DNA from: Gammaproteobacteria bacterium
GTDB taxonomy: Bacteria > Pseudomonadota > Gammaproteobacteria > Pseudomonadales > Pseudohongiellaceae
Direction: 5' to 3'
Assembly (NCBI GenBank): GCA_030828385.1
Contig: JAURCS010000012.1
Span: 1-64,000 of the forward strand
Length of the DNA: 64,000 bases
Part shown: in pieces, positions 1 to 64,000 of the stretch
Numbering within the stretch: the first letter of the stretch is position 1
Layout: each line of letters opens with the position of its first letter
Translations under genes and position numbers: made by a program
Notes under the pieces: generated by a model
What the model was told of the DNA's origin: nothing
Database searches by the model: none
Seen by the model: only the letters and a program-made list of their open reading frames with translations

Positions 1-1
1 A

Positions 2-418
2 GCCAAAGGCAAAAGTTTTCTTACAACCATGTTGCGTCTGATGTCTGAAAGAGATGAATTATCCATAGTAAATGACCAGTTCGGATCGCCCACGTCTGCG
101 CATTTACTGGCTCAAATAATCTGGGGTTTTGCCCTGGAGAACCACGGAATGGGTATTTACCATTGGTCGGATCGCGGGGTTATCACATGGTATGATTTTG
201 CTCTGGAAATATATTCCCAGGCCCGACAACTGGGAATACTAAAAAAAGAAGTCAATATCAAAGCAATAGCAACAAAAGACTATCCAACTCCCGCCGTCCG
301 GCCTTGTTATTCTGCCCTTGATTCCATTGCTACGGAAACGCTGTTGGGAGTAAAGACCAGCCCCTGGCAGGAAGAGATGCATAAGGTACTAAAAATAATT
401 AAAGACGATGACAAATAA
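2..418 (+). CDS. rfbD: dTDP-4-dehydrorhamnose reductase, C-terminal part (5' cut by window edge)
   Basis: The reading frame is open from base 2, so the gene starts outside the window and about 138 C-terminal residues remain of a family that is usually near 290-300. The visible part has the family's conserved block for the C-terminal domain (FLTTMLRL, then VNDQFGSPT), followed by GIYHWSDRGVITWYDFALEI and the late PRPxYSALD-like segment (VRPCYSALDS). The enzyme reduces dTDP-4-keto-L-rhamnose to dTDP-L-rhamnose in the cytoplasm, the last step of nucleotide-sugar synthesis for surface polysaccharide. Its 3' end overlaps rfbB by 11 bases, which indicates one operon. The internal ATG at 29 is not the true start. 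Confidence 0.9.
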   Translation, partial: AKGKSFLTTMLRLMSERDELSIVNDQFGSPTSAHLLAQIIWGFALENHGMGIYHWSDRGVITWYDFALEIYSQARQLGILKKEVNIKAIATKDYPTPAVRPCYSALDSIATETLLGVKTSPWQEEMHKVLKIIKDDDK

Positions 419-1505
419 TATGAAGAATTTACTTGTAACAGGGGGAGCCGGATTCATTGGCGCCAACTTTGTTCAGTACCAGTTTAACACTCATGATGAT
501 CTAAACATCATAGTACTGGACGCCCTGACCTATGCAGGCAATATCAATAATCTGAATCCTGTTAAAGATAATGAAAATTTTTCTTTCGTTCATGGCAATA
601 TTTGTGATCAGGCACTGGTAGAACAACTGCTGGAAAAGCATAGTGTGGATACGCTTGTTCACTTTGCGGCTGAGAGCCATGTTGATAGATCAATAACAGG
701 GCCAGATGCTTTTATAGAATCCAATATTGTTGGCACCCATAGTTTACTAAAAGCTGCCAGAAATATCTGGGAGAAAGCAGGAGGCTTTGACAATCGACGT
801 TTCCATCATGTTTCTACCGATGAAGTCTATGGCACCCTGGGTCCAAATGATCCTGCCTTCACCGAAACTACCCCTTATGCACCGAACTCTCCCTACGCTG
901 CCAGCAAGGCGGCTTCTGATCATCTGGTTAGAGCCTATCATCATACCTTCGGGCTTCCTGTCACCACCAGCAACTGCTCGAATAATTATGGTCCTTACCA
1001 GTTCCCGGAGAAACTTCTACCCCTCTGTCTGTTAAATATTCTTGCTGGCAAACCCTTGCCAATTTATGGGGATGGCCAGCAGGTAAGAGACTGGCTGCAT
1101 GTAGATGACCACAGCAGAGGTATTGAATTAGTGATTCAAGAGGGGGTATTAGGGGAGACTTACAATATCGGTGGCAATAATGAGTGGGCCAATATCGATA
1201 CAGTAAAACTTTTATGTAAAATCGTGGATAGTCTTTTTAAGGATAGCCCCGAATTAGCGCAACTTTTCCCTGACAGCCCTGCCAGTAAGGGTAAGTTAAG
1301 CCAGGACTTGATAACTTTTGTGACGGACAGACCGGGGCACGATGTGAGATATGCCATCAATGCTGCAAAAATTTCTACTGAACTGGGCTACGATCCACAA
1401 CATGAATTTCATGGTGGGCTGAAAGCAACCGTACTTTGGTATCTGGATAATGAAAACTGGTGGCGCACCGTACTGGATGGAAGTTATAGAACAGCTTATC
1501 CCTGA
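408..1505 (+). CDS. rfbB: dTDP-glucose 4,6-dehydratase
   Basis: Extended short-chain dehydrogenase that converts dTDP-glucose to dTDP-4-keto-6-deoxyglucose with bound NAD, in the dTDP-rhamnose pathway. The Rossmann motif GGAGFIG is at residues 12-18, the STDEVYG block with the catalytic Asp-Glu pair is at 136-142, and the YxxxK pair is Tyr163/Lys167. The following NCSNNYGPYQFPEKLLP segment is typical of this dehydratase. At 365 residues the length is normal. Two starts are possible: ATG 408, overlapping rfbD by 11 bases, or ATG 420, which gives the more usual N terminus MKNLLVTGG. Both fit coupling to rfbD. The rfbA and rfbC partners are probably upstream of the window. Confidence 0.95.
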   Translation: MTNNMKNLLVTGGAGFIGANFVQYQFNTHDDLNIIVLDALTYAGNINNLNPVKDNENFSFVHGNICDQALVEQLLEKHSVDTLVHFAAESHVDRSITGPDAFIESNIVGTHSLLKAARNIWEKAGGFDNRRFHHVSTDEVYGTLGPNDPAFTETTPYAPNSPYAASKAASDHLVRAYHHTFGLPVTTSNCSNNYGPYQFPEKLLPLCLLNILAGKPLPIYGDGQQVRDWLHVDDHSRGIELVIQEGVLGETYNIGGNNEWANIDTVKLLCKIVDSLFKDSPELAQLFPDSPASKGKLSQDLITFVTDRPGHDVRYAINAAKISTELGYDPQHEFHGGLKATVLWYLDNENWWRTVLDGSYRTAYP

Positions 1506-1530
1506 AGTAAATAAAGCTATAGTAAACCCT

Positions 1531-2136
1531 ATGAAAAAGATCCCTTTATATTTCCTTCTTTTGTCTTTTACTGTTTGGTCTGCAGCACAGGCAACAACAA
1601 TTCAGAAGTTTGAGTTTCAGGAGATCGTCGCTATTTCCGGGCTGATCGTTGAGGGCGAAGTGCTTTCTATCTCATATTTTGCCGAAGACGATCTCATCTA
1701 TACGCGGGTACTGATAAAAATTGATGATGTGCTCAAGGGGCTTGATCCAGGAGAATATATTGAACTGGATTTTCTGGGGGGAAAACAGGATGGAAAGTCT
1801 GTTCAGATTGCTGGTCAGGATATTCCCGAAAAGGGTGAAAGAGGTTTTTATTTTATAGAAGATCTTGCCATGAAATCGGTAAACCCGCTGGTCGGCTGGT
1901 CCCAGGGGCATTTTAAAATTGTCACAGATGCCAAGGGCAATCAGACCCTGGAGAAAAATTCTCAAGTTGATTCCCCGGCGCTACTGGATCTTAATAGCAG
2001 TAAAAATTCAGCACTGGCTAGAAAACTGCGCAATATGAAGTTCAGTAGTACCCTGGTTGAAAAGGCCTCATTTGTTCCCGCCACGCCCGATGAATTGCGT
2101 GAAGCCGTTATGGAACTGCTTAGCGGAGTTCAGTAG
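1531..2136 (+). CDS. secreted protein of unknown function
   Basis: I do not recognise the family. The chosen ATG at 1531 begins a clear Sec signal peptide (MKKIPLYFLLLSFTVWSAAQA, cut after about residue 21). The upstream in-frame ATG at 1450 would put 27 non-hydrophobic residues before it and overlap rfbB. The mature part is about 180 residues, rich in beta-prone and acidic stretches, with no cysteine pair or known catalytic motif. The segment GLIVEGEVLSISYF followed by YTRVLIKIDDVLKG resembles a small beta-sandwich. It ends one base into the GTG start of the metalloprotease gene, so the two are translationally coupled and probably act together outside the cytoplasm. Confidence 0.75.
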   Translation: MKKIPLYFLLLSFTVWSAAQATTIQKFEFQEIVAISGLIVEGEVLSISYFAEDDLIYTRVLIKIDDVLKGLDPGEYIELDFLGGKQDGKSVQIAGQDIPEKGERGFYFIEDLAMKSVNPLVGWSQGHFKIVTDAKGNQTLEKNSQVDSPALLDLNSSKNSALARKLRNMKFSSTLVEKASFVPATPDELREAVMELLSGVQ

Positions 2137-3584
2137 TGCGAAAATCCACAGGCATAATCCTGTTCCTTATGTTATTGCCATTTATGGCACTGGCATACAA
2201 CCTTGATGGTAATCGCTGGCCAAACGGTCAGGCGACTTTCCATGTCAATATTCCCGGGACTGCGCCATCGGGCGTTTCATGGAATGAAGGTTTCGAAGAT
2301 GCCCTGGCACAATGGTCAGAACAAACCGATTTTTCTTTTCTGATTAATCGCTCCTATATGGATCCCTGTGAAGGATTCACTCCCAGCGCCAATAGTTCCG
2401 GGTTCCCGAATGGCAATGGCGACGCCATTAATGGCACTGATTTCACTGATGATGTCTGTGGCAATGAATTTGGACTCGGGGTGTTGGCAATTACGCTTTC
2501 CATCGCCTTGCCAGGTAACCTGGGATTTGCCCTGATCGACCAGACTGACATTCTTTTCAATAATGCTTTTGACTGGGATATATACTCGGGACCTCGACGT
2601 TCCGAAGTTGATTTCAGCCGTGTCGCCCTGCATGAATTAGGGCATGCTATCGGGCTTGGCCATGAAAGCAGCGAGCAGGCAATGATGGCGCCCTCTATCG
2701 GTGACCTGGATTCACTCCAGCCTGATGACATAGCGGGGGCAAATTCTCTTTATGGCGGCCCGGGCGACTGTGAAATTTTAACGATCGGTATTAATTCGGT
2801 ACTTCAGGATTCGCTCAAGCAAGGCGACTGTTCCGTGCTGGAGTTATATGGTGGCGGGCAGGATACCAGTTTTGTCGATACCTACAGTTTTAGCCTGGTC
2901 ACAGAAACCAGTCTGAGCATCATGATGGAGTCTTCTGCGCTCGATTCGGTTCTGCTGCTTACCGACACCAAGCTCAATGGCGTGGATTTTGACGATAATT
3001 CTGCCGGTAAATGTGATGCTTTGATCAAAGGCACTTTTCCAGCCGGCGACTACCTGCTTCTCGCCAATACTTTTGTAGAGCCCGTTACCTGCCCGGGAAA
3101 TACTGGAAACTATAAAATCAGTATTTCTGACAATACATTGCCTATTTTAAACCGCTCTCGCTCTATCTCGGGTTCACCTACCAACAGCATTTTCCATGGC
3201 GGTGCGACATCGGATGGATTGAATTACAAGTCCAGCTTTCTGGCCTCTGAAGGCATCAATGTATCCGCCAGTGTGCAACCAGACCCTGCCCACGTGGGAG
3301 AAGCAGCGGCATTCTACATGCTTATTCAGTTGAGCAGTGGAGAAAAGCTGGCAAAAACTACTGCGGGTAAATTCATTCTGTTGGACAAATTATCAAGTAT
3401 CCCGCCATTTAAACTCACCAATAGCCTGACTTCGAAACAGGACATCGCCATCTTGAAGAACCTGAAAGGGGAAAAGTTTGGTGTCAGCAATCTGGGGGTC
3501 GATGTTTTTCTTGGTTATTCTCTTGATTCAGCCCCGGGTGAAATCTATTTTAATGGCAAGCCAATCTCTTTTTTCATCGATTAG
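2136..3584 (+). CDS. secreted matrixin-like zinc metalloprotease with C-terminal beta domains
   Basis: The start is GTG at 2136, overlapping the preceding stop codon by one base. A short signal peptide (about residues 1-20) is followed by a matrixin-type catalytic domain. The zinc site is HELGHAIGLGH with His166, Glu167, His170 and His176, matching the HExxHxxGxxH metzincin pattern. The Met-turn is probably AMMAPS shortly after it. Residues about 215-330 look like a pre-peptidase C-terminal (PPC) domain, with paired cysteines and the GDYLLLAN type of strand. The last 140 residues are a further beta-rich domain I cannot name. I infer an exported endopeptidase. The substrate is unknown, and the coupled upstream secreted protein could be an inhibitor or partner. 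Confidence 0.85.
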   Translation: MRKSTGIILFLMLLPFMALAYNLDGNRWPNGQATFHVNIPGTAPSGVSWNEGFEDALAQWSEQTDFSFLINRSYMDPCEGFTPSANSSGFPNGNGDAINGTDFTDDVCGNEFGLGVLAITLSIALPGNLGFALIDQTDILFNNAFDWDIYSGPRRSEVDFSRVALHELGHAIGLGHESSEQAMMAPSIGDLDSLQPDDIAGANSLYGGPGDCEILTIGINSVLQDSLKQGDCSVLELYGGGQDTSFVDTYSFSLVTETSLSIMMESSALDSVLLLTDTKLNGVDFDDNSAGKCDALIKGTFPAGDYLLLANTFVEPVTCPGNTGNYKISISDNTLPILNRSRSISGSPTNSIFHGGATSDGLNYKSSFLASEGINVSASVQPDPAHVGEAAAFYMLIQLSSGEKLAKTTAGKFILLDKLSSIPPFKLTNSLTSKQDIAILKNLKGEKFGVSNLGVDVFLGYSLDSAPGEIYFNGKPISFFID

Positions 3585-3748
3585 TCCCGGACTTAACAAC
3601 ACAGTGAACCGGTGATCTGTGAGTACCGTATTGACACAAATACAGGTATAATTTCGGCCTCAAAATTCACCAGGTACCTGATATTTTATCTCACTAGAGC
3701 TAACAGTGAGGAGATTTCAGTGCTGACATCAAAGCAAGAGGAATTACA

Positions 3749-4192
3749 GTGATTCAACAATCTGGATCAGCTTTTTCAAAATACGGACTAGTGGCTGCGT
3801 TTCTGCTGGTATTTTCCGGCGCATTGTTTGCCGCTTCAAATGACAAAATAATTGAACGCATAGCGCCTGCAGGCTCAGTCTGTATGATTGGAGATTCCTG
3901 TGCTGGTGGCGTTTCCGTTGCCTCAGCGGGGGGTGCTGCTGGCGCGCTGGACCCTGAGCAAACCTACAATACCTATTGTGTGGCCTGTCATGGTACCGGG
4001 GCTAATAATTCACCTGTCTTCGGCGATGCCGCTGCCTGGCAGCCGCGTATAGACAAGGGTATGGACACGCTGTATTCGAACGCAGTGAATGGTTTTAATA
4101 ATGGTGCTATGCCCGTCAAAGGCCTGTGTATGAGCTGCTCTGATGATGATGTCAAAGCTGCCGTAGATTATATTCTCTCTTCTGTTCAATAA
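3749..4192 (+). CDS. periplasmic cytochrome c5-like protein
   Basis: A small exported c-type cytochrome of 147 residues from a GTG start, preceded by a purine-rich ribosome site (AAGAGGAA) at 3735-3742. The signal peptide covers roughly residues 1-28. The haem attachment motif CVACH has Cys77, Cys80 and His81. The distal segment GAMPVKGLCMSCSDDDV holds the axial methionine and the extra cysteine pair that is typical of cytochrome c5. It should shuttle electrons in the periplasm, but no oxidase or reductase neighbour shows its partner. It is a single-gene transcription unit closed by the terminator at 4224-4263. Confidence 0.87.
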   Translation: MIQQSGSAFSKYGLVAAFLLVFSGALFAASNDKIIERIAPAGSVCMIGDSCAGGVSVASAGGAAGALDPEQTYNTYCVACHGTGANNSPVFGDAAAWQPRIDKGMDTLYSNAVNGFNNGAMPVKGLCMSCSDDDVKAAVDYILSSVQ

Positions 4193-4223
4193 GACAAACC
4201 ATCAGGTTCTGATTGCTTACCTG

Positions 4224-4263
4224 TTTTTCGGCTTTCTTTTCACCAGAGAAAGCCGAAAATTTT
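4224..4263 (+). terminator. rho-independent terminator after the cytochrome c5 gene
   Basis: A 12-base perfect stem, TTTTCGGCTTTC (4225-4236) with GAAAGCCGAAAA (4248-4259), encloses an 11-base loop and is followed by TTTT. It lies 32 bases after the cytochrome stop and before the comM promoter region. The A-rich 5' side suggests it could work in both directions. Confidence 0.8.
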
Positions 4264-4274
4264 CCACCATGTGT

Positions 4275-4303
4275 TTGCTAAAGCACAATTTCTAAACTAT
4301 TAA
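4275..4303 (+). promoter_or_regulatory. candidate sigma70 promoter of comM
   Basis: TTGCTA at 4275-4280 and TATTAA at 4298-4303 are separated by 17 bases. Each hexamer matches four of six consensus positions. The predicted transcript would start near 4310 and include the palindrome at 4317-4335 in its leader. This is by-eye matching only. Confidence 0.35.
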
Positions 4304-4316
4304 TGAAGTGATAATT

Positions 4317-4335
4317 TCAGGCTGATCTAGCCTGA
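4317..4335 (+). repeat. 19-bp palindrome in the comM leader
   Basis: TCAGGCT (4317-4323) and AGCCTGA (4329-4335) are perfect inverted repeats around GATCT. The palindrome sits just after the predicted comM start of transcription and 28 bases before the ATG. It could be a regulator site or an RNA hairpin. It has no T-tract, so it is not a terminator. Confidence 0.5.
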
Positions 4336-4363
4336 TAGCCATATTTTGCTCAGGGATCGAGTA

Positions 4364-5869
4364 ATGTCACTTGCCGTTGTAATTACCCGTGCCAATATAG
4401 GTATCGATGCGCCAGAAATTCGCGTTGAAGTACATCTATCCAATGGGCTTCCGGGTTTTTCCATTGTAGGCCTGCCGGAAACTGCGGTAAAAGAAAGCAA
4501 GGAAAGAGTCAGAAGTGCATTGTTAAACTCTCAGCTGGAGTTTCCCGCCAAACGTATCACGCTTAATCTTGCTCCCGCCGATTTACCTAAAAGTGGAGGA
4601 CGTTATGACCTGGCAATAGCCATTGGTATTCTGGCAGCATCCGGGCAGATAGCCACAGAGGTTCTGGAAAATGTGGAATTCCTCGGCGAGCTGGGTTTAT
4701 CAGGAGAAGTAAGAAGCGTCACCGCAGCATTACCAGGTATTATTGCTGCACACCGAGCAGGGCATGTGGTCATTCTTCCCAAGGGTAATGGCAAGGAAGC
4801 AGGCTTGCTCAAGTCCGGCAGCTCATTTCTGGCGGGCCACCTGCTTGATGTCATCAGCCATTTAAAACAAATTCAAGGCCTTGAAAAAGTAAGCCCCGTT
4901 ACTCTGGGTAAGCCCAATTTTACTGAGGACATGAAGGATGTTATCGGGCAGGCGGTGGCGCGTCGTGCCTTGATGATTGCCGCGGCAGGCAATCATAATT
5001 TACTGTTTCAGGGTCCTCCCGGTACCGGTAAAACCATGCTGGCAAGTCGGATATGTTCCATTTTACCGGTGATGGAAGAAAGCAGTGCACTTGAAGTGGC
5101 GGCGCTGTGGTCCATTGCTTCGCGCGGATTTGAGCCTGAGGCATGGCGTATTCCCCCTTTCCGGGCACCCCATCATACGGCGTCCGCAGTTGCCCTGGTT
5201 GGCGGCGGAAGCACATTGAAAATTGGTGAAATCTCCCTGGCTCACCGCGGTGTTTTATTCCTCGATGAGCTCCCGGAGTTCAGCCCGAAAGTGCTTGAAG
5301 TGCTCAGAGAGCCACTGGAATCGGGGTATATCTCCATTTCCCGTGCCAGTTACCAGGTGCGTTTGCCGGCGAGATTCCAGTTAATAGCAGCAATGAATCC
5401 CTGTCCCTGTGGCTATCTGGGAGACCCGGAAAGGCCATGTCGCTGTAGTCCGGAAAAGATAATGCGTTATCAATCCAGGGTGTCCGGTCCGCTACTGGAC
5501 AGAATTGATCTTCATGTCCAGGTTCCCCGATTAAATGATCATGAAAGAAATCATTTAATGTCGGCGAAAACACCGTCCTCGGAAAACAGTGATTGCATGC
5601 GCAAAAGAGTGACGCGGGCGCGACAGCGGCAACTGGATAGAGGAGGTAAAACCAATGCAGCACTTGGGCAATCGGAAATACTCCGCCTCTGCAGGTTATC
5701 GTCCAGAGATGAAGATTATCTGAAACAAGCCATGCAGCAGCTAAAATTATTAACCCGGGCTTTTTTCAGAATACTGAGGATGGCCCGCACCATTGCCGAC
5801 CTGGATGACGCTGCCGATATACAAAAGCAGCATTTGCTGGAGGCTATTGCTTTTCGTTTTCCGCGCTAG
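4364..5869 (+). CDS. comM: ComM/YifB family AAA ATPase (competence-associated helicase)
   Basis: 501 residues, the normal length. The N terminus (AVVITRANIGIDAPEIRVEVHL, GLPGFSIVGLPETAVKESKERV) is the Lon-protease-S5-like domain of the Mg-chelatase-related YifB family. Walker A GPPGTGKT is at residues 217-224, and the ATPase core contains GEISLAHRGVLFLDELPEF, with Walker B, and the AMNPCPCG and RISGPLLDRIDLH-type signatures. The known family member is a hexameric helicase that promotes branch migration of incoming DNA during natural transformation. ATG 4364 is preferred to the TTG at 4346 because it starts the conserved MSLAVV sequence. The stop codon overlaps that of convergent ubiK. Confidence 0.93.
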   Translation: MSLAVVITRANIGIDAPEIRVEVHLSNGLPGFSIVGLPETAVKESKERVRSALLNSQLEFPAKRITLNLAPADLPKSGGRYDLAIAIGILAASGQIATEVLENVEFLGELGLSGEVRSVTAALPGIIAAHRAGHVVILPKGNGKEAGLLKSGSSFLAGHLLDVISHLKQIQGLEKVSPVTLGKPNFTEDMKDVIGQAVARRALMIAAAGNHNLLFQGPPGTGKTMLASRICSILPVMEESSALEVAALWSIASRGFEPEAWRIPPFRAPHHTASAVALVGGGSTLKIGEISLAHRGVLFLDELPEFSPKVLEVLREPLESGYISISRASYQVRLPARFQLIAAMNPCPCGYLGDPERPCRCSPEKIMRYQSRVSGPLLDRIDLHVQVPRLNDHERNHLMSAKTPSSENSDCMRKRVTRARQRQLDRGGKTNAALGQSEILRLCRLSSRDEDYLKQAMQQLKLLTRAFFRILRMARTIADLDDAADIQKQHLLEAIAFRFPR

Positions 5870-6123
5870 CCATTGGATCCCTGGCCTTGGGCCTTTTCCA
5901 TTGCGTGTATTTTTTCTTCCAGTTGCGCAATGGTTTGCTCGGCCCGTTCGAGCACTTTTAACTGGGCATCAAACTCATCCCGCGTGACCAGATCAAGTCG
6001 GGAAAAGGCCGTTTGCAGAGCCTCATGTATATTTTTTTCGACATCATTTCTAAGGCTCTGAGCCATGGGCGTCATAGCGGCGATTTTGTTGCTCAGATCA
6101 TTGAGGAACTCATTGTTTAACAT
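5866..6123 (-). CDS. ubiK: ubiquinone biosynthesis accessory factor UbiK (YqiC family)
   Basis: 85 residues from the ATG at 6123. The longer frame from 6150 adds nine unlikely residues. The N-terminal amphipathic helix (NEFLNDLSNKIAAM) and C-terminal coiled coil (EFDAQLKVLERAEQTIAQLEEKI) are the family's two elements. The trimeric family member binds lipid and helps ubiquinone assembly with UbiJ. Pairing ubiK next to a PII gene and comM is commonly seen in gammaproteobacteria. Its stop overlaps that of comM by four bases on the opposite strand, leaving no room for a terminator between the convergent genes. Confidence 0.87.
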   Translation of the reverse strand: MLNNEFLNDLSNKIAAMTPMAQSLRNDVEKNIHEALQTAFSRLDLVTRDEFDAQLKVLERAEQTIAQLEEKIHAMEKAQGQGSNG

Positions 6124-6196
6124 AGTTTTTTCCTTGGCTTGTTGACGCAAATTTTAATCCAGGTAGAGCGCACGGGGAATCGTTTTTTTAGCTTAA

Positions 6197-6604
<408 letters not shown>

Positions 6605-6622
6605 CGCTTCCTGCCTCACGTC

Positions 6623-7345
6623 TCATTGCCCCCACAGGTATTGGAACAGGCTCAGCGCGACTACTGGTGCGGTCTCAGTCCTCATGGTTCTGGGACCAAG
6701 GTTTAATCCGAAAAAGCCCTTGTCTTTGGCAAGGGCTTTTTCGTTGCCAGAGATTCCGCCTTCCGGACCAATTAAAAAGGCAATCGATTCAGGTTTGGTT
6801 ATTTCCTCAAGCTTTCCATGCTGCTCCTGATCCAGAAGAAATTTATACTGGCAATCAACCTGGTTCAACCACTGCTCAATTGAAAGTGGTGCATGAATAA
6901 CAGGCGGAATTACACGGCCACTTTGTTCGCTGGCGCTGATACTGATTTGCTGCCAGTGAGCACGTCTTTTATCTGCTCTTTTGTCATCCAGTTTTACCTC
7001 GCAGTGCTCTGTAAATAGCGGTTGAATAATGTTCACACCCAGCTCGGTGCTTTTCTGGATTACAAAATCCATTCGATCTCCTCTGGAAATCCCAATTCCC
7101 AGATGGGTTTCAAGAGTCGATTCAGTGCCAGGGTTCTTGCCCTCACCGAGGCTTACCAAGCCGGATTTTTTATTGATATCCGTGAGCGTACCTGGAAACT
7201 CCATGCCGGAGCCATCGAAGGCCACCAATGTCATGCCGGGCTTCATGCGCAGAACCGCTGCAAGATAATGGGCACTGCGTGCATCCAGTAAAATCTCACT
7301 ATTGGTTTCCAGTGGTTGGGGTAAATATATTCGAGGTATTCGCAT
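6623..7345 (-). CDS. rsmE: 16S rRNA (uracil1498-N3)-methyltransferase RsmE
   Basis: 240 residues. The N-terminal PUA-like domain (RIYLPQPL, HYLAAVLRMKPGMTLVAFDG) precedes a SPOUT methyltransferase domain with GISRGDRMDFVIQKSTELGV, the AdoMet-binding IGPEGG at 193-197 and the knot segment NLGPRTMRTETA at 215-226. It methylates U1498 in the decoding region of 16S rRNA. It is divergent from the DUF1499 gene and convergent with glnB. A 14-base perfect inverted repeat with T-runs on both strands lies inside its 3' region at 6709-6743. Confidence 0.95.
   Translation of the reverse strand: MRIPRIYLPQPLETNSEILLDARSAHYLAAVLRMKPGMTLVAFDGSGMEFPGTLTDINKKSGLVSLGEGKNPGTESTLETHLGIGISRGDRMDFVIQKSTELGVNIIQPLFTEHCEVKLDDKRADKRRAHWQQISISASEQSGRVIPPVIHAPLSIEQWLNQVDCQYKFLLDQEQHGKLEEITKPESIAFLIGPEGGISGNEKALAKDKGFFGLNLGPRTMRTETAPVVALSLFQYLWGQ
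6709..6743. terminator. terminator-like perfect inverted repeat inside the rsmE coding region
   Basis: CGAAAAAGCCCTTG (6709-6722) and CAAGGGCTTTTTCG (6730-6743) are exact complements around a 7-base loop. On the plus strand it gives a GC stem followed by five Ts, about 105 bases after the glnB stop, so it may end the glnB transcript. On the minus strand it would act within rsmE, encoding the segment around EKALAKDKGFF. Confidence 0.55.
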
Positions 7346-7473
7346 ATCCGGTAATCAGTTTCCGTAATAAAGCCGATGAGACTAGCCGCGATATTATGCA
7401 CCAGGGGAAAAGATTTCTCCTACGTAGAAAGTCTTGTTATGATAATTTTCGATAAGATTTCCCCAGGCATTCC

Positions 7474-8208
7474 ATGAACAAAGTCATTTTCCCCATTGTT
7501 ACATTGATCGGGTTTCTCTCCCTGGTAATGCTTTATCTGGCCGGAGCTGGCTACAGCGGAGGTAGCTTTGAACTGTCTCAGGCATTTACTTTATTGCGCT
7601 ATGCTGCCCTTCTCGGTATTACCAGTACCGCGCTGGTGATTTTTTACCTGCTCCGGAAACGTCCGGCAGGTATTCAGGTTTTTGTGCTTTTCCTCTCGGC
7701 TCTGGCTGGCCTCACCGCATTCTATCTGCCTTATAGACAGCAGCAGATTGCGAGAACTGTACCTCCCATCCATGACATTACTACCAGCATTGAAAATCCA
7801 CCGGCATTTGTTGCCATTGCGCCTCTTCGGGCAAGCGCACCCAATCCAGCAGAATATCTGGGAGGAGAAACGTCAGAGTTACAACGTCAGTTCTATCCTG
7901 ACATTATGACCAGAGTATATATCCAGTCACCTGACGAAGTGTTTGCTGCCGTCACTGCTGTGGCTCAGGAAATGGGCTGGGAAATTGTGGATGCCGACAA
8001 TGCAGAAGGACGAGTCGAGGCGACCGTTACCACAAAATGGTTTGGCTTCAAGGATGATGTAGTGGTGAGGATAATCAGCGGTACTGCCAGTTCCACCGTT
8101 TTGGATGTGCGCAGTAAATCACGAGTAGGGCGCAGCGATATTGGCGTTAACGCTAATCGTATCAGGGATTTCATTACCAGACTCAACAGCAAGTTGGGGA
8201 TGGATTAA
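7474..8208 (+). CDS. DUF1499 family membrane protein
   Basis: 244 residues. Three hydrophobic segments (about residues 5-25, 43-60 and 70-90) anchor the protein, followed by a soluble DUF1499 domain that starts at PPIHDITTSIENPP and ends with the family's DVRSKSRVGRSDIGVNANRIRDF signature. The biochemical role of DUF1499 is not established; some members are small lipoproteins or membrane proteins near stress genes. The ATG at 7474 directly precedes the first membrane segment. The gene is monocistronic, divergent from rsmE and convergent with ribA. Confidence 0.82.
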   Translation: MNKVIFPIVTLIGFLSLVMLYLAGAGYSGGSFELSQAFTLLRYAALLGITSTALVIFYLLRKRPAGIQVFVLFLSALAGLTAFYLPYRQQQIARTVPPIHDITTSIENPPAFVAIAPLRASAPNPAEYLGGETSELQRQFYPDIMTRVYIQSPDEVFAAVTAVAQEMGWEIVDADNAEGRVEATVTTKWFGFKDDVVVRIISGTASSTVLDVRSKSRVGRSDIGVNANRIRDFITRLNSKLGMD

Positions 8209-8228
8209 AAGCCAGCAGCAGGCTTTTT
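8207..8228. terminator. weak terminator between DUF1499 gene and ribA
   Basis: AAAAGCC (8207-8213) pairs with GGCTTTT (8221-8227) around AGCAGCA and is followed by a further T. The stem is only seven pairs, with three G-C. It lies between convergent genes and could serve both. Confidence 0.45.
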
Positions 8229-8245
8229 CCTGTAAGGGTGTTTAC

Positions 8246-8866
8246 CTAGTTGGGAATATGACCGAGCTTGCTGCGTTTGGTCGCCAGGTAAGCCTGATTG
8301 TGAGAATTCTCACCGGTAATAATTGGAGTACGCAGCGCTGAGATTCCCAGTTTTTGCAAGGCTTCAACTTTTAGGGGATTGTTGGTCATCAGCTCGATAT
8401 CTGAAACTCCCAGGAAAGAAAATATTGGCTTGCACATATCATAGCGCCTTTCATCGGCATCAAAGCCAAGGGCCTGGTTAGCTTCCACGGTATCAGCACC
8501 TTCATCCTGCAAGTGGTAGGCGCGTATTTTATTGCCCAGGCCGATGTCGCGTCCTTCCTGGCGCAAATAAATAATGACGCCGTTGCCTCGAGTGGCAATA
8601 CGCTGCATTGCCTCTCTTAATTGTGAGCCACAGTCACAACGCAAACTGAATAGAGCATCACCGGTCAGGCATTCTGAATGGATACGGCAAAGCACGCGTT
8701 CCTGGTCCGCAATATTTCCATAGACCAGGGCAATATGTTCCTTTTTGCCATCGGAATCTTCAAAAGCGTGAATTTCAAAGTCACCAAACTGCGTGGGCAG
8801 TTTGGAAGAGGAAATAAATTTAACAGTCACTGGGGTCGTTGTTCCTGAACTTTTCTGGTCGTGCAC
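8246..8866 (-). CDS. ribA: GTP cyclohydrolase II
   Basis: 206 residues, matching single-domain RibA. The zinc ligands are Cys66, Cys77 and Cys79 in IHSECLTGD and LRCDCGSQL. The GTP and catalytic region YLRQEGRDIGLGNKIRAYHLQD follows, and the C-terminal block MTNNPLKVEALQKLGI is conserved. It opens the imidazole ring of GTP to start riboflavin synthesis. It stands alone here, with no other rib gene and no FMN riboswitch seen upstream, and is divergent from the hydroxylase at 8954. Confidence 0.95.
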   Translation of the reverse strand: MHDQKSSGTTTPVTVKFISSSKLPTQFGDFEIHAFEDSDGKKEHIALVYGNIADQERVLCRIHSECLTGDALFSLRCDCGSQLREAMQRIATRGNGVIIYLRQEGRDIGLGNKIRAYHLQDEGADTVEANQALGFDADERRYDMCKPIFSFLGVSDIELMTNNPLKVEALQKLGISALRTPIITGENSHNQAYLATKRSKLGHIPN

Positions 8867-8953
8867 TTTACCAGAAATCGGCCTGTAGCGGTTAATTTAT
8901 CAGCGTGAATACCGCATAATTCACCCCCTTATAAAATATTCGTATAAATCTGA

Positions 8954-10204
8954 ATGATGAAAAGCCGGGATGTGAAAAAGGTAGATATTGTAATAGCTGG
9001 CGCAGGTCCTGTCGGACTCGCTGCTGCGTGCTCACTTTTCGGAACAGGTCTGCAGATTTTGCTTATCGATGCCGGTAAGGAAGCCTTTACACTGGATGAA
9101 ATCAGAAAAAATGCTGATCAACCTGATTTTGATCCTCGTGTCAGTGCTCTTACGATGTCAAGTCAGGTCATGCTGGAGCAGCTTGGCGTTTGGGAATTAA
9201 TGCAATCGGTCAGGGTTTGTCCTTACCACAGCATGGATGTATGGGACGGGGAGGGCACCGGTTCGATTCATTTTGCTGCTGCAGAGCTACATGCGGAATC
9301 ACTGGGACATATTGTTGAGAATCGCTTGATTAATGCAGCTTTGTTCGAGCGGGTAAAATCATCTCCCCAAATAACCACCCTGCATAATACCGAGATCGAA
9401 GCGATCAATACCGGTGAGAATCCGGATAGTTCCCTGGTCATCGTGACACTGGCAAATGGCGATAAAGTGGCGGCAAGCTTGCTGATTGGTGCTGATGGCG
9501 GCAATTCATTTATTCGCGAGCAGTCTGGCTTCACTGTTCGACAATGGGAGTATGGGCACAAAGCTCTGGTGACAACAGTGAAAACCGAATCAGGCCATCA
9601 ATTCAGCGCCCGTCAGCGCTTTATGAAGACCGGCCCGCTGGCGTTCCTGCCATTGTTCCTGGCTACAGCTGATAAATCTGAGCAGCAGTATTGTTCCATT
9701 GTCTGGTCATGTGTCACAGAGGAGGCAGACGCCTTGATAGCGCTGGATGATAACGAATTCATGCAACGTCTGGGGGAGGCCTTTGAGTTCAGATTGGGGA
9801 AAATTCTCGAAATAGATGACAGGGCCTCGTTTCCCCTGTGGCAGCGTCATGCTACAGATTATGTGCAGGATAACATTGCCCTGATCGGAGATGCGGCCCA
9901 TAGCATCCACCCTTTGGCCGGGCAGGGGGTAAACATGGGCTTCGCAGACGTTGAGGCGCTCTCACAGGTCATTTCCAGCGCATTGGTGAAGGGAGAAGAC
10001 ATTGCATGCCACCAGACTCTGAGTCGCTACCAGCGCGCCAGGAAAGGCCAGAATATGACCATGATGGCGGCTATGGAAGGCTTTAAACGCCTGTTCGGCT
10101 CCGAGGATCCGGGACTGAAATGGTTGCGTAATAGTGGCCTGAAGCTTACTGATAAGCTGCCCGGGGTCAAAAAACAGCTAATGCGCCAGGCTATGGGGCT
10201 GTGA
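8954..10204 (+). CDS. UbiH/UbiF/COQ6-family FAD-dependent ubiquinone biosynthesis hydroxylase
   Basis: 416 residues. The FAD-binding GAGPVG motif is at residues 16-21. The second FAD motif, beginning GDAAHSIHPLAGQG at residue 312, is the class A flavin monooxygenase signature for this family, and the middle segment LIGADGGNSFIREQSG holds the DG motif. The family hydroxylates the aromatic ring of ubiquinone precursors at C1, C5 or C6. Which position cannot be decided from sequence alone. ATG 8954 and ATG 8957 are both possible. ubiK in the same window is consistent with a ubiquinone-making organism. Confidence 0.88.
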   Translation: MMKSRDVKKVDIVIAGAGPVGLAAACSLFGTGLQILLIDAGKEAFTLDEIRKNADQPDFDPRVSALTMSSQVMLEQLGVWELMQSVRVCPYHSMDVWDGEGTGSIHFAAAELHAESLGHIVENRLINAALFERVKSSPQITTLHNTEIEAINTGENPDSSLVIVTLANGDKVAASLLIGADGGNSFIREQSGFTVRQWEYGHKALVTTVKTESGHQFSARQRFMKTGPLAFLPLFLATADKSEQQYCSIVWSCVTEEADALIALDDNEFMQRLGEAFEFRLGKILEIDDRASFPLWQRHATDYVQDNIALIGDAAHSIHPLAGQGVNMGFADVEALSQVISSALVKGEDIACHQTLSRYQRARKGQNMTMMAAMEGFKRLFGSEDPGLKWLRNSGLKLTDKLPGVKKQLMRQAMGL

Positions 10205-10250
10205 AGCATTATTTGTGTGCGCTAGGGTATTTTGATAGAGATCTTTAACC

Positions 10251-10282
10251 TTGCCTTTCCAAATGATAATAATTATCATTTG
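10251..10282 (+). promoter_or_regulatory. Fur box over a sigma70 promoter
   Basis: A 23-base perfect palindrome spans 10260-10282, with arms CAAATGATAAT and ATTATCATTTG around a central A. It has the GATAAT/ATTATC core of the Fur consensus. A promoter TTGCCT (10251-10256), 17-base spacer, TATCAT (10274-10279) overlaps it, so bound Fur-Fe would block RNA polymerase. The regulated gene, a ferric-iron binding protein, starts at 10306. Confidence 0.85.
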
Positions 10283-10305
10283 CGCCCCATTACGAGGAGT
10301 TTAAA

Positions 10306-11400
10306 ATGTATCGGGCCATCAATCGATTGTTTATTTTATTGCTGCTGTTAGTCCCGGTTGCCTGCTCGGATCCAGCCTCTGCTCCGGAAAACGGCAATGC
10401 TGTCGCCGCAGATGAAGAAGCGCTGCAGCAGTCTGCAGCAGGATCGCTGTCTGCTCAGGAGGTAAGCGGCCCGGTCATCGTTTATTCATCACGCCAGGAA
10501 CATCTTATCAAGCCCCTGTTCGATCGCTTTACTGAAGAAACAGGTATCGAAGTGCAATACCAGACCGGTGAAGATGGACCGCTGATTGCGCGTTTACAGG
10601 CGGAAGGAAAGCAAACCTTTGCTGATGTGTTGTATACGGTGGATGCAGGCAATCTCTGGTCTGCAGCTGAAAAAGGATTGCTGGCACCGATACAGTCAGC
10701 TGTTCTGGAAAATAATATCCCTCCACATTTGCGTGATCCACAAAATCGCTGGTTTGGTCTGTCAGTTCGGGCACGCACCATAGCCTATTCTACTGAGCGC
10801 GTGGATCCAGCCTCATTAAGTACCTATGAAGCCCTGGCGGATGAACAGTGGCAGGGCAGGCTGTGCCTGCGTACCTCCCGTAAGGTCTATAACATGTCTC
10901 TGGTTGCCACCATGATTGAACGACTGGGTACGGATGCGACCCAGGAAATTGTGGAAGGATGGGTAAATAACCTGGCAACGCGTGTATTTAGTAGCGATGC
11001 CTTGTTAATTGAGGCAATCGCTGCGGGTCAGTGCGATGTTGGCCTGGTGAATACCTATTATCTTGGTCAATTACAGAGTGCTGATCCTCAAATCCCGGTT
11101 GCTCTGTTCTGGGCCAACCAGTCTTCAAGTGGCGTTCATGTCAACATCTCCGGAGCAGGTGTCACACAATATGCAAAAAACCCGCTGGCAGCTCAACGTT
11201 TAATTGAGTGGCTTTCCACGGAAGAACCTCAAAGCATGTTTTCAGCATTAAACCTGGAGTACCCGGCTAATCCGGCGATACAGCCGGTCGATCTGGTTGC
11301 CAGCTGGGGAGCGTTCAGGCAGGACAGTCTGAATGTGGAAACGGCTGGTCGTCTGCAGGCGGACGCGGTCATGTTGATGGACCGTGCTGATTACCGCTAG
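10306..11400 (+). CDS. ferric-iron ABC transporter substrate-binding lipoprotein (FbpA/AfuA family)
   Basis: 364 residues. The N terminus is hydrophobic and ends in LVPVACSD, a probable lipobox, though an ordinary signal peptide with a long linker is possible. The mature protein opens with GPVIVYSSRQEHLIKPLFDRF, the type II binding-protein fold of the Fbp/Fut family. The adjacent Tyr251-Tyr252 pair in NTYYLGQL matches the iron-ligating tyrosines of FbpA. It should bind Fe3+ in the periplasm and pass it to the permease downstream, which starts six bases after its stop. The promoter has a strong Fur box. No ATPase gene follows. Confidence 0.92.
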   Translation: MYRAINRLFILLLLLVPVACSDPASAPENGNAVAADEEALQQSAAGSLSAQEVSGPVIVYSSRQEHLIKPLFDRFTEETGIEVQYQTGEDGPLIARLQAEGKQTFADVLYTVDAGNLWSAAEKGLLAPIQSAVLENNIPPHLRDPQNRWFGLSVRARTIAYSTERVDPASLSTYEALADEQWQGRLCLRTSRKVYNMSLVATMIERLGTDATQEIVEGWVNNLATRVFSSDALLIEAIAAGQCDVGLVNTYYLGQLQSADPQIPVALFWANQSSSGVHVNISGAGVTQYAKNPLAAQRLIEWLSTEEPQSMFSALNLEYPANPAIQPVDLVASWGAFRQDSLNVETAGRLQADAVMLMDRADYR

Positions 11401-11406
11401 GAATCT

Positions 11407-13029
11407 ATGATGAATTCAATGCTGTCAGGTGGCAGCTGGTTATGGCGCAGCCTCGCTCTTTTTGCCGCTACCGTGGTAATTTTACCGCTACTGATTATCG
11501 TCGCACAATGGGCAACGGTCGGCACAGGTGAGCAGGCAATCTGGCAGCACCTGTTTGAAACCAAGCTGGATCGTCTGGCCATAAATACTCTGATGCTGGT
11601 ACTCGGTGTAGGAACAGGTGTTGTTTGCCTTGGGGTAAGCCTTGCCTGGCTGACCACTCTTTGTGATTTCCCGGGACGGCGTTTTTTTGAATGGGCCCTG
11701 ATGCTGCCGCTGGCAATACCGGGTTACGTGATGGCTTTTGTATTTCTGGGTATCATGAACTTTTCCGGTCCGGTGCAGACCTTCCTGCGCGAGCGTTTGG
11801 GGCCGGACACATGGTTTCCAGACGTTCAGGGCGCCATGGGGGTGATCATAATCCTCAGTCTCGTTCTCTACCCTTACGTCTATATGCTGGCCCGCAGTGC
11901 ATTTCTGAATCAGGGCCGTAACCTGATTGATGCGGGACGCATATTGGGATTAAGTCGCCAACAGGCATTTTTCAGAGTGGTTATTCCTGTCGCACGTCCG
12001 GCCATTATTGCCGGCCTGGCCCTGGCCCTGATGGAGACCCTGGCTGATTTTGGCGCAGTATCGGTGTTCAACTACGACACCTTCACAACGGCTATTTACA
12101 ACGCCTGGTATGGGCTCTTCAATCTTACTGTTGCAGCCCAGCTGGCATCCCTGCTGCTGTTATTTGTGGGGGTAACCCTGATGCTGGAAAAACAGTCCCG
12201 TCATCATGCCCGTTATACCCAGGATGGCGCCAACCGGAATAAATCCGATTACCAGCTATCTGGCAGGTCCGCAATGGCGGCTTGTGCGTACTGTTCAGTA
12301 GTCTTGTTTGTAGCTTTCCTGTTACCTCTTGCGCAGTTGACTGTATGGATGCTGGAGGCAGGTTTTGCTGAGCAGGATGGGCGTTTTCTTGGCTTCCTCG
12401 GGCATACGCTTGGGCTTGGTGCCGTAGCCGGATTGCTTGCTGTTGTCGTGGCCATGCTACTGGCGTTTGTGAAGCGCCTGCCCGGATCAGCCTTGACCCA
12501 GCGTATCAGTGAGATATCAATTCGCCTGGCGACACTTGGTTATGCCCTGCCTGGTTCGGTACTGGCGGTGGGTATTATGCTGGGTTTTACTTATCTGGAT
12601 CGTACGCTGGGAACGCTGCTTTACGGCTCGGTTTTTGCGCTTGTTGTGGCCTATTGCTGTCGTTTTCTGGCCGTGGCCTATGCGCCAATAGATGCAGGGC
12701 TGGAGCAGGTAAAACCCTCAATTATCGATGCTGCCCGCAGCCTTGGTGCAAGGCCCGGACGCCTGTTAAGACAGATCTATATTCCATTACTGCGGCCGGG
12801 GCTCATTACCGCTTTCACCATAGTGTTTGTGGATGTCATGAAGGAAATGCCAGCGACTTTGATTATGCGCCCGTTTGGCTGGGATACGCTTGCTGTAAGG
12901 ATTTACAGCATGACCGCAGAAGGACAGTGGGAGCGTGCTGCATTGCCGGCAGTAACCCTGATTGCCATTGGCCTTGTGCCGGTTTATTTGTTAATTCGCA
13001 ATGCCCGGGGCGGTCAACATAAGGCCTGA
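11407..13029 (+). CDS. ferric-iron ABC transporter permease (FbpB type, fused double permease)
   Basis: 540 residues with about twelve membrane segments in two homologous halves. Each half has the cytoplasmic EAA loop that docks the ATPase: DAGRILGLSRQQAFFRVVIP near residue 180 and DAARSLGARPGRLLRQIYIP near 445. This duplicated arrangement is usual for FbpB-type iron permeases. Adjacent ATG codons at 11407 and 11410 are both possible starts. It forms a Fur-controlled operon with the binding protein. The expected FbpC ATPase gene is absent, since gcvH comes next in a separate context, so the ATPase must be encoded elsewhere. Confidence 0.93.
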   Translation: MMNSMLSGGSWLWRSLALFAATVVILPLLIIVAQWATVGTGEQAIWQHLFETKLDRLAINTLMLVLGVGTGVVCLGVSLAWLTTLCDFPGRRFFEWALMLPLAIPGYVMAFVFLGIMNFSGPVQTFLRERLGPDTWFPDVQGAMGVIIILSLVLYPYVYMLARSAFLNQGRNLIDAGRILGLSRQQAFFRVVIPVARPAIIAGLALALMETLADFGAVSVFNYDTFTTAIYNAWYGLFNLTVAAQLASLLLLFVGVTLMLEKQSRHHARYTQDGANRNKSDYQLSGRSAMAACAYCSVVLFVAFLLPLAQLTVWMLEAGFAEQDGRFLGFLGHTLGLGAVAGLLAVVVAMLLAFVKRLPGSALTQRISEISIRLATLGYALPGSVLAVGIMLGFTYLDRTLGTLLYGSVFALVVAYCCRFLAVAYAPIDAGLEQVKPSIIDAARSLGARPGRLLRQIYIPLLRPGLITAFTIVFVDVMKEMPATLIMRPFGWDTLAVRIYSMTAEGQWERAALPAVTLIAIGLVPVYLLIRNARGGQHKA

Positions 13030-13170
13030 AGCCCGTCACATTTCCATCTTGCAGGATGACCTGCTCTTACTTATGATGCAGTCATGTCATAGCGTCATGA
13101 CCGGCAATACAGGTCGGGTCTGGCGAGTAGAAAACTGGTAGTAAATACCGGTGTTGCAGAGGAATTGAAT

Positions 13171-13557
13171 GTGAGTGAGTCACGAGAAGATCTGTTTTAC
13201 GCCTCTTCCCACGAATGGGTCAAACCAGGGGAGGATGGTGTTGCCACAGTTGGAATCAGCGATTACGCCCAGAGTGAATTGGGTGATGTTGTGTTTGTTG
13301 AATTACCTGACGTTAACAGTGAGGTGTCGGCACATGATGAAGTCAGCGTCGTTGAATCTGTCAAAACCGCTTCGGATATTTATGCACCGGTTTCCGGTGA
13401 AATTCTGGCAGTAAATTCACTACTTGAAGATAGTCCGGAGACCATCAATTCCTCGCCCTATGACGATGGCTGGATTTTTAAAATCCGCATGAGCAACGAA
13501 GAGGAGCTAAAAGAGCTGCTTGGTGCCGAGGAGTACAGGGAACGCTGCGAGAGCTAG
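13171..13557 (+). CDS. gcvH: glycine cleavage system H protein
   Basis: 128 residues from GTG 13171, which lies seven bases after the AGAGGA ribosome site; the TTG at 13165 is too close to it. The lipoyl attachment site is Lys65 in VESVKTASD, matching the position in characterised H proteins, and [12 protein letters not shown] and GDVVFVELP are conserved. H protein carries the aminomethyl group between GcvP, GcvT and Lpd. None of these lies in the window, so the H gene is detached from its partners. No glycine riboswitch was recognised upstream. Confidence 0.93.
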
Positions 13558-13666
13558 CTACGGCTGAATTCGTGCATTGCCACTCCTTACCGGGTGGTCC
13601 CTGGGAAAAAAACGTTAATTTGATTTTGGTTGATGCCTGGAAATTCTGCAGCGCCCTGGCCAAAAA

Positions 13667-14206
13667 ATGGTAGTGATAAACGTGATAGATTCTGATGGTT
13701 TCAGGCCCAATGTGGGCATAATAATTTTCAATGAAAAAGGCCAGTTGCTCTGGGCGAAACGCCTTGGGCAGGATGCATGGCAATTTCCCCAGGGCGGCGT
13801 CCAGCAGGATGAGTCGCCTGATCAGGCTGCGTTCAGGGAACTGAACGAAGAGGTTGGCCTCGCAGAGGAGGACGTCGAGATAATTGCCAGCACAGAAAAA
13901 TGGCTCCGTTACCGACTACCCAGGCATTTAATACGACACAACTCCCATCCTGTCTGTATAGGACAGAAACAGAAGTGGTATCTGATGAGATTATTATCAG
14001 ATACGGAAAAAATCCGCTTTGATATGGGCGAAAAACCCGAGTTTGATCACTGGCGCTGGGTAAGTTACTGGTATCCGGTCAATCAGGTAGTGTCATTCAA
14101 GCGCAAGGTATACAGAAAAGCTCTGGGAGAATTAATCCAGCCCTTCAAGGATGCCTTGCAGGAAATCAATATCGGAAATAACAATCAACGGGAAACGGGT
14201 TCCTGA
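13667..14206 (+). CDS. rppH: RNA pyrophosphohydrolase RppH (Nudix)
   Basis: Nudix hydrolase that removes pyrophosphate from mRNA 5' ends and triggers decay. The Nudix box runs from [14 protein letters not shown] to RELNEEVGL, and the family motifs [16 protein letters not shown] and [18 protein letters not shown] are all present. The start is uncertain: ATG 13667 adds five residues, while GTG 13682 gives the canonical [12 protein letters not shown] terminus. Neither has a clear Shine-Dalgarno. The order rppH then ptsP, seven bases apart, is the usual gammaproteobacterial arrangement. Confidence 0.93.
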
Positions 14207-14213
14207 GCATCTT

Positions 14214-16487
14214 ATGCTAGAAACTTTACGCAGTATTATTCAGGAAGTGAATGAGGCAAAGGATCTTAACGCCTCCCTGGAGATTATTGTGCGCCGGGTA
14301 CAAAAGGCGATGGATACCCGTGTCTGCTCTGTTTACCTTCTCGACCACAATCTGGGCCGCTATGTGCTGATGGCGAGCAAGGGACTGGATGCCTCTTCGG
14401 TAGGCAAGGCCAGCCTGTCTCCGGAAGAAGGGCTGGTGGGTTTGGTCGCCCAGCGCGCCGAACCGGTGAACCTGGAACATGCCTCCTCCCATCCTCGATA
14501 CTTCTATATCCCTGAAACCCGCGAAGAGGAATTTGAATCATTTCTGGGTGTACCGGTTATTCACCATCGTGAGGTATTGGGCGTACTTGTTGTTCAGCAA
14601 GCTGAAGTACGGGCGTTTGATGCAGAAGAGGAAGCTTTTCTTATTACCTTGTCGGCCCAGCTGGCAGGCATTATTGCCAATGAAGAAGCCCGCGGGGCCG
14701 TCACCGGTTTCAGTCCTACCGGACTAAAAACAACCGATGCCAGTTTTGAAGGGGTTCCAGGGGCGCCGGGCGTTGTGATTGCCGAGGCAATTACTGTTTT
14801 TCCGCCTGCAGACCTCAGTGTTATCCCCAAACGCAAGGTTGATGATATTGATCGGGAAATAGCCTTTTTCAATGAATGCCTTAACGCAGTAAGAATAGAT
14901 ATCAGTGAACTGAAGATGAAAATCAAGTCTCAGCTGCGCCCTGAAGAACGGGAGCTGTTTGATGCCTATCTGCATATGCTTAGTGACAACGCCCTGGGAG
15001 CGGAAGTAATTGCCCGCATCAAGGAGGGCAGCTGGGCGCAGGGTGCCCTGGCCAAGGTGGCTCGTGATCATGTCCGCAATCTTGAGCATATGGATGATGA
15101 CTACTTGCGTGAACGTGCAACCGACATCAAGGATTTATGTTCGCGGGTGCTCTTCTATTTGCAGGATAAAGAGCAAAAAAACCGCAAATATCCTAAGCGC
15201 TGCATTCTGGTAAGTGAGGAGTTATCTGCGGCAATGTTGGCAGAAGTGCCAAAAGAAAACCTTGTCGGCATTGTTTCCTCAAAAGGATCGGGGCATTCCC
15301 ATGTGGCGATTCTGGCCCGCGCCATGAGTATTCCCGCAGCCATGGGTATTCAGGACCTGCCTTTTTCCGAACTGGATGGTAAAGAGATTATTGTCGATGG
15401 CTATAATGGCCGGGTTTACAGTAACCCCTCTGATGAATTGCGTGAACGCTTTCTGGAAATTGTTCGGGAAGAGGAACAACTTTCCGAAGGTCTGGAATCT
15501 ATCAAGGATCTTCCCTGCGAAACTCTTGACGGGCACAGGGTAGAGTTGTGGGTGAATACCGGCCTGATCACGGATGTGCTGCGTTCCAAAGAGCGCGGCG
15601 CGGAAGGAATTGGGCTTTTTCGTACTGAAGTCCCCTTTCTTCTGCGTGACCGATTCCCTACCGAACGTGAGCAAACTGAAATTTATCGCCAGCAGCTGGA
15701 AGCCTTCCATCCCAAGACTGTAACCATGCGTACGCTGGATATCGGTGGGGATAAACCACTGCCCTATTTTCCCATCAAGGAAGAAAACCCCTTTCTGGGA
15801 TGGCGGGGCATTCGTGTCAGCATGGATCACCCTGAAATATTTATTGGCCAGGTTCGTGCAATGATCAAGGCCAGCGCCGGGCTGGATAACCTGCAGATAA
15901 TGCTGCCGATGATTAGTAACATGCAGGAGGTTGACGATTCTGTTCGCCTTATCAAACGAGCCTATCAGGAGATTGTTGAAGAGGGCATGACTGTGGTCAA
16001 GCCCAGTATCGGGGTGATGATTGAAATTCCCGCGTTGATGTACCAGGTTGAGGCCCTGTCGAGGCGGGTGGATTTTATTTCTGTAGGCAGTAATGATCTG
16101 AGTCAGTATCTGTTGGCAATTGACAGAAATAACCCTCGCGTATCGGGAATTTATTCAACCATGCACCCTTCGGTATTACGCGTCCTGAAACAGATTGCCG
16201 ATGATGTGCACAGAGTAAATATGCGGCTCAGTATTTGTGGAGAAATGGCCGGTAATCCGGGCGCCGCAGTACTTCTGATGGCGATGGGTTATGACGTGCT
16301 TTCCATGAATGCCACCAGCCTGTTAAAGGTGAAATCAGTGGTGCGCAACGTGACCTTTCAGCAGGCGAGAGAACTATTGGATAAAGTACTGGCTCAGGAT
16401 GATACCGACTCGGTCAAGGCGCTGGTGGATATTGAGCTCTATAATGCCGGCGTTGACAGGCTATTGCGCACCTCAAGCAATAGCTAG
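14214..16487 (+). CDS. ptsP: PtsP, GAF-domain PEP-protein phosphotransferase (EI-Ntr)
   Basis: 757 residues from ATG 14214. The N-terminal GAF domain (about 1-165) is followed by the enzyme I modules. The phospho-accepting histidine is His363 in GHSHVAILARA, the PEP-binding TIM barrel has RTEVPFLLRDRFPTE and TLDIGGDKPLPY, and the C-terminal cysteine motif is SICGEMAGNPGA. It phosphorylates NPr (PtsO) in the nitrogen PTS, which links nitrogen and carbon status; the GAF domain in characterised members senses glutamine and 2-oxoglutarate. The in-frame ATG at 14151 would overlap rppH heavily and is rejected. Confidence 0.95.
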   Translation: MLETLRSIIQEVNEAKDLNASLEIIVRRVQKAMDTRVCSVYLLDHNLGRYVLMASKGLDASSVGKASLSPEEGLVGLVAQRAEPVNLEHASSHPRYFYIPETREEEFESFLGVPVIHHREVLGVLVVQQAEVRAFDAEEEAFLITLSAQLAGIIANEEARGAVTGFSPTGLKTTDASFEGVPGAPGVVIAEAITVFPPADLSVIPKRKVDDIDREIAFFNECLNAVRIDISELKMKIKSQLRPEERELFDAYLHMLSDNALGAEVIARIKEGSWAQGALAKVARDHVRNLEHMDDDYLRERATDIKDLCSRVLFYLQDKEQKNRKYPKRCILVSEELSAAMLAEVPKENLVGIVSSKGSGHSHVAILARAMSIPAAMGIQDLPFSELDGKEIIVDGYNGRVYSNPSDELRERFLEIVREEEQLSEGLESIKDLPCETLDGHRVELWVNTGLITDVLRSKERGAEGIGLFRTEVPFLLRDRFPTEREQTEIYRQQLEAFHPKTVTMRTLDIGGDKPLPYFPIKEENPFLGWRGIRVSMDHPEIFIGQVRAMIKASAGLDNLQIMLPMISNMQEVDDSVRLIKRAYQEIVEEGMTVVKPSIGVMIEIPALMYQVEALSRRVDFISVGSNDLSQYLLAIDRNNPRVSGIYSTMHPSVLRVLKQIADDVHRVNMRLSICGEMAGNPGAAVLLMAMGYDVLSMNATSLLKVKSVVRNVTFQQARELLDKVLAQDDTDSVKALVDIELYNAGVDRLLRTSSNS

Positions 16488-16609
16488 ACAGTGTGTTGTT
16501 TTCCATCGGCGTTGTTTTGGTAAAAAATCTGCGCCAAAAAAGTTATACTTTCACAGCTATTTCCATCCGCCTTTTTTCAGGAACACGACGCTAACCCGGG
16601 TCTCACTGT

Positions 16610-17419
16610 ATGTTGCAATTTTCTCAAATTGATCCGGTAGCCATCTCGCTGGGACCCTTGCAGATTCACTGGTATGCGTTGACCTATATTGCAGGATTTG
16701 CCGCGGCCTGGTTTCTGGGAATGAAAAGGGCAGATACAGAAAACTTTGGCTGGACCCGGACACAGGTAAGCGACCTGATTACCAATGCTGCCATTGGCGT
16801 GATTCTGGGCGGACGCATCGGGTATGTTCTTTTCTATAATGCCGGCAGTTTACTGGAGAACCCCTTTTCGCTTTTTTATATCTGGCAGGGTGGCATGTCT
16901 TTTCATGGTGGTTTGCTGGGAGTAGGGGTGGCGCTATGGTTATTTGCCCGCAGCACCGGGAAATCGGTTTTTCGGGTAATGGATTTTACCGCCCCGCTTG
17001 CGCCACTTGGGCTGGCTTTTGGGCGGCTGGGGAATTTTATCAATGGCGAATTATGGGGCAGGGCTGCAGAGGTGCCATGGGCGATGGTTTTTCCTGCAGA
17101 CAATCTGCAAATTGCCCGTCATCCTTCGCAGCTTTATCAGTTTGCCCTGGAAGGCTTAAGTCTGTTTTTTATCCTGTGGCTTTACTCCGCCAGACCGCGC
17201 CCGGCATTTGCTGTGACTGGAGCCTTCTGCCTCGGATATGGCGTTTTTCGAACGTTTATAGAATTTTTTCGTGAGCCCGATGCCCACCTTGGTTTTGTGG
17301 CTTTTGACTGGATGACAAAGGGGCAGCAATTATCGATTCCGATGATAATTGGTGGTGTTATCATTCTACTGATGGCATACCGCAAGGACAGTTTTGGCAA
17401 TACGCCAGCAGCCCGATAA
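16610..17419 (+). CDS. lgt: prolipoprotein diacylglyceryl transferase
   Basis: 269 residues with about seven membrane segments. The Lgt signature GRLGNFINGELWGR begins at residue 138 and holds the conserved Asn and Arg residues; YLFGGRIGY-like GGRIGYVLFYN and MSFHGGLLGV are also present. It moves diacylglycerol from phosphatidylglycerol to the lipobox cysteine of prolipoproteins in the inner membrane. Substrates in this window include the lipoproteins at 33786 and 58847. It precedes thyA and folA, as in many gammaproteobacteria. A possible -10 TATACT lies at 16544. Confidence 0.96.
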   Translation: MLQFSQIDPVAISLGPLQIHWYALTYIAGFAAAWFLGMKRADTENFGWTRTQVSDLITNAAIGVILGGRIGYVLFYNAGSLLENPFSLFYIWQGGMSFHGGLLGVGVALWLFARSTGKSVFRVMDFTAPLAPLGLAFGRLGNFINGELWGRAAEVPWAMVFPADNLQIARHPSQLYQFALEGLSLFFILWLYSARPRPAFAVTGAFCLGYGVFRTFIEFFREPDAHLGFVAFDWMTKGQQLSIPMIIGGVIILLMAYRKDSFGNTPAAR

Positions 17420-17440
17420 AACAGTAAAACAGTAAAACAA
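17417..17440 (+). repeat. three tandem 8-bp repeats between lgt and thyA
   Basis: TAAAACAG, TAAAACAG, TAAAACAA follow each other, the first beginning with the lgt stop codon. Such a short tandem tract could change length by slippage and alter the lgt-thyA spacing. Confidence 0.7.
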
Positions 17441-17474
17441 GAAACTGAACTAAGCAACACCTAGAGATTTCCCA

Positions 17475-18269
17475 ATGCGACAATACCTTGACCTGATGCA
17501 GCATATTCTGGACAACGGCGCGAAGAAACAGGATCGTACCGGAACCGGAACCCTTTCCGTGTTTGGGCATCAAATGCGCTTCGATTTAGCCAAAGGCTTT
17601 CCTTTGCTAACCACCAAAAAACTTCATATCCGCTCTATTGTGATAGAGCTACTTTGGTTCTTGAATGGTGATACCAATATCAAGTATCTGAAAGACAATA
17701 ATGTAAGAATCTGGGATGAGTGGGCAGATGAAAATGGGGAGCTGGGCCCGGTCTACGGGTTTCAGTGGCGCTCCTGGCCAGGTAAAGATGGTCAGACCAT
17801 CGACCAGATTGATAACGTCATGAACAATATAAAGCAGAATCCGGATTCACGCCGTCATATTGTGGTGGCTTATAATCCTGCCTATGTAGACGAAATGGCG
17901 TTACCTCCCTGCCATTCCCTGTTTCAGTTTTACGTGGCAGAAGGGAAGCTTTCCTGTCAGCTTTATCAGCGCTCCTGCGATACCTTTCTTGGTGTACCTT
18001 TCAATATTGCTTCCTACGCATTACTAACGCATATGATGGCGCAGCAATGTGATCTCGAAGTAGGAGATTTTGTCTGGACCGGTGGTGATGTGCATTTGTA
18101 TCTGGATCATCTTGATCAGGCACGTGAACAGCTCACGCGAGAGCCGATGTCATTACCGCGCCTGGAGATCAAGCGCAAACCACCGACACTGTATGATTAT
18201 GCCTTTGAGGACTTTGAGATTCTCGATTACCAGTCACACCCTCATATAGCGGCGCCGATATCGGTATGA
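17475..18269 (+). CDS. thyA: thymidylate synthase
   Basis: 264 residues, exactly the length of the short bacterial ThyA. The nucleophile is Cys146 in [13 protein letters not shown], the phosphate-binding arginines are in [12 protein letters not shown] and DSRRHIVV, and [22 protein letters not shown] is conserved. It methylates dUMP to dTMP using methylene-tetrahydrofolate and produces dihydrofolate, which the coupled folA product recycles. Its stop codon overlaps the folA start in an ATGA arrangement. Confidence 0.97.
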
Positions 18270-18772
18270 AGATTTCTCTTGTCTGGGCGATGGCCCAAAA
18301 TCGTGTAATTGGGCGCAATAACAGCCTGCCCTGGTACCTGCCGGAAGACCTCAAATATTTTAAACGAATTACTTTAGGTAAGCCTGTCATCATGGGACGA
18401 AAAACCTATGAGTCCATTGGCAAACCCCTGCCTGGCAGAACCAATATTGTAGTTAGTCGTAATGCTGGCTTTTCTGCCGAGGGAGTGAAAACGGTCACCT
18501 CACTGGATGAGGCAAAACAGCTTTGCGAAAGTATTGCTGAAATTGACGGTATTAACGAGGCTATGGTGATCGGCGGGGCAGAAATCTATACGCTGGCCTT
18601 GCCTATGGCAGATCGACTCTATCTTACTGAAGTACACGCGGACGTTGAGGGAGATACCACTTTCCCCGATTTTGACCGAAGTCTATGGCAGGAAGTCGCA
18701 CGCGAGAATTTTGAAGCCTCTGGCCCGAATCCCTACCCTTACAGTTTTCTGGTGCTGGATAAAATTCAGTAA
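18266..18772 (+). CDS. folA: dihydrofolate reductase
   Basis: 168 residues. The N terminus [33 protein letters not shown] holds the Met20-loop and the catalytic acid Asp28. The NADPH-binding [18 protein letters not shown] and the late [12 protein letters not shown] motifs are intact. It regenerates tetrahydrofolate after the ThyA reaction. Four-base overlap with thyA indicates translational coupling. Confidence 0.96.
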
Positions 18773-18798
18773 GGCCAGACGACTTTAATTCTTCAGTT

Positions 18799-19188
18799 TT
18801 ATTCTGGCTCGGCAAAACACACTGCACAAATCTTGTTGCCATCCAGATCCCGCATATAGGCCGCATAGGCATTGGGTGCAAATTCACGCGGGCCTGGTGC
18901 TCCTTCATCGGTGCCACCCAAAGCCATACCGTTGGCATGAAATTCATCCACGCCCTTACGGGTCGGTGACTTGAAACCATAGGTTCCACCATTGGCTACC
19001 GTTGCCGGTTCCCCATTGGCCGGATTCAAGAGGAAAAACTCGGGCCCCTCGTCAGTTCCGAACATCGCAGAGTGGCCTTCCACAGTGCCAACCAATTTGG
19101 CGCCAAGCGGGCTCAGTACTGCGGTATAAAACTCGGTAGCCTTATTCATATCGTTGGTACCAACGCAAGTATGATGAAGTAGTCTCAT
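18799..19188 (-). CDS. VOC (glyoxalase/bleomycin-resistance fold) family protein
   Basis: 129 residues, one vicinal-oxygen-chelate domain. It starts MRLLHHTCVGTNDMNKATEFYTAVL, with the first metal-ligand position in HHTCVG, and ends AYMRDLDGNKICAVCF, where members usually have a Glu ligand near DPDGN. A good ribosome site (GGAAC) precedes the ATG at 19188. The reaction cannot be predicted. It is convergent with folA. Confidence 0.8.
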   Translation of the reverse strand: MRLLHHTCVGTNDMNKATEFYTAVLSPLGAKLVGTVEGHSAMFGTDEGPEFFLLNPANGEPATVANGGTYGFKSPTRKGVDEFHANGMALGGTDEGAPGPREFAPNAYAAYMRDLDGNKICAVCFAEPE

Positions 19189-19256
19189 GGTTGTTCCTTC
19201 TTTAACGGAAAGTTATTGGTTCACTATTGGGGGGTTAATGTTGTTTTTTCGCCATT

Positions 19257-19670
19257 TTACTGGCGACGGCCGCTCCAGGGAAACTGCTCTTCGCCATCAG
19301 TTCGGGTCCAGACACCATTGAAAGAAGAATAGTCCGGACTGAAATCGAGATAGACAAAACCTTCGCCATCCTGATCGGTCCATTCCAGAGAAAATGAACG
19401 CTCACCTTCTTCCTTGATCAGGCCCGACAGGCGTCCTTCAAAGATACCGTTTTCATCCTGCACTGAATAAGAACCGGAAAAACGGCCCTGGGAATCGAAG
19501 CTCAGCACTGTCACCACAGGATCAAGATCCCCGCCATTATAGGCCATGCCTGCATAACGACCGGCAATTTCCATGATGCCTTCCGGGACCGCTGCCTGGA
19601 CCATAGTCATTGTAAAAACCAGTAGTACGATGAGGGAACTGCGATGAAAAATAGTGAGCTGTTTATTCAT
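19257..19670 (-). CDS. small secreted protein of unknown function
   Basis: 137 residues. A signal peptide covers about residues 1-27 (SLIVLLVFTMTMVQA). The mature part is short, acidic and beta-rich, with GSYSVQDENGIFEGRLSG and SSFNGVWTRTDG, which resembles lipocalin-like small barrels that detect or bind lipids, but this is a guess from pattern only. It lies 68 bases upstream of the VOC gene on the same strand and could be cotranscribed with it. Confidence 0.65.
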   Translation of the reverse strand: MNKQLTIFHRSSLIVLLVFTMTMVQAAVPEGIMEIAGRYAGMAYNGGDLDPVVTVLSFDSQGRFSGSYSVQDENGIFEGRLSGLIKEEGERSFSLEWTDQDGEGFVYLDFSPDYSSFNGVWTRTDGEEQFPWSGRRQ

Positions 19671-19764
19671 GTTTGTTTTTATCAGTGAAGGTCAGTAACC
19701 ATAAGGACCAGTGATAATTTTTTTTTGGCAATTTGCGGTCAGACAATGGACGCAGTTTTATTAT

Positions 19765-19795
19765 AAAAAACCGCCCGGTGTGGGGGCGGTTTTAA
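19765..19795 (-). terminator. rho-independent terminator of the seven-gene minus-strand operon
   Basis: ACCGCCC (19770-19776) and GGGCGGT (19784-19790) form a GC-rich stem, extended by an A-run on the left and a T-run on the right. Read on the minus strand it ends in TTTTTT, 27 bases after the DUF4175 stop. Confidence 0.85.
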
Positions 19796-19821
19796 AAGAG
19801 ATATTTTTCTTTCTGGTGGCC

Positions 19822-22800
19822 TTACTCCCGGCTCAACTGCCTGTAGTACTCTGCCACCGATTCCTTATATTCATCTGGAATGATATCGGAGGTTGCGGTA
19901 CGCACGTTATTGGGATTATTGCTGTCGTTATCCAGTTGCAGACCCACTTCCAGTTGCTCAATAAGTGCCAGCATATCGTTATATTCCGCTGCCAGAATAT
20001 CTTCATTACGGTTCAGGCGTGTGGCTTCCAGCTGACGGATCCAGTCAACCATCTGAGCCAGTTCCTCGGCGTTGAGCTCAAGATCCTGCAACGCATCGCG
20101 GGCTATCTCGGTGAACTGGTCAAGATCACCATAGAACTGATCAGGTATTTCAATGGGACCATTAAAAAGAGGGTCCGCTCCGGTCCAGGCGCCGAAGCGA
20201 GGCCCCATGGCAAACCGGTCACCTCCGCCTTGCTGGCCTCCTTGTTGTTGACCCTGCTGTTGACCGCCCTGTTGCCCTTGTTGACCTTCCTGACCCTGCG
20301 CTTGTCCTTGCTGACCTTCCTGTCCCTGTTGCTGGCCCTGGCCGTTCTGCGCCAGTTGTTCCTGCAAGCGCGCACGCAGATTCTCAGCCTGGCGTCTGGC
20401 AATATCCAGATCAGAGGTTCCTGGTGCGCCCCGGGTAGCGACTATTTCCTGGGCATTTTCCAGGCGTTCGGCCAGTTTGCGCATTTCCGCTGTTACAGCA
20501 CTTTCATTTCCCGCGATATAAAGTCCATAACCGGCATCGATATAGAGTCCGGCATTGGTGAGCGCCTGCTCAAGTTCATTTTCGACAATATCCTGATTGG
20601 CACGCTGTAATTCGCGCGATGCTTCAGGAACATCATCACCAAAGCGTTGCATGGTGCTGAGCATCTGTTCCTGCAGACTGGAAAGCTCCGCAGCCAGCGC
20701 TGCTTTCTGCCGCGCCAGTTCCCATTCTTCCTGGAGTTCCATGCCACGGCTATTAGGGTCTTCACCAGATTCACGATCCGCCACTGCTTTGGCCATGGCT
20801 TGTTCAAGAATCTGTTCCTGTCGCTGCTGCTCTCTTAACATGTCTTCGGCCTGACCAGCCATATTGCTGAATGAAGACTGCATATCCGCAAGCTGGTCTG
20901 CGACTATTTGCTCGCGGGCGCCTTCCAGTTGACGACCAGCTTCATCCGCCGCCCGTTGTAATTCTTCCGGACTGTAATTTCCGCGCATTGCTTCAGCACT
21001 TTCCTCCATCGCACGAATGGCACTTTCCAGTCGGCGCTGCAGTTCGCTCTGGGCGATTTGCTCGCCCTGTTCTCCTTGTCCTTCTTGCGGCTGCTGACCC
21101 TGCTGGTTGTTCTGGGCAGTTTGCTGTCCCTGTTGACCGCGCTGCAGGCTTTCACGCTGCTGCTGCAGTTCATCAAGGCGCTCCTGTAATTCTTCGGCTT
21201 CACGTCTTAACATTTCCTGCTGGTAGCGCTGAGCTTCCGACAGCTGTTGCTGGTTGCGCAGGTTATTGGCCAGCTGCTGCTGACGACGGGCCAGTTCATC
21301 CAGCTGATTCATTATGTCTTCTTCTTCAGCCTGCTGGGCCTGGGGAGAAACATTGCTTCCGGTTTCGTACTGATTCAGCTCAAGATCCATTTCCAGTTCA
21401 AACATTTCAGCCAGGTCCTGCTGAGCGCGGCCACCGCCACCGCCTCCACCACCTTGCTGCTGGTTGTTGACCTGAAATTCGTTAAACACTGCTTCGGCCC
21501 GCAGTAAATGCTGGAGTGCTTCCTGGGCAGGCTGAATGGCTTCATCGAGCTCAACCGCTGCCAGGCGCTCGGAGGCCGGGTACATGCTCTGAACCGCTTC
21601 TTCCATATTGCTCACAAACTGCTCGATCTGATCATCCATGTTGTCGAGTTGGCGTGCTCGAGTGCGCTCTGCGAGAGTAGCAGCCTGTTCGGCCAGAGTA
21701 GTTTGCAGTTCTGACAACAGCGATGAGTTCACCTGAATCTGTCCGTCATTTGAATCTTCCGCCTGCTCTCTAATCAGGTTCCAGGTGGAAGTAATGATCT
21801 GGCGTTGGCGATTGGATATTTCATCCTGTGGGCCACCGCCGCCACCGCCACCACCGCCACCACCGGAAAGCTGGGACTGACTGTAACGACGTTGATAGGA
21901 CTGAATCTGAATGAAAAACATATCGGTGCGTACCGTCTGGGTGCGGTCATTTCCTTCTGCGTAAAAGGAAATAAGGTCACCGGGCACCAGGGGGACTTCA
22001 GGCGCTGGCGTGAGAGCTTCGTCTTCACCAGTCCCGATCATCAGATTGACGTATTCCTCTTCAGATTCCTCGATACGCTGCTGTTGTTCCTGATTGGAGG
22101 TAACGATTGAAAACTGGCCTACATTGGTCTGCGTTTCTTCCTCTTCAGGGACACGCATATCTTCAAGCATGAAGATATATTCAGCAGTGATATCACGGGT
22201 ATTTTCGGCCAGAGTAACTGTTTCCCAGTCCCCCCCGTTAATTGAATATTTAAGCCTGAGCGCTTCCAGATTGAAATCATCACTGGCTTCTATGCGCGCA
22301 GTAACTTCCTCAATATTACTGGCATTCCAGTCGCCACCGGGGCGAATGAATTCAATCACCGGCTTACCGTCTTCTGCGATTCGAATGAAATAGTCATCAC
22401 TCAGTCGTACCTGCTCACCGCCAACAATGGCAGCAATATAGTATTCGCCTTCATCGGTGACCATGAATTCTGTCGTGGCTTCCACGCCATCTACAGTGAG
22501 TGGCTGGCCATTTTCATTCAGCACCAGTTCGCCGCCGGGCAGGGGGGCGGTAGTGGTTACCTTGAGTCCGATGCGGGTATCGGGAAGGGTTCGTATATCA
22601 CCGAGTTCGAATATTTCGGGATCCCGTTCGGTCCAGGCCGGGTAGTTATAGGTCAGTTCCAGTTTTTCGATACCTGGTACTTCAACCACCTGTATTTCAA
22701 ACTCCGGGCTACGAATACCAGTGGTGGTAACAAAATAATTCATGTCTTTTTGCAGAGAGAAAAAAGTGAACTCAAAGCCGGCGGGGCTTTTCACCATTTC

Positions 22801-23487
22801 AACATCCTGCCATTCACCACCCGTTTCACGTACATGGATGACCGCCTCGTCTGGTGAAAACCCATCCATGACAGCCATGACCCGCAGATTGGCGCCGCGT
22901 CTTACACTTTGATCGCCAGGCGTAATAGTGATTGATTGCGGGGGAAGCAGATTATCTACAGCCCAGCCGGCAAATAAATTTCGCAGGCTGTAATTCATCA
23001 TGCCAGGACCGGCGACTACCAGGATCAGCAGGACGGTAATCGCCGTCGCACCGATGGCACCGGCAATATTAAAGTCCTTCTGTTTTATTTGCTCATGAAC
23101 CGGATGCGTCTCACTGACCTGAAGCGCATCTTCCGCCAGCAGATCGAGGAAGGGATTGTTGCTTTCGCGCATCTGGGAATAGGTTTCGACACGCCCACCA
23201 AAGTCCGGCGTTCGTTCTTCAATTTTGTTGCTGATGTTGGCATCAAGATCCTGCAGAGGGCGAACAATTGTAATGATGATGACTGCAGCCAGCGCCAGCA
23301 CCAGCAGAATTCGAAAGGCGGCAACAGTTTCGCCGGCAAATCCACTTTCTGTAGAAAACCAGGCACCAATAACAGACACGACCAGCAATACAACGGCACT
23401 GGCAGCAATGCCCTGCAGGAGAGTGAGTTTTCTGAGACGCTGTCTGAAAGCGTCGAGATACTGATCCAAACGGTTGGAAGTATTCAT
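19822..23487 (-). CDS. DUF4175-family giant membrane-anchored coiled-coil protein
   Basis: 1221 residues, the last gene of the operon. Two N-terminal membrane helices (about 25-45 and 58-78) and a third near 145-170 precede a periplasmic region with several beta domains (GDQSVRRGANLRVMAVMDG and similar). From about residue 550 to 1050 it is a long Gln/Glu-rich coiled coil. It holds an 11-Gly tract, an 8-Gly tract and a Gly-Gln tract, then a globular tail ending DIIPDEYKESVAEYYRQLS. DUF4175 proteins recur beside MoxR-DUF58-VWA genes, but their function is unknown. The architecture suggests a long scaffold or tether in the envelope. Confidence 0.82.
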   Translation of the reverse strand: MNTSNRLDQYLDAFRQRLRKLTLLQGIAASAVVLLVVSVIGAWFSTESGFAGETVAAFRILLVLALAAVIIITIVRPLQDLDANISNKIEERTPDFGGRVETYSQMRESNNPFLDLLAEDALQVSETHPVHEQIKQKDFNIAGAIGATAITVLLILVVAGPGMMNYSLRNLFAGWAVDNLLPPQSITITPGDQSVRRGANLRVMAVMDGFSPDEAVIHVRETGGEWQDVEMVKSPAGFEFTFFSLQKDMNYFVTTTGIRSPEFEIQVVEVPGIEKLELTYNYPAWTERDPEIFELGDIRTLPDTRIGLKVTTTAPLPGGELVLNENGQPLTVDGVEATTEFMVTDEGEYYIAAIVGGEQVRLSDDYFIRIAEDGKPVIEFIRPGGDWNASNIEEVTARIEASDDFNLEALRLKYSINGGDWETVTLAENTRDITAEYIFMLEDMRVPEEEETQTNVGQFSIVTSNQEQQQRIEESEEEYVNLMIGTGEDEALTPAPEVPLVPGDLISFYAEGNDRTQTVRTDMFFIQIQSYQRRYSQSQLSGGGGGGGGGGGPQDEISNRQRQIITSTWNLIREQAEDSNDGQIQVNSSLLSELQTTLAEQAATLAERTRARQLDNMDDQIEQFVSNMEEAVQSMYPASERLAAVELDEAIQPAQEALQHLLRAEAVFNEFQVNNQQQGGGGGGGGRAQQDLAEMFELEMDLELNQYETGSNVSPQAQQAEEEDIMNQLDELARRQQQLANNLRNQQQLSEAQRYQQEMLRREAEELQERLDELQQQRESLQRGQQGQQTAQNNQQGQQPQEGQGEQGEQIAQSELQRRLESAIRAMEESAEAMRGNYSPEELQRAADEAGRQLEGAREQIVADQLADMQSSFSNMAGQAEDMLREQQRQEQILEQAMAKAVADRESGEDPNSRGMELQEEWELARQKAALAAELSSLQEQMLSTMQRFGDDVPEASRELQRANQDIVENELEQALTNAGLYIDAGYGLYIAGNESAVTAEMRKLAERLENAQEIVATRGAPGTSDLDIARRQAENLRARLQEQLAQNGQGQQQGQEGQQGQAQGQEGQQGQQGGQQQGQQQGGQQGGGDRFAMGPRFGAWTGADPLFNGPIEIPDQFYGDLDQFTEIARDALQDLELNAEELAQMVDWIRQLEATRLNRNEDILAAEYNDMLALIEQLEVGLQLDNDSNNPNNVRTATSDIIPDEYKESVAEYYRQLSRE
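20221..20343 (-). repeat. Gly-Gln low-complexity tract in the DUF4175 gene
   Basis: About 41 codons encode almost only Gly and Gln with a few Glu and Ala. The DNA is a run of imperfect CTG/CCT/TTG triplet repeats, which could vary in length between strains. It lies between the coiled coil and the globular C-terminal domain, as a flexible linker would. Confidence 0.8.
21430..21453 (-). repeat. 8-glycine codon tract in the DUF4175 gene
   Basis: Eight consecutive Gly codons (mostly GGC and GGT) after a QQQ run, separating two coiled-coil blocks. Confidence 0.85.
21832..21864 (-). repeat. 11-glycine codon tract in the DUF4175 gene
   Basis: Eleven consecutive Gly codons (GGT and GGC alternating) at the junction of the beta-domain half and the coiled-coil half. 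The triplet repeat is prone to slippage, but changes in multiples of three would keep the frame. Confidence 0.9.
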
Positions 23488-23533
23488 CTGCTAATAGCCT
23501 TTATTTAGCCTACTATAATCTATTACCTGAAAT

Positions 23534-25552
23534 TTACAGGGTTCCCGTTCTTACGCGTAAATACTGATTACCAAGAATCGACTCTGCCAAAACAATAATA
23601 ACCAATAAAATCAGAAAGATACGCCAGATTTCATTTTCCTCGCGTTCTTCGTCTGCGTTAGCTGCGCCAGTGTCCGGGTTCAGGTTCTGTTCCCCCGCAC
23701 TGGCTGTTCCGGCCACTACATTCTGCCAGTTTTGAATTACCTGGGCATCCATTACTGTGAGATCTGATTCTCTTCGATCCGGGTTGACTGCGACCAGCAC
23801 TTCTCCTGCTGGAGTAAAGACCTGGTAATAGCCGGTTTTATTCAAGCGAATATCCTGTGACTGGGTGGTATCCGATAATGACAACAGGCTTTCGCCATCA
23901 GGATCAAATACCTGCCCAGAAGCACCTCCGGCCTGCGATAGTTGAAGGAAACTTTCTGCTACCTGTTCGCGGACTAACAGATTTTCGTTGGATAAATAGC
24001 GTGCCGCCTCTGCCATGAAACTCACAAACACCGGTTTCACCGTTAGATCACTGAGAGTATTGTCCAAGGCCGTAGTCAACAGCAGCATGCGACCTCGGCC
24101 TATTTCACTTTCAATCAATACCGGGCGATCTTCGCTCTGGGCGATCAGGATGCGTTGGTCTGCAGTCGGATTGACGGGCAGGGTCTGCATGTTGACTGAC
24201 CCCCACCCGGATGTGTCTGAAAGCACGGGATGACTGCTATCAATCATGGTGATTGGATTGCGGCTTTCGCGACCTGGGCGGGCAGTGCCAACCTGAAGCT
24301 CAAGCACGGGCACAGTATCAAGACCAAGACTGGCTTCTCCGGCAGCTGCCAGCACGGCGCCGCCGCCTCCGATATAGTCGTTGATTGCACTCGCCAGACT
24401 GGCATTAATGGCACCGATATCTTCAATCACAATCCAGGGATAGCGCTGCAGGATTCGTGCATCCAGGTCATCGATTGTTTGTGTAATGACTTCATAGCCT
24501 CTTGGGGCAGTTTCAAGCGCGGCCCGTATATAGGTGACGCCGAGGGATTCCGGGCTTGCTGTAAGCAACAGCACCGGGGCTGGCGGAGAGTTGTCAAACA
24601 CGGTGTATCTGACGTCATCACCGGGCAGGGAGTCAGCTGGTAACAAGCGAATATCTATTCGGTTATCACCTTCCTCAAACACCACGCTGTCAAAATCTAC
24701 AAGAGTAATACCGTTACCCGCGAGAGTAATGTCCTGGCGCTGTTGCTCAATATTGTTGATAGTTAAAACAACTGTTTTCTCAGCCACATCGTCTGCAATG
24801 TCCAGGCCGCGAATACCAACTTCAACACTATTGCGGGCATCGACAAGAACTGAATCCACAAGCCAGTTGGGGACGTTCTCTGTTCTGATCTGAACAATAT
24901 CCAGAGTGACGGGCCGGCCATTAATAACATCGGGAATCATGTCGGCAAAACGAACCGCCTGGCCAGTTTGTTGATAATCACTGATGAAGTGCATGATGAA
25001 ATTAGCCTGGCTTTCCTCGATCAGGGTATTCATCGTGGTGACCATAATACCAAGGTCGAGTTTGCCATTATCCGGCGACAGGCCACTTAATGCCTGCATC
25101 AGGACATTGCTGTCATCTGTGACGGGGACTATTGTTGTTACTCCTGAGGAAGCCGTGTACAGGCTTGCCACCTCATCCTCGGTCATAGAGTTGACGATGT
25201 CTCTTGCTGCCTCTACCGCACTGGCAAAACTCGCCCCTTCCTGCATTGAGAATGAGGTATCCATCACGATGACATGGTGAGTTGTATCTTCAGTAACAAG
25301 CGCGGCCGGGGGGGTGAAAAAAACCGGACGCGTAAATGCCAGCACCAGGATCAGGAAAAACAGAATACGCAGAGCCATAAGCAGCAGATATTTAAGTTTA
25401 CGCTGCACATGGATGCGTTTTTTGGCGGGCTCCAGAAACATGGCAGTACTGAATTGTTCACGTTCAGTAACCTGGGTTTCAAGGCGATGCAGCCAGATTG
25501 GCAAGCCAATACCCAGAAGTCCCAGTAGAAAAAGTGGAGCTATTAATGCCAC
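23534..25552 (-). CDS. BatA-domain/VWA membrane protein
   Basis: 672 residues from a GTG start that follows the DUF58 stop by three bases. The N terminus (LFLLGLLGIGLPIWLHRL, then a second helix near 55-77) is the BatA-type anchor. A VWA-like domain follows with the MIDAS motif DTSFS at residues 98-102. Later parts include a CARDB-like beta domain (VEVGIRGLDIAD) and a GATase-like segment (YPWIVIEDIGAI, INDYIGGGGAVLAAAG). A final helix near 640-660 anchors the C terminus. It should face the periplasm and bind a divalent metal ion. It is a member of the MoxR-DUF58-VWA group whose AAA ATPase is encoded two genes upstream. Confidence 0.87.
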   Translation of the reverse strand: MALIAPLFLLGLLGIGLPIWLHRLETQVTEREQFSTAMFLEPAKKRIHVQRKLKYLLLMALRILFFLILVLAFTRPVFFTPPAALVTEDTTHHVIVMDTSFSMQEGASFASAVEAARDIVNSMTEDEVASLYTASSGVTTIVPVTDDSNVLMQALSGLSPDNGKLDLGIMVTTMNTLIEESQANFIMHFISDYQQTGQAVRFADMIPDVINGRPVTLDIVQIRTENVPNWLVDSVLVDARNSVEVGIRGLDIADDVAEKTVVLTINNIEQQRQDITLAGNGITLVDFDSVVFEEGDNRIDIRLLPADSLPGDDVRYTVFDNSPPAPVLLLTASPESLGVTYIRAALETAPRGYEVITQTIDDLDARILQRYPWIVIEDIGAINASLASAINDYIGGGGAVLAAAGEASLGLDTVPVLELQVGTARPGRESRNPITMIDSSHPVLSDTSGWGSVNMQTLPVNPTADQRILIAQSEDRPVLIESEIGRGRMLLLTTALDNTLSDLTVKPVFVSFMAEAARYLSNENLLVREQVAESFLQLSQAGGASGQVFDPDGESLLSLSDTTQSQDIRLNKTGYYQVFTPAGEVLVAVNPDRRESDLTVMDAQVIQNWQNVVAGTASAGEQNLNPDTGAANADEEREENEIWRIFLILLVIIVLAESILGNQYLRVRTGTL

Positions 25553-25555
25553 GAA

Positions 25556-26485
25556 TCAGCCTCGCTTTTCTCTGAAGGTTAAATAGTTGTGCAAGGCTCT
25601 ATCCAGAGGATCAGCGGTATTGATCAGCACATGGTCAGCGCGAATACCACTGGCCGCTTCCTCGATAGTCTTGATGTGTTGCTGAATTTTTTCCCGGTAG
25701 GCTTTTGCCATATAACCAGGTTCGACTTCTATGGCCTGGCCGGTTTCCATATCCTCATAAAGCGTTGATTGTTTGATTTGCGGATCCAGTTCTTCAGGAT
25801 CCAGCAGATGGAAAATGATCACATCCTGTCCATGCATAGCCAGTGGTCGAATATGTTCTAACAGTTCATCGGCATCACAGTAAAAGTCAGAGATTACTGC
25901 AACCAGCCCGCGTTTTTTCACGTGTTCACGAAAGCGGGTCATGGGTTTATTGATATCGGTGCCCATTGATGCTTCGGCTTTATCCAGCGTGTGAATTACA
26001 CCCTGAAGGGAACCGGGTTTGCTGGCGGGCGGGCGATAATCAATGACCTCGTCATCAAATAACATGACGCCAACGGCATCATGCTGTCGGGAGGCCAGGT
26101 AAGCCAGACTTGCGCCGAGATATTTACCATACTGAAGTTTTGAGGGGCCACTGGTTTTGCTTGCCGCGCCAAAGCCCATGGAAGCACTGGTGTCCAGCAA
26201 CAACATAAGGTGGCTATTGGTTTCACCCATAAAGCGTTTGATATAGGTGCGGTCGGTGCGTGAGTATACATTCCAGTCGATATAGCGCGGATCGTCGCCC
26301 TCGCTATATTCCCGGTACTCGACAAATTCCTGGCTAAAACCAAATTTGGGCGAGCGATGCAGGCCATTTACAAAACCCTCAACCACCGCTTTTGCCACCA
26401 GTTCCAGATTGGACATGCTGGCAAGCACGGCGGGGTCGAGAAGCCGGGTCTGGGCTTTGCGGTTATCAGTATGGGTCAGGCTCAT
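25556..26485 (-). CDS. DUF58 family protein (VWA-like)
   Basis: 309 residues, soluble. The DUF58 signature EYREYSEGDDPRYIDWNVYSRTD lies at about 57-79 and is followed by a VWA-like domain with an intact MIDAS DTSAS at 98-102. DUF58 genes nearly always follow a moxR gene, as here (33-base gap). The product is thought to be a substrate or adaptor for the ATPase. Its place between MoxR and the membrane VWA protein suggests it links the cytoplasmic motor to the envelope part. Confidence 0.92.
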   Translation of the reverse strand: MSLTHTDNRKAQTRLLDPAVLASMSNLELVAKAVVEGFVNGLHRSPKFGFSQEFVEYREYSEGDDPRYIDWNVYSRTDRTYIKRFMGETNSHLMLLLDTSASMGFGAASKTSGPSKLQYGKYLGASLAYLASRQHDAVGVMLFDDEVIDYRPPASKPGSLQGVIHTLDKAEASMGTDINKPMTRFREHVKKRGLVAVISDFYCDADELLEHIRPLAMHGQDVIIFHLLDPEELDPQIKQSTLYEDMETGQAIEVEPGYMAKAYREKIQQHIKTIEEAASGIRADHVLINTADPLDRALHNYLTFREKRG

Positions 26486-26518
26486 CAGTTGTCCGTTTTT
26501 TCTTTTGTATTGTTCTGC

Positions 26519-27553
26519 TTAAGCGGCTTCAGCAGGCGCAGACAGATCATTAAGCATGCTGGCGAGAATATCGTCCACCGTCATGCCATCAGACTCCGCA
26601 TAGTAATTTGGCAACACACGGTGACGCAGAATGGGCGTAGCCAGCACCCGGATATCTTCTGGTGTTACATGGTAGCGACCTTCCATAAGGGCGCGAGCCT
26701 TGGCGGCCAGTACCAGGTTCATGGACGCACGAATACTGGAACCAAAGTTAATATATTTTTTAACCATCTCAGTGGCCAGAGGATCCGAGGGGCGGGTTGC
26801 CCTGACCACATCCACAGCATAACGGGTAACCGATTCTGAAATGGGAACCTGACGCACCAGCCACTGGAACTTCATAATTTCCTCGCTGCTGGTACAGGCT
26901 TTCACTTCAGGCATGTCTACGCGTCGGGTAAAGCGATCCAGTACCGCGACTTCTTCTTCCGGTGACAGATAACCCAGAATTTCGTTAAACAGGAAACGGT
27001 CGAGCTGGGCTTCCGGTAATGGGTAGGTGCCTTCCAGTTCGATAGGGTTCTGGGTTGCCAGAACCAGGAAAGGTTTATCCAGGCGATGCAGTTGTCCACG
27101 CACAGTAACGGTTTTCTCCTGCATGGCCTCGAGCAGGGCAGCCTGGGTTTTTGGTGGTGTTCGGTTAATTTCGTCGGCCAATAGCACATTGGTGAATACC
27201 GGGCCAGGTACGAAGCGCCATTCACGTTTGCCCGTGCTTTGGTCCTCTTCAACCATGTCGGTACCGGTGATGTCACCAGGCATCAGGTCAGGCGTAAACT
27301 GAATTCGCTTGAAGGTCAGGCCCAGCGCAGAGGCCAGCGTGTGAACCAACAGGGTTTTTGCGGTTCCGGGCATCCCTGTAATGAGACAGTGTCCACCCAC
27401 ATAAAGCGTGATAAGCAGGTTATCGACAATCTGCTGCTGTCCAATAATGGTACCGGCAATCTGCTCACGGATATTGCTATTGGCAGTCTGGAAAGCTTTC
27501 ACCAGCTCGCGTGTTTCTTCCGTATCAAAGGTATCGTTCACGTTTTCACTCAT
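26519..27553 (-). CDS. MoxR family AAA+ ATPase
   Basis: 344 residues. Walker A GMPGTAKT is at residues 60-67, Walker B LLADEINR has Asp127/Glu128, and ATQNPIELEGTYPLPEAQLDRF is the MoxR-specific pore-loop and sensor region. The C-terminal lid includes VLAAKARALMEGRYHVTPEDI. MoxR proteins act as chaperone-like motors that activate or assemble VWA proteins by inserting metal or remodelling. It has a good ribosome site (AGGAAC) and is the only motor encoded in this operon. Confidence 0.95.
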   Translation of the reverse strand: MSENVNDTFDTEETRELVKAFQTANSNIREQIAGTIIGQQQIVDNLLITLYVGGHCLITGMPGTAKTLLVHTLASALGLTFKRIQFTPDLMPGDITGTDMVEEDQSTGKREWRFVPGPVFTNVLLADEINRTPPKTQAALLEAMQEKTVTVRGQLHRLDKPFLVLATQNPIELEGTYPLPEAQLDRFLFNEILGYLSPEEEVAVLDRFTRRVDMPEVKACTSSEEIMKFQWLVRQVPISESVTRYAVDVVRATRPSDPLATEMVKKYINFGSSIRASMNLVLAAKARALMEGRYHVTPEDIRVLATPILRHRVLPNYYAESDGMTVDDILASMLNDLSAPAEAA

Positions 27554-27613
27554 AACTTGTTCCTGTGGTTCACTCTTTAAATTTTGTAGGTTTTATCTGA
27601 AATTTTTTCCGGA

Positions 27614-29950
27614 TCAGTTTCGTGTCCTGCTCATTTCCAATAACAATTGCTGGGCTGGTCTGTATTGTGGCGCAATATCCAGCGCTGTCATCAGGTATTC
27701 CATTGTCTTCTCTGCATTGTCCAATGCGTTGTAGGCATTGGCAATGCGATAGTTGGCTGACGCCTTGTCCAGAGGATCAAGCGCCAGCAGCACTTTATAT
27801 TCTTCCAGAGCCTGAGCAGGGCGCTGTGTTTCCATGTAGAGGTCGCCCAAGGTCACATGCAGGCTTTCAATGAAGGGGTCAGCGTAGTTGGTGTCCATAA
27901 GAACCGCCTCTGCCTCCGCTTTCATACCCCGCTCAAGATAGTAGTCTGCCAGTTTTAACAGGGCGCTTGGCAAATAACCGCCTTTTTGCCAGAAAGACTG
28001 CAAGGCCTGGAATTCTTCCTCGTGATTACCAAGTTGACTGCTCACTCTGGCAATAACTATATAGGCGCTATTATTCTCAACATAGTCCGGATAGGTAAAC
28101 ACGGCTCGCTGTGCCGCGGCCAGTGCCTCATCCCATTTTTCTTCCCCGAGCGCTGCGTAACTAACGCGCATGTCTTCCATCCAGACACCCAGACCACTGA
28201 GCAAGGGTCCGTATTCAATATCAATAAACTGCTTAAAGTGACGATCAAACTCTTTATCACTGATGCCGATACTGTTTTCAATAGCCTGCACCGGTGTGGC
28301 GCCTTCATTAAACTGGTAAAGCATATCGACAATTTTCTCGAAGCCGTACTCCAGGTCGATGAAGTCAAAGATCAGGCCTGCCTGCATATAGGAAACAATG
28401 ACCTGCCCCTGGTAAGTGGGACGCATGAATCCATCATCCAGTTCCGAGATTGGCATGAACTTGCCTTCTGCCATGGCCTGCAGGACATCAGTAGGAATTT
28501 TACGGCCTGGAATCGGGCCCGTACGCCATTCCTCATAAACGGAAATTCCTTCACTGAACCAGCGCGGAACAAAATGATTGGTGGCTTCAAGAGTAAAGAC
28601 ATGGGCCATCTCGTGCCACAGAGTCGTTCCCCAATGATAACTCTGCTCGGGGTGACCGGTGGGCGAATCCATGGCAAACAGATAACCAAAGGTGACACCC
28701 AGTATACCGACACCCGGCATACCGATGGAACGCACTACAAAATCTTCATGATTGGGATAAATTTCTACAATGATGGGTTCTTGTGGCGTGAAATTATAGC
28801 GCGCCGAATACAGATCAATGCTGTCCTTTGAAAGCTTCTGTGCATAGTTTTTCAATACGTTGGTTTCGTCGCGATGCAGACGCAGTATAAATTCTGGCAA
28901 GGGGCCAGCGGGAGGGTCCGGATAGCTGATGGCGACAAAATCTTCGTTAAAGGTATCCAGCAAACGCAACATGTTGACGGTCATCGGATTGAAGGCGTCA
29001 CCTTCATAGGAAATATTAACGTGGCGAATGGCATCATTTATGTTGTTCAGACGCAGATAATTCTGCCCAAGATAGATATGCGCCTCCCAATGATTGGGCT
29101 GTAGTTCAACGGCCTGTTTAAAAAAGTCACCTGCTTCTTTATAGCGACGCACGATGGAGGCAAAGTAGCCTGGAATAAAATAAGCATCACCGTATGCAGG
29201 GCTTTCGCTTAATGCCGCTGCTATCCAGCTTTCATGTTCTTCTCGTGTCATGAAGGCATGGGCGGCGCGCAGGGCTTTTAGCTCCATGGTTGGAAGTGAT
29301 TCATCACTGGCAAATTCGAACGCTTCATCCAGGGAATTCAGCGCTTCGTCATAGCGATCCCCCTGCAAGAGGGAGCGGATTGTCATCATGATGGCGCGTA
29401 GTCTGGCCCCATAGGGTGCAAGACCTTCTTCCATGACACTGGAAAGATGATGGTTCAGGACCTCGGGATCGCCGCCTTCACTCAGGGCAGAGGCTGCGCC
29501 GATGTGGGCCCATGAGTTAAGCGGATCCAGTTCAAGGGCTTCGCTGAACAGATTAAAGGCCTCCTGATACTGGTAAGTCTCCATAAAAAGTTCGCCCCAG
29601 CGAATCCGTACCATGGGGTCTTCAGGAAATTGACTGATAGCATCCCTGAACTGGGTGTTTGCGCTTTGCAGGTCACCGAGAGCCCAGAATGCTTCAGCGC
29701 GGATCTGAGGGGGATGTTGAAGGCTGTTGAGACTGGCATAGCAGTTTCTGGCCTCTGCAGACTCACCACTCCAGGACAGAGTGTCACACTCCAGAAGGGC
29801 TTCATTCTCAAGAGCCCCATATAAATGATCGCGGGCAAAAGTATTAACCGACAAAGACGGCAAAAGAAAAGCCAGACACAGGCTCACGGTAACTGTTTTG
29901 TTAGTAACAGTCGTGTGCGAAAGGATTTTTTCTACAACCTTATTCAACAT
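27614..29950 (-). CDS. exported TPR protein with gluzincin peptidase domain
   Basis: 778 residues from ATG 29950, which overlaps the upstream stop by 11 bases; the frame is open to 30055, but that would overlap the previous gene by over 100 bases. A signal peptide is near residues 18-39. TPR-like repeats cover about 45-330. A peptidase-MA-like metalloprotease domain then has HEMAH at residues 446-450 and a Glu in WFSEGISVYEEW (Glu467) as the third zinc ligand. More TPR repeats fill the C terminus (to about 770). I infer a periplasmic zinc peptidase scaffold. The substrate is unknown, and the caspase-like neighbour may be a partner. Confidence 0.82.
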   Translation of the reverse strand: MLNKVVEKILSHTTVTNKTVTVSLCLAFLLPSLSVNTFARDHLYGALENEALLECDTLSWSGESAEARNCYASLNSLQHPPQIRAEAFWALGDLQSANTQFRDAISQFPEDPMVRIRWGELFMETYQYQEAFNLFSEALELDPLNSWAHIGAASALSEGGDPEVLNHHLSSVMEEGLAPYGARLRAIMMTIRSLLQGDRYDEALNSLDEAFEFASDESLPTMELKALRAAHAFMTREEHESWIAAALSESPAYGDAYFIPGYFASIVRRYKEAGDFFKQAVELQPNHWEAHIYLGQNYLRLNNINDAIRHVNISYEGDAFNPMTVNMLRLLDTFNEDFVAISYPDPPAGPLPEFILRLHRDETNVLKNYAQKLSKDSIDLYSARYNFTPQEPIIVEIYPNHEDFVVRSIGMPGVGILGVTFGYLFAMDSPTGHPEQSYHWGTTLWHEMAHVFTLEATNHFVPRWFSEGISVYEEWRTGPIPGRKIPTDVLQAMAEGKFMPISELDDGFMRPTYQGQVIVSYMQAGLIFDFIDLEYGFEKIVDMLYQFNEGATPVQAIENSIGISDKEFDRHFKQFIDIEYGPLLSGLGVWMEDMRVSYAALGEEKWDEALAAAQRAVFTYPDYVENNSAYIVIARVSSQLGNHEEEFQALQSFWQKGGYLPSALLKLADYYLERGMKAEAEAVLMDTNYADPFIESLHVTLGDLYMETQRPAQALEEYKVLLALDPLDKASANYRIANAYNALDNAEKTMEYLMTALDIAPQYRPAQQLLLEMSRTRN

Positions 29951-30872
29951 CTGCCTGAGAGCTTTCCCGCAGCGTTTCAATCTCTTCGCTGACTTCTGCG
30001 GACTGCAAAATGAGCGCCTGTAAACGCTGAATATATTCGCTATTGGTGAATTCATTGCGGCGTAATTGTAATGACTCTATTTCTGCGTCAAGTTCGAGCC
30101 GTCTGGTAAGTAAATTACTTATACGGGGATTGTCATCGGAAAGTTCCACCGCCTGAACTCGCGCGAGAGTAAAGCTGACGGCGCCTTCGCCACGGATCTG
30201 AGGATGCTCTGTCGCCAGTTTCCCGGAAGATTCAAAAAATTCAGTGACACTTCGCTCGGCAAAATCAAATGCTTCCTGAATGCTGACATTATTATTCTTG
30301 TTAATGTCGGCAGTTTCGCTGGTCAGGGCAGTGGCAAAGAAGGGCCCGAACTCGGTGGCATTTTTCTCATTACCATTGCGCGTCGCGGTAATAATGATGC
30401 GGTTTTCATTTTCAAGAGCTTCAAGAATGGCGCCACTGGTACTGGAAGTATTAACCAGGAAGTGATTTTGACCCGGCAAGCTGTCCAAAATATCGACCAG
30501 ATCGGCATCGGTAATATCCGGACCAGGAATATTAAATTTATACTGTTCCCCGTCATAACTGCCATGGCCAACCAGGTAAATGGCGGCACGATCGGCATCA
30601 GTCATTGCCGCTGCAAGGCTCTGGAAGTGAGCCAGAAGGGCATCCCGTGTAGCGCTGTCTCCGCCTAGAGAGGTGACCTGTGATTCTTCTGCCAGGGTAA
30701 GAGAGGCCTCACGGATTTTCTGTGTCTGATCGGTAAATGCGCTATCAAACTCGGGCATTCCACCCAGTCCCTGAACAATGGTGACGTAGAGTGCGGCCTG
30801 CACTGCTGTGGGCATCAGGGTGGATATCATGGCAACTGATGCAATAAACAGGGATGTGATTGATTTGTTCAT
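29940..30872 (-). CDS. exported caspase-like (C13/C14 fold) protein with Cys-to-Ser active site
   Basis: 310 residues. A signal peptide ends near residue 26. The caspase-hemoglobinase pattern is visible: His103 in YLVGHGSYDG, then a strand and FLVNTSSTSGAILEAL, where legumain and caspase relatives have a C-x-S-G loop. Ser144 sits at the catalytic-Cys position and the codons clearly read Ser (AGT). A C-terminal coiled coil (about 240-300) ends the protein. It is probably a pseudoenzyme or uses serine. It starts 18 bases after the VWA gene, with ribosome site GAGAGG. Confidence 0.78.
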   Translation of the reverse strand: MNKSITSLFIASVAMISTLMPTAVQAALYVTIVQGLGGMPEFDSAFTDQTQKIREASLTLAEESQVTSLGGDSATRDALLAHFQSLAAAMTDADRAAIYLVGHGSYDGEQYKFNIPGPDITDADLVDILDSLPGQNHFLVNTSSTSGAILEALENENRIIITATRNGNEKNATEFGPFFATALTSETADINKNNNVSIQEAFDFAERSVTEFFESSGKLATEHPQIRGEGAVSFTLARVQAVELSDDNPRISNLLTRRLELDAEIESLQLRRNEFTNSEYIQRLQALILQSAEVSEEIETLRESSQADVE

Positions 30873-30890
30873 AACCCTCTCAGTAGGCTT

Positions 30891-33116
30891 TTAAATGGTG
30901 CGCCAATGCCGTCGAAGCAACCATTCGGCAGTTTTCAACAATATTAATAAAAGGAAAAAGAACGGCGCATCCCACAGGTAACTAATTTGTTGTTCGGTGA
31001 TACCGGCAGTTGAATGGGAAATAGCCTCCGGGATTTCATCCCATTGCTCAGGGCTCCAGTATTGCCCGCCGGTAAGCAGTGAGATTCGCTCCAGCAAGGG
31101 ACGATTCTGGCGCACATTGAATATTTCCTGGCCTTCGTCATAACGCACTGCAGTAGTTGTCGCGCTGACCAGGCTTTCGCCTACTCGCGAAATCGCTTCA
31201 ATACTGTAAAGCCCGGTCTGGTTTGGTGTGAAAGATGCTTCATAGACGCCAGGCTGACCGGGAACCGGTTGTAAATCCAGACTTACCACATCACTGTTTT
31301 CGGAGGACACCACGGCGGAAATTTCCAGCCCCTGGTTTTCCTCAGCATCCGGATCACGTACCTGCGCGCGCACACTGATCTGTTCGTTTTGCACACGACT
31401 GGTGAGCTCGAAAGGCCGCGGGGAATTGGCTACCAGCCCCCGGGTAAGCTGACGCCAGAACGTTTCATGGCGCATATCGGCCACCGGCAGACTCATTTGC
31501 CAGCGCCAGGTACCGCCAGTGGCCAGAATATAACTTTGGCCTTTTCCATAGGGCTGGGTGACCAGCAAGGGCTGAATGCGGCCTTCAACATTAATGCCCA
31601 ACAGGGTGGTTGCCGCCGGGCGCAAGGGGCCAAGCTGCTGATGATCAGCTATTTCGGGTAGTTCGGACCAGAGTCGCTCATTCTCCGATTCACTGTCACT
31701 GAATTGCAGCATCGGTGCCAGTCGTCCGCTATCGGTGAGGGTAACCGGCGCTTTCTCACGCACAAATGCAGCATTATCCGCATTCAGTCGCGATGGCAGA
31801 ATTTCGTTGACGACAGTTTCGCCCCAGCCGCCAAGGCCGAGACCATTGAGCCCTGCCAGCATCATCAGGCTGCCGCCGCGATCACTGACAAAGTCACGAA
31901 TCATGGCATGCTGCTCACTGGTAAGCTCAGCGGCATTCAGGCTGCCAATAATGAGGGCGTCATAATTGAACAGTTCGGCGCGCTCCTCAGGAAATCCATT
32001 CTCCAGCTGTTCCGGGCTTTCAATGCCCTGGCGATAATATTTATTGGGGGTTACCTTGAGCAGGGTGGATAACTGTATGCTGGGGTCGTCATTGAGGGCA
32101 CGCTGAAGAAACTTGTACTCCCAACGTGGCTCACCTTCTACATATAAGACCTTGTAACGACTTTCCCCCACATCGACCACTCTTGAGCGCGTGTTGTTGG
32201 CGAGATTGCTTTCATTATTAATGGGATCAAGAGTGAAGCGGAGGTCAAGCTGGCCCGGTTCAGGCACTTCGATATCCACAAAGGCAAGCGTCATGTTCTG
32301 ATCGTTTCCGAGCACAATGTCCTGGGTGGTCAAAAAGGTATCGCCGTCATAAACCTTGACTCTGGCGCTGCCGCCCTGGTCATGTCGAATGGCAACCCTG
32401 GCAGAAAGCGTGGTGCCGGGCAGGGCTTTTTCCGGCAACAGTATTTCGCTGAGTTCCAGATCTTCAGGAATGCTCTCTCGACCGATACCAACGCTATGAA
32501 TGGGAACTCCAAAGCTGGCAATCTCGCTTAATTCTGACTGGGAAATGGCGCCGCTGTTATCTGCACCGTCACTGACCAGGATTACTGCTCCCAGCGAAGC
32601 GCCGCTAGCCTGACGCAAGGTTTGTAACACGGACTGCCCCAGGTTGGTTGCAGTTCCGGGGTCAGGCAGGATCGAAAAAGCATCCATGGTATTGGCGCTA
32701 TCAGCGAAACCGTAGGGCAGGATATTGTAAATATTGGCTATGCCTGCAAGCGCGTCAGGGGTGAGCAGAGCCTGCGCCTGATCCATTCTGGTGGAGCCGC
32801 CTTCATTGAAAGTCATACTGCCGGAAGTATCCAGCATAATGGCCACAGCATTTTCGCCACTGAGCAAGCGCTCAGAAACCAGTGCCGGTTGCCAGACCAC
32901 AATCAGCACCACGGCGAGCATTAATAATTGAATAAAACCGATAGTACCAAGCTGATACCCCTTCATATTGCCTGGCCGCCGAGCCATTATTACCAGCAGC
33001 GTGACAAAAAAGGCAAACAGAAGTATGGCAAGAATCCATAACGGCCAGCCACTGGCAAAAATGAATTCACTATCATTGAATACTGATCGGGGATATTTAA
33101 AGAAAAATTCGATCAT
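30891..33116 (-). CDS. VWA-domain membrane protein with GATase-like domain, first gene of operon
   Basis: 741 residues. Two N-terminal helices (about 25-45 and 57-77) are followed by a VWA domain with the MIDAS DTSGS at residues 96-100. A CARDB/beta domain and a glutamine-amidotransferase-like Rossmann domain (YDALIIGSLNAAEL, RGGSLMMLAGLNGLG) follow. The nucleophile elbow has no Cys, so no amidotransferase activity is expected. A C-terminal helix ends near residue 730. It resembles the other VWA protein of the operon in plan and is probably its structural partner. The start at 33116 has a weak ribosome site. Confidence 0.85.
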   Translation of the reverse strand: MIEFFFKYPRSVFNDSEFIFASGWPLWILAILLFAFFVTLLVIMARRPGNMKGYQLGTIGFIQLLMLAVVLIVVWQPALVSERLLSGENAVAIMLDTSGSMTFNEGGSTRMDQAQALLTPDALAGIANIYNILPYGFADSANTMDAFSILPDPGTATNLGQSVLQTLRQASGASLGAVILVSDGADNSGAISQSELSEIASFGVPIHSVGIGRESIPEDLELSEILLPEKALPGTTLSARVAIRHDQGGSARVKVYDGDTFLTTQDIVLGNDQNMTLAFVDIEVPEPGQLDLRFTLDPINNESNLANNTRSRVVDVGESRYKVLYVEGEPRWEYKFLQRALNDDPSIQLSTLLKVTPNKYYRQGIESPEQLENGFPEERAELFNYDALIIGSLNAAELTSEQHAMIRDFVSDRGGSLMMLAGLNGLGLGGWGETVVNEILPSRLNADNAAFVREKAPVTLTDSGRLAPMLQFSDSESENERLWSELPEIADHQQLGPLRPAATTLLGINVEGRIQPLLVTQPYGKGQSYILATGGTWRWQMSLPVADMRHETFWRQLTRGLVANSPRPFELTSRVQNEQISVRAQVRDPDAEENQGLEISAVVSSENSDVVSLDLQPVPGQPGVYEASFTPNQTGLYSIEAISRVGESLVSATTTAVRYDEGQEIFNVRQNRPLLERISLLTGGQYWSPEQWDEIPEAISHSTAGITEQQISYLWDAPFFFLLLILLKTAEWLLRRHWRTI

Positions 33117-33785
33117 GCTGCCAATACTTTTCTAGACTCGGTTAGACTCACTTGGATCTGCCTGGAAGTACTTCGAATTGAAGAACAACGGTTTCAAGTT
33201 TCACTTATTATGGATAAGGCCATAAAAATTCCATTTCATTTTGAGCTGGTTCTTGCGACAGAACTAATAAAGGGTAATTAACGTCTTCTGAGAGTCGATC
33301 GTAAACGAAATAAATGATTGAACTCAAACTCGCTATCCCTCTGCAGATGCCGTATCACAAAGGGGGCAGTCATCTAATCATGTTTGTAAAAAAAATGCCA
33401 TCCCCGATCAGAAGGCTCCTGAAGCGGCCTGTGAAACTTCATAATGTTGACACAATTTTGGCATCGTGTTGCCCTGCTTTGCTTGCTGGTTTATGCTCAA
33501 TCGCACTTGCCTGAAAACAGAGTGATTACTAAGCAGCTCAGCAAACCGGAAAGAAAATCCGGCAGAAATTTTCCCGCTAGAGCGAGGCTGATTTTTTAAG
33601 CATCTTTGCGCATCTTTCAGCTTTACTGAAGCAGGGTTCTTCAGACAAGCAATCAGCATGCACAAAAGTAGATGCAGGCTGTGCAGTGACACAGTATGAA
33701 CAACTACAAAGTAAAAAAGACAATGCCGGCACAGGATAAGGGTGACAGGGTGTTGAGATTATGGCTTTTCCAGGGTTTCGCGGTG
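33117..33785. other. intergenic region between the seven-gene operon and the plus-strand cluster
   Basis: 669 bases without a gene I can support. It must hold the promoter of the minus-strand operon and that of the gene at 33786, but no clear -35/-10 pair was found for either. A small hairpin CCGGA (33546-33550) / TCCGG (33558-33562) and a lone TTGACA at 33447 are the only signals noted. Short open frames inside show no family features. Confidence 0.6.
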
Positions 33786-35321
33786 ATGAATACAAATAAA
33801 ATCAAGGCTTTCATGCTGGCGGCCAGCGTTCTATTTTTACTAGCTTGCGGAGAGCAGCAAAGCAGTGATACTGCCGATACCGGGCCTGCGGCCCTCACTG
33901 TCGTGGAGACAATGCTTGTCAATATGGGCGGGCTGGCAAGTTTGCGCAATATTGACTCTATTGTCATGACCGGCAATGGAACAAGAAACCGGCTGGGGCA
34001 GATCCCGATCACCGGCGGCATAGATCCTGATGCAAGGCTGTCAGGGGTGACCGAAACTATCGATTTCGTTTCAGGCCATGCGGCCTTTGATAATGATGTG
34101 GTGGTTGGTGACGGGTTCAGTCAGCACCGGACCGAGGCGTTAACAACCTGGCAGGGACAAAAAATTGGTTGGGGGACTACAGAAGGGCGTCCGAATATTG
34201 CTACCACGGTGAATGGACTTTTCAGCTGGGCCACTCAAAACACCCCTGAAATGCTGTTGCGTAGAAATCCGGTTTCTATCGCCATAGCCGCAGAAAAAGT
34301 TGCGCCAGGGCAGACAGCCCGTCAGCTCAGTTTTGCCGGTCGCCCTCATTGGGCAATAGACACGATGTTGAACTCGGAACAAGTCACTATCATGATCGAT
34401 CAGGACACCGGTTTGCTGGGGGGTTTCAGGGCGCTGGACACCGAGACCATGCTGGGGGATGTGGATGCCGAATATCGCTACAGTGATTATCGGCCAGTTG
34501 GGGAAGTCATGCTGCCTTTTCGTCATGAGATCATCAAGGACGGGCAGCCCTATTCCTCGATGAACTACTCGGAAATTCGTATTAATGACCCTTCTGCACA
34601 GGCTGTTTTTACTGTGCCTGAAGATGTCAGGCAACAGGCTGATCAGGCTGCAGCAGAAGAAGCCTGGGCGCCTTTGCAATGGAATCGGGTTTCGGAAACC
34701 GTTTTTCATGTGGTGGCGTTTTCCCATCACAGCATGGTGGTAGAGTTTCCTGACTTTGTTGCCATTATTGAGGGGCCTTATACCGAAGCGCAATCAATGA
34801 CTCTGGAGCGCCTGATTGAAGACAATATAGGCAAGCCTATTCGTTATGTAATCCCCACTCACCCGCATTATGACCATACCGGTGGTTTACGCGCACTGGC
34901 CGCGGCCGGCGCTAGTGTGCTGATTGCTGCCGGACATGAAGATGAAATTCGCGCCATTATCGAGTCTCCTCATAGCAATCCCCCTGATGTCCTGGCGCTC
35001 AGGGTCGCTGCCGGTGTTGAGGTAGGGCAGGTTGAGCTATTCAGTGGCATGACAGAAATTAGTAATGGCGGTCAAAGTATGTATTTATATGAAGTGGAAA
35101 CAATACCTCACGTTAATCCTAAAGTGCTGGCTTTTGTAGAAGCAGATGGCATCCTGTTCCAGAGCGACCTGTTTTTTGGTGGTCCCGGTCCGGATGCGAC
35201 GGCGCTGTTTAATGCGCTGCAGGAATTGGAGCTGGAAGTAACGCAGATTGTCGGCGGCCATGGTGGAATCCTGCCCTATACTTCTCTGCTGGAAGCCAAC
35301 GCAGCAACAACAAATAATTAA
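33786..35321 (+). CDS. metallo-beta-lactamase-fold lipoprotein
   Basis: 511 residues from ATG 33786, which begins a lipoprotein signal (MLAASVLFLLACGEQ). The frame is open 30 codons upstream, but those residues are charged and not signal-like. The C-terminal half is a metallo-beta-lactamase fold with the metal motif HxHxDH as His359, His361, Asp363, His364 (THPHYDHTGG) and a later HGG segment. The N-terminal half (about 30-330) is a beta-rich domain I cannot name. The reaction is unknown. It lies 14 bases upstream of a second metallo-beta-lactamase-fold gene, so the two probably work together. Confidence 0.85.
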   Translation: MNTNKIKAFMLAASVLFLLACGEQQSSDTADTGPAALTVVETMLVNMGGLASLRNIDSIVMTGNGTRNRLGQIPITGGIDPDARLSGVTETIDFVSGHAAFDNDVVVGDGFSQHRTEALTTWQGQKIGWGTTEGRPNIATTVNGLFSWATQNTPEMLLRRNPVSIAIAAEKVAPGQTARQLSFAGRPHWAIDTMLNSEQVTIMIDQDTGLLGGFRALDTETMLGDVDAEYRYSDYRPVGEVMLPFRHEIIKDGQPYSSMNYSEIRINDPSAQAVFTVPEDVRQQADQAAAEEAWAPLQWNRVSETVFHVVAFSHHSMVVEFPDFVAIIEGPYTEAQSMTLERLIEDNIGKPIRYVIPTHPHYDHTGGLRALAAAGASVLIAAGHEDEIRAIIESPHSNPPDVLALRVAAGVEVGQVELFSGMTEISNGGQSMYLYEVETIPHVNPKVLAFVEADGILFQSDLFFGGPGPDATALFNALQELELEVTQIVGGHGGILPYTSLLEANAATTNN

Positions 35322-35335
35322 TCGAGGAAAAAACG

Positions 35336-36211
35336 ATGTTCAAAAAGATTGCGATGAGTCTGCTTATTACTCCGCTCTGTATTTTCGCCCAGGATGACTT
35401 CGATGCCATTGAAATTACCGTAAACGAAGTTAGCGAGGGGATTTATTTTCTGGAAGGCTCCGGTGGCAATATCGGGCTCAGCGTTGGCGAGGATGGCGTG
35501 TTCATTATTGATGATCAGTTTGCGCCTTTGACAGAAAAGATAAAGGTAGCAATTGCAGAATATTCCAGTGAAGACGTTCAGTTTGTGTTTAATACGCATT
35601 TTCACTATGACCATACCGACGGCAACGAAAATTTTGGTGCGGCTGGTGCCATCATAGTGTCCCAGGACAATGCCAGGTTGCGCATGACTCAAGACAATTT
35701 CCTGCAAGTGGTTAACGTACAACAAAATGCCTACAACGTTGATGGCCTGCCGAAAGTCACCTTTACCGATTCAATTACCCTGCATTATAACGGGCACACC
35801 CTGCATGCCAGACATTTCGGACGAGGACATACCGATGGCGATGCCATCGTGAAATTTGAGGAAGCAAATGTAATCCATACCGGCGATGTTTTCGTCCGCT
35901 ATGGCCTGCCATTTATAGATGTACCAAATGGCGGTAACCTGAATGGCATGATCAGGGTAATGCATGAAATTATTGCCATGGCGGATGATCGAACAAAAAT
36001 TATTCCCGGCCATGGGGAGCTATCCAGTCGTCAGGATATGGTCGATTATGTATCCATGCTGGAAATCATTCGCGACAGGGTGTACGAAGGAATCAAGGCT
36101 GGTATGACGCTGGAGCAGATTACCGCATCAAAACCGATAAGAGGCTACCCAGTAGGATTCCTGAATAACGAGTCGTTCTCAAAAATAGCCTATGACAGTT
36201 TCTTTCAGTAA
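35336..36211 (+). CDS. periplasmic metallo-beta-lactamase-fold hydrolase
   Basis: 291 residues with a signal peptide of about 18 residues. The motif is intact: His88, His90, Asp92, His93 (NTHFHYDHTDG), then a His in FGRGHTDGD and an Asp in IHTGDVF, and IIPGHGELS. It resembles subclass B or cyclase-like exported hydrolases (QuiP-like), but resistance should not be assumed. Its ribosome site GAGGAA follows the previous stop. Confidence 0.87.
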   Translation: MFKKIAMSLLITPLCIFAQDDFDAIEITVNEVSEGIYFLEGSGGNIGLSVGEDGVFIIDDQFAPLTEKIKVAIAEYSSEDVQFVFNTHFHYDHTDGNENFGAAGAIIVSQDNARLRMTQDNFLQVVNVQQNAYNVDGLPKVTFTDSITLHYNGHTLHARHFGRGHTDGDAIVKFEEANVIHTGDVFVRYGLPFIDVPNGGNLNGMIRVMHEIIAMADDRTKIIPGHGELSSRQDMVDYVSMLEIIRDRVYEGIKAGMTLEQITASKPIRGYPVGFLNNESFSKIAYDSFFQ

Positions 36212-36331
36212 CTATTTATCACTTTTAAAACCTGCAAATAACGATAGTATAACCAGCTGTTTGCCACTGGCATTATCTGCAACAATAAAAAGCCCTTATA
36301 AGCATTTGTAATAAAACAATCAGGACTTGAT

Positions 36332-36356
36332 AAGCGCAGCATTGACTGCGCTTTGT
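36332..36356 (+). terminator. candidate terminator after the metallo-beta-lactamase-fold genes
   Basis: AAGCGCAG (36332-36339) and CTGCGCTT (36346-36353) form an eight-pair perfect stem with loop CATTGA, followed by a weak T-rich tail (TGTTAT). Confidence 0.5.
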
Positions 36357-36369
36357 TATATAAAATGTT

Positions 36370-36397
36370 ATGTAAAATGTTGAATTAAATTTTACAT
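36370..36397 (+). promoter_or_regulatory. candidate operator palindrome upstream of the ThDP enzyme gene
   Basis: ATGTAAAAT (36370-36378) and ATTTTACAT (36389-36397) are perfect inverted repeats ten bases apart, centred about 50 bases before the ATG at 36434. A further partial copy TAAAATGTTA lies directly upstream. The spacing suits a dimeric transcription factor, but I cannot name it. Confidence 0.45.
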
Positions 36398-36433
36398 GAA
36401 TTCCAATAATCAGAATTACTAAGGACGTCTTAA

Positions 36434-38083
36434 ATGCTCGTACCAAAAGCGATCGCCAAGATTCTCAAAGCTGAGGGAATAAAATATCTTTTTGCTTACC
36501 CCTTGAACCCCATCATTGAAGCTGCCGCAGAAGAGGATATCAGAACCATTATCGTGCGCCAGGAAAGAACCGGTGTGCATATGGCTGATGCCTTGAGTCG
36601 AATGACTTCCGGTGAAGAAATTGGCGTTTTTGTAATGCAGCATGGACCGGGAGCGGAGAACGCTTTTGGCGGGGTTGCCCAGGCCTTTGGCGAATCTGTA
36701 CCGGTGCTTATTATGCCCGCCGGTTACGAGCGCAGGCTGGCCAATTATTACCCCAATTTTAATTCCACCCTTAATATGAAGCACATCACCAAATGGGCTG
36801 AGCCGATAACCTCCGGCGCCGAAGTGCACAACATCATGCGTCGTGCCTTTACCCAGTTGCGCAATGGCAGGCCGGGCCCGGTACTGGTCGAAATCCCCTG
36901 GGACGCCTGCAAGGAAGAGGCGGACATCTCGTCATACGTTCCAAGCTACAAAACGAAATCCGCACCTGAGGTGGGTGCTGTCAAGGCAGCGGCCAGAGAA
37001 CTTGCCGCAGCGGATAAACCGGTTATTTATGCAGGTCAGGGAATTAACTATGCCCAGGCATGGGATGAATTAAAGGAAATCGCGGAACTGCTGAATGTAC
37101 CTGTTACTACCAGCCTGGAAGGCAAAAGTACCTTCAATGAAACCCATCCCCTGAGTATTGGCTCCGGAGGGCATGCGACGCCCAAAGCGGTTTACCACTT
37201 CATCAATGAAGCCGATCTGATTTTTGGCGTTGGCTGCAGCTTTGCCATAACTTCATTTGGTACACGCATGCCAGACAATAAAAAAGTGATCCATGCGACT
37301 CTGGATCCAATGGATCTGAACAAGGATGTACCAGCAGAAATTGGTTTAATTGGGGATGCCAAACTGACCCTGCGCGCATTAATAGATGAACTAAACACCC
37401 TGGATCTCGTCAAGGCAAAGGACCGCAAGGATTCTGTGCCGGCAGCAATCAAAAAAGTGAAGGATGCCTGGATGGCAGAATGGTTGCCCAAGCTGACTTC
37501 TGATCAGGCACCGATGACGCCTTATCGGGTCATTTATGAACTCAATAAGCTGGTAGACAAGCAGAAAGTGGTTATTACCCATGATGCCGGTAGCCCCCGC
37601 GACCAGCTGGTGCCATTTTGGGAGAGCGAGGCGCCACTGTCCTATATTGGCTGGGGAAAAACCACGCAGCTGGGCTATGGTTTACCACTGGCGATGGGTG
37701 CCAAGCTGGCTCGCCCGGATCATCTGTGTATCAATGTTTGGGGAGATGCTGCGATTGGATTTACCGGCATGGATTTTGAGACGGCGGTGAGAGAGAACAT
37801 TCCGATACTTTCCATTCTCTTTAATAATTTCTGCATGGCTATGGAATTACCGATTATGGAAGTTTCTACAGAGAAATATCGCTCTACGGATATCGGAGGC
37901 AATTATGCCGACATGGCGAAGGCCTTTGGTGGTTATGGTGAGCGAATTACCGATCCTGATGACATAGTCGCTGCGCTGAAAAGAGGAATAGAAGCAACAG
38001 AAAATGGCCAGGCCGTATTACTTGAGTTTATCACCTGCAAGGAGCTGGACATGTCCCTGCATTATTCCAGCTACGGAAAATAA
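36434..38083 (+). CDS. thiamine-diphosphate enzyme, acetolactate-synthase-like
   Basis: 549 residues with the three ThDP-enzyme domains. The N-terminal PYR domain has the cofactor-activating Glu in IVRQERTGVHMADA. The middle domain is around residues 185-320. The C-terminal PP domain has the ThDP motif from GDAAIGFTG (Gly437-Asp438) to FNN (Asn464-Asn465). It is not a regular IlvB: no ilvN follows, and motifs around the flavin site are altered. The family includes acetolactate, oxalyl-CoA, sulfoacetaldehyde and benzoylformate enzymes. Two transporter genes follow, so the substrate may be an imported organic acid. Confidence 0.8.
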   Translation: MLVPKAIAKILKAEGIKYLFAYPLNPIIEAAAEEDIRTIIVRQERTGVHMADALSRMTSGEEIGVFVMQHGPGAENAFGGVAQAFGESVPVLIMPAGYERRLANYYPNFNSTLNMKHITKWAEPITSGAEVHNIMRRAFTQLRNGRPGPVLVEIPWDACKEEADISSYVPSYKTKSAPEVGAVKAAARELAAADKPVIYAGQGINYAQAWDELKEIAELLNVPVTTSLEGKSTFNETHPLSIGSGGHATPKAVYHFINEADLIFGVGCSFAITSFGTRMPDNKKVIHATLDPMDLNKDVPAEIGLIGDAKLTLRALIDELNTLDLVKAKDRKDSVPAAIKKVKDAWMAEWLPKLTSDQAPMTPYRVIYELNKLVDKQKVVITHDAGSPRDQLVPFWESEAPLSYIGWGKTTQLGYGLPLAMGAKLARPDHLCINVWGDAAIGFTGMDFETAVRENIPILSILFNNFCMAMELPIMEVSTEKYRSTDIGGNYADMAKAFGGYGERITDPDDIVAALKRGIEATENGQAVLLEFITCKELDMSLHYSSYGK

Positions 38084-38204
38084 TCTTGATCAAAAAGTAG
38101 AAATAAATTCTTGCGAACCCGAATGGAATAAATTTTTTCTTACTTAAAAAAGGAAAAAGGAAAGCACAAAAGTAAGTTCTAAAATTTATCGGATATCAAG
38201 AAGT

Positions 38205-39506
38205 ATGTCCGTTGCTAAATTATATAATAAAAAGAAATGCAATAGTGGGGAAGGTATGTTTAACAGGCTTCAGGAAAAAATCGGTCCGGGATTGCTTTAT
38301 GCTGCATTAGCGGTGGGCGTTTCCCATCTTGTGTCCTCTCCTACTGCGGGAGCAACCTATGGACTCATCATGGTTGGCTATGCAGTTCTGGTATGTCTGG
38401 TTAAGTATCCGACATTTTTGTTTGGTGCTACCTATGCTGCGGCTACCGGAGATACTCTGGTAGAAGGATATAAGCGCATGGGAAGGTGGGTAGTTGTCCT
38501 GTTCTTCTTTATGCAAATATTTGAATATACCTTTGCTATATCCGGCGTTACAGTGACCACCGCAGCCATAATTCGTAGTGTTTTTGGTTTTGAAGCCGGC
38601 ATTTTTCTGGAGCTCGGACTGGTCTTTATCTGTATGGCAATCCTTGCACTTGGTAGATATTCTGTTCTGGAAGATATAACCCGGGTATTGGTTATTCTGT
38701 TTACTGTCGGAACGGTAATAGCGGCAATAGTGGCGACCGTAGGCATTGATACCAATGGGGCAAGCCTGTCCGCCGATCTGACTTTTGACACCCCGACGAT
38801 ATTATTTCTTATTGCTGTTGCCGGTTGGATGCCAACCGGAACAGCGGGTTCTGTGGGACTGTCTCTTTGGGTAAAGGCTAAAAGCATACGTTTGCAACGG
38901 CCGGTCACTATCAAGGAAGCTACGTTCGATTTTCATGTTGGTTACGGAACGGCAATTTTTCTGGCTATCTGCTTTGTTACGCTGGGCACTTTGGTGATGT
39001 ACATCAATGGCGTGGCAGTTGAATCCGGTGGTGCAGCTTTTGCCGACCAGCTGATCAGCCTCTTTACTTCTACTATTGGTGAGTGGATTTATCCGGTTAT
39101 TGCCTTGTCCGCGATCACCGTTATGTTTTCCACCCTGCTGACTCTGGTGGATTTACTGCCCCGATCTTCAGCGGCTGCGCTGGTTGAAATATTGTCGGTA
39201 AGTGAAGAGGAAAAGTCCGCCAGGTTTAGTGTGCTCTATCTTTCCTTCATTGTAGTAGAGCTCTTTCTCGTCATGGGCGTGTTATTTGTATTGCTGGATG
39301 ATTTTGGTACCTTTATTGCCTGGGTTACGTCCATGGGTTTTGTAGTGGCACCGGTCTTTTCCTACCTCAATCACAAGGCAATGTTTGGCCCTGATGTGGC
39401 GGAAAAAGATCATCCGAATAAGGTCATCCGTTACTGGAGTATCGGTACTATAATTATTTTGACACTGGTCGCGCTGATGTTTGTCTACATGAATTGGCTG
39501 GCATAG
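38205..39506 (+). CDS. Nramp-superfamily-like membrane transporter lacking the DPGN motif
   Basis: 433 residues from ATG 38205, or 416 from ATG 38256, which follows a purine run. About eleven membrane helices. The first helix begins KIGPGLLYAALAVG, as in Nramp proteins, but the metal-binding DPGN is replaced by VSHLVSSP, and helix 6 has GWMPTGTAG in place of the MPH-type motif. Such changed relatives are known with Mg or other substrates. It lies between the ThDP enzyme and an OFA-type carrier, so an organic or metal cofactor substrate is possible. The function is open. Confidence 0.72.
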   Translation: MSVAKLYNKKKCNSGEGMFNRLQEKIGPGLLYAALAVGVSHLVSSPTAGATYGLIMVGYAVLVCLVKYPTFLFGATYAAATGDTLVEGYKRMGRWVVVLFFFMQIFEYTFAISGVTVTTAAIIRSVFGFEAGIFLELGLVFICMAILALGRYSVLEDITRVLVILFTVGTVIAAIVATVGIDTNGASLSADLTFDTPTILFLIAVAGWMPTGTAGSVGLSLWVKAKSIRLQRPVTIKEATFDFHVGYGTAIFLAICFVTLGTLVMYINGVAVESGGAAFADQLISLFTSTIGEWIYPVIALSAITVMFSTLLTLVDLLPRSSAAALVEILSVSEEEKSARFSVLYLSFIVVELFLVMGVLFVLLDDFGTFIAWVTSMGFVVAPVFSYLNHKAMFGPDVAEKDHPNKVIRYWSIGTIIILTLVALMFVYMNWLA

Positions 39507-39548
39507 GTTTATAGCCAGTATCATGAAAATTGTAATTGCGTTTAAAGA

Positions 39549-39574
39549 TTCTGTGACTGCAAGCAGTTACAGAA
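39549..39574 (+). repeat. strong hairpin between the two transporter genes
   Basis: TTCTGTGACTG (39549-39559) pairs with CAGTTACAGAA (39564-39574) around CAAG, with one G-T pair. It ends 16 bases before the MFS start and has no T-tract. It may be an RNA processing or stability element in a shared transcript. Confidence 0.6.
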
Positions 39575-39590
39575 ATGCAGGGGAAAGTCC

Positions 39591-41279
39591 ATGCTAGAGT
39601 TTTTATCCAGAGAGCGAATTATTGCTCCCCCGGGGTTTAATCGCTGGAAGGTTCCCCCTGCATCCATTGCGATCCACCTTTGTATCGGCTCGGTTTATGC
39701 CTGGAGTATTTATAACCCGCCATTAACGCGCCTGTACGGTGTCGTCAATTCTGCTTCATCAGACTGGAGCCTTCAGGATGTTACCTGGATATTTTCCGTA
39801 GCGATTGTTTTCCTCGGTCTTGCCGCGGCCTTAGCCGGACACTGGCTCGATAAGGTCGGTCCGCGCTTGATGGGCACAGCAGCGGCAGTGCTCTGGGGTG
39901 GTGGATACCTGATTGGCGGGCTCGGAATTTTTACACACCAGTTATGGCTGTTGTATTTTGGTTATGGTGTTCTCGGGGGATGTGGCCTAGGGCTTGGTTA
40001 TGTTTCTCCAGTCAGCACACTGATCAAATGGTTTCCGGATCGTCGGGGGATGGCAACAGGTATGGCCATCATGGGGTTTGGTGGTGGTGCAATGATAGGC
40101 GCGCCATTGAAACGATACTTCATACAGTATTTTTATGAGGCGCCGGAATATCTGGGTACAGTTGATCAGGTCAACCTGATCACTGAAGCCGGGCGTCGCT
40201 TTGTCGAGCGCGCCGGTGAGCAACTGGAAGTAGTGGTAGTTGGCGCCAATGAGCTTGCAGGCATGCTGGTACCAGGTCCGGAAGGGGTTTATGTGGTGGG
40301 TACCGGGTCAGTGGGCGTGGCTGAAACCTTTCTTGTGTTGGGTATCCTCTATTTTATTGTCATGGTCATTGCCTCTTTTTCCTATCGGGTTCCGGCAGAT
40401 GACTGGCAACCGGAAGGATGGACGCCGCCCCGGGATGATGACAGTGCCAGCAAAATGATGACTTCACATAATGTGGATATCGAAGAAGCGATGAAGACAC
40501 CACAGTTTTATAAACTATGGGTTGTGCTTTGCATGAATGTGTCCGCAGGCATTGGTGTGTTGGGAGTTGCCAGCACCATGATGAGTGAAATTTTTGGCAC
40601 CACCTTGCCAGGAATTGTGGACGGTGCCTTCGCTGCCATTTACGTCAGCATGATTTCAGTCTTTAACATGCTGGGTCGATTTATCTGGGCCAGCTTTTCA
40701 GACTATATTGGCCGCAAAAATACCTATTGGATATTTTTTGCTCTGGGAATTCTACTTTATTGTTCTGTGCCATTTGCCGCACAGCAGGTCAGCGCCAATC
40801 CGGCAGTGGTCTGGCTGGTACTGTTTTATGCGGCCACCATGATTATCTTTACAATGTATGGCGGTGGCTTTGCCACTATTCCTGCCTACCTTGCTGACGT
40901 CTTTGGTACAAAATATGTTGGCGGAATACATGGCCGTTTGCTTACTGCCTGGAGCACGGCGGGTGTTGTAGGTCCGCTGGCGATAACCTCTTTCAGGGAA
41001 TCTGCAGTAACCCGGGCAATTACCGATCTGGTTAGCAAAATTGACCCCGCCGATTTCCAGGCACACTATGGTGCAGGTCTTGACCAGCTTTCCCAGCTGG
41101 TTTCAGCGCAAACCGTGACCATTGCCAGCCTTATGGAGATAGCGCCAGCTGGCACTATTGATCCTACCTCCAGTCTCTATAACAACACCATGTATCTTAT
41201 GGCTGCCCTGTTGTGTATTGGTCTGGTTGCCAATGCGACCATGAAGCCGGTTGATAATAAACATTATTTACCGGATTAA
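39591..41279 (+). CDS. OFA-family MFS transporter (oxalate/formate antiporter-like)
   Basis: 562 residues with 12 membrane segments. The N terminus NRWKVPPASIAIHLCIGSVYAWSIYNPPLTR is typical of the OFA branch of the major facilitator superfamily, as is FGGGAMIGAP. An extra soluble insert of about 60 residues lies between helices 5 and 6 (VERAGEQLEVVVVGANEL and so on). It also has a C-terminal insert before the last helix. OFA members exchange oxalate, formate or other small acids. A ThDP enzyme two genes upstream supports an organic-acid substrate, without proof. Confidence 0.85.
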   Translation: MLEFLSRERIIAPPGFNRWKVPPASIAIHLCIGSVYAWSIYNPPLTRLYGVVNSASSDWSLQDVTWIFSVAIVFLGLAAALAGHWLDKVGPRLMGTAAAVLWGGGYLIGGLGIFTHQLWLLYFGYGVLGGCGLGLGYVSPVSTLIKWFPDRRGMATGMAIMGFGGGAMIGAPLKRYFIQYFYEAPEYLGTVDQVNLITEAGRRFVERAGEQLEVVVVGANELAGMLVPGPEGVYVVGTGSVGVAETFLVLGILYFIVMVIASFSYRVPADDWQPEGWTPPRDDDSASKMMTSHNVDIEEAMKTPQFYKLWVVLCMNVSAGIGVLGVASTMMSEIFGTTLPGIVDGAFAAIYVSMISVFNMLGRFIWASFSDYIGRKNTYWIFFALGILLYCSVPFAAQQVSANPAVVWLVLFYAATMIIFTMYGGGFATIPAYLADVFGTKYVGGIHGRLLTAWSTAGVVGPLAITSFRESAVTRAITDLVSKIDPADFQAHYGAGLDQLSQLVSAQTVTIASLMEIAPAGTIDPTSSLYNNTMYLMAALLCIGLVANATMKPVDNKHYLPD

Positions 41280-41468
41280 TTGTTGAAGGAATTATGAAAT
41301 TGGCTGGCAGACCCGGGGATTTCCTTGATTCCTGACGGGATGTAGTTTACTTTCGATGGCCAATTTGCATTCAGCAGGTAAATTTCAAAAGTTTCAATCG
41401 CCCGCTGTAAGTAAAGTCAGTATCTGTAGTATTTATTTTTTTCTATTTCTAGTTCGAGGGGTATATAC

Positions 41469-42188
41469 ATGAAAACGTTAATTGTTAAGTCTGGTCTGAT
41501 GCTTTGCCTGTTATTTAGTGCACACATGGTAAACGCAGATGTAGCACCGGACTTTATGGACAAGCTGTTATCTGAAGATCGTCCTGAAGCTGATCGTGTC
41601 AGAGATGGCTCACGTCGGCCGTATCAGGTCATGAATCTTCTTCAGGTTGATGAGGGAATGACGGTAATGGATATTGGTGCCGGTGGTGGCTGGTATACCA
41701 GAGTCATGTCGGCAGCGGTTGGGCCGCGCGGTAAGGTAGTTGCCCAGTTTGGTCCACGTGCTTTGCAAAGAAATGATGGCCAGGCTCAGAAAGATGTGGC
41801 GGCAAGCCTTGGAAATACTGAAGCCTTTTTTGAAGAAGTCGCTGATTATCCATCGAATTCCATTGATCGTGCGATTACTGCATTAAACATCCATCATTTT
41901 AATAATGAGCGTGCCACGCCTTATTTCGAGGCTATTTATGATGTGCTGAAGCCAGGTGGTATGGTGGCTGTTATTGATCATGTTGGGATGGCGGGAATGG
42001 AAAATGCCATGATGCACAGGATGATGAAATCTGATGCACGCTCCTGGATTGAAGCATCTGGTCTGGAAATCGTAGCGGACTCGGATTTGCTGAGCACCAA
42101 TGCCGATGATCATGCCCGTTCAATTTCAGACCCAATTTATGGCAGAGATGTAGATCGATTTATTTTTATTGCCAGAAAGCCTGATTAA
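41469..42188 (+). CDS. signal-peptide-bearing class I SAM-dependent methyltransferase-like protein
   Basis: 239 residues. A signal peptide (about residues 1-23, KSGLMLCLLFSAHMVNA) precedes a Rossmann methyltransferase fold with the AdoMet motif DIGAGGGWYT at residues 68-77. Later DRAITALNIHHFNNE and LKPGGMVAVIDHV correspond to motifs II-IV. AdoMet is not normally found outside the cytoplasm, so either the leader is not cleaved and the domain is inside, or the protein binds another ligand. The terminator at 42212 ends the gene. Confidence 0.78.
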   Translation: MKTLIVKSGLMLCLLFSAHMVNADVAPDFMDKLLSEDRPEADRVRDGSRRPYQVMNLLQVDEGMTVMDIGAGGGWYTRVMSAAVGPRGKVVAQFGPRALQRNDGQAQKDVAASLGNTEAFFEEVADYPSNSIDRAITALNIHHFNNERATPYFEAIYDVLKPGGMVAVIDHVGMAGMENAMMHRMMKSDARSWIEASGLEIVADSDLLSTNADDHARSISDPIYGRDVDRFIFIARKPD

Positions 42189-42211
42189 AAAGTCGGTAAA
42201 GCAGTAAGTAA

Positions 42212-42239
42212 AAAGCCGGGAAACACCCCGGCTTTTTTT
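42212..42239 (+). terminator. rho-independent terminator after the methyltransferase gene
   Basis: AAGCCGGG (42213-42220) and CCCGGCTT (42227-42234) pair around AAACAC and are followed by a run of Ts. It is strong and closes the transcript that ends at 42188. Confidence 0.88.
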
Positions 42240-42263
42240 CGACACGTTTATAAGGAAGCAAGA

Positions 42264-42536
42264 ATGGAATTGAAAATATTTCTTACGGTAATGACTACGA
42301 TTTTTATAGCCGAACTGGGCGACAAGACCCAACTTGCCACAATGCTATTTGCCGCCGACAAGGAGGTAAGCAAGCTAACGGTTTTTCTGGCAGCATCTCT
42401 GGCGTTGGTTCTGGCTTCTGCCGTCGGCGTTCTTGCCGGCAGCGTGTTGTCGGAATATATCAATGAAAAGTATCTGCATTATGTTGCAGGTGCGGGCTTT
42501 ATTATCATTGGTGGTTATACTTTGGCCACTGCCTAG
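42264..42536 (+). CDS. half-size TMEM165/GDT1 family cation transporter subunit
   Basis: 90 residues, three membrane helices. The family motif E-x-G-D-K-T is Glu17-Leu-Gly-Asp-Lys-Thr22. Full-length family members of this type carry two copies; single-copy versions must dimerise or heterodimerise. They move Mn2+ or Ca2+ across the inner membrane. It has a good ribosome site (AAGGAA), and no second half is present downstream, so it probably forms homodimers. Confidence 0.85.
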   Translation: MELKIFLTVMTTIFIAELGDKTQLATMLFAADKEVSKLTVFLAASLALVLASAVGVLAGSVLSEYINEKYLHYVAGAGFIIIGGYTLATA

Positions 42537-42695
42537 GCGATGGAAATGCAAAGGTAGGAATAGGCGGGTGGGCTAAAATCATTGGGGGTGTTAAGTTTAA
42601 CTATGATAAATTTAGTCGAAAAATAAAGCGTTTGGAAAGCTTGCCAGTAATGAATTCGCGGGATTAGAAAAAGGAAAAAACAATTGGAGCAAAAT

Positions 42696-43421
42696 ATGGT
42701 CAGAAATCTACTTCTTGTAAGCGTATTAATGTTGGGCTCGTCTCTGGCCTACTCCCAACCAGATTTTAGTGGACTCTGGTTTCCGGCGTTTGGTCCTGGT
42801 GCGCCTCAATTGGCTCCCGCTACCAGGGAGTTACCCTTTAACGAAAGCGCGCAGAAACTGCACGATGACTACGTTGCATCATTTGATCTCTCGGATGATC
42901 CAGGTGGTTTCTGTATAAAACCTGGTCTGCCAAGAAGTATCTGGGGCGCCCCTTTTCCGGTAGAAATTGTTCAGACGGATGGTTTTATAAATATGCTATG
43001 GGAAGGTTATTTCCAGTACCGAAAGATCTATCTGGCGGGTAGTCCAAGACCGGAACCAATCCTTCATACCGGCATGGGTTACTCTGTAGGACACTTTGAA
43101 GGCGATACCCTGGTGATTGAAACCAGTTATTTGCGCGAGCATCCCTATATGCGACGTACCCCGAACTCTGACGATGCAACCATAGTGGAGCGCTGGAATA
43201 TAGTCAGCCTCCCCGATGCCGACGGAGTTGAGCAAAAGTATCTGACCAATGAAATGGTGCTGACAGATGAGAAACTCTACACAGAACCGGTTCGTATTAC
43301 CGGATCGCTCAGATATTCTCCCGATACCCCTATAATGGAATATTCCTGTAGCGAATCCATCTATGATGAGTATCTACAGGAGCGCGGTCTCCAGTTGCCG
43401 GATTTCAGTGATCTCGACTAA
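42696..43421 (+). CDS. secreted protein of unknown function (DFSGxW type)
   Basis: 241 residues from ATG 42696, which starts a signal peptide (MVRNLLLVSVLMLGSSLAYS); the TTG at 42684 is a less likely start. The mature protein opens PDFSGLWFPAFGPGAPQL, and contains EGDTLVIETSYLRE and PRSIWGAPFPVEIVQTDG. Similar secreted proteins of about 200-250 residues occur in many marine and soil proteobacteria, with no known role. Two cysteines are visible. It is likely periplasmic or extracellular. Confidence 0.72.
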   Translation: MVRNLLLVSVLMLGSSLAYSQPDFSGLWFPAFGPGAPQLAPATRELPFNESAQKLHDDYVASFDLSDDPGGFCIKPGLPRSIWGAPFPVEIVQTDGFINMLWEGYFQYRKIYLAGSPRPEPILHTGMGYSVGHFEGDTLVIETSYLREHPYMRRTPNSDDATIVERWNIVSLPDADGVEQKYLTNEMVLTDEKLYTEPVRITGSLRYSPDTPIMEYSCSESIYDEYLQERGLQLPDFSDLD

Positions 43422-43748
43422 ATGCGCTGGTAGCCAGTTGGGTATGTAACATGCGTCATCAAATCATCCCTGCTTTCGCTTGATAAAGGTTTCTCGGCTA
43501 TTTATCCTAGCTAACCCTTTTATCTCACTGCTTATCGGCGGGAGAGGGCATTTTGCACTGGCTTAATGTCTTTTTGTAGCTGACTCGCAGAGGAAAGGCG
43601 GGAAGTTGATTGGGCAAAAGGAGCTGGAGTTATCTTAACAGCGTAGAGCCATGTTGTGGTTTACACTGGTGACAACGCAAAAACTTTTTTTTCCTCAGAC
43701 TTAAATTCAGGGTTTTGAGAAACAGGCCCGGAGGGGCTGGCAGCCAGC
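43422..43748. other. intergenic region, 327 bases, no gene seen
   Basis: It separates the secreted unknown from the TAT-exported metallo-beta-lactamase-like gene. I see no convincing promoter pair, repeat, terminator stem or conserved RNA. A T-run of eight occurs near 43685 without an associated stem. Confidence 0.6.
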
Positions 43749-44705
43749 ATGAAAAGTAATAAAAACAATATAATACAGGCGCTTAGCAGAAGAAGTCTGT
43801 TGGCAGGTACGGCACTGTGTGGTCTCGGCCTGGCCCTCAAGCCTGCACTAACCCTGGCTGCCCAGGCGAGCGTGCAAACATCGCTGGTAAGAGACAATAT
43901 TCACCTGATATCCGGGGCGGGCTGTAACGTAGTGGTCGCGGTTGGAAGCGACTCTGTCCTTGTCGTAGATGGTGGGCATGAGGATTATTCGGCTGCAGTA
44001 CTGGCAGAAATTGATCGCCTGGGGCAGGGAAAACCGGTTACCGCGCTGTTTAATACCAATTGGCGGCCGGAACACTGTGGTCTGAATGAGTATTTTGGAT
44101 CATTGGGCACCCGCATCATTGCCCATGAAAATACCCGCCTTTGGCAAAACAATGATTTTTACGTTTCCTGGGAAGATCGGCATTATCGTCCAATGGCACC
44201 CACAGCCCAGGCCAATTCGACTTTTTACAAGCAAGACTCATTAACCTTTGCCGGCAGCAGCGTCGATTACGGTTTTATCAGTCAGTTCCATACGGACGGT
44301 GATATCTATGTCTATTTTCGCGAATCAAACGTGATTATTTTGGGTGATATGCTGACAGTGAACGCTTACCCACTTCTTGATTATGTAAGCGGTGGCTGGA
44401 TTGGCGGGGCCCAGAAAACTACCGCAGAGCTATTACAAATGACTGATGCCCAGACGCTACTGGTTCCCGCTGTTGGCGCGATACAGCAACGTCCGGCTCT
44501 TGAAGTCCAGCAGCAAATGCTTGATCTGGCTTATGAAAAAGTTGCCGATGCCTACCGAACGGGTAGAAGTCTCGACCAGTTCATGGCGACCTCGCCAATG
44601 TCGGAATACGATAGCATCTATGGTGACGCCAGTTTGTTTGTGCAGTTGTTATACCGCGGTACCTGGTATCACGTACCGGGACGAGCTATTCCAGGCATTA
44701 TTTGA
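43749..44705 (+). CDS. TAT-exported metallo-beta-lactamase-fold protein with degenerate metal site
   Basis: 318 residues. The leader has the twin-arginine pattern SRRSLLAGTALCG and ends near residue 40. The fold is of the family seen at 35336 (VVDGGHEDYSAAVLAE for VIDDQFAP), but the HxHxDH motif reads NTNWRPEHCG, so only the final His remains. FHTDGDIYVYF and VIILGDMLT keep the later His and Asp positions. This suggests loss of catalytic zinc or a changed metal. It may be a binding protein rather than a hydrolase. Confidence 0.78.
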   Translation: MKSNKNNIIQALSRRSLLAGTALCGLGLALKPALTLAAQASVQTSLVRDNIHLISGAGCNVVVAVGSDSVLVVDGGHEDYSAAVLAEIDRLGQGKPVTALFNTNWRPEHCGLNEYFGSLGTRIIAHENTRLWQNNDFYVSWEDRHYRPMAPTAQANSTFYKQDSLTFAGSSVDYGFISQFHTDGDIYVYFRESNVIILGDMLTVNAYPLLDYVSGGWIGGAQKTTAELLQMTDAQTLLVPAVGAIQQRPALEVQQQMLDLAYEKVADAYRTGRSLDQFMATSPMSEYDSIYGDASLFVQLLYRGTWYHVPGRAIPGII

Positions 44706-44878
44706 TTGTCGTGAAATGATAATGAAAGATGCCACATGGGCTGCATTGAAGTAATTTGCAGAAAATAGAGGAAATTGGCGCTTTTTGGCGACAATTGTAG
44801 GCAATTAAAGGCAAATGTACGTAGATATGAGCTGTCATAAGTTGAAAGAAAATCCGTATTAAGCAGGCACTAGTTTCT

Positions 44879-47320
44879 ATGAAGAAGAAAACCCTTTTCC
44901 AGAACCCGTTTAACATTGTGCTGGGTCGCTTGTGCATGGTGCTCTCCATGTCGGGTTTGAGCGGCATATCAGTAATGGCAGCATCGGCCGATTACCAGGT
45001 TGCGGTCAATGACCTGGAAGAAAGCTGGTCTACTTTGGAGAAATATTGCACGACTTGTCATAACTTTGAAGATTATGCCGGTGGTGTCGATTTTACGCTG
45101 GTGGGGCCACAGGACGTCGGCACAGAGGCTGAAATTTTTGAAATGGTACTGCGCAAAATTCGTAACAGCGTTATGCCTCCACCGAGTCAGGAACAGCCTT
45201 CCGAGAAAGAACGCTGGGAGCTCATTGCCGACCTGGAAAAAGCACTGGATAGTCACGCCGCCATGGAGCCAGATCCTGGGCGCATCGGGCTGCATCGGTT
45301 GAACAGGACAGAATATGTTAATGCCATTTATGATATTACCGGAGTAAGACTGGATACCGAGCTGTCCTTGCCAAAAGATGATAACAGTGACGGTTTTGAC
45401 AATATTGCCACCGTACTGAAGATCTCTCCCTCATTTCTTGATCAGTATATTGCTGCGGCCAGAGTCGTTAGTGAGCAGGCCGTAGGAAACCCTTTTCCAA
45501 GAAATGAAAGCACTGTTTACCGTATGGATCCGGCCAACCAGGCAGGGCATATCGACGGTTTGCCAATGGGCACCAGGGGCGGCGTTCTGGTTGAACATGT
45601 TTTTCCCGTAGATGGTGAGTATTCACTTAGCGTACTGGGCATGGCTGGTGCGGGATATACGCTGGGTATGGAATACAATCATACGGTCATTGTTACCGTG
45701 GATGGCGAAAAAATATTTCAGCGCGATATTGGCGGAGGCGAAGACCTGCGCATGCTGGATCAAATTCAGGCACCGGCTGTCGCTGAAATAAATGGCCGCT
45801 TCAGTGATATACCTGTATCCCTGACCTCCGGTGAGCATGAAATCGGGGTTGCCTTTGTGGCTCGCAGTTTTGCTGAATCGGATGAGTTTCTTCATGACCT
45901 GGGCGGTAATCGGGGCATGGGCAGAATTGCACGAGCAAGAGGTCTGGAAATCAAGGGGCCGATTACTTCGGCAGGTGTTATAGACACGCCCAGCCGGCGC
46001 AAGGTGATGATCTGTGAGCCTGATGCGGCGGCTTCAGAACTGGAATGTGCGCGCCAGATTTTTGCCAACCTGGCAAAACAGGCTTTCAGGCGGCCAATTA
46101 GTGATGAAGATCTTGCTGCACCACTGCGCTTTTATGCCGCTGGCCGGGAACTGGGCTCCTTTGATGAAGGGATAAAGAACGGCATGATGGCTATCCTGAC
46201 CAGCCCCAAGTTTCTTTTCAGAGCGGAAATTCCCCCGGAGAATGCCCAACCTGGTGATGTTCTAGCAATCAATGATGTTGAACTTGCTTCGCGTCTGGCA
46301 TTTTTTCTCTGGAGTTCATCCCCGGATCAGGAATTAATTGATCTGGCAGCGAGAAATGATTTGAGTAAACCCCGGGTTTTGTCTGACCAGATTGAAAGAA
46401 TGCTTGAGGATCCCCGGGCCGACTCACTGGTTGAAAACTTTGTATTTCAGTGGCTGCGCCTGCGTGACCTTGAAAACATTGATCCCGACCCTGAGATTTA
46501 TCCAGCCTACAATGCCGGACTACTGGAAGCATTTCGCGAGGAGATTCGGCTTTTTGCTGGTAGTGTATTCCGTGATAACAATAATATCCTCGACCTGATT
46601 ACCGCCGATTACACCTATCTGAATGAAGAACTGGCCCTGCATTATGGTATCAGTAATGTGAAGGGAGGCCAGTTCCGGAAAGTCAGGCTTGAAGACGAAG
46701 AGCGTTATGGATTGCTGGGAACAGGCGGCGTATTAATGGTGACATCCTATGCCAATCGCACAACGCCGGTTATTCGGGGCGCCTATATTATGGAAAACTT
46801 CCAGGGTGTACCACCTGCAACTCCGCCACCGAATGTGGAGGCATTTCCGGAAACCCCTGAAGGGGCAACAGTATCCCAGACAGTAAGAGAACGTCTGGAA
46901 GTTCACCGAGATAATCCCGCCTGTGCTGGTTGTCATGACGTAATGGATCCCCTGGGGCTGGCTCTGGAAAATTATAATGCCATAGGTCAGTGGCGTGAGC
47001 GCGACAGTGACGCGGGAAATATTCCTATTGACGCTTCCGGCCAGCTGGCGGATGGTACGCCTCTGAATGGCGTTAATGATTTGCGGGAAGCCCTGGTGAC
47101 TCGACCTGAACAGTTTGTGCAGACCTTCACTGAAAAATTGATGACATATTCACTGGGTCGCTCTGTGGAGTATCATGACATGCCCGCGGTACGGGAAATT
47201 GTGAGGAATGCAGCCCGGGATGATTACAGTTTTACATCAATAGTGATGGGAATAATCAATAGTGATCAGTTCAGGAAGATCACTGTGCCTGAAGAGAATA
47301 TGCAGGTCGGTGGCTTATAA
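44879..47320 (+). CDS. DUF1587/DUF1592/DUF1588/DUF1585 protein with two haem-c motifs
   Basis: 813 residues with a signal peptide (about 1-36). The haem c motif CTTCH is at Cys57, Cys60, His61. The usual order DUF1587, DUF1592 (LASRLAFFLWSSSPDQEL), DUF1588 and DUF1585 (GRSVEYHDMPAVREIV) follows. A second CxxCH is at Cys682, Cys685, His686 in PACAGCHDVMDPLGLALENYN. Such proteins are common in planctomycetes and marine bacteria and are almost always paired with a DUF1552 gene, as here. Their substrate is unknown; redox work outside the cytoplasm is likely. Confidence 0.9.
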   Translation: MKKKTLFQNPFNIVLGRLCMVLSMSGLSGISVMAASADYQVAVNDLEESWSTLEKYCTTCHNFEDYAGGVDFTLVGPQDVGTEAEIFEMVLRKIRNSVMPPPSQEQPSEKERWELIADLEKALDSHAAMEPDPGRIGLHRLNRTEYVNAIYDITGVRLDTELSLPKDDNSDGFDNIATVLKISPSFLDQYIAAARVVSEQAVGNPFPRNESTVYRMDPANQAGHIDGLPMGTRGGVLVEHVFPVDGEYSLSVLGMAGAGYTLGMEYNHTVIVTVDGEKIFQRDIGGGEDLRMLDQIQAPAVAEINGRFSDIPVSLTSGEHEIGVAFVARSFAESDEFLHDLGGNRGMGRIARARGLEIKGPITSAGVIDTPSRRKVMICEPDAAASELECARQIFANLAKQAFRRPISDEDLAAPLRFYAAGRELGSFDEGIKNGMMAILTSPKFLFRAEIPPENAQPGDVLAINDVELASRLAFFLWSSSPDQELIDLAARNDLSKPRVLSDQIERMLEDPRADSLVENFVFQWLRLRDLENIDPDPEIYPAYNAGLLEAFREEIRLFAGSVFRDNNNILDLITADYTYLNEELALHYGISNVKGGQFRKVRLEDEERYGLLGTGGVLMVTSYANRTTPVIRGAYIMENFQGVPPATPPPNVEAFPETPEGATVSQTVRERLEVHRDNPACAGCHDVMDPLGLALENYNAIGQWRERDSDAGNIPIDASGQLADGTPLNGVNDLREALVTRPEQFVQTFTEKLMTYSLGRSVEYHDMPAVREIVRNAARDDYSFTSIVMGIINSDQFRKITVPEENMQVGGL

Positions 47321-47390
47321 AGAGCTTAAGAAGCTCCATGTTTGCCCTGTTTAGTACGTGTCAGTACTAGTGAGTATGAGGAGAAGAATA

Positions 47391-48710
47391 ATGTTCATTA
47401 CCAAGAAGCACATGCCCAGACGGACCTTTTTGAAAAGTGCTGCTGCGAGTGTATCCCTGCCGTTACTGGAAGCCATGATCCCGGCAGGAACTGCATTGGC
47501 GCAAACTGCCGCGACCACAGCCCCGAGAATGGGCTTTTTCTATTTCCCTCATGGGGCAGTGATGGAAAACTGGACACCTGAAACCGTTGGCAATGAATTT
47601 GAACTGAAATCTATTTTGCAGCCTCTGGAAAGCCATAAAAACTATCTGACCATCGTTTCCAATCTGGAAAATAAGCGTGCCTATGGCCCCGTGCATGCTA
47701 TAACTCCCGGCACCTGGTTAACTGGAGCCGCGCCACGAGTAAGTCATGAACCTTATGGCGGTACGACAGTTGATCAGATCGCTGCCCAGCATATTGGCCA
47801 GGATACACCGCTCCCCTCTATCGAAGTGGCGACAGAAACCAGTGGTGCTGCCGGTTCCTGTGATCGTGCCTATGGTTGTAGTTATGCCGGTACCATTTCT
47901 TTTCGAACACCCACCACGCCACTGCCGATGGAAAATAATCCACGCAAATTGTTTCAGACCATGTTTGGTGTTGGCGACAATGCCCAGGAACGTGAGCGCC
48001 TGGCGAAACAGACCAGCAGCATTCTGGATCTGATGATGGAGGAATCCAACCAGCTGGCGAAAAAGCTCGGTGCTACGGACCGGGTGGTATTGAATGATTA
48101 TCTGGAAACTGTACGGGAAATAGAACGTAGGGTACAGAAAACGGCAGAGCATGATATGTCGCATATGGAGTTGCCCGATGCACCTTCTGGCATCCCTGGT
48201 TCTTTTGATGATCACATCAATCTACAAATGGATCTCATTTTATTGGCCTACCAGGGAAATATCACACGCATTGCCAGCATGATGCTGGCGGCTGAAGTCA
48301 GTAATCAGACTTATAACCATGTTGGCGTTTCAGATGCTTTCCATCCACTGTCACATCATCAGAATGATGCCAATAAAATTGCCCGTCTTTTGAGGATTCA
48401 GGAATATCACAGCCGCGTCTTTGCACGTTTTGTTGACAGGCTGGCTGAGTTGCCGGACGGCGATAACGGTTCCATGCTGGACAATTCCATCATGTTATAT
48501 GGCAGTAATATGAGCAACAGTAACGCACATGACCACTATCCTCTGCCTTCAGTTATTGTTGGCAAGGGTGGTGGAACTATAAAAGGCGGTCAGCATATTC
48601 GGGCTAAAGAAAGAACACCAGTTTCCAATTTAATGCTGACGGTTCTGGATCGAATTGGTGTGCATGAAGAATCTTTTGGTGACAGCACCGGTCGCTTCGA
48701 AGAAGTTTAA
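47391..48710 (+). CDS. DUF1552 family TAT-exported protein
   Basis: 439 residues from ATG 47391, preceded by GAGGAGAAG; the frame is open from GTG 47358 but that adds 11 residues before the leader. The leader PRRTFLKSAAASVSLPLLEA is a TAT signal. The rest is the DUF1552 domain, related to sulfatase-like or DUF1501 proteins in fold, with YFPHGAVMENWTP, GVSDAFHPLSHHQND and MLYGSNMSNSNAHDHYPLP holding conserved His and Asp residues. It is predicted to act with the DUF1592 cytochrome in the periplasm; its reaction is unknown. Confidence 0.9.
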   Translation: MFITKKHMPRRTFLKSAAASVSLPLLEAMIPAGTALAQTAATTAPRMGFFYFPHGAVMENWTPETVGNEFELKSILQPLESHKNYLTIVSNLENKRAYGPVHAITPGTWLTGAAPRVSHEPYGGTTVDQIAAQHIGQDTPLPSIEVATETSGAAGSCDRAYGCSYAGTISFRTPTTPLPMENNPRKLFQTMFGVGDNAQERERLAKQTSSILDLMMEESNQLAKKLGATDRVVLNDYLETVREIERRVQKTAEHDMSHMELPDAPSGIPGSFDDHINLQMDLILLAYQGNITRIASMMLAAEVSNQTYNHVGVSDAFHPLSHHQNDANKIARLLRIQEYHSRVFARFVDRLAELPDGDNGSMLDNSIMLYGSNMSNSNAHDHYPLPSVIVGKGGGTIKGGQHIRAKERTPVSNLMLTVLDRIGVHEESFGDSTGRFEEV

Positions 48711-48771
48711 ACACTGAAAAAAGATAAAAGAGGAGTACTGGACCTGGCAAATACCGGTTCGGGTTTTTAGT

Positions 48772-50274
48772 ATGAACAGAATTCATTTCAGAAATATTTT
48801 CTGCGCGGGACTTTTATCATTCATCTTTTTTCCATTATCCGGTTTTTCCCAGGATGGCAATGAAGCCCGACTGCTGGAACTGGCAATTTCAGGTGAGACC
48901 GAGGCGGCGCGGGAACTGATTGACCGCAACACCGATGTTAATCAGGCTCAGTCCGATGGAACCACGGTTTTGCATTGGGCTGTTTATCATAACGACGAAG
49001 ACCTGATTCGCTTGTTACTCAGACGTGGTGCCGATGTCACTGCCAGAAATGACTATGGTGCTACGCCATTATCCCAGGCAACCATCATTGGTAATCCCTA
49101 TGTCATTAAACGACTGCTGGATGCAGATGCTGACCCTAATGAAAAGGGTGCTGATGACCAAACCCCGATCATGATTATTGCTCGCACTGATAATATTGAA
49201 GCAGCCGAAGTTTTGCTGAAGGCCGGGGCGGATGTAAACGCATTAGAAAAATGGCGTGGCCAGACTGCCCTGATGTGGGCAGCAGCTCAGAAACAGCCGG
49301 AGATGGTTGGCTTTTTACTGGAACACGGTGCTGATCCTGATGCGCAATCCATGCCCAATAACTGGGAACGGCAGGTTACTGCGGAACCACGAATGAAAGT
49401 ACTACCAGCCGGCGGCCTTACGCCGCTGCTGTATGCAGCCCGGGAGGGATGCGCAGAGTGTATTCGTTTGCTGATCGAAGCTGGTGCCGACATTAACAAA
49501 GCGGATCCGGAGTCGGTAACGCCATTATTAATGGCGACACTGAATGCCAAGTGGGATTCTGCAAAGCAGCTAATTGAATCAGGCGCCCTGCTGGATAAGT
49601 GGGACTTCTATGGCAGGAACCCGCTTTATGGCGCTGTTGATTACAGCACGATTCCTCATGGTGGCCGTCCCGACCGATTGTCGGGCGACCTGACGACGCC
49701 ACTGGAAATAATTGAGATGATTCTGGAGCGGGGCGGGAATCCGAATTTGCAGTTAAAACTGTTTCCACCTTACCGTGCTCTGGGTGCAGACCGGGGAGCC
49801 GATGGACTACTGAGAACAGGCGTCACGCCGCTTTTTCGCGCAGCCCGAGGCGCAGATATACCAGCCATGAAATTGCTTCTTGAACATGGTGCCCTGGTGG
49901 ATTTGCCCCAGGAAAACGATGTAACGCCGCTCATTGTTGCAGCGGGATATCGGGCCAGCGCCATTGATACCCGGGGAAGGTTCCGTAACGAGGAAGAATC
50001 CTTCGCTGCTACAAGCCTGCTGCTTGAATATGGCGCTGATGTAAATGCCCGCGAAGATTTCGGCCAGATAGCTATTTTTGGCGCAGCCACTAATGGCTGG
50101 AACAGTGTCGTGCAATTGCTTGTAGATCACGGTGCTGATCTGTCTATTGAAGACTCAAATGGCAATACTGTATTTGATGCCGCTATGGGTCAGGCTGGAA
50201 GGTTTGGTCGTGGTGCCGGCGGGGATGTTCATCTGGAAACAGCAGCATTAATAGAACAATTACGCGCGCAGTAG
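48772..50274 (+). CDS. periplasmic ankyrin-repeat protein
   Basis: 500 residues with a signal peptide ending near residue 26 (SFIFFPLSGFSQ). About eleven ankyrin repeats follow, with the G-x-TPL-x-A-A pattern clear at DGTTVLHWAVYHNDEDLIRLLL and GGLTPLLYAAREG. Longer inserts occur between repeats, for example near residues 295-345. It binds proteins rather than catalysing. It follows the DUF1592-DUF1552 pair with a 61-base gap, a common arrangement for these clusters, so it may scaffold that complex. Confidence 0.87.
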   Translation: MNRIHFRNIFCAGLLSFIFFPLSGFSQDGNEARLLELAISGETEAARELIDRNTDVNQAQSDGTTVLHWAVYHNDEDLIRLLLRRGADVTARNDYGATPLSQATIIGNPYVIKRLLDADADPNEKGADDQTPIMIIARTDNIEAAEVLLKAGADVNALEKWRGQTALMWAAAQKQPEMVGFLLEHGADPDAQSMPNNWERQVTAEPRMKVLPAGGLTPLLYAAREGCAECIRLLIEAGADINKADPESVTPLLMATLNAKWDSAKQLIESGALLDKWDFYGRNPLYGAVDYSTIPHGGRPDRLSGDLTTPLEIIEMILERGGNPNLQLKLFPPYRALGADRGADGLLRTGVTPLFRAARGADIPAMKLLLEHGALVDLPQENDVTPLIVAAGYRASAIDTRGRFRNEEESFAATSLLLEYGADVNAREDFGQIAIFGAATNGWNSVVQLLVDHGADLSIEDSNGNTVFDAAMGQAGRFGRGAGGDVHLETAALIEQLRAQ

Positions 50275-50503
50275 AATAATAAAGCAGGCTGTTGTTGCAG
50301 CCTTGCTTCGGAAAGTTAAGCCAGATTTCCTGCGCCGGTCAATACCTGTCCTTGTGCTCTCGACTTTAAAACCTTTGGCGATAAGCAGACCTCTCAAGCA
50401 CCATAATCGACTTTTTGGCGACCCTATTATTGCTGACTGCTAGAAGCATCAAGATTGTGTCATAATTTCCTTCACTGAAAATTAACATGAAATAATTTCT
50501 ATC

Positions 50504-52573
50504 ATGAAAAATATCACCGGCTTATATCTTTTATTGTTTAGTCTTTTATCTATTACCCCATCAAGCCTTTTGCAGGCCCAGGTGACACCATCGCCAGAGT
50601 TTCTTGGTGAAGACCTGTTACAGTCGCCAGTACAAGCTTGGGTGACCAATGGCGGGAATCTCTATAACTGGCGTTACTCGCCACTTGATCAGATCAATAA
50701 AAACAATGTGTCCGGTGTAAAAGCTAACTGGCGCACTCATCTGGAGTCCGGTACTGCACCAAACCACAGCGGACAGGCACAGGTGCTTTATTATGAAGGC
50801 GTGCTTTATACCATTACCGGAGAAAATGATGTTTTTGCCATTGATGTAGAAAGCGGTGAACATCTTTGGCAATACAAGGCCAATCTGGATCCTAATCGGG
50901 TGAATGTTTGCTGTGGCTGGGTTAGCCGTGGTGTAGCGATGGGAGAAGGAAAAATTTTTATTGGTCGTCTCGATGCAAAAATAATTGCTCTGGATCAGGT
51001 AAGCGGTGAAGTTGCCTGGGAAATCCAGGCAGAGGATCCCTTAAAGGGATACGCCATAACCAGTGCACCACTGTATTTTGATGGCATGATCATTACCGGT
51101 TTTGCGGGTGGTGAACTGGGCATTCGTGGACGGATAAAAGCTTATGATGCTGCCACTGGCGACTTGCTCTGGACCTTCTATACCATTCCCGGTCCAGATG
51201 AATTCGGACATGATACCTGGCCTTCGTATAACGATAACTGGATGTATGGCGGTGCGCCAATATGGCAAACACCAACGGTAGATCCTGAACTGGGCATGGT
51301 TTATTTTTCTACTGGTAACGCAGCGCCGGATTTTAATGGCTCTACCCGGGAAGGGGATAATCTGTTTACCGTATCAATGATCGGCCTTGATGTTTACAGT
51401 GGTGAATACAAGTGGCATTTTCAGCAGGTACACCATGACATCTGGGATTACGATTCTCCCAATCCAACTATTCTGTTTGATGCAGAATATGATGGCGAGA
51501 TGCGCAAAGGGATCGCCGAAGTATCAAAGACAGGCTGGGTTTATATACTTGATCGTATTACCGGTGAACCATTAATCGGTATTGAGGAGCGACCGGTACC
51601 TCAGGAGCCGCGCCAGAAAACAGCAGCGACTCAACCATACCCCATTGGCGATGCCGTTGTTCCCCAGGAAATTGATATAGCGCCGGAAGAACTGGCACTG
51701 ATAAACCAAGGCAGAATTTTTACTCCATTCTGGACAGAGTTGGTGATCTATAAACCACAGATGGCAGTCAACTGGGCACCTTCTTCCTATGACCCCGAAA
51801 ATAATCACATGTATATCTGTGGAATCGATAACACGGCTTTTTCCAATAGTGATGGCAATCAGACTTTTCAGGGTGAACCGGAACATGATCGTATCTGGAT
51901 GGGTGCCGGTGCGCTGACCGGAGTTTCCATTGCTCGCCGTGGAATCTTCTCTGTGATCGATTTAAAGACCAATCGTCTGCAGTGGCAACGGCAATGGACC
52001 GAGGGCTGTATGAGCGGATCTATCAATACTGGTGGCGGTTTGATTTTTGCCGGTAGAAGTGATGGTCGTTTAACTGCCATGGATAAAGCGAATGGGGAAA
52101 TTCTCTGGGCTTTCAGAACTGACGCCGGTGTCAATGCGCCCGCAACCACATTCCTGCATGAAGGTGTGCAGTATATTGCCGTGATGTCGGCTGGCACGGT
52201 TTATTCTTCAGGGGATCATGGTGATAGCCTGTGGTTATTTTCTCTTAATGGAGAAATGGAATCCCTGCCTTTCGCGCAGGCAGTTAATCCGCTGGCAAAT
52301 ATGTCCCCGGTAGAAATTGCACCCGGTGAGCCGGATCTGCTCGCCGGCCAGTCAACCTTTGATCTGGTTTGCGCCGCCTGCCATGGCAATAATGGCCTGG
52401 GTGGCGGGCACTCAGAAGGAATCTCCCTGCAGAATGTCTCGAGTAATCTGGAACGCATCGCCACCGTAATGACTCGCGGTCAGAATGAGCAAATGCCGGC
52501 GTTTGAAAACATACTATCAGCGGAGCAGATCCGGGATGTCGCTAATTATGTGAACCAGGCATTGTTTGAATAA
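50504..52573 (+). CDS. PQQ-dependent quinohaemoprotein alcohol dehydrogenase
   Basis: 689 residues. After the signal peptide (about 1-25) comes an eight-bladed PQQ propeller with tryptophan-docking repeats. The vicinal disulfide Cys136-Cys137 (VNVCCGWVSRG) lies over PQQ, and WDYDSPNPTIL holds the active-site Asp. A C-terminal cytochrome c domain has CAACH at Cys623, Cys626, His627. Type II-like quinohaemoproteins oxidise alcohols in the periplasm and pass electrons to the respiratory chain. PQQ synthesis genes are not in the window. The substrate is unknown. Confidence 0.93.
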   Translation: MKNITGLYLLLFSLLSITPSSLLQAQVTPSPEFLGEDLLQSPVQAWVTNGGNLYNWRYSPLDQINKNNVSGVKANWRTHLESGTAPNHSGQAQVLYYEGVLYTITGENDVFAIDVESGEHLWQYKANLDPNRVNVCCGWVSRGVAMGEGKIFIGRLDAKIIALDQVSGEVAWEIQAEDPLKGYAITSAPLYFDGMIITGFAGGELGIRGRIKAYDAATGDLLWTFYTIPGPDEFGHDTWPSYNDNWMYGGAPIWQTPTVDPELGMVYFSTGNAAPDFNGSTREGDNLFTVSMIGLDVYSGEYKWHFQQVHHDIWDYDSPNPTILFDAEYDGEMRKGIAEVSKTGWVYILDRITGEPLIGIEERPVPQEPRQKTAATQPYPIGDAVVPQEIDIAPEELALINQGRIFTPFWTELVIYKPQMAVNWAPSSYDPENNHMYICGIDNTAFSNSDGNQTFQGEPEHDRIWMGAGALTGVSIARRGIFSVIDLKTNRLQWQRQWTEGCMSGSINTGGGLIFAGRSDGRLTAMDKANGEILWAFRTDAGVNAPATTFLHEGVQYIAVMSAGTVYSSGDHGDSLWLFSLNGEMESLPFAQAVNPLANMSPVEIAPGEPDLLAGQSTFDLVCAACHGNNGLGGGHSEGISLQNVSSNLERIATVMTRGQNEQMPAFENILSAEQIRDVANYVNQALFE

Positions 52574-52586
52574 TTTTTTTAAATGG

Positions 52587-52693
52587 ATAAAGGAAAAAAG
52601 ATAAAGGAAAAAAGTGGGCCTCTAAACTTTCCAGATTGGTAAGCTCTGACACTCTACGAATTTTTTCCGCTCTCCTTTATCCTTTATCTTTTT
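52587..52693 (+). repeat. tandem and inverted polypurine repeat before the glycosylase gene
   Basis: ATAAAGGAAAAAAG occurs twice in tandem (52587-52600 and 52601-52614), and TCCTTTATCTTTTT (52680-52693) is the complement of AAAAAGATAAAGGA at 52595-52608. A transcript through here would fold into a long AU-rich stem that ends 10 bases before the next ATG. Confidence 0.75.
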
Positions 52694-52703
52694 CTGGGTT
52701 CTT

Positions 52704-53405
52704 ATGACATTGACTCCCTTTAAAGAAATTCAGGAACTGGCCGCAGAAAGAAAAGGCGGCAGGAAAGCGCTCGATGCCTTGCTGGCAACTCACAAACCTC
52801 TTTCCTCAAAAAAACTTGCGGCATTAAGTGATGACCGTTATCTCGCCATGATGACACGCTGTGTGTTTAACGCAGGATTTAACTGGAAGGTCATCAAGAA
52901 CAAGTGGGATGGTTTTGAGGAGGCATTTCATGGCTTCAATCCTCGCGGTCTTGCTCATATGCCACCGGAAAAGTGGGATGCTTACCAGGACGATACGCGC
53001 ATTGTACGCAACCGGATAAAAATACAGGCGGTTCAGGATAATGCGATCTTTCTGATGGAAGAAGCTGCTAAACATGGTTCTTTTGCCAGCCACTTTGCTA
53101 AATGGGCTGTTGAGGATCAAGTGGGCTTAATGGCCTATTTGAAAAAACACGGGGCCAGGCTTGGTGGTAATACCGGCATGTATTTCATTCGTTTCATGGG
53201 TAAAGATGGTTTTATATTGAGTGGCGATGTTGTTGGTAGACTACAAGCGGCCGGTCTTGAAATCAGGGACAACCCTTCCAGCAAAAAAGATTTGAGAATC
53301 TGTCAGGATGCATTTAATACCTGGCATGATGAAACCGGGCTTTCCTACACAAACCTCTCACGAATCTGCGGTATGTCCATTGGCAAGAATTACCTTCCCC
53401 TGTAA
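52704..53405 (+). CDS. 3-methyladenine DNA glycosylase I (Tag)-like protein
   Basis: 233 residues. The central part MMTRCVFNAGFNWKVIKNKWDGFEEAFHGFNP and RIVRNRIKIQAVQDNA matches the helix-hairpin-helix glycosylase fold of Tag. The position of the Tag catalytic-pocket Glu (LEGQQAGLSW) is occupied by Cys in RCVFNAGFNW, and Tag's zinc ligands (N- and C-terminal Cys and His) were not found. It may be a divergent glycosylase with another specificity. Start ATG 52704 lies after a U-rich stretch. Confidence 0.68.
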   Translation: MTLTPFKEIQELAAERKGGRKALDALLATHKPLSSKKLAALSDDRYLAMMTRCVFNAGFNWKVIKNKWDGFEEAFHGFNPRGLAHMPPEKWDAYQDDTRIVRNRIKIQAVQDNAIFLMEEAAKHGSFASHFAKWAVEDQVGLMAYLKKHGARLGGNTGMYFIRFMGKDGFILSGDVVGRLQAAGLEIRDNPSSKKDLRICQDAFNTWHDETGLSYTNLSRICGMSIGKNYLPL

Positions 53406-53520
53406 TGGCAAGAGACACTGGCCTAAAGTGTGCGGATTTTTCATTGAGCTGCTCAGCATGGTGCGTGCTGTGTATCCCGACAAGTTGTACCATTAATCTT
53501 TTTCTGCATACAATCAGCAC

Positions 53521-53922
53521 ATGAAATCCAGTGACCTATGTATTTGTGGAAGCGGCAGAGTGTTTGGTAAATGCTGTGAACCTTTTTTGAATTACACGGC
53601 AAAACCAAAAACCGTTAAACAGCTGGTACGTTCCCGTTATGCCGCTTATGCCCTCGGTGAAAACTCCCATCGCGAGTATCTGGTGCGTACCTGGCATCCT
53701 GCAACAGCGCAAAACATTCGCATGGCAGACCTAATGGCTGAAGGGCATGTCTGGAAATCATTGGAAATCATCGATACCACCCAAAAAGGTGATCTGGGGC
53801 GGGTTGAATTCAAGGCAATTTATGCCGTGGATGATGGCCCTGACCTGGTTCACCATGAGACATCTGCTTTTCATAGGAACAAGGGGGTGTGGCTATACCT
53901 GGAAGGCAAGGTAGAAGAATAA
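53521..53922 (+). CDS. ychJ: YchJ family protein with SEC-C-type metal-binding N terminus
   Basis: 133 residues. The N terminus CICGSGRVFGKCCEPFL has Cys7, Cys9, Cys18, Cys19, the SEC-C zinc pattern. The rest (RSRYAAYALGENSHREYLVRTWHP and VEFKAIY) is the NTF2-like YchJ (UPF0225) domain. Its job is unknown. It lies between the glycosylase and the GST gene, convergent with the latter. Confidence 0.88.
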   Translation: MKSSDLCICGSGRVFGKCCEPFLNYTAKPKTVKQLVRSRYAAYALGENSHREYLVRTWHPATAQNIRMADLMAEGHVWKSLEIIDTTQKGDLGRVEFKAIYAVDDGPDLVHHETSAFHRNKGVWLYLEGKVEE

Positions 53923-53947
53923 ATATCAGATTATAAAAATTACCCGC

Positions 53948-54637
53948 TCATAAACCGCAAACATCCTTTCCTGCTATATAAGCTGGGCGATCACTGACCC
54001 GTTTACGCCATGCCTCAACATTAGCAAAGCTACCCATATCCAGATGTTCCCAGGCCTCATAGAATTCTGCACAACAATTTATCCAGGGCACCATGGCAAT
54101 ATCCACAATGCTGTATTCGTCCATAATGTATTTTTTATTATCAAGACGCTTGTCAATCACGCTTAACAAACGTTTGGTTTCATTCGTGTATCGATCAAGC
54201 GAATAGCCATCTTGCAGTTTATCGCCGACAAACTTATAGAAATGCCCAAACTGCCCGAGCATGGGGCCAATATGCCCCATCTGAAACATCAGCCATTGAA
54301 TATGTTCCATCCGACTTAGATAGTTTTGTGGTAGCAGCTGCCCGGTTTTATCTGCCAGGTATATAAGGATGGCTGCGCTCTCTGAAAGCGTTACTGTTTT
54401 TCCTTCAGGGCCGTCAGGATCAACAATAGCCGGAATTTTTCCATTAGGGCTGATGCTGATAAATTCCTCATCATGCTGATCGCCACTCATAATATTTATC
54501 AGGTGGGGTTCATAGGAAAGCCCCATCTCCTCAAGAGCTATGCTTACCTTCTGGCCATTGGGGGTAGCCATGGAATAGAGCTGTATGACATCAGGGGTTT
54601 CAACTGCCCAGCGTGAAGGAAAGAGGGACTCTTTCAT
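53948..54637 (-). CDS. glutathione S-transferase, YfcG/nu-like
   Basis: 229 residues from ATG 54637, supported by the ribosome site CAGGAC; the frame is open to 54712 but that adds 25 polar residues and would overlap the esterase gene. The N-terminal thioredoxin-like domain has SMATPNGQKVSIALEEMGL, with TPNG as in disulfide-bond oxidoreductase YfcG, GKIPAI and LSESAAILIYLADK. The C-terminal helical domain ends VDIAMVPWINC. It uses glutathione for reduction or conjugation. Confidence 0.9.
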   Translation of the reverse strand: MKESLFPSRWAVETPDVIQLYSMATPNGQKVSIALEEMGLSYEPHLINIMSGDQHDEEFISISPNGKIPAIVDPDGPEGKTVTLSESAAILIYLADKTGQLLPQNYLSRMEHIQWLMFQMGHIGPMLGQFGHFYKFVGDKLQDGYSLDRYTNETKRLLSVIDKRLDNKKYIMDEYSIVDIAMVPWINCCAEFYEAWEHLDMGSFANVEAWRKRVSDRPAYIAGKDVCGL

Positions 54638-54711
54638 GATAATTGTCCTGCAATAGTTCTTATTGCTATTAGAGTTTGAAGAATAGTAAGTATGCGACAT
54701 ACAATGTAGCA

Positions 54712-55368
54712 ATGGAATTATTGAAAACAGTAGAAGTAGAAACTGGAACTAACGTTAATGCAGCCGTTATCTGGCTGCATGGGCTTGGATCCAATGGCCA
54801 TGATTTTGAGCCCATCATCCCTCAGTTAAAATTACCCGGTGAGAAAAGTGCGCGCTTCATATTACCTCACGCACCGTCGATTCCCATTACCATCAATGGT
54901 GGCATGGTAATGCCGGCCTGGTTTGATATTCTGAAACATGGTGAACGTCATATTGATGCTGGCCAGTTACTCAGTTCAGCCGCTGCCATTCATAAATTGA
55001 TAGACAGAGAGATTGACCGTGGGATAGCCAGTGACCAGATAATTCTGGTGGGGTTTTCCCAGGGTGGCGCAGTTTGTCTGCAGGCCGGACTGACTTATGA
55101 TAAACCGCTGTCGGGAATACTTGGACTTTCTACCTTCTTCCCATCAGCAGAGGCCATTACTCCTCACCCCTCCAATGGCAGTCTTCCCATCCAGATTTTT
55201 CATGGTACTCTGGACACTATGTTGCCTGAATGGATGGCGGAGAATACTGTGAAGTATCTTAAAAAATTGGGCTACCACCCGCATTATAAAACCTACCCTA
55301 TGTCGCATAGGGTTTGTCCTGAAGAGATAGAAGATATTTCTCAATGGCTACAGGACAGACTTTTATAA
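54712..55368 (+). CDS. carboxylesterase/phospholipase-like alpha/beta hydrolase
   Basis: 218 residues from ATG 54712. The oxyanion and nucleophile motifs are IWLHGLGSNGHDF and GFSQGGA with Ser116. The acid is Asp168 (FHGTLDTMLP) and the base His199 (MSHRVCPEEI), giving the complete triad of the bacterial carboxylesterase EstB/acyl-protein-thioesterase family. It hydrolyses short-chain esters or acyl thioesters in the cytoplasm. It is divergent from the GST gene over a 74-base gap. Confidence 0.92.
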   Translation: MELLKTVEVETGTNVNAAVIWLHGLGSNGHDFEPIIPQLKLPGEKSARFILPHAPSIPITINGGMVMPAWFDILKHGERHIDAGQLLSSAAAIHKLIDREIDRGIASDQIILVGFSQGGAVCLQAGLTYDKPLSGILGLSTFFPSAEAITPHPSNGSLPIQIFHGTLDTMLPEWMAENTVKYLKKLGYHPHYKTYPMSHRVCPEEIEDISQWLQDRLL

Positions 55369-55441
55369 TGACATAGAGTCATAATGGCATAGCGAATGGG
55401 AAATTGGGCCATTGAAAGCCCAACTCCGGCGCCCCTGATTA

Positions 55442-56167
55442 ATGAAGCTACAAGATAACGAACACGACTCTATCCATTCATTTATCACCTTAAACCAGAT
55501 AAACCACAGTTATGCGGAAGGCTCGCAGCAGCATCGTGTGCTGGAAAAGGTGTCACTGAAGATTAGTAAAAGTGAAAAAGTAGCATTGCTGGGTCGCAGT
55601 GGTTCAGGCAAGTCCACCTTGCTCAACCTGATCAGCGGTATCGACCTGCCGGAACAGGGAACAGTGATACTCAATGGACACAATATCTCTGCGCTGAATG
55701 AAACCCAGCGTACCTTGTTTAGACGTCAGCATATCGGCTTCATCTACCAGTTTTTTAATCTTGTCCCCAGCCTTACTGCTGTTGAAAATGTTGCCCTGAC
55801 ACTTGAACTCAATGGTATGGCGTCCGCAGCAGCCAGAGAAAAGAGCATGACATTATTGTCGAGACTGAAAGTGGCGGATAAGGCCGCCAGTTTTCCTTCC
55901 CGCTTATCCGGAGGTGAACAACAGCGCATTGCCATTGCCAGAGCCCTGGTGCATTCCCCGGATATTGTTCTGGCTGATGAGCCCACCGGAAATCTGGATG
56001 CAAAAACAGGTGAAGATGTACTGCAGGTGCTTCATGACATCCTCGATGAAAGTAAAAGCTCTCTGCTGCTGGTGACTCACAGTCTTGCTGTTGCCAGAAC
56101 TGCCAGCAGGGTTCTCACTCTGGAAAACGGTGCCATCTCGGAGCGAGATGGTGACTTTGCCTGGTGA
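55442..56167 (+). CDS. ABC transporter ATP-binding protein (LolD/MacB-type)
   Basis: 241 residues. Walker A GRSGSGKST is at residues 51-59, the Q-loop is in YQFFNLVPSLTAVEN, the LSGGEQQR signature lies near residue 155 and Walker B is VLADEPTGN. This set with the FNLVP segment is typical of ATPases driving FtsX-type permeases (LolCDE, MacB). The gene overlaps the start of the permease gene, and the operon continues to an AttH-like lipoprotein, so it should move lipid-linked material or a signal out of the inner membrane. Confidence 0.93.
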   Translation: MKLQDNEHDSIHSFITLNQINHSYAEGSQQHRVLEKVSLKISKSEKVALLGRSGSGKSTLLNLISGIDLPEQGTVILNGHNISALNETQRTLFRRQHIGFIYQFFNLVPSLTAVENVALTLELNGMASAAAREKSMTLLSRLKVADKAASFPSRLSGGEQQRIAIARALVHSPDIVLADEPTGNLDAKTGEDVLQVLHDILDESKSSLLLVTHSLAVARTASRVLTLENGAISERDGDFAW

Positions 56168-58712
56168 CTTATATGAGTACAAAGTGATTACCGGCACAGG
56201 ATTACTATGGCGTAGTGCAATGCGTTATGCCTTGCAGCGACCCTGGCAAACTGTCCTGAACATACTTGGCATTACTGTCGGTGTGATGATGGTAGTGGCA
56301 GTTGATCTTGCCAATAACAGCGCAAGGGAAGCATTCGACAAGTCCCTGGAACTGCTTAGCGGGCAGATCTCTCATCAGATTAGCGCTGGTTCCGATGGTC
56401 TGCCAGATGCTTTTTTTACGCGCGTAAAGACCGAGCTAGGTCTGCAAAAAGCCGCCCCCTCACTGAGTGGTAAGGTAAGAGTTAATGGGCAGGAACTGAC
56501 CCTGCTTGGTATTGATGTCATCAGCGAAGCGGCAATGCAACGTAGCCGCCCTGGACTGCCTGATCAGGTTTTTGCGGTAACCGGTAATTTCATCGCCGCT
56601 ATTGGCCGCACACGTAGCGTGGTTATGGAAGAAAGCCTCGCACAATCCCTTGGCCTTGAAGCAGGCGATACTTTCACCTTAAGTACCATGAACGCTTCAC
56701 ATCAGGCTGAACTTGCTGCCGTATTTGAAAGCGCCGATGCAACGCTAGCGGAGAACCTTGTTCTTGCTGACATCGCCGCTGCACAAAAGTTGCTGGATCG
56801 GCCAGGACGCCTGGATGCCATAGATTTGACCCTGGATGACGAAGCAGTGGCTCAGTTACGCAGCTGGTTGCCGGCAAATCTTATGTTGGTTGAAGTACAG
56901 GGGCGCAATGACAATCTGCAGCAGATGAGCGAGGCTTTTCATATTAACCTGCTAGCCATGAGTCTGTTGTCATTACTGGTCGCCGGATTGTTGATATACA
57001 ACACTGTCACCTTGTCGGTAATTCAGCGTCAACAAACCCTGGGAATATTCAGAGCCCAGGGCGTTACCCGGCAACAGGTTTTTACTCTGGTGATTCTTGA
57101 GAATGCTGCCCTGGGGTTGATAGCCAGTGTGTTGGGCGTAGTTGCAGGGTTTCTGCTTGGTCGTTTCCTGGTTTCCATGGTGACGGCGACGATAGACAAT
57201 CTATACTTTAATCTTCCTATCAACAGTTTTTTTGTCGATTTCTGGGTGTTACTGAAAGGTCTGGTATTGGGCATGCTGCTAAGCATCGCCTCTGCTGTCC
57301 TGCCTGCTGTGCGTGCTGCCCTGAGCCGGCCAGTCACCTTGCAGCATCAGGCCGCCGTCAACAGTGAATGGCAAAGAAAGATCCATTTGCTGGCACTGCC
57401 CGGGATACTTTTACTGCTTGGGGGGCGCTTAATGCTGATACCGGAATACGGGTCCCTGGTTACAGGTTTTGTCGCCCTGACATTAATGGTATTTGGGTTT
57501 TGTTTGCTGGTGCCTGGTCTGCTTTATTTGCTGTTACAGTTATTACTGCTGATAAGTCGGCGCTGGATTGGACTTCCCGGGGTCATGGCTTTACGTAATG
57601 CAAGCAGCGCCATTAATCGAACTGGCCTGGCTGTTGCAGCCTTGTGCGTGGCTGTTTCTGTCACAGTTGGTGTTGGTGTTATGGTAGGAAGTTTTCGGGG
57701 CACGGTAATTATCTGGCTGGAACAGTCACTACCCGGAGACCTGCAGCTTACGGCAGCGTCTGCCAATACTCTGCGAGAGGGATTTCCCGATGAGCTGCTT
57801 GATGAGCTCGACCGCATTGATGGCATTGAGGGATACTATTTTTCGGTTCTGCAACAGGTGGAATCAGAATTTGGGCCTCTGCGTTTGGGTGTAAATGCCA
57901 TTCCCGCCATTGAAAAGTTTTACCTCAAGGAAACCAGCCCGGATGGCTTGACTGCCTTTGATACAGGACAGGGTGTTTTTATTTCCGAGCCACTGGCATA
58001 CCTGCAAAAAATAGAACTTGAGGATTCCATCAGCCTGTTAACAGAAAGTGGATTAAGACCATTTACTGTAAAGGGCATCTTTTTTGATTACACCTCTGGC
58101 ATCGGTATGGTGCAAATGCATGACTCCCTGTATGAAGGATACTGGGCGAGTCAGCCCCGTACTCGTTTGTCACTGAAAATAAATCCGCTGAGTAATGAGG
58201 ATGTTGTGGAAACGGCGATTCGCGAAATTTTATCTACTTATGACAATGGCTTTACCCTGGTTTCTAATCGGCAATTAAGAGAAATAACCCTGCAAATCTT
58301 TGACAGAACATTTGCCATTACCAATGTCCTTCGACTATTGGCGATACTGGTGGCATTCATTGGCGTAGTTTCAACCTTGATGGCCTTGCAACTGGAAAGA
58401 CTGCGCGAGTTTGCCATTTTGCGTGCAACGGGAATGACGCCATGGCAAGTAAGTTCATTAATTCTGAAACAAACAGCCGTGCTTGGAATTTGTGCCGGTG
58501 TACTGGCATTACCTTTAGGGTTAATGATGTCAGAGGTGTTAATTGATGTAATTAATCGGCGTTCGTTTGGTTGGTCCATGCAGCACTTTTTGCCGGAGTC
58601 TGTATTAATCGAGGGATTTCTGCTGGCACTGATAGCCGCTCTGCTTGGTGGGCTTTATCCCGCCTGGCGTGCCGCTAAAATTATGCCTGCCATGGCTCTG
58701 AGGGAAGAATAG
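56148..58712 (+). CDS. FtsX-type ABC transporter permease (large, double FtsX domain)
   Basis: 854 residues from ATG 56148, which overlaps the ATPase gene by 20 bases; GTG 56184 would give 842 and remove the overlap. One N-terminal helix, a large periplasmic domain, then two FtsX blocks (about residues 265-430 with LSLLVAGLLIYNTVTLSVIQRQQTLGIFRAQG, and 725-850 with VAFIGVVSTLMALQLERLREFAILRATG). This is the DUF214/LolC-like duplicated architecture. It works with the upstream ATPase. Confidence 0.92.
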   Translation: MVTLPGDLYEYKVITGTGLLWRSAMRYALQRPWQTVLNILGITVGVMMVVAVDLANNSAREAFDKSLELLSGQISHQISAGSDGLPDAFFTRVKTELGLQKAAPSLSGKVRVNGQELTLLGIDVISEAAMQRSRPGLPDQVFAVTGNFIAAIGRTRSVVMEESLAQSLGLEAGDTFTLSTMNASHQAELAAVFESADATLAENLVLADIAAAQKLLDRPGRLDAIDLTLDDEAVAQLRSWLPANLMLVEVQGRNDNLQQMSEAFHINLLAMSLLSLLVAGLLIYNTVTLSVIQRQQTLGIFRAQGVTRQQVFTLVILENAALGLIASVLGVVAGFLLGRFLVSMVTATIDNLYFNLPINSFFVDFWVLLKGLVLGMLLSIASAVLPAVRAALSRPVTLQHQAAVNSEWQRKIHLLALPGILLLLGGRLMLIPEYGSLVTGFVALTLMVFGFCLLVPGLLYLLLQLLLLISRRWIGLPGVMALRNASSAINRTGLAVAALCVAVSVTVGVGVMVGSFRGTVIIWLEQSLPGDLQLTAASANTLREGFPDELLDELDRIDGIEGYYFSVLQQVESEFGPLRLGVNAIPAIEKFYLKETSPDGLTAFDTGQGVFISEPLAYLQKIELEDSISLLTESGLRPFTVKGIFFDYTSGIGMVQMHDSLYEGYWASQPRTRLSLKINPLSNEDVVETAIREILSTYDNGFTLVSNRQLREITLQIFDRTFAITNVLRLLAILVAFIGVVSTLMALQLERLREFAILRATGMTPWQVSSLILKQTAVLGICAGVLALPLGLMMSEVLIDVINRRSFGWSMQHFLPESVLIEGFLLALIAALLGGLYPAWRAAKIMPAMALREE

Positions 58713-58779
58713 CACCAATAAAAAACTTCAGAGTGCAGGGTACCTGAGGAGTTAAATGCAAAATAAAAGTGAAATTTTC

Positions 58780-58815
58780 GTAGGTCGGATAAGACCGGCC
58801 AGGTCGCCATCCGAC
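58780..58815 (+). repeat. REP-like palindrome with GTAG head
   Basis: GTAG at 58780-58783 is followed by GTCGGAT (58784-58790), GACC (58793-58796), GGTC (58802-58805) and ATCCGAC (58809-58815), an imperfect palindrome of two nested stems. Size, head and internal GGAT/ATCC resemble repetitive extragenic palindromes of enterobacteria, which are spread by REP-associated tyrosine transposases. It lies between the permease and the lipoprotein gene. Only one copy is seen in the window. Confidence 0.65.
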
Positions 58816-58846
58816 GAAGATAATTCAAATCTACCATGAGGCTGTA

Positions 58847-59959
58847 GTGAATAAACGCTTTTTTTTAATGTCTCTGCTATTGCTGCTGGCTTGCAGTAAT
58901 GGGGAAGAGGAAAATCCCAGACAACGATTGTCTGCTGCAGAGGTGCTTGGCAGTAGTGATGTCGAGGGTTTTTTGCGTGCCAGTGAACCACGCCGTTTTA
59001 ATTTTCCTCAGGACCATGCCGCGCATCCGGGGTTCCGCAATGAGTGGTGGTATTTCACTGGAAATTTGGAAACACAGAACGGAAGACGCTTTGGTTACCA
59101 GGTGACATTTTTTTCCAGCGCTATCAGGCCTGATGCTGATGATAACTGTGAAGTTGGCAATGCCTGGTGTACTAATGCCATCTGGATGGGACATGCAGCA
59201 ATCAGTGATATTAGTTCTGAAACGCATATGGCAGCAGAAATTTTTTCGCGTCAGGAACCCGGCCTGGCGGGAGCCACGCTGAATCCATTTCGAGTCTGGA
59301 TTAACGACTGGCAGCTTTTTTCTGCGGACAATGAGTTTCCCTGGGAGCTGGAAGTAATTACTGATGAGTTTGCCTTGTCACTAAACCTGACGGCTGAAAA
59401 AAGTCCTGTCCTGCAGGGAACAAATGGACTCAGTCAGAAAACCCCTGAAGCGGGCAATGCCTCCTACTACTATAGCGTTACCCGAATAGATACCCGGGGG
59501 CAGGTTTATCTGGATGATCAGCGCCATGAGGTAAATGGTACCAGTTGGCTTGACCGGGAATGGAGTACCAGTGCGCTGGGGGCAGACCAAACAGGTTGGG
59601 ACTGGTTTTCCCTGCAGCTCGATGACGGTAAGGAACTGATGTATTACCAGCTAAGGGATACTAATGGTAATGCTCATCCCAATAGTGGAGGCAACCTTAC
59701 CAGCCTGATGGGAACACAAAGTGCAATCACACCCCAACAAATGCGTCTGGAGGAAGAAATTTACTGGCAGGCACCGGATGGCAAGCAATATGCGATTGGC
59801 TGGCATATGATTTTTCAGGAAAATGACTGGCTGATACAGGCCGTTTTTGATGATCAATTAATGGATGTGACTTTCCAGTATTGGGAGGGTGCAGTGGAAG
59901 TACTTGATAGTTCAAGTGGTGTGCTTGTGGGCCGTGGTTACCTGGAGATGGTCAGGTAA
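58847..59959 (+). CDS. AttH/CrtC-like lipocalin-domain lipoprotein
   Basis: 370 residues from GTG 58847. The leader ends at the lipobox LLLACS with Cys16. Two lipocalin-like domains follow, with FRNEWWYFTGNLETQNGRRFGYQ and GTSWLDREWSTSALGADQTGWDWFSLQLDDG, the signature pair of the AttH/hydroxyneurosporene-hydratase family. With the ATPase and FtsX permease it recalls the att transport genes of Agrobacterium and similar triads in marine bacteria. It probably binds a lipid or hydrophobic ligand at the outer face. The REP-like palindrome lies just upstream. Confidence 0.87.
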   Translation: MNKRFFLMSLLLLLACSNGEEENPRQRLSAAEVLGSSDVEGFLRASEPRRFNFPQDHAAHPGFRNEWWYFTGNLETQNGRRFGYQVTFFSSAIRPDADDNCEVGNAWCTNAIWMGHAAISDISSETHMAAEIFSRQEPGLAGATLNPFRVWINDWQLFSADNEFPWELEVITDEFALSLNLTAEKSPVLQGTNGLSQKTPEAGNASYYYSVTRIDTRGQVYLDDQRHEVNGTSWLDREWSTSALGADQTGWDWFSLQLDDGKELMYYQLRDTNGNAHPNSGGNLTSLMGTQSAITPQQMRLEEEIYWQAPDGKQYAIGWHMIFQENDWLIQAVFDDQLMDVTFQYWEGAVEVLDSSSGVLVGRGYLEMVR

Positions 59960-59983
59960 ATACGCTGACGGAAGAATAAATCG

Positions 59984-60940
59984 CTAGCGTTTTTTCAACC
60001 AGCGCCGTAGTACACGATTCCACCACATGGTTGCCCCGGTCACAAACATGGCTGCCGGGGCCAGACCAAAGAATGCCCATATCGCTTTAACTGACTGATC
60101 ACACAAGCCGGGACCATCACAGGGAAGGCCGATACCATTTACGCGGCCAAAGTGCAGGAAAGCCAGCCAGTAGAGTACGCTATCGATCAGGCGGCGACCG
60201 GCATTCTCCTGCGTAACGGGCCATAGGCGATCAGCGATAGCATGAAAGGATTCCGGGAAGCACAGATAAATACCGCTAAGTGAAAATATCAGCAGAAAGC
60301 CAAAGCTCCAGAACCCCATCATGCTATGCAAATCCCAGTTAAGTCTTTTCCAGCCAAAATCCGTTCGAACTTTTAAACTGCGGCGCCAATGCGCTACCCC
60401 GGGCCACCAGATCACTATCCCGGTCAGTATTACCAGCGTCACGGCGATAGCAGCAACCCCGTTTATTTTTCGACCGGTAGGTCCGGCGAGAAAATTATCG
60501 TGAATCTGAATAAGATTTGTCACCATGTTGACACCGGTTTCTACAGCGCTACCCACATCTTCGCCGGTACGTGGATCATACAATCGTTTTCTGACTTTAT
60601 TTTCCTGTTCCAGCCAGATGATCACGGCCTGGTCGCGGTTACCCGCGCGGTAGAAGCGCGAAACACTGTAGCCAGGGTTGGCAGTTTGTGCCGTTTCTTT
60701 TAAGCGGGCATCACTAAGCAGTGCACTGGTAGACGTAGAGAGAATCGGTTCAGGGGTAAAAATAACGTAGAGCTCATTTCGATAAACCAGCACACTACCG
60801 GTGATGCTGATGAAAAAGATATACAAGCCCAGGCTGATACCGCTCCATAAATGGATCTGGAACAGCATGCGGCGAAATGGCATTTTCTGCGGATGACGGA
60901 TCCAGCGCTGCCACGGTGAGGAAGTTATTTTGTTATTCAT
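59984..60940 (-). CDS. PepSY-associated membrane protein (PiuB-like)
   Basis: 318 residues from ATG 60940; a TTG at 60958 in the same frame is less likely. The first helix (RRMLFQIHLWSGISLGLYIFFISITGSVLVYRNEL) is the PepSY-TM signature, followed by three more helices including VAAIAVTLVILTGIVIWWPGV and LHFGRVNGIG. Family members are often iron-controlled and may reduce ferric siderophores. A partial Fur-like half (GATAATGAT, 61038-61046) lies upstream. It is convergent with the AttH gene. Confidence 0.87.
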   Translation of the reverse strand: MNNKITSSPWQRWIRHPQKMPFRRMLFQIHLWSGISLGLYIFFISITGSVLVYRNELYVIFTPEPILSTSTSALLSDARLKETAQTANPGYSVSRFYRAGNRDQAVIIWLEQENKVRKRLYDPRTGEDVGSAVETGVNMVTNLIQIHDNFLAGPTGRKINGVAAIAVTLVILTGIVIWWPGVAHWRRSLKVRTDFGWKRLNWDLHSMMGFWSFGFLLIFSLSGIYLCFPESFHAIADRLWPVTQENAGRRLIDSVLYWLAFLHFGRVNGIGLPCDGPGLCDQSVKAIWAFFGLAPAAMFVTGATMWWNRVLRRWLKKR

Positions 60941-61064
60941 CTGTTCATTATCAGGCAAATCGGCAGACTTGTGGTTTGCCTGAGATCAAACTTTAAACAT
61001 GCAGGGAAAAATAATAGGGAATCGATAGCTCAGCCCCGATAATGATTTCCTGCAAAAATTATTT

Positions 61065-62270
61065 TCAAACACTCTGGGTTTTTTCCGCAGAGTCAGTTTT
61101 TCGCTGCCGTGGACCATTCAGGGCAGTACCGATGAAAGAATAGCGAATGACTTTTTCATAACTCCAGAATAACAGAGCGGTAGTGATGCCTAGAATCAAC
61201 CCGAACTTGACCGACCAATGCCAGGGTACCTGCATCAGCAGGGTTTGCAGGAATAAAATTACGGGGAGATGGGCGATATAAATCCAATAGGAGGCATCCG
61301 CAATATAACGCCGCCACTCACTTTTTTTACTAAAAAATTGCATGCCTATACCGATCAGGGAAAAAATCCAGCACCAGGAAGCAAAGGCATAGATCAGGGC
61401 AAAAGTAAGCTTTTCTCTATCGGAGACGTCAACATAAACCAACACAGGGTAGGTTAAATGCGAAACACTCAAAAAGGTTAATGCCAGTGCCAGTACAAAA
61501 TACTGAGGCCAGTGGGCTTTCAGAATTTCCAGGCATTGCCGTTGCCGATCAAATAACCAGCCGAGCAGAAACGCCATACCGTAAATAAAAAATGCCGGGG
61601 CCTCCTTCCAGACCGCTTCCGTGGGAGTGGGAATACCTACCCAGAAAAGCCAGTTTTCTCGTGTATAAAAAAACCAGGCTGAAATACAGGCTGTAAAAAT
61701 TACTATAACCCGAAATTTACACAAGCGATAAATTAGTCGGGTAAGGAAACCTATAAGCTGGTCATCCGGATTGAGCCTGGTCAGCAAGAATGAAAACAAA
61801 GTGGCAAGGCCGTAAAACCATAGTAGGTAGTATAGAAACCAGAACTGCAATAATACAGGTTGAGCTGGAGTAGATTGCTGCATATTCTGCAACACTGCCA
61901 GACTGTCAGGCCCGAAAAGTTTTCTGGCCGCCCAGAGCGCAATGGGAATAATTAATACTAGTGAAATAATCCAGGCGCTGATCATCGGAAGCGCAATTCT
62001 TTTTAATCGGTCTTTCAGAAATTCAAAATAACCTTTGCGCGATAGGGAAAGGTGGGCAAAGAAACCGGCAATAAGGAAAAAAACAGCCATACGAAACATG
62101 TGCAATACATAGAACATGTATGTCAGTGTCATACTTTTAGAGTTATCGGAAATGGGAAAGCCGAAGCTATCAAGGCCTGGCCAGAAAGAGATGCTGCCGT
62201 GTAAAAACAGACCCAGTAAAAGGGCTATTCCACGGATGGCGTCAAGTGCGTGAAGTCGGCTTTGCTCCAT
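61065..62270 (-). CDS. acyltransferase family 3 membrane protein
   Basis: 401 residues from ATG 62270. The frame is open to 62528, but those 86 residues are charged, non-family sequence and are left out. About ten membrane helices. The N terminus HALDAIRGIALLLGLFLHGS is the family signature with the catalytic His, and it resembles MdoC/OpgC-type proteins (DxxRG, LHMFRMAVFFLIAGFFAHLS). These proteins O-acylate or succinylate surface glycans and antibiotics. The acceptor is unknown. Confidence 0.87.
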   Translation of the reverse strand: MEQSRLHALDAIRGIALLLGLFLHGSISFWPGLDSFGFPISDNSKSMTLTYMFYVLHMFRMAVFFLIAGFFAHLSLSRKGYFEFLKDRLKRIALPMISAWIISLVLIIPIALWAARKLFGPDSLAVLQNMQQSTPAQPVLLQFWFLYYLLWFYGLATLFSFLLTRLNPDDQLIGFLTRLIYRLCKFRVIVIFTACISAWFFYTRENWLFWVGIPTPTEAVWKEAPAFFIYGMAFLLGWLFDRQRQCLEILKAHWPQYFVLALALTFLSVSHLTYPVLVYVDVSDREKLTFALIYAFASWCWIFSLIGIGMQFFSKKSEWRRYIADASYWIYIAHLPVILFLQTLLMQVPWHWSVKFGLILGITTALLFWSYEKVIRYSFIGTALNGPRQRKTDSAEKTQSV

Positions 62271-62775
62271 TGAGTTCTCTGTCCACCAGGGTCTTATTTT
62301 TCGCTTAATCAACTTGTCATGATGACACAAAGAATCCGCTGTTTTCCTTAATCTTTGCACACTTTTTTGCAACATGGCATTACAATTGCCGGCGGTAAAA
62401 ACCAATTGCCTGAAAAAATACCGTAACCCGGGCAGGGCCTTCAGTGTCTGCTTGAATATTGGCGGGATGTGGTTTACTTTAGGCAGGTCTTTGAAGCACT
62501 TGCGATGATGTTGAAAAAACAAGCTCAAAAAAGAAGCGCAAGTTCTTTTCTGGCAATCCAGCAGATTATGAATAATTTCGGGCCCGGTTTTAATACAACC
62601 TGATGATATTTAGCTGCGAATTAATAAGGGGAGCATAATAAGACCGGTCATACACGGCGCATAACTTTGATATTGATCAACCAATCACTATTCAGATTTT
62701 GCTTTTGTTTTCCTGGTCACTTCTTTGTGCTGTAATTCTGGAACTTGAAACCAGATTGTTGAGTGGGTATTAGCT
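62271..62775. other. divergent intergenic region, 505 bases
   Basis: Between the acyltransferase and the small membrane-protein pair. It holds the FNR/ANR site and extended -10 element at 62667-62736 that point to the plus-strand genes. The rest has no gene I can support. The acyltransferase frame reads through 62271-62528 but without family features. Confidence 0.65.
62667..62736 (+). promoter_or_regulatory. FNR/ANR site and extended -10 promoter for the small membrane-protein pair
   Basis: TTGAT (62667-62671), ATTG, ATCAA (62676-62680) matches the FNR consensus TTGAT-N4-ATCAA at every position. An extended -10 (TG at 62728, TGTAAT at 62731-62736) gives a start near 62743, about 70 bases downstream of the site centre, as for class I activation. 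No other FNR-like site was noticed in the window. Confidence 0.6.
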
Positions 62776-63225
62776 ATGGGTTTTTTAATTTGGCTTGAAG
62801 AGGGGGCTTTAGGGATTTTCATTCGTGAATCCCTATGGGGTTATCCCATCGTTCTCTCCAGTCATGCTGTCGGCATGGCAATTGTAATGGGTGTTGTGGT
62901 TGCTCTGAATTTAAGGGTATTGGGGTATGCAAAAGATATTTCCATTCTGGCTTACGATAAATTGTTTTTTATTGGCTGGATCGGGTTCATTATCAATCTG
63001 GTTTCCGGATTGATTCTTTTTTGTAACACGCCTACTACCTATTTCTTCCAGGGTTCTTTCCAGTTGAAGATTGGCAGCATCGTTGTCGGTGGTATCCTGA
63101 TGAAAGTAGTAATGAACAGTGTCAGGGGTGATACCAGCGAAACGTTGACGAAAGTAGCATCAGCTGCCTGTATCGCTTGCTGGTTTAGCGCAATGATAAC
63201 CGGCCGCTTAATGGCCTATTTATAA
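62776..63225 (+). CDS. small four-helix membrane protein, paralogue of the next gene
   Basis: 149 residues, four membrane helices. The N terminus MGFLIWLEEGALGIFIRESLWGYPIVLSSHAVGMAIVMG resembles DUF6644-type proteins, as do INLVSGLILFCNTPTTYF and the end MITGRLMAYL. His30 and other buried polar residues could bind haem, but this is a guess. It shares order of motifs with the next gene (WGYPIVLSSHAVGMA / FWMFPMMETIHFIGLT). Role unknown; oxygen-linked control suggests a part in respiration or anaerobic adaptation. Confidence 0.75.
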   Translation: MGFLIWLEEGALGIFIRESLWGYPIVLSSHAVGMAIVMGVVVALNLRVLGYAKDISILAYDKLFFIGWIGFIINLVSGLILFCNTPTTYFFQGSFQLKIGSIVVGGILMKVVMNSVRGDTSETLTKVASAACIACWFSAMITGRLMAYL

Positions 63226-63231
63226 GGAGGT
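63223..63231 (+). promoter_or_regulatory. full-consensus Shine-Dalgarno overlapping the upstream stop codon
   Basis: TAAGGAGGT begins with the stop codon of the preceding gene and matches the anti-Shine-Dalgarno perfectly, eight bases before the ATG at 63239. It favours reinitiation and strong translation of the second protein of the pair. Confidence 0.85.
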
Positions 63232-63238
63232 ATGTACT

Positions 63239-63736
63239 ATGGATTATGATACTTATGCACCATTAGCCTCCTGGTTTGAAGCCACCTGGTTAGGTGGACA
63301 AATGCGCGAGCAGTTCTGGATGTTTCCAATGATGGAAACCATTCACTTTATTGGCCTGACATTCCTGTTTGGCTCATTGCTGGTAATTGATATGCGTGTC
63401 ATCGGGTTTGGCCGTTTTATCAACATGAAAGCAGCAATGAAATATATTCCGGTTGCGATCATTGCTTTCGCCGTCAATCTGTCAACGGGCATTGCATTTT
63501 TATGTGCTGATCCGTTTCGCTATTTTCCCAATATCGCTTTTCAGTGGAAAATGGGATTGATTGTGATTGCTGGTATCAATGCCTTGTGGTTCTGGTTTGG
63601 AGAGCACAAGGAGTTATGCCAGCTGGCTGATGGTGAAGACGCACCTTTCAGAGCTAAAGTGATTGCAGCGCTTTCAATCGCTATCTGGGTGGCTGTAATT
63701 ATATTCGGTCGAATGATTCCCTACGTCGAGTACTAG
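63239..63736 (+). CDS. small four-helix membrane protein, paralogue of the previous gene
   Basis: 165 residues with four membrane helices. It is an evident relative of the gene at 62776: a helix with His in METIHFIGLTFLFGSLLVIDMRVIGFG, then VNLSTGIAFLCADPFRYF for VNLSGLILFCNTPTTYF, and a final helix AIWVAVIIFGRMIPYV. It probably forms a heterodimer with that protein. Thirteen bases separate the genes and the translation signal is very strong. The terminator at 63757 ends this operon. Confidence 0.77.
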   Translation: MDYDTYAPLASWFEATWLGGQMREQFWMFPMMETIHFIGLTFLFGSLLVIDMRVIGFGRFINMKAAMKYIPVAIIAFAVNLSTGIAFLCADPFRYFPNIAFQWKMGLIVIAGINALWFWFGEHKELCQLADGEDAPFRAKVIAALSIAIWVAVIIFGRMIPYVEY

Positions 63737-63756
63737 GAGTCAGCCACTCAGCCACT

Positions 63757-63785
63757 AAAAAAGAGGGCATTAGCCCTCTTTTTTT
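63757..63785 (+). terminator. rho-independent terminator after the small membrane-protein pair
   Basis: AAAAAGAGGGC (63758-63768, preceded by A) and GCCCTCTTTTT (63773-63783) form a perfect stem with a four-base loop and a run of seven Ts. It can act on both strands because of the A-run on the left. Confidence 0.9.
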
Positions 63786-63928
63786 GGCTTCAGTTTTTGT
63801 ATTAAGATCGCTGTATGAGTTGAAAGAAAACTCACCACAACCATTCTTTATTTCTGCCCATTTGTGTTTTACTGTTCCCAGCCAGATAACAGTTATCAGT
63901 CACCCATCCATAACACGCTGAAATAGTA

Positions 63929-64000
63929 ATGAGTAGTAAAGCTGCCCAAAGATCCCGCTTGATCGTCTCTGAGCCTGTCAGGCCTTTGTTGCTCAGGTTG
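63929..64000 (+). CDS. start of an unidentified gene, cut by the window end
   Basis: An ATG at 63929 opens a frame of 24 codons that is still open at the window end (MSSKAAQRSRLIVSEPVRPL and four more residues, LLRL). The -PVRPLLLRL pattern resembles the start of MATE efflux proteins, but this is too short to assign. No clear ribosome site was seen. Confidence 0.3.
   Translation, partial: MSSKAAQRSRLIVSEPVRPLLLRL

Follow-up and report, generated by a model that had tools for sequence, protein, structure and literature searches.

A conserved seven-gene operon combines a MoxR-DUF58-VWA core with a zinc peptidase and a legumain-like protein with serine in place of the catalytic cysteine

INTRODUCTION

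MoxR-DUF58-VWA operons are widespread in bacteria, and their purpose is unsettled. In the description given in PMC5700661, cmdA-cmdD mutants of Rhizobium leguminosarum show envelope and morphology changes, and the Bat (Bacteroides aerotolerance) operons contain genes for MoxR, DUF58, a BatA-type VWA protein, and a TPR protein. A bat deletion in Leptospira is reported to have neither a growth nor an oxidative-stress phenotype (PMC3557215). In the MoxR-vWA ternary conflict systems, as outlined in PMC7159879, MoxR occurs together with a VWA protein, and an inactive caspase-like domain is frequently present as well. A caspase fold with a substituted dyad and a conserved pocket is also described for the bacterial pseudo-orthocaspases (PMC6426788).

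Here, we analyzed a 64,000-nucleotide stretch of DNA (the window) from a member of the Gammaproteobacteria, in which an initial annotation had placed a MoxR-VWA envelope system with a caspase-like and a zinc-peptidase member. A literature search found no publication describing this gene combination.

RESULTS

Seven minus-strand genes run from 33,116 to 19,822 in the order VWA1, legumain-like, TPR-gluzincin, MoxR, DUF58, BatA-type VWA, and DUF4175-like (Table 1). They are separated by gaps of 18, 60, 33, 3, and 46 bases and by one 11-base overlap. The overlap, between the legumain-like and TPR-gluzincin genes, results from the most likely TPR-gluzincin start, ATG 29950, within the open reading frame 27614-30055. 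Downstream of the last gene, we found a hairpin (19793-19761) with a 10-bp stem, a 7-base loop, and a T-rich 3' side, and folding of a 123-base stretch of this region gave a z of -3.6. A simple terminator scan did not report the 19793-19761 site, and its count for the region was at chance level (16 found versus 17.8 expected). The open reading frames, the start codon, and the hairpin agree with the initial annotation of same-strand genes with gaps of at most 60 bases, an 11-base overlap, and a terminator. The neighborhood of the operon includes housekeeping genes (for Lgt, thymidylate synthase, and DHFR).

Table 1. Positions of the operon genes, sites, and terminator in the window
Feature	Position	Strand	Evidence
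VWA1: 741-aa membrane protein with an N-terminal pair of hydrophobic helices, VWA domain (MIDAS DTSGS), GATase1-like middle, MG2/FN3-like end	30891..33116	-	
Legumain-like protein of 310 aa with C13 fold: probably exported, Ser144 at the catalytic Cys position, His103 retained	29940..30872	-	Profile, alignment, fold search
His103 codon CAT (catalytic His position)	30564..30566	-	
Ser144 codon AGT (catalytic Cys position)	30441..30443	-	
TPR-gluzincin (Peptidase_MA_2), probably exported	27614..29950	-	Peptidase_MA_2 and TPR profiles
HEMAH zinc-binding motif of gluzincin, then SEG	28601..28615	-	
MoxR AAA+ ATPase (AAA_3 and lid), Walker A and B intact	26519..27553	-	
DUF58 protein, VWA-type MIDAS DTSAS	25556..26485	-	
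BatA-type VWA: start codon GTG, hydrophobic helices at the N terminus (two) and the C terminus (one), MIDAS DTSFS	23534..25552	-	BatA and VWA_2 profiles
DUF4175-like: 1221 aa, N terminus with three hydrophobic helices, Ig/FN3-like domains at about 185-530, then Gln-rich stretch	19822..23487	-	
Intrinsic terminator 3' of the last gene (DUF4175-like)	19761..19793	-	Sequence and folding

Profile matches supported the MoxR, DUF58, BatA-type VWA, and TPR-gluzincin labels. MoxR matched PF07726 at 4.8e-62, and the DUF58 protein matched its profile at 1.5e-42. For VWA1, the VWA matches of the window protein alone were sub-threshold; its label is supported by the MIDAS motif, which is present in 109/110 copies, and in the relative L040, VWA1 matched GATase1_like and MG2 over the cut-off. 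The ATPase or MIDAS motifs of MoxR, DUF58, and VWA1 are kept almost everywhere, and the BatA-type MIDAS is kept in most copies. The MoxR and DUF58 genes are adjacent, with the BatA-N VWA protein and the VWA1 homologue encoded in the same operon.

The last gene had been annotated as a giant DUF4175 scaffold. We did not detect the DUF4175 profile in the window protein itself, and so we considered whether the label was wrong. We dropped this idea when we found that 20/24 members of its alignment (A4) match PF13779 at E values up to 0.01 (best, 1.3e-10); the label thus holds at the family level. The description as a scaffold is fair, given the three N-terminal helices, the Ig/FN3-like domains, and the coiled-coil look of the Gln-rich stretch. 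A fold search with the N terminus returned generic FN3, Ig, and complement-type chains. In relatives, an eighth gene, DUF4159, often lies upstream of VWA1; it is absent at this locus, and the initial annotation did not mention it. A search of the flanks of 52 thinned loci found no fixed neighbor, DUF4159 being the largest cluster (18/52).

To follow the operon across genomes, we used loci found via the legumain-like protein, and so these counts do not give the frequency of the other genes without it. The full seven-gene set is present in 33/37 searched genomes of the window's family, the remaining 4 being interrupted by contig ends, and all 37 have one copy, counted by the legumain-like gene. 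In the best 80 of 217 named relatives (Gammaproteobacteria and Acidobacteriota), the gene order is the same up to contig limits, and 59 of these 80 loci have all seven genes. In an even class sample, the operon was found in 7/369 genomes, the window's own included, and the order is again kept in 6/6 matches. One locus flagged for its order, L161, has a VWA1 that is a 100-aa fragment at a contig edge, and L152, which stops 0.7 kb past MoxR, has no recognizable DUF58. We concluded that the seven genes are not a chance cluster but one conserved, tightly spaced unit found in two phyla. The initial annotation of a single unit with a MoxR-DUF58-VWA core and a probable envelope location is thus borne out, and the neighborhoods in the family genomes and named loci rule out that the two peptidase-like genes are present by chance.

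The 80 named loci were picked by the pattern [AY]KFN[IN]xG[PL]D in the legumain-like protein, which makes the conservation of its residues 111-119 partly one of construction. The loop statistic therefore leaves these residues out (with them included, 16/25, p 1.6e-10); the pattern covers neither His103 nor Ser144. A quick tree was built with the 52 of 92 seven-gene loci left after removal of near copies and carries SH-aLRT support only.

We also found the core by itself. MoxR, DUF58, a BatA-N VWA protein, and a VWA1 homologue occur together in operons of 15 genomes from another class of the same phylum, presumably Alphaproteobacteria, with VWA1 profile matches down to 4.9e-24. These loci were picked among the best VWA1 matches; at E values up to 1e-5, there were matches in 126/398 genomes, a count that includes the window's genome. 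We take these 15 to be cmd operons (cmdA-cmdD, RL3499-RL3502, of the R. leguminosarum type). They have the order MoxR-DUF58-BatA-VWA1, whereas VWA1 comes first here, and DUF4159 is fused to BatA in the two that we scanned (2/2), whereas the 672-aa BatA-type protein here is unfused. Near all 15, we found no legumain-like or DUF4175-like gene, and the only gluzincin-like hit was one weak TPR match. With Bat operons, the operon shares MoxR, DUF58, a BatA-type VWA protein, and a TPR protein, but no BatD family match was found among the seven proteins, in searches where the HMMER filters discard most matches with E values over 0.1. A separate locus with MoxR, DUF58, and a VWA protein is present elsewhere in the same genome (L202).

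Since the core exists without legumain-like and DUF4175-like genes (15/15 loci fetched), the two peptidase-like genes may have been added to it and serve a task of their own. The operon could also consist of two modules that share no more than a transcript, namely, a MoxR core of the cmd/Bat-like kind and a legumain-gluzincin pair that works independently. We consider this two-module reading unlikely. VWA1, a core protein, sits on the far side of the pair, and among the best 80 of 217 named loci, the pair lies after VWA1 and before MoxR in every one that reaches those genes. In a rearranged form found in 20 family genomes, VWA1, legumain, and gluzincin are still together (L042 is cut before gluzincin). 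The sequence distances of the operon proteins also vary in step by mirror-tree, to which shared genome descent contributes; the DUF4175-like gene was left out of this comparison because its distances were undefined.

The initial annotation called the second gene product caspase-like. We found that it is better described as legumain-like without the catalytic Cys. It matched Peptidase_C13 over the cut-off (1.9e-5), and among 54 members, 24 match C13 and only 4 match C14. A search of solved structures with its profile gave weak matches (the best, at 0.011, was not to such a peptidase; metacaspase-4 was at 0.13), and so we used a fold search. The C13 fold and the catalytic His were both found, and the cleft is conserved. 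The catalytic Cys position is Ser in 122/123 operon loci and Asn in 1 (L051), with Ser in the six class-sample loci read by eye. Some of the 123 loci are redundant: the DNA of 12 family loci is identical to that of named loci, L210 and L122 are one locus, and a single protein is common to L154 and L156, so that 109 distinct proteins remain. In a scan of the phylum, 40/398 genomes, counting that of the window, matched the protein. Of the 39 others, 29 were aligned; 23 have a residue at the Cys position (Cys in 21, Asn in 2), and 6 have a gap.

The protein thus differs from legumain (peptidase C13) and GPI transamidase PIG-K in having Ser for the catalytic Cys and in being bacterial and operon bound. 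Pseudo-orthocaspases are C14 type, with the dyads YS, YA, FS, YN, YG, QC, and HA named in the account in PMC6426788; in the operon protein, the His is retained, Ser stands in place of Cys, and C13 is the closest fold. The Ser-substituted legumain fold probably binds rather than cuts. Alternatively, Ser144 and His103 could form an active dyad, making the protein a serine hydrolase or transpeptidase on a legumain fold that works beside the gluzincin. We find this quite unlikely, as clan CD enzymes are described as His-Cys in PMC12445089 and as L051 has Asn. Conservation alone does not prove catalysis either, because pseudo-orthocaspases also conserve the pocket (PMC6426788).

In contrast, the gluzincin has the only classical intact peptidase site in the operon. 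HExxH and the downstream Glu (HExxH...EG) are present in 107/107 copies of at least 600 aa. Thus, of the proteolytic periplasmic part that had been proposed, the gluzincin stands; the caspase-like member is not supported as proteolytic, given its Cys-to-Ser change. Hydropathy gave one segment just above the threshold for the gluzincin (1.72 versus 1.7) and none above 1.7 for the legumain-like protein, and so we read export from the N-terminal sequences, which suggest that both are probably exported.

A stress or defense role had also been suggested. The operon shares a MoxR, VWA proteins, and a caspase-like protein with the MoxR-vWA ternary systems, in which such proteins act as effectors or inactive binders; about 70% of effector-position caspases are inactive in the VMAP type, in the figures given in PMC7159879. 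Consistently with this idea, MoxR scored above the bpMoxR cut-off (34.5 versus 27 bits), and the spread is patchy (7/369 class-sample genomes, including the window's own). However, the effectors of the ternary systems vary, and their third protein is a VMAP, iSTAND, or the like, whereas the composition here is fixed, with several parts membrane bound or probably exported. No variable effector domains were seen in the best 80 of 217 named loci, which have the same proteins to contig limits, with no swapped effectors. No VMAP, iSTAND, or FtsH component was listed for the operon proteins by Pfam, NCBIfam, or PADLOC, profile sets that may lack some. The PADLOC matches were weak (MoxR against mad8 at 2.5e-4, the best, and seven weaker ones; the DUF4175-like protein against PbeC at 0.09). 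Together with the fixed composition, the single copy in each family genome, counted by the legumain-like gene, and the housekeeping neighbors, these weak matches give little support to defense, and we regard a conflict system as highly improbable.

DISCUSSION

We infer, as an evenly balanced call, that the seven genes encode one cell envelope machine of the MoxR-DUF58-VWA kind, an extended version of a cmd/Bat-like core. Its location in the envelope is probable, with a topology predicted from hydropathy, sequence, and models. According to this model, the MoxR ATPase and the soluble DUF58 protein would act in the cytoplasm as a chaperone motor, with the two membrane VWA proteins as the targets to be loaded or remodeled. 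The VWA proteins and the DUF4175-like protein would reach the periplasm by means of their VWA, GATase-like, and Ig/FN3-like domains and a long extended stretch. In that compartment, they would hold two exported proteins, the TPR-gluzincin, as the working peptidase, and the Ser-legumain. By binding a peptide or partner in its conserved cleft, the Ser-legumain would present substrate to the gluzincin or gate it. Most likely, an envelope protein or wall-linked material would be processed or undergo quality control as the output of the machine.

A bolder version, which we hold to be very unlikely, takes Ser144-His103 as a working dyad, so that the legumain/caspase (clan CD) fold would here have its first enzyme with a serine nucleophile. 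This enzyme, perhaps a transpeptidase that attaches proteins to an envelope partner, would form a periplasmic processing station of two enzymes with the gluzincin, and MoxR-DUF58 would drive it from the cytoplasm. If Ser144 were catalytic, a serine class would be added to a fold that the account in PMC12445089 describes as His-Cys.

Under the model of a single envelope machine, this version of the operon, intact in two phyla, points to two proteins as its probable clients in the periplasm: the zinc peptidase, whose site is intact, and the legumain fold, in which the Cys-to-Ser change is fixed. The question of what MoxR-VWA envelope systems act on thus becomes testable with defined proteins.

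Operon layout and termination

Reading frames in the window placed seven genes on the minus strand at the positions given by the initial annotation. The 11-base overlap it described is reproduced, between the gluzincin gene and the preceding gene, if translation starts at the ATG at 29950. The 123-base stretch with the stem past the operon gave a folding z of -3.6. A consensus terminator scan did not list this stem, and the scan's sites in the region were at chance level. Lgt, thymidylate synthase, and DHFR are encoded side by side at 16610 to 18772, two small genes from the operon 3' end.

Features of the operon in order of transcription
Feature	Position	Strand	Remarks
VWA1	30891-33116	minus	741 aa; transcribed 1st
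Legumain-like protein	29940-30872	minus	310 aa; transcribed 2nd
TPR-gluzincin	27614-29950	minus	transcribed 3rd; longest ORF start, 30055
MoxR	26519-27553	minus	transcribed 4th
DUF58	25556-26485	minus	transcribed 5th
BatA-type VWA protein	23534-25552	minus	GTG start; transcribed 6th
DUF4175-like protein	19822-23487	minus	1221 aa; transcribed 7th
Terminator-like stem	19793-19761	minus	10-bp stem, T-rich 3' side, past last stop codon

Conservation of the seven genes

With the legumain-like protein as query, we matched 37 of 58 genomes: all 37 from Pseudohongiellaceae and none of the 21 that belong to other families in the order. All seven genes were found in 33 of the 37, as read from the surroundings fetched for the 36 genomes besides the window's own; the other 4 sets were interrupted by contig ends. 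A scan of named species genomes gave 217 relatives. The best 80, which we analyzed, kept the window's gene order to their contig limits, and 59 had all seven genes. Thus, both peptidase-like genes, whose chance presence the initial annotation had considered, recur with the operon in relatives. Record titles among the best 80 name Woeseiaceae, Granulosicoccaceae, Arenicellaceae, and many Acidobacteriota. The order flag on L161 comes from a VWA1 that is a contig-edge fragment, and the L152 contig stops 0.7 kb past MoxR, with no recognizable DUF58.

An even sample of the class (369 genomes) gave 7 matches, the window's own among them. The other 6 have the same gene order, one interrupted by its contig; one of the class loci (L210) duplicates a named locus (L122). 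In an even phylum sample (398 genomes), the top match after that of the window's genome (1.8e-12) was a C13 protein with Cys. In these samples, then, the system is uncommon across the phylum as a whole, yet every searched family genome has it.

Proteins L068 to L083 come from other families of the order; L068 has a long N-terminal repeat region ahead of a C13-like domain that keeps His-Cys. Two records titled as Klebsiella pneumoniae MAGs (L114 and L117) carry the operon, and the names look like a labeling error; L114 groups among gammaproteobacterial MAGs in the tree, and L117 was removed by thinning. Some genes were in pieces: VWA1 and gluzincin (L056/L102, one draft genome), gluzincin (L106), and gluzincin and MoxR (L166). 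These splits are likely sequencing or assembly errors.

Evidence that the genes form one unit

We measured spacing from the longest starts at 60 to 78 loci per junction. The median was -85 for VWA1 to legumain and -4 each for legumain to gluzincin and BatA to DUF4175; the remaining three junctions had medians of 2 to 17. Between 1 and 3 outliers of more than 150 bases occurred at each of five junctions. Pairwise distances of six genes correlated at 0.90 to 0.98 across 92 loci, to which shared genome descent also contributes. These genes almost certainly constitute a single conserved unit. That they are two modules, merely co-transcribed, is unlikely.

Two forms within the family

The window's gene order was found in 17 of 37 family genomes, and DUF4175 comes first in the other 20 (L038-L042, L045, L046, L050, L051, L053-L055, L057-L059, L061-L063, L065, and L066), in the order DUF4175-VWA1-legumain-gluzincin-DUF4159-MoxR-DUF58-BatA. 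DUF4159 lies between gluzincin and MoxR in 19 of the 20, where the fragment reaches (by profile, with Pfam on 3). In a quick six-gene tree, the rearranged form is a long separate branch, and that of the window falls with other Gammaproteobacteria, next to Acidobacteriota. The branching therefore indicates two deep forms in one family. Each genome apparently has one form, as it has one legumain-like gene. Large ORFs resembling RND pumps adjoin the diverged form in 11 thinned loci.

Protein motifs and a proposed mechanism

The window proteins matched Pfam entries for MoxR, DUF58, BatA and VWA, Peptidase_MA_2 and TPR, and Peptidase_C13. The DUF4175 label given initially had no match in the window protein itself, but PF13779 was matched by 20 of the 24 proteins in its alignment. 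In a structure model covering residues 1 to 560 (mean pLDDT, 82.8; pTM, 0.50), helices span the three hydrophobic segments and beta-sandwich domains follow at about 185 to 530; a fold search with this model found FN3, Ig, and complement-type chains. The VWA1 relative in L040, a diverged-form locus, was above the GATase1-like and MG2 cutoffs.

MoxR Walker A and B are intact in 101 of 101 copies. The MIDAS motif is present in 99/99 DUF58 and 109/110 VWA1 copies. With a strict pattern, 78 of 94 BatA copies had it; the true frequency is higher because this pattern overlooks the window's own MDTSFSM. HExxH followed by EG occurs in all 107 gluzincin copies of at least 600 aa, and no other operon member has a classical peptidase site that is intact. 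In the legumain-like protein, Ser144 replaces the catalytic Cys of the C13 fold and His103 is kept; L051 is the sole operon locus with Asn, not Ser, at this position. The N terminus of the legumain-like protein has a hydrophobic stretch ending in VQA that resembles a signal peptide; no segment exceeded the hydropathy threshold used.

Alongside this observed gene content, order, motifs, fold, and residue change, we propose, at about even chances, an envelope machine. Gluzincin and the legumain-like protein would be exported, assembly would be periplasmic, DUF58 and VWA would transmit motor action, and the Ser-legumain would be a binder or gate for gluzincin. Other dyads are described in pseudo-orthocaspases (PMC6426788). 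A catalytic Ser-His pair here is rather improbable. The fuller version, a two-enzyme periplasmic processing station of Ser-His enzyme and gluzincin driven by MoxR-DUF58, is slightly less probable still.

Relation to known systems

VWA1 profile matches led to MoxR-DUF58-BatA-VWA1 operons at 15 of 15 fetched loci from another class of the phylum, presumably Alphaproteobacteria. No legumain-like or DUF4175-like gene lies near any of the 15, and the sole gluzincin-like match there was weak, a TPR match of 20 bits (204 aa). We take the Rhizobium leguminosarum cmdA-cmdD operon to have this make-up. Envelope and shape changes are reported in cmdA-cmdD mutants (PMC5700661). A separate locus in the window's genome (L202, contig C43) encodes another MoxR, DUF58, and VWA protein together with two proteins of about 600 aa, and is Bat-like by its make-up.

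MoxR-vWA ternary conflict systems often have inactive caspase domains (Kaur et al. 2020, PMC7159879), and passages of a follow-up (PMC8195603) have neither DUF58 nor legumain. In contrast to these systems, the window's operon differs in composition and location, and a defense system is very unlikely. PMC8430577 mentions MoxR, DUF58, and caspase. In a literature search of titles and abstract openings, mostly outside subscription journals, nothing pointed to a MoxR-DUF58-VWA set with C13-like and gluzincin genes.

An eighth gene, DUF4159

Of the 80 named loci, 73 could be assessed for DUF4159 and 7 could not; in 43 of the 73, the gene ends directly ahead of VWA1. The 30 without it there include those most like the window (L097-L110 and L112), and none of the 17 family genomes that share the window's order has it next to the operon. 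The rearranged form has it ahead of MoxR. Another class of the phylum has a fusion of DUF4159 and BatA (2/2 scanned). Three DUF4159 genes lie elsewhere in the window's genome (L218, L219, and L220). Of these, the copy on contig C149 comes nearest the operon type, with 347 bits versus 351 to 392 for full-length copies ahead of VWA1. DUF4159 may have moved away from the operon in this genome.
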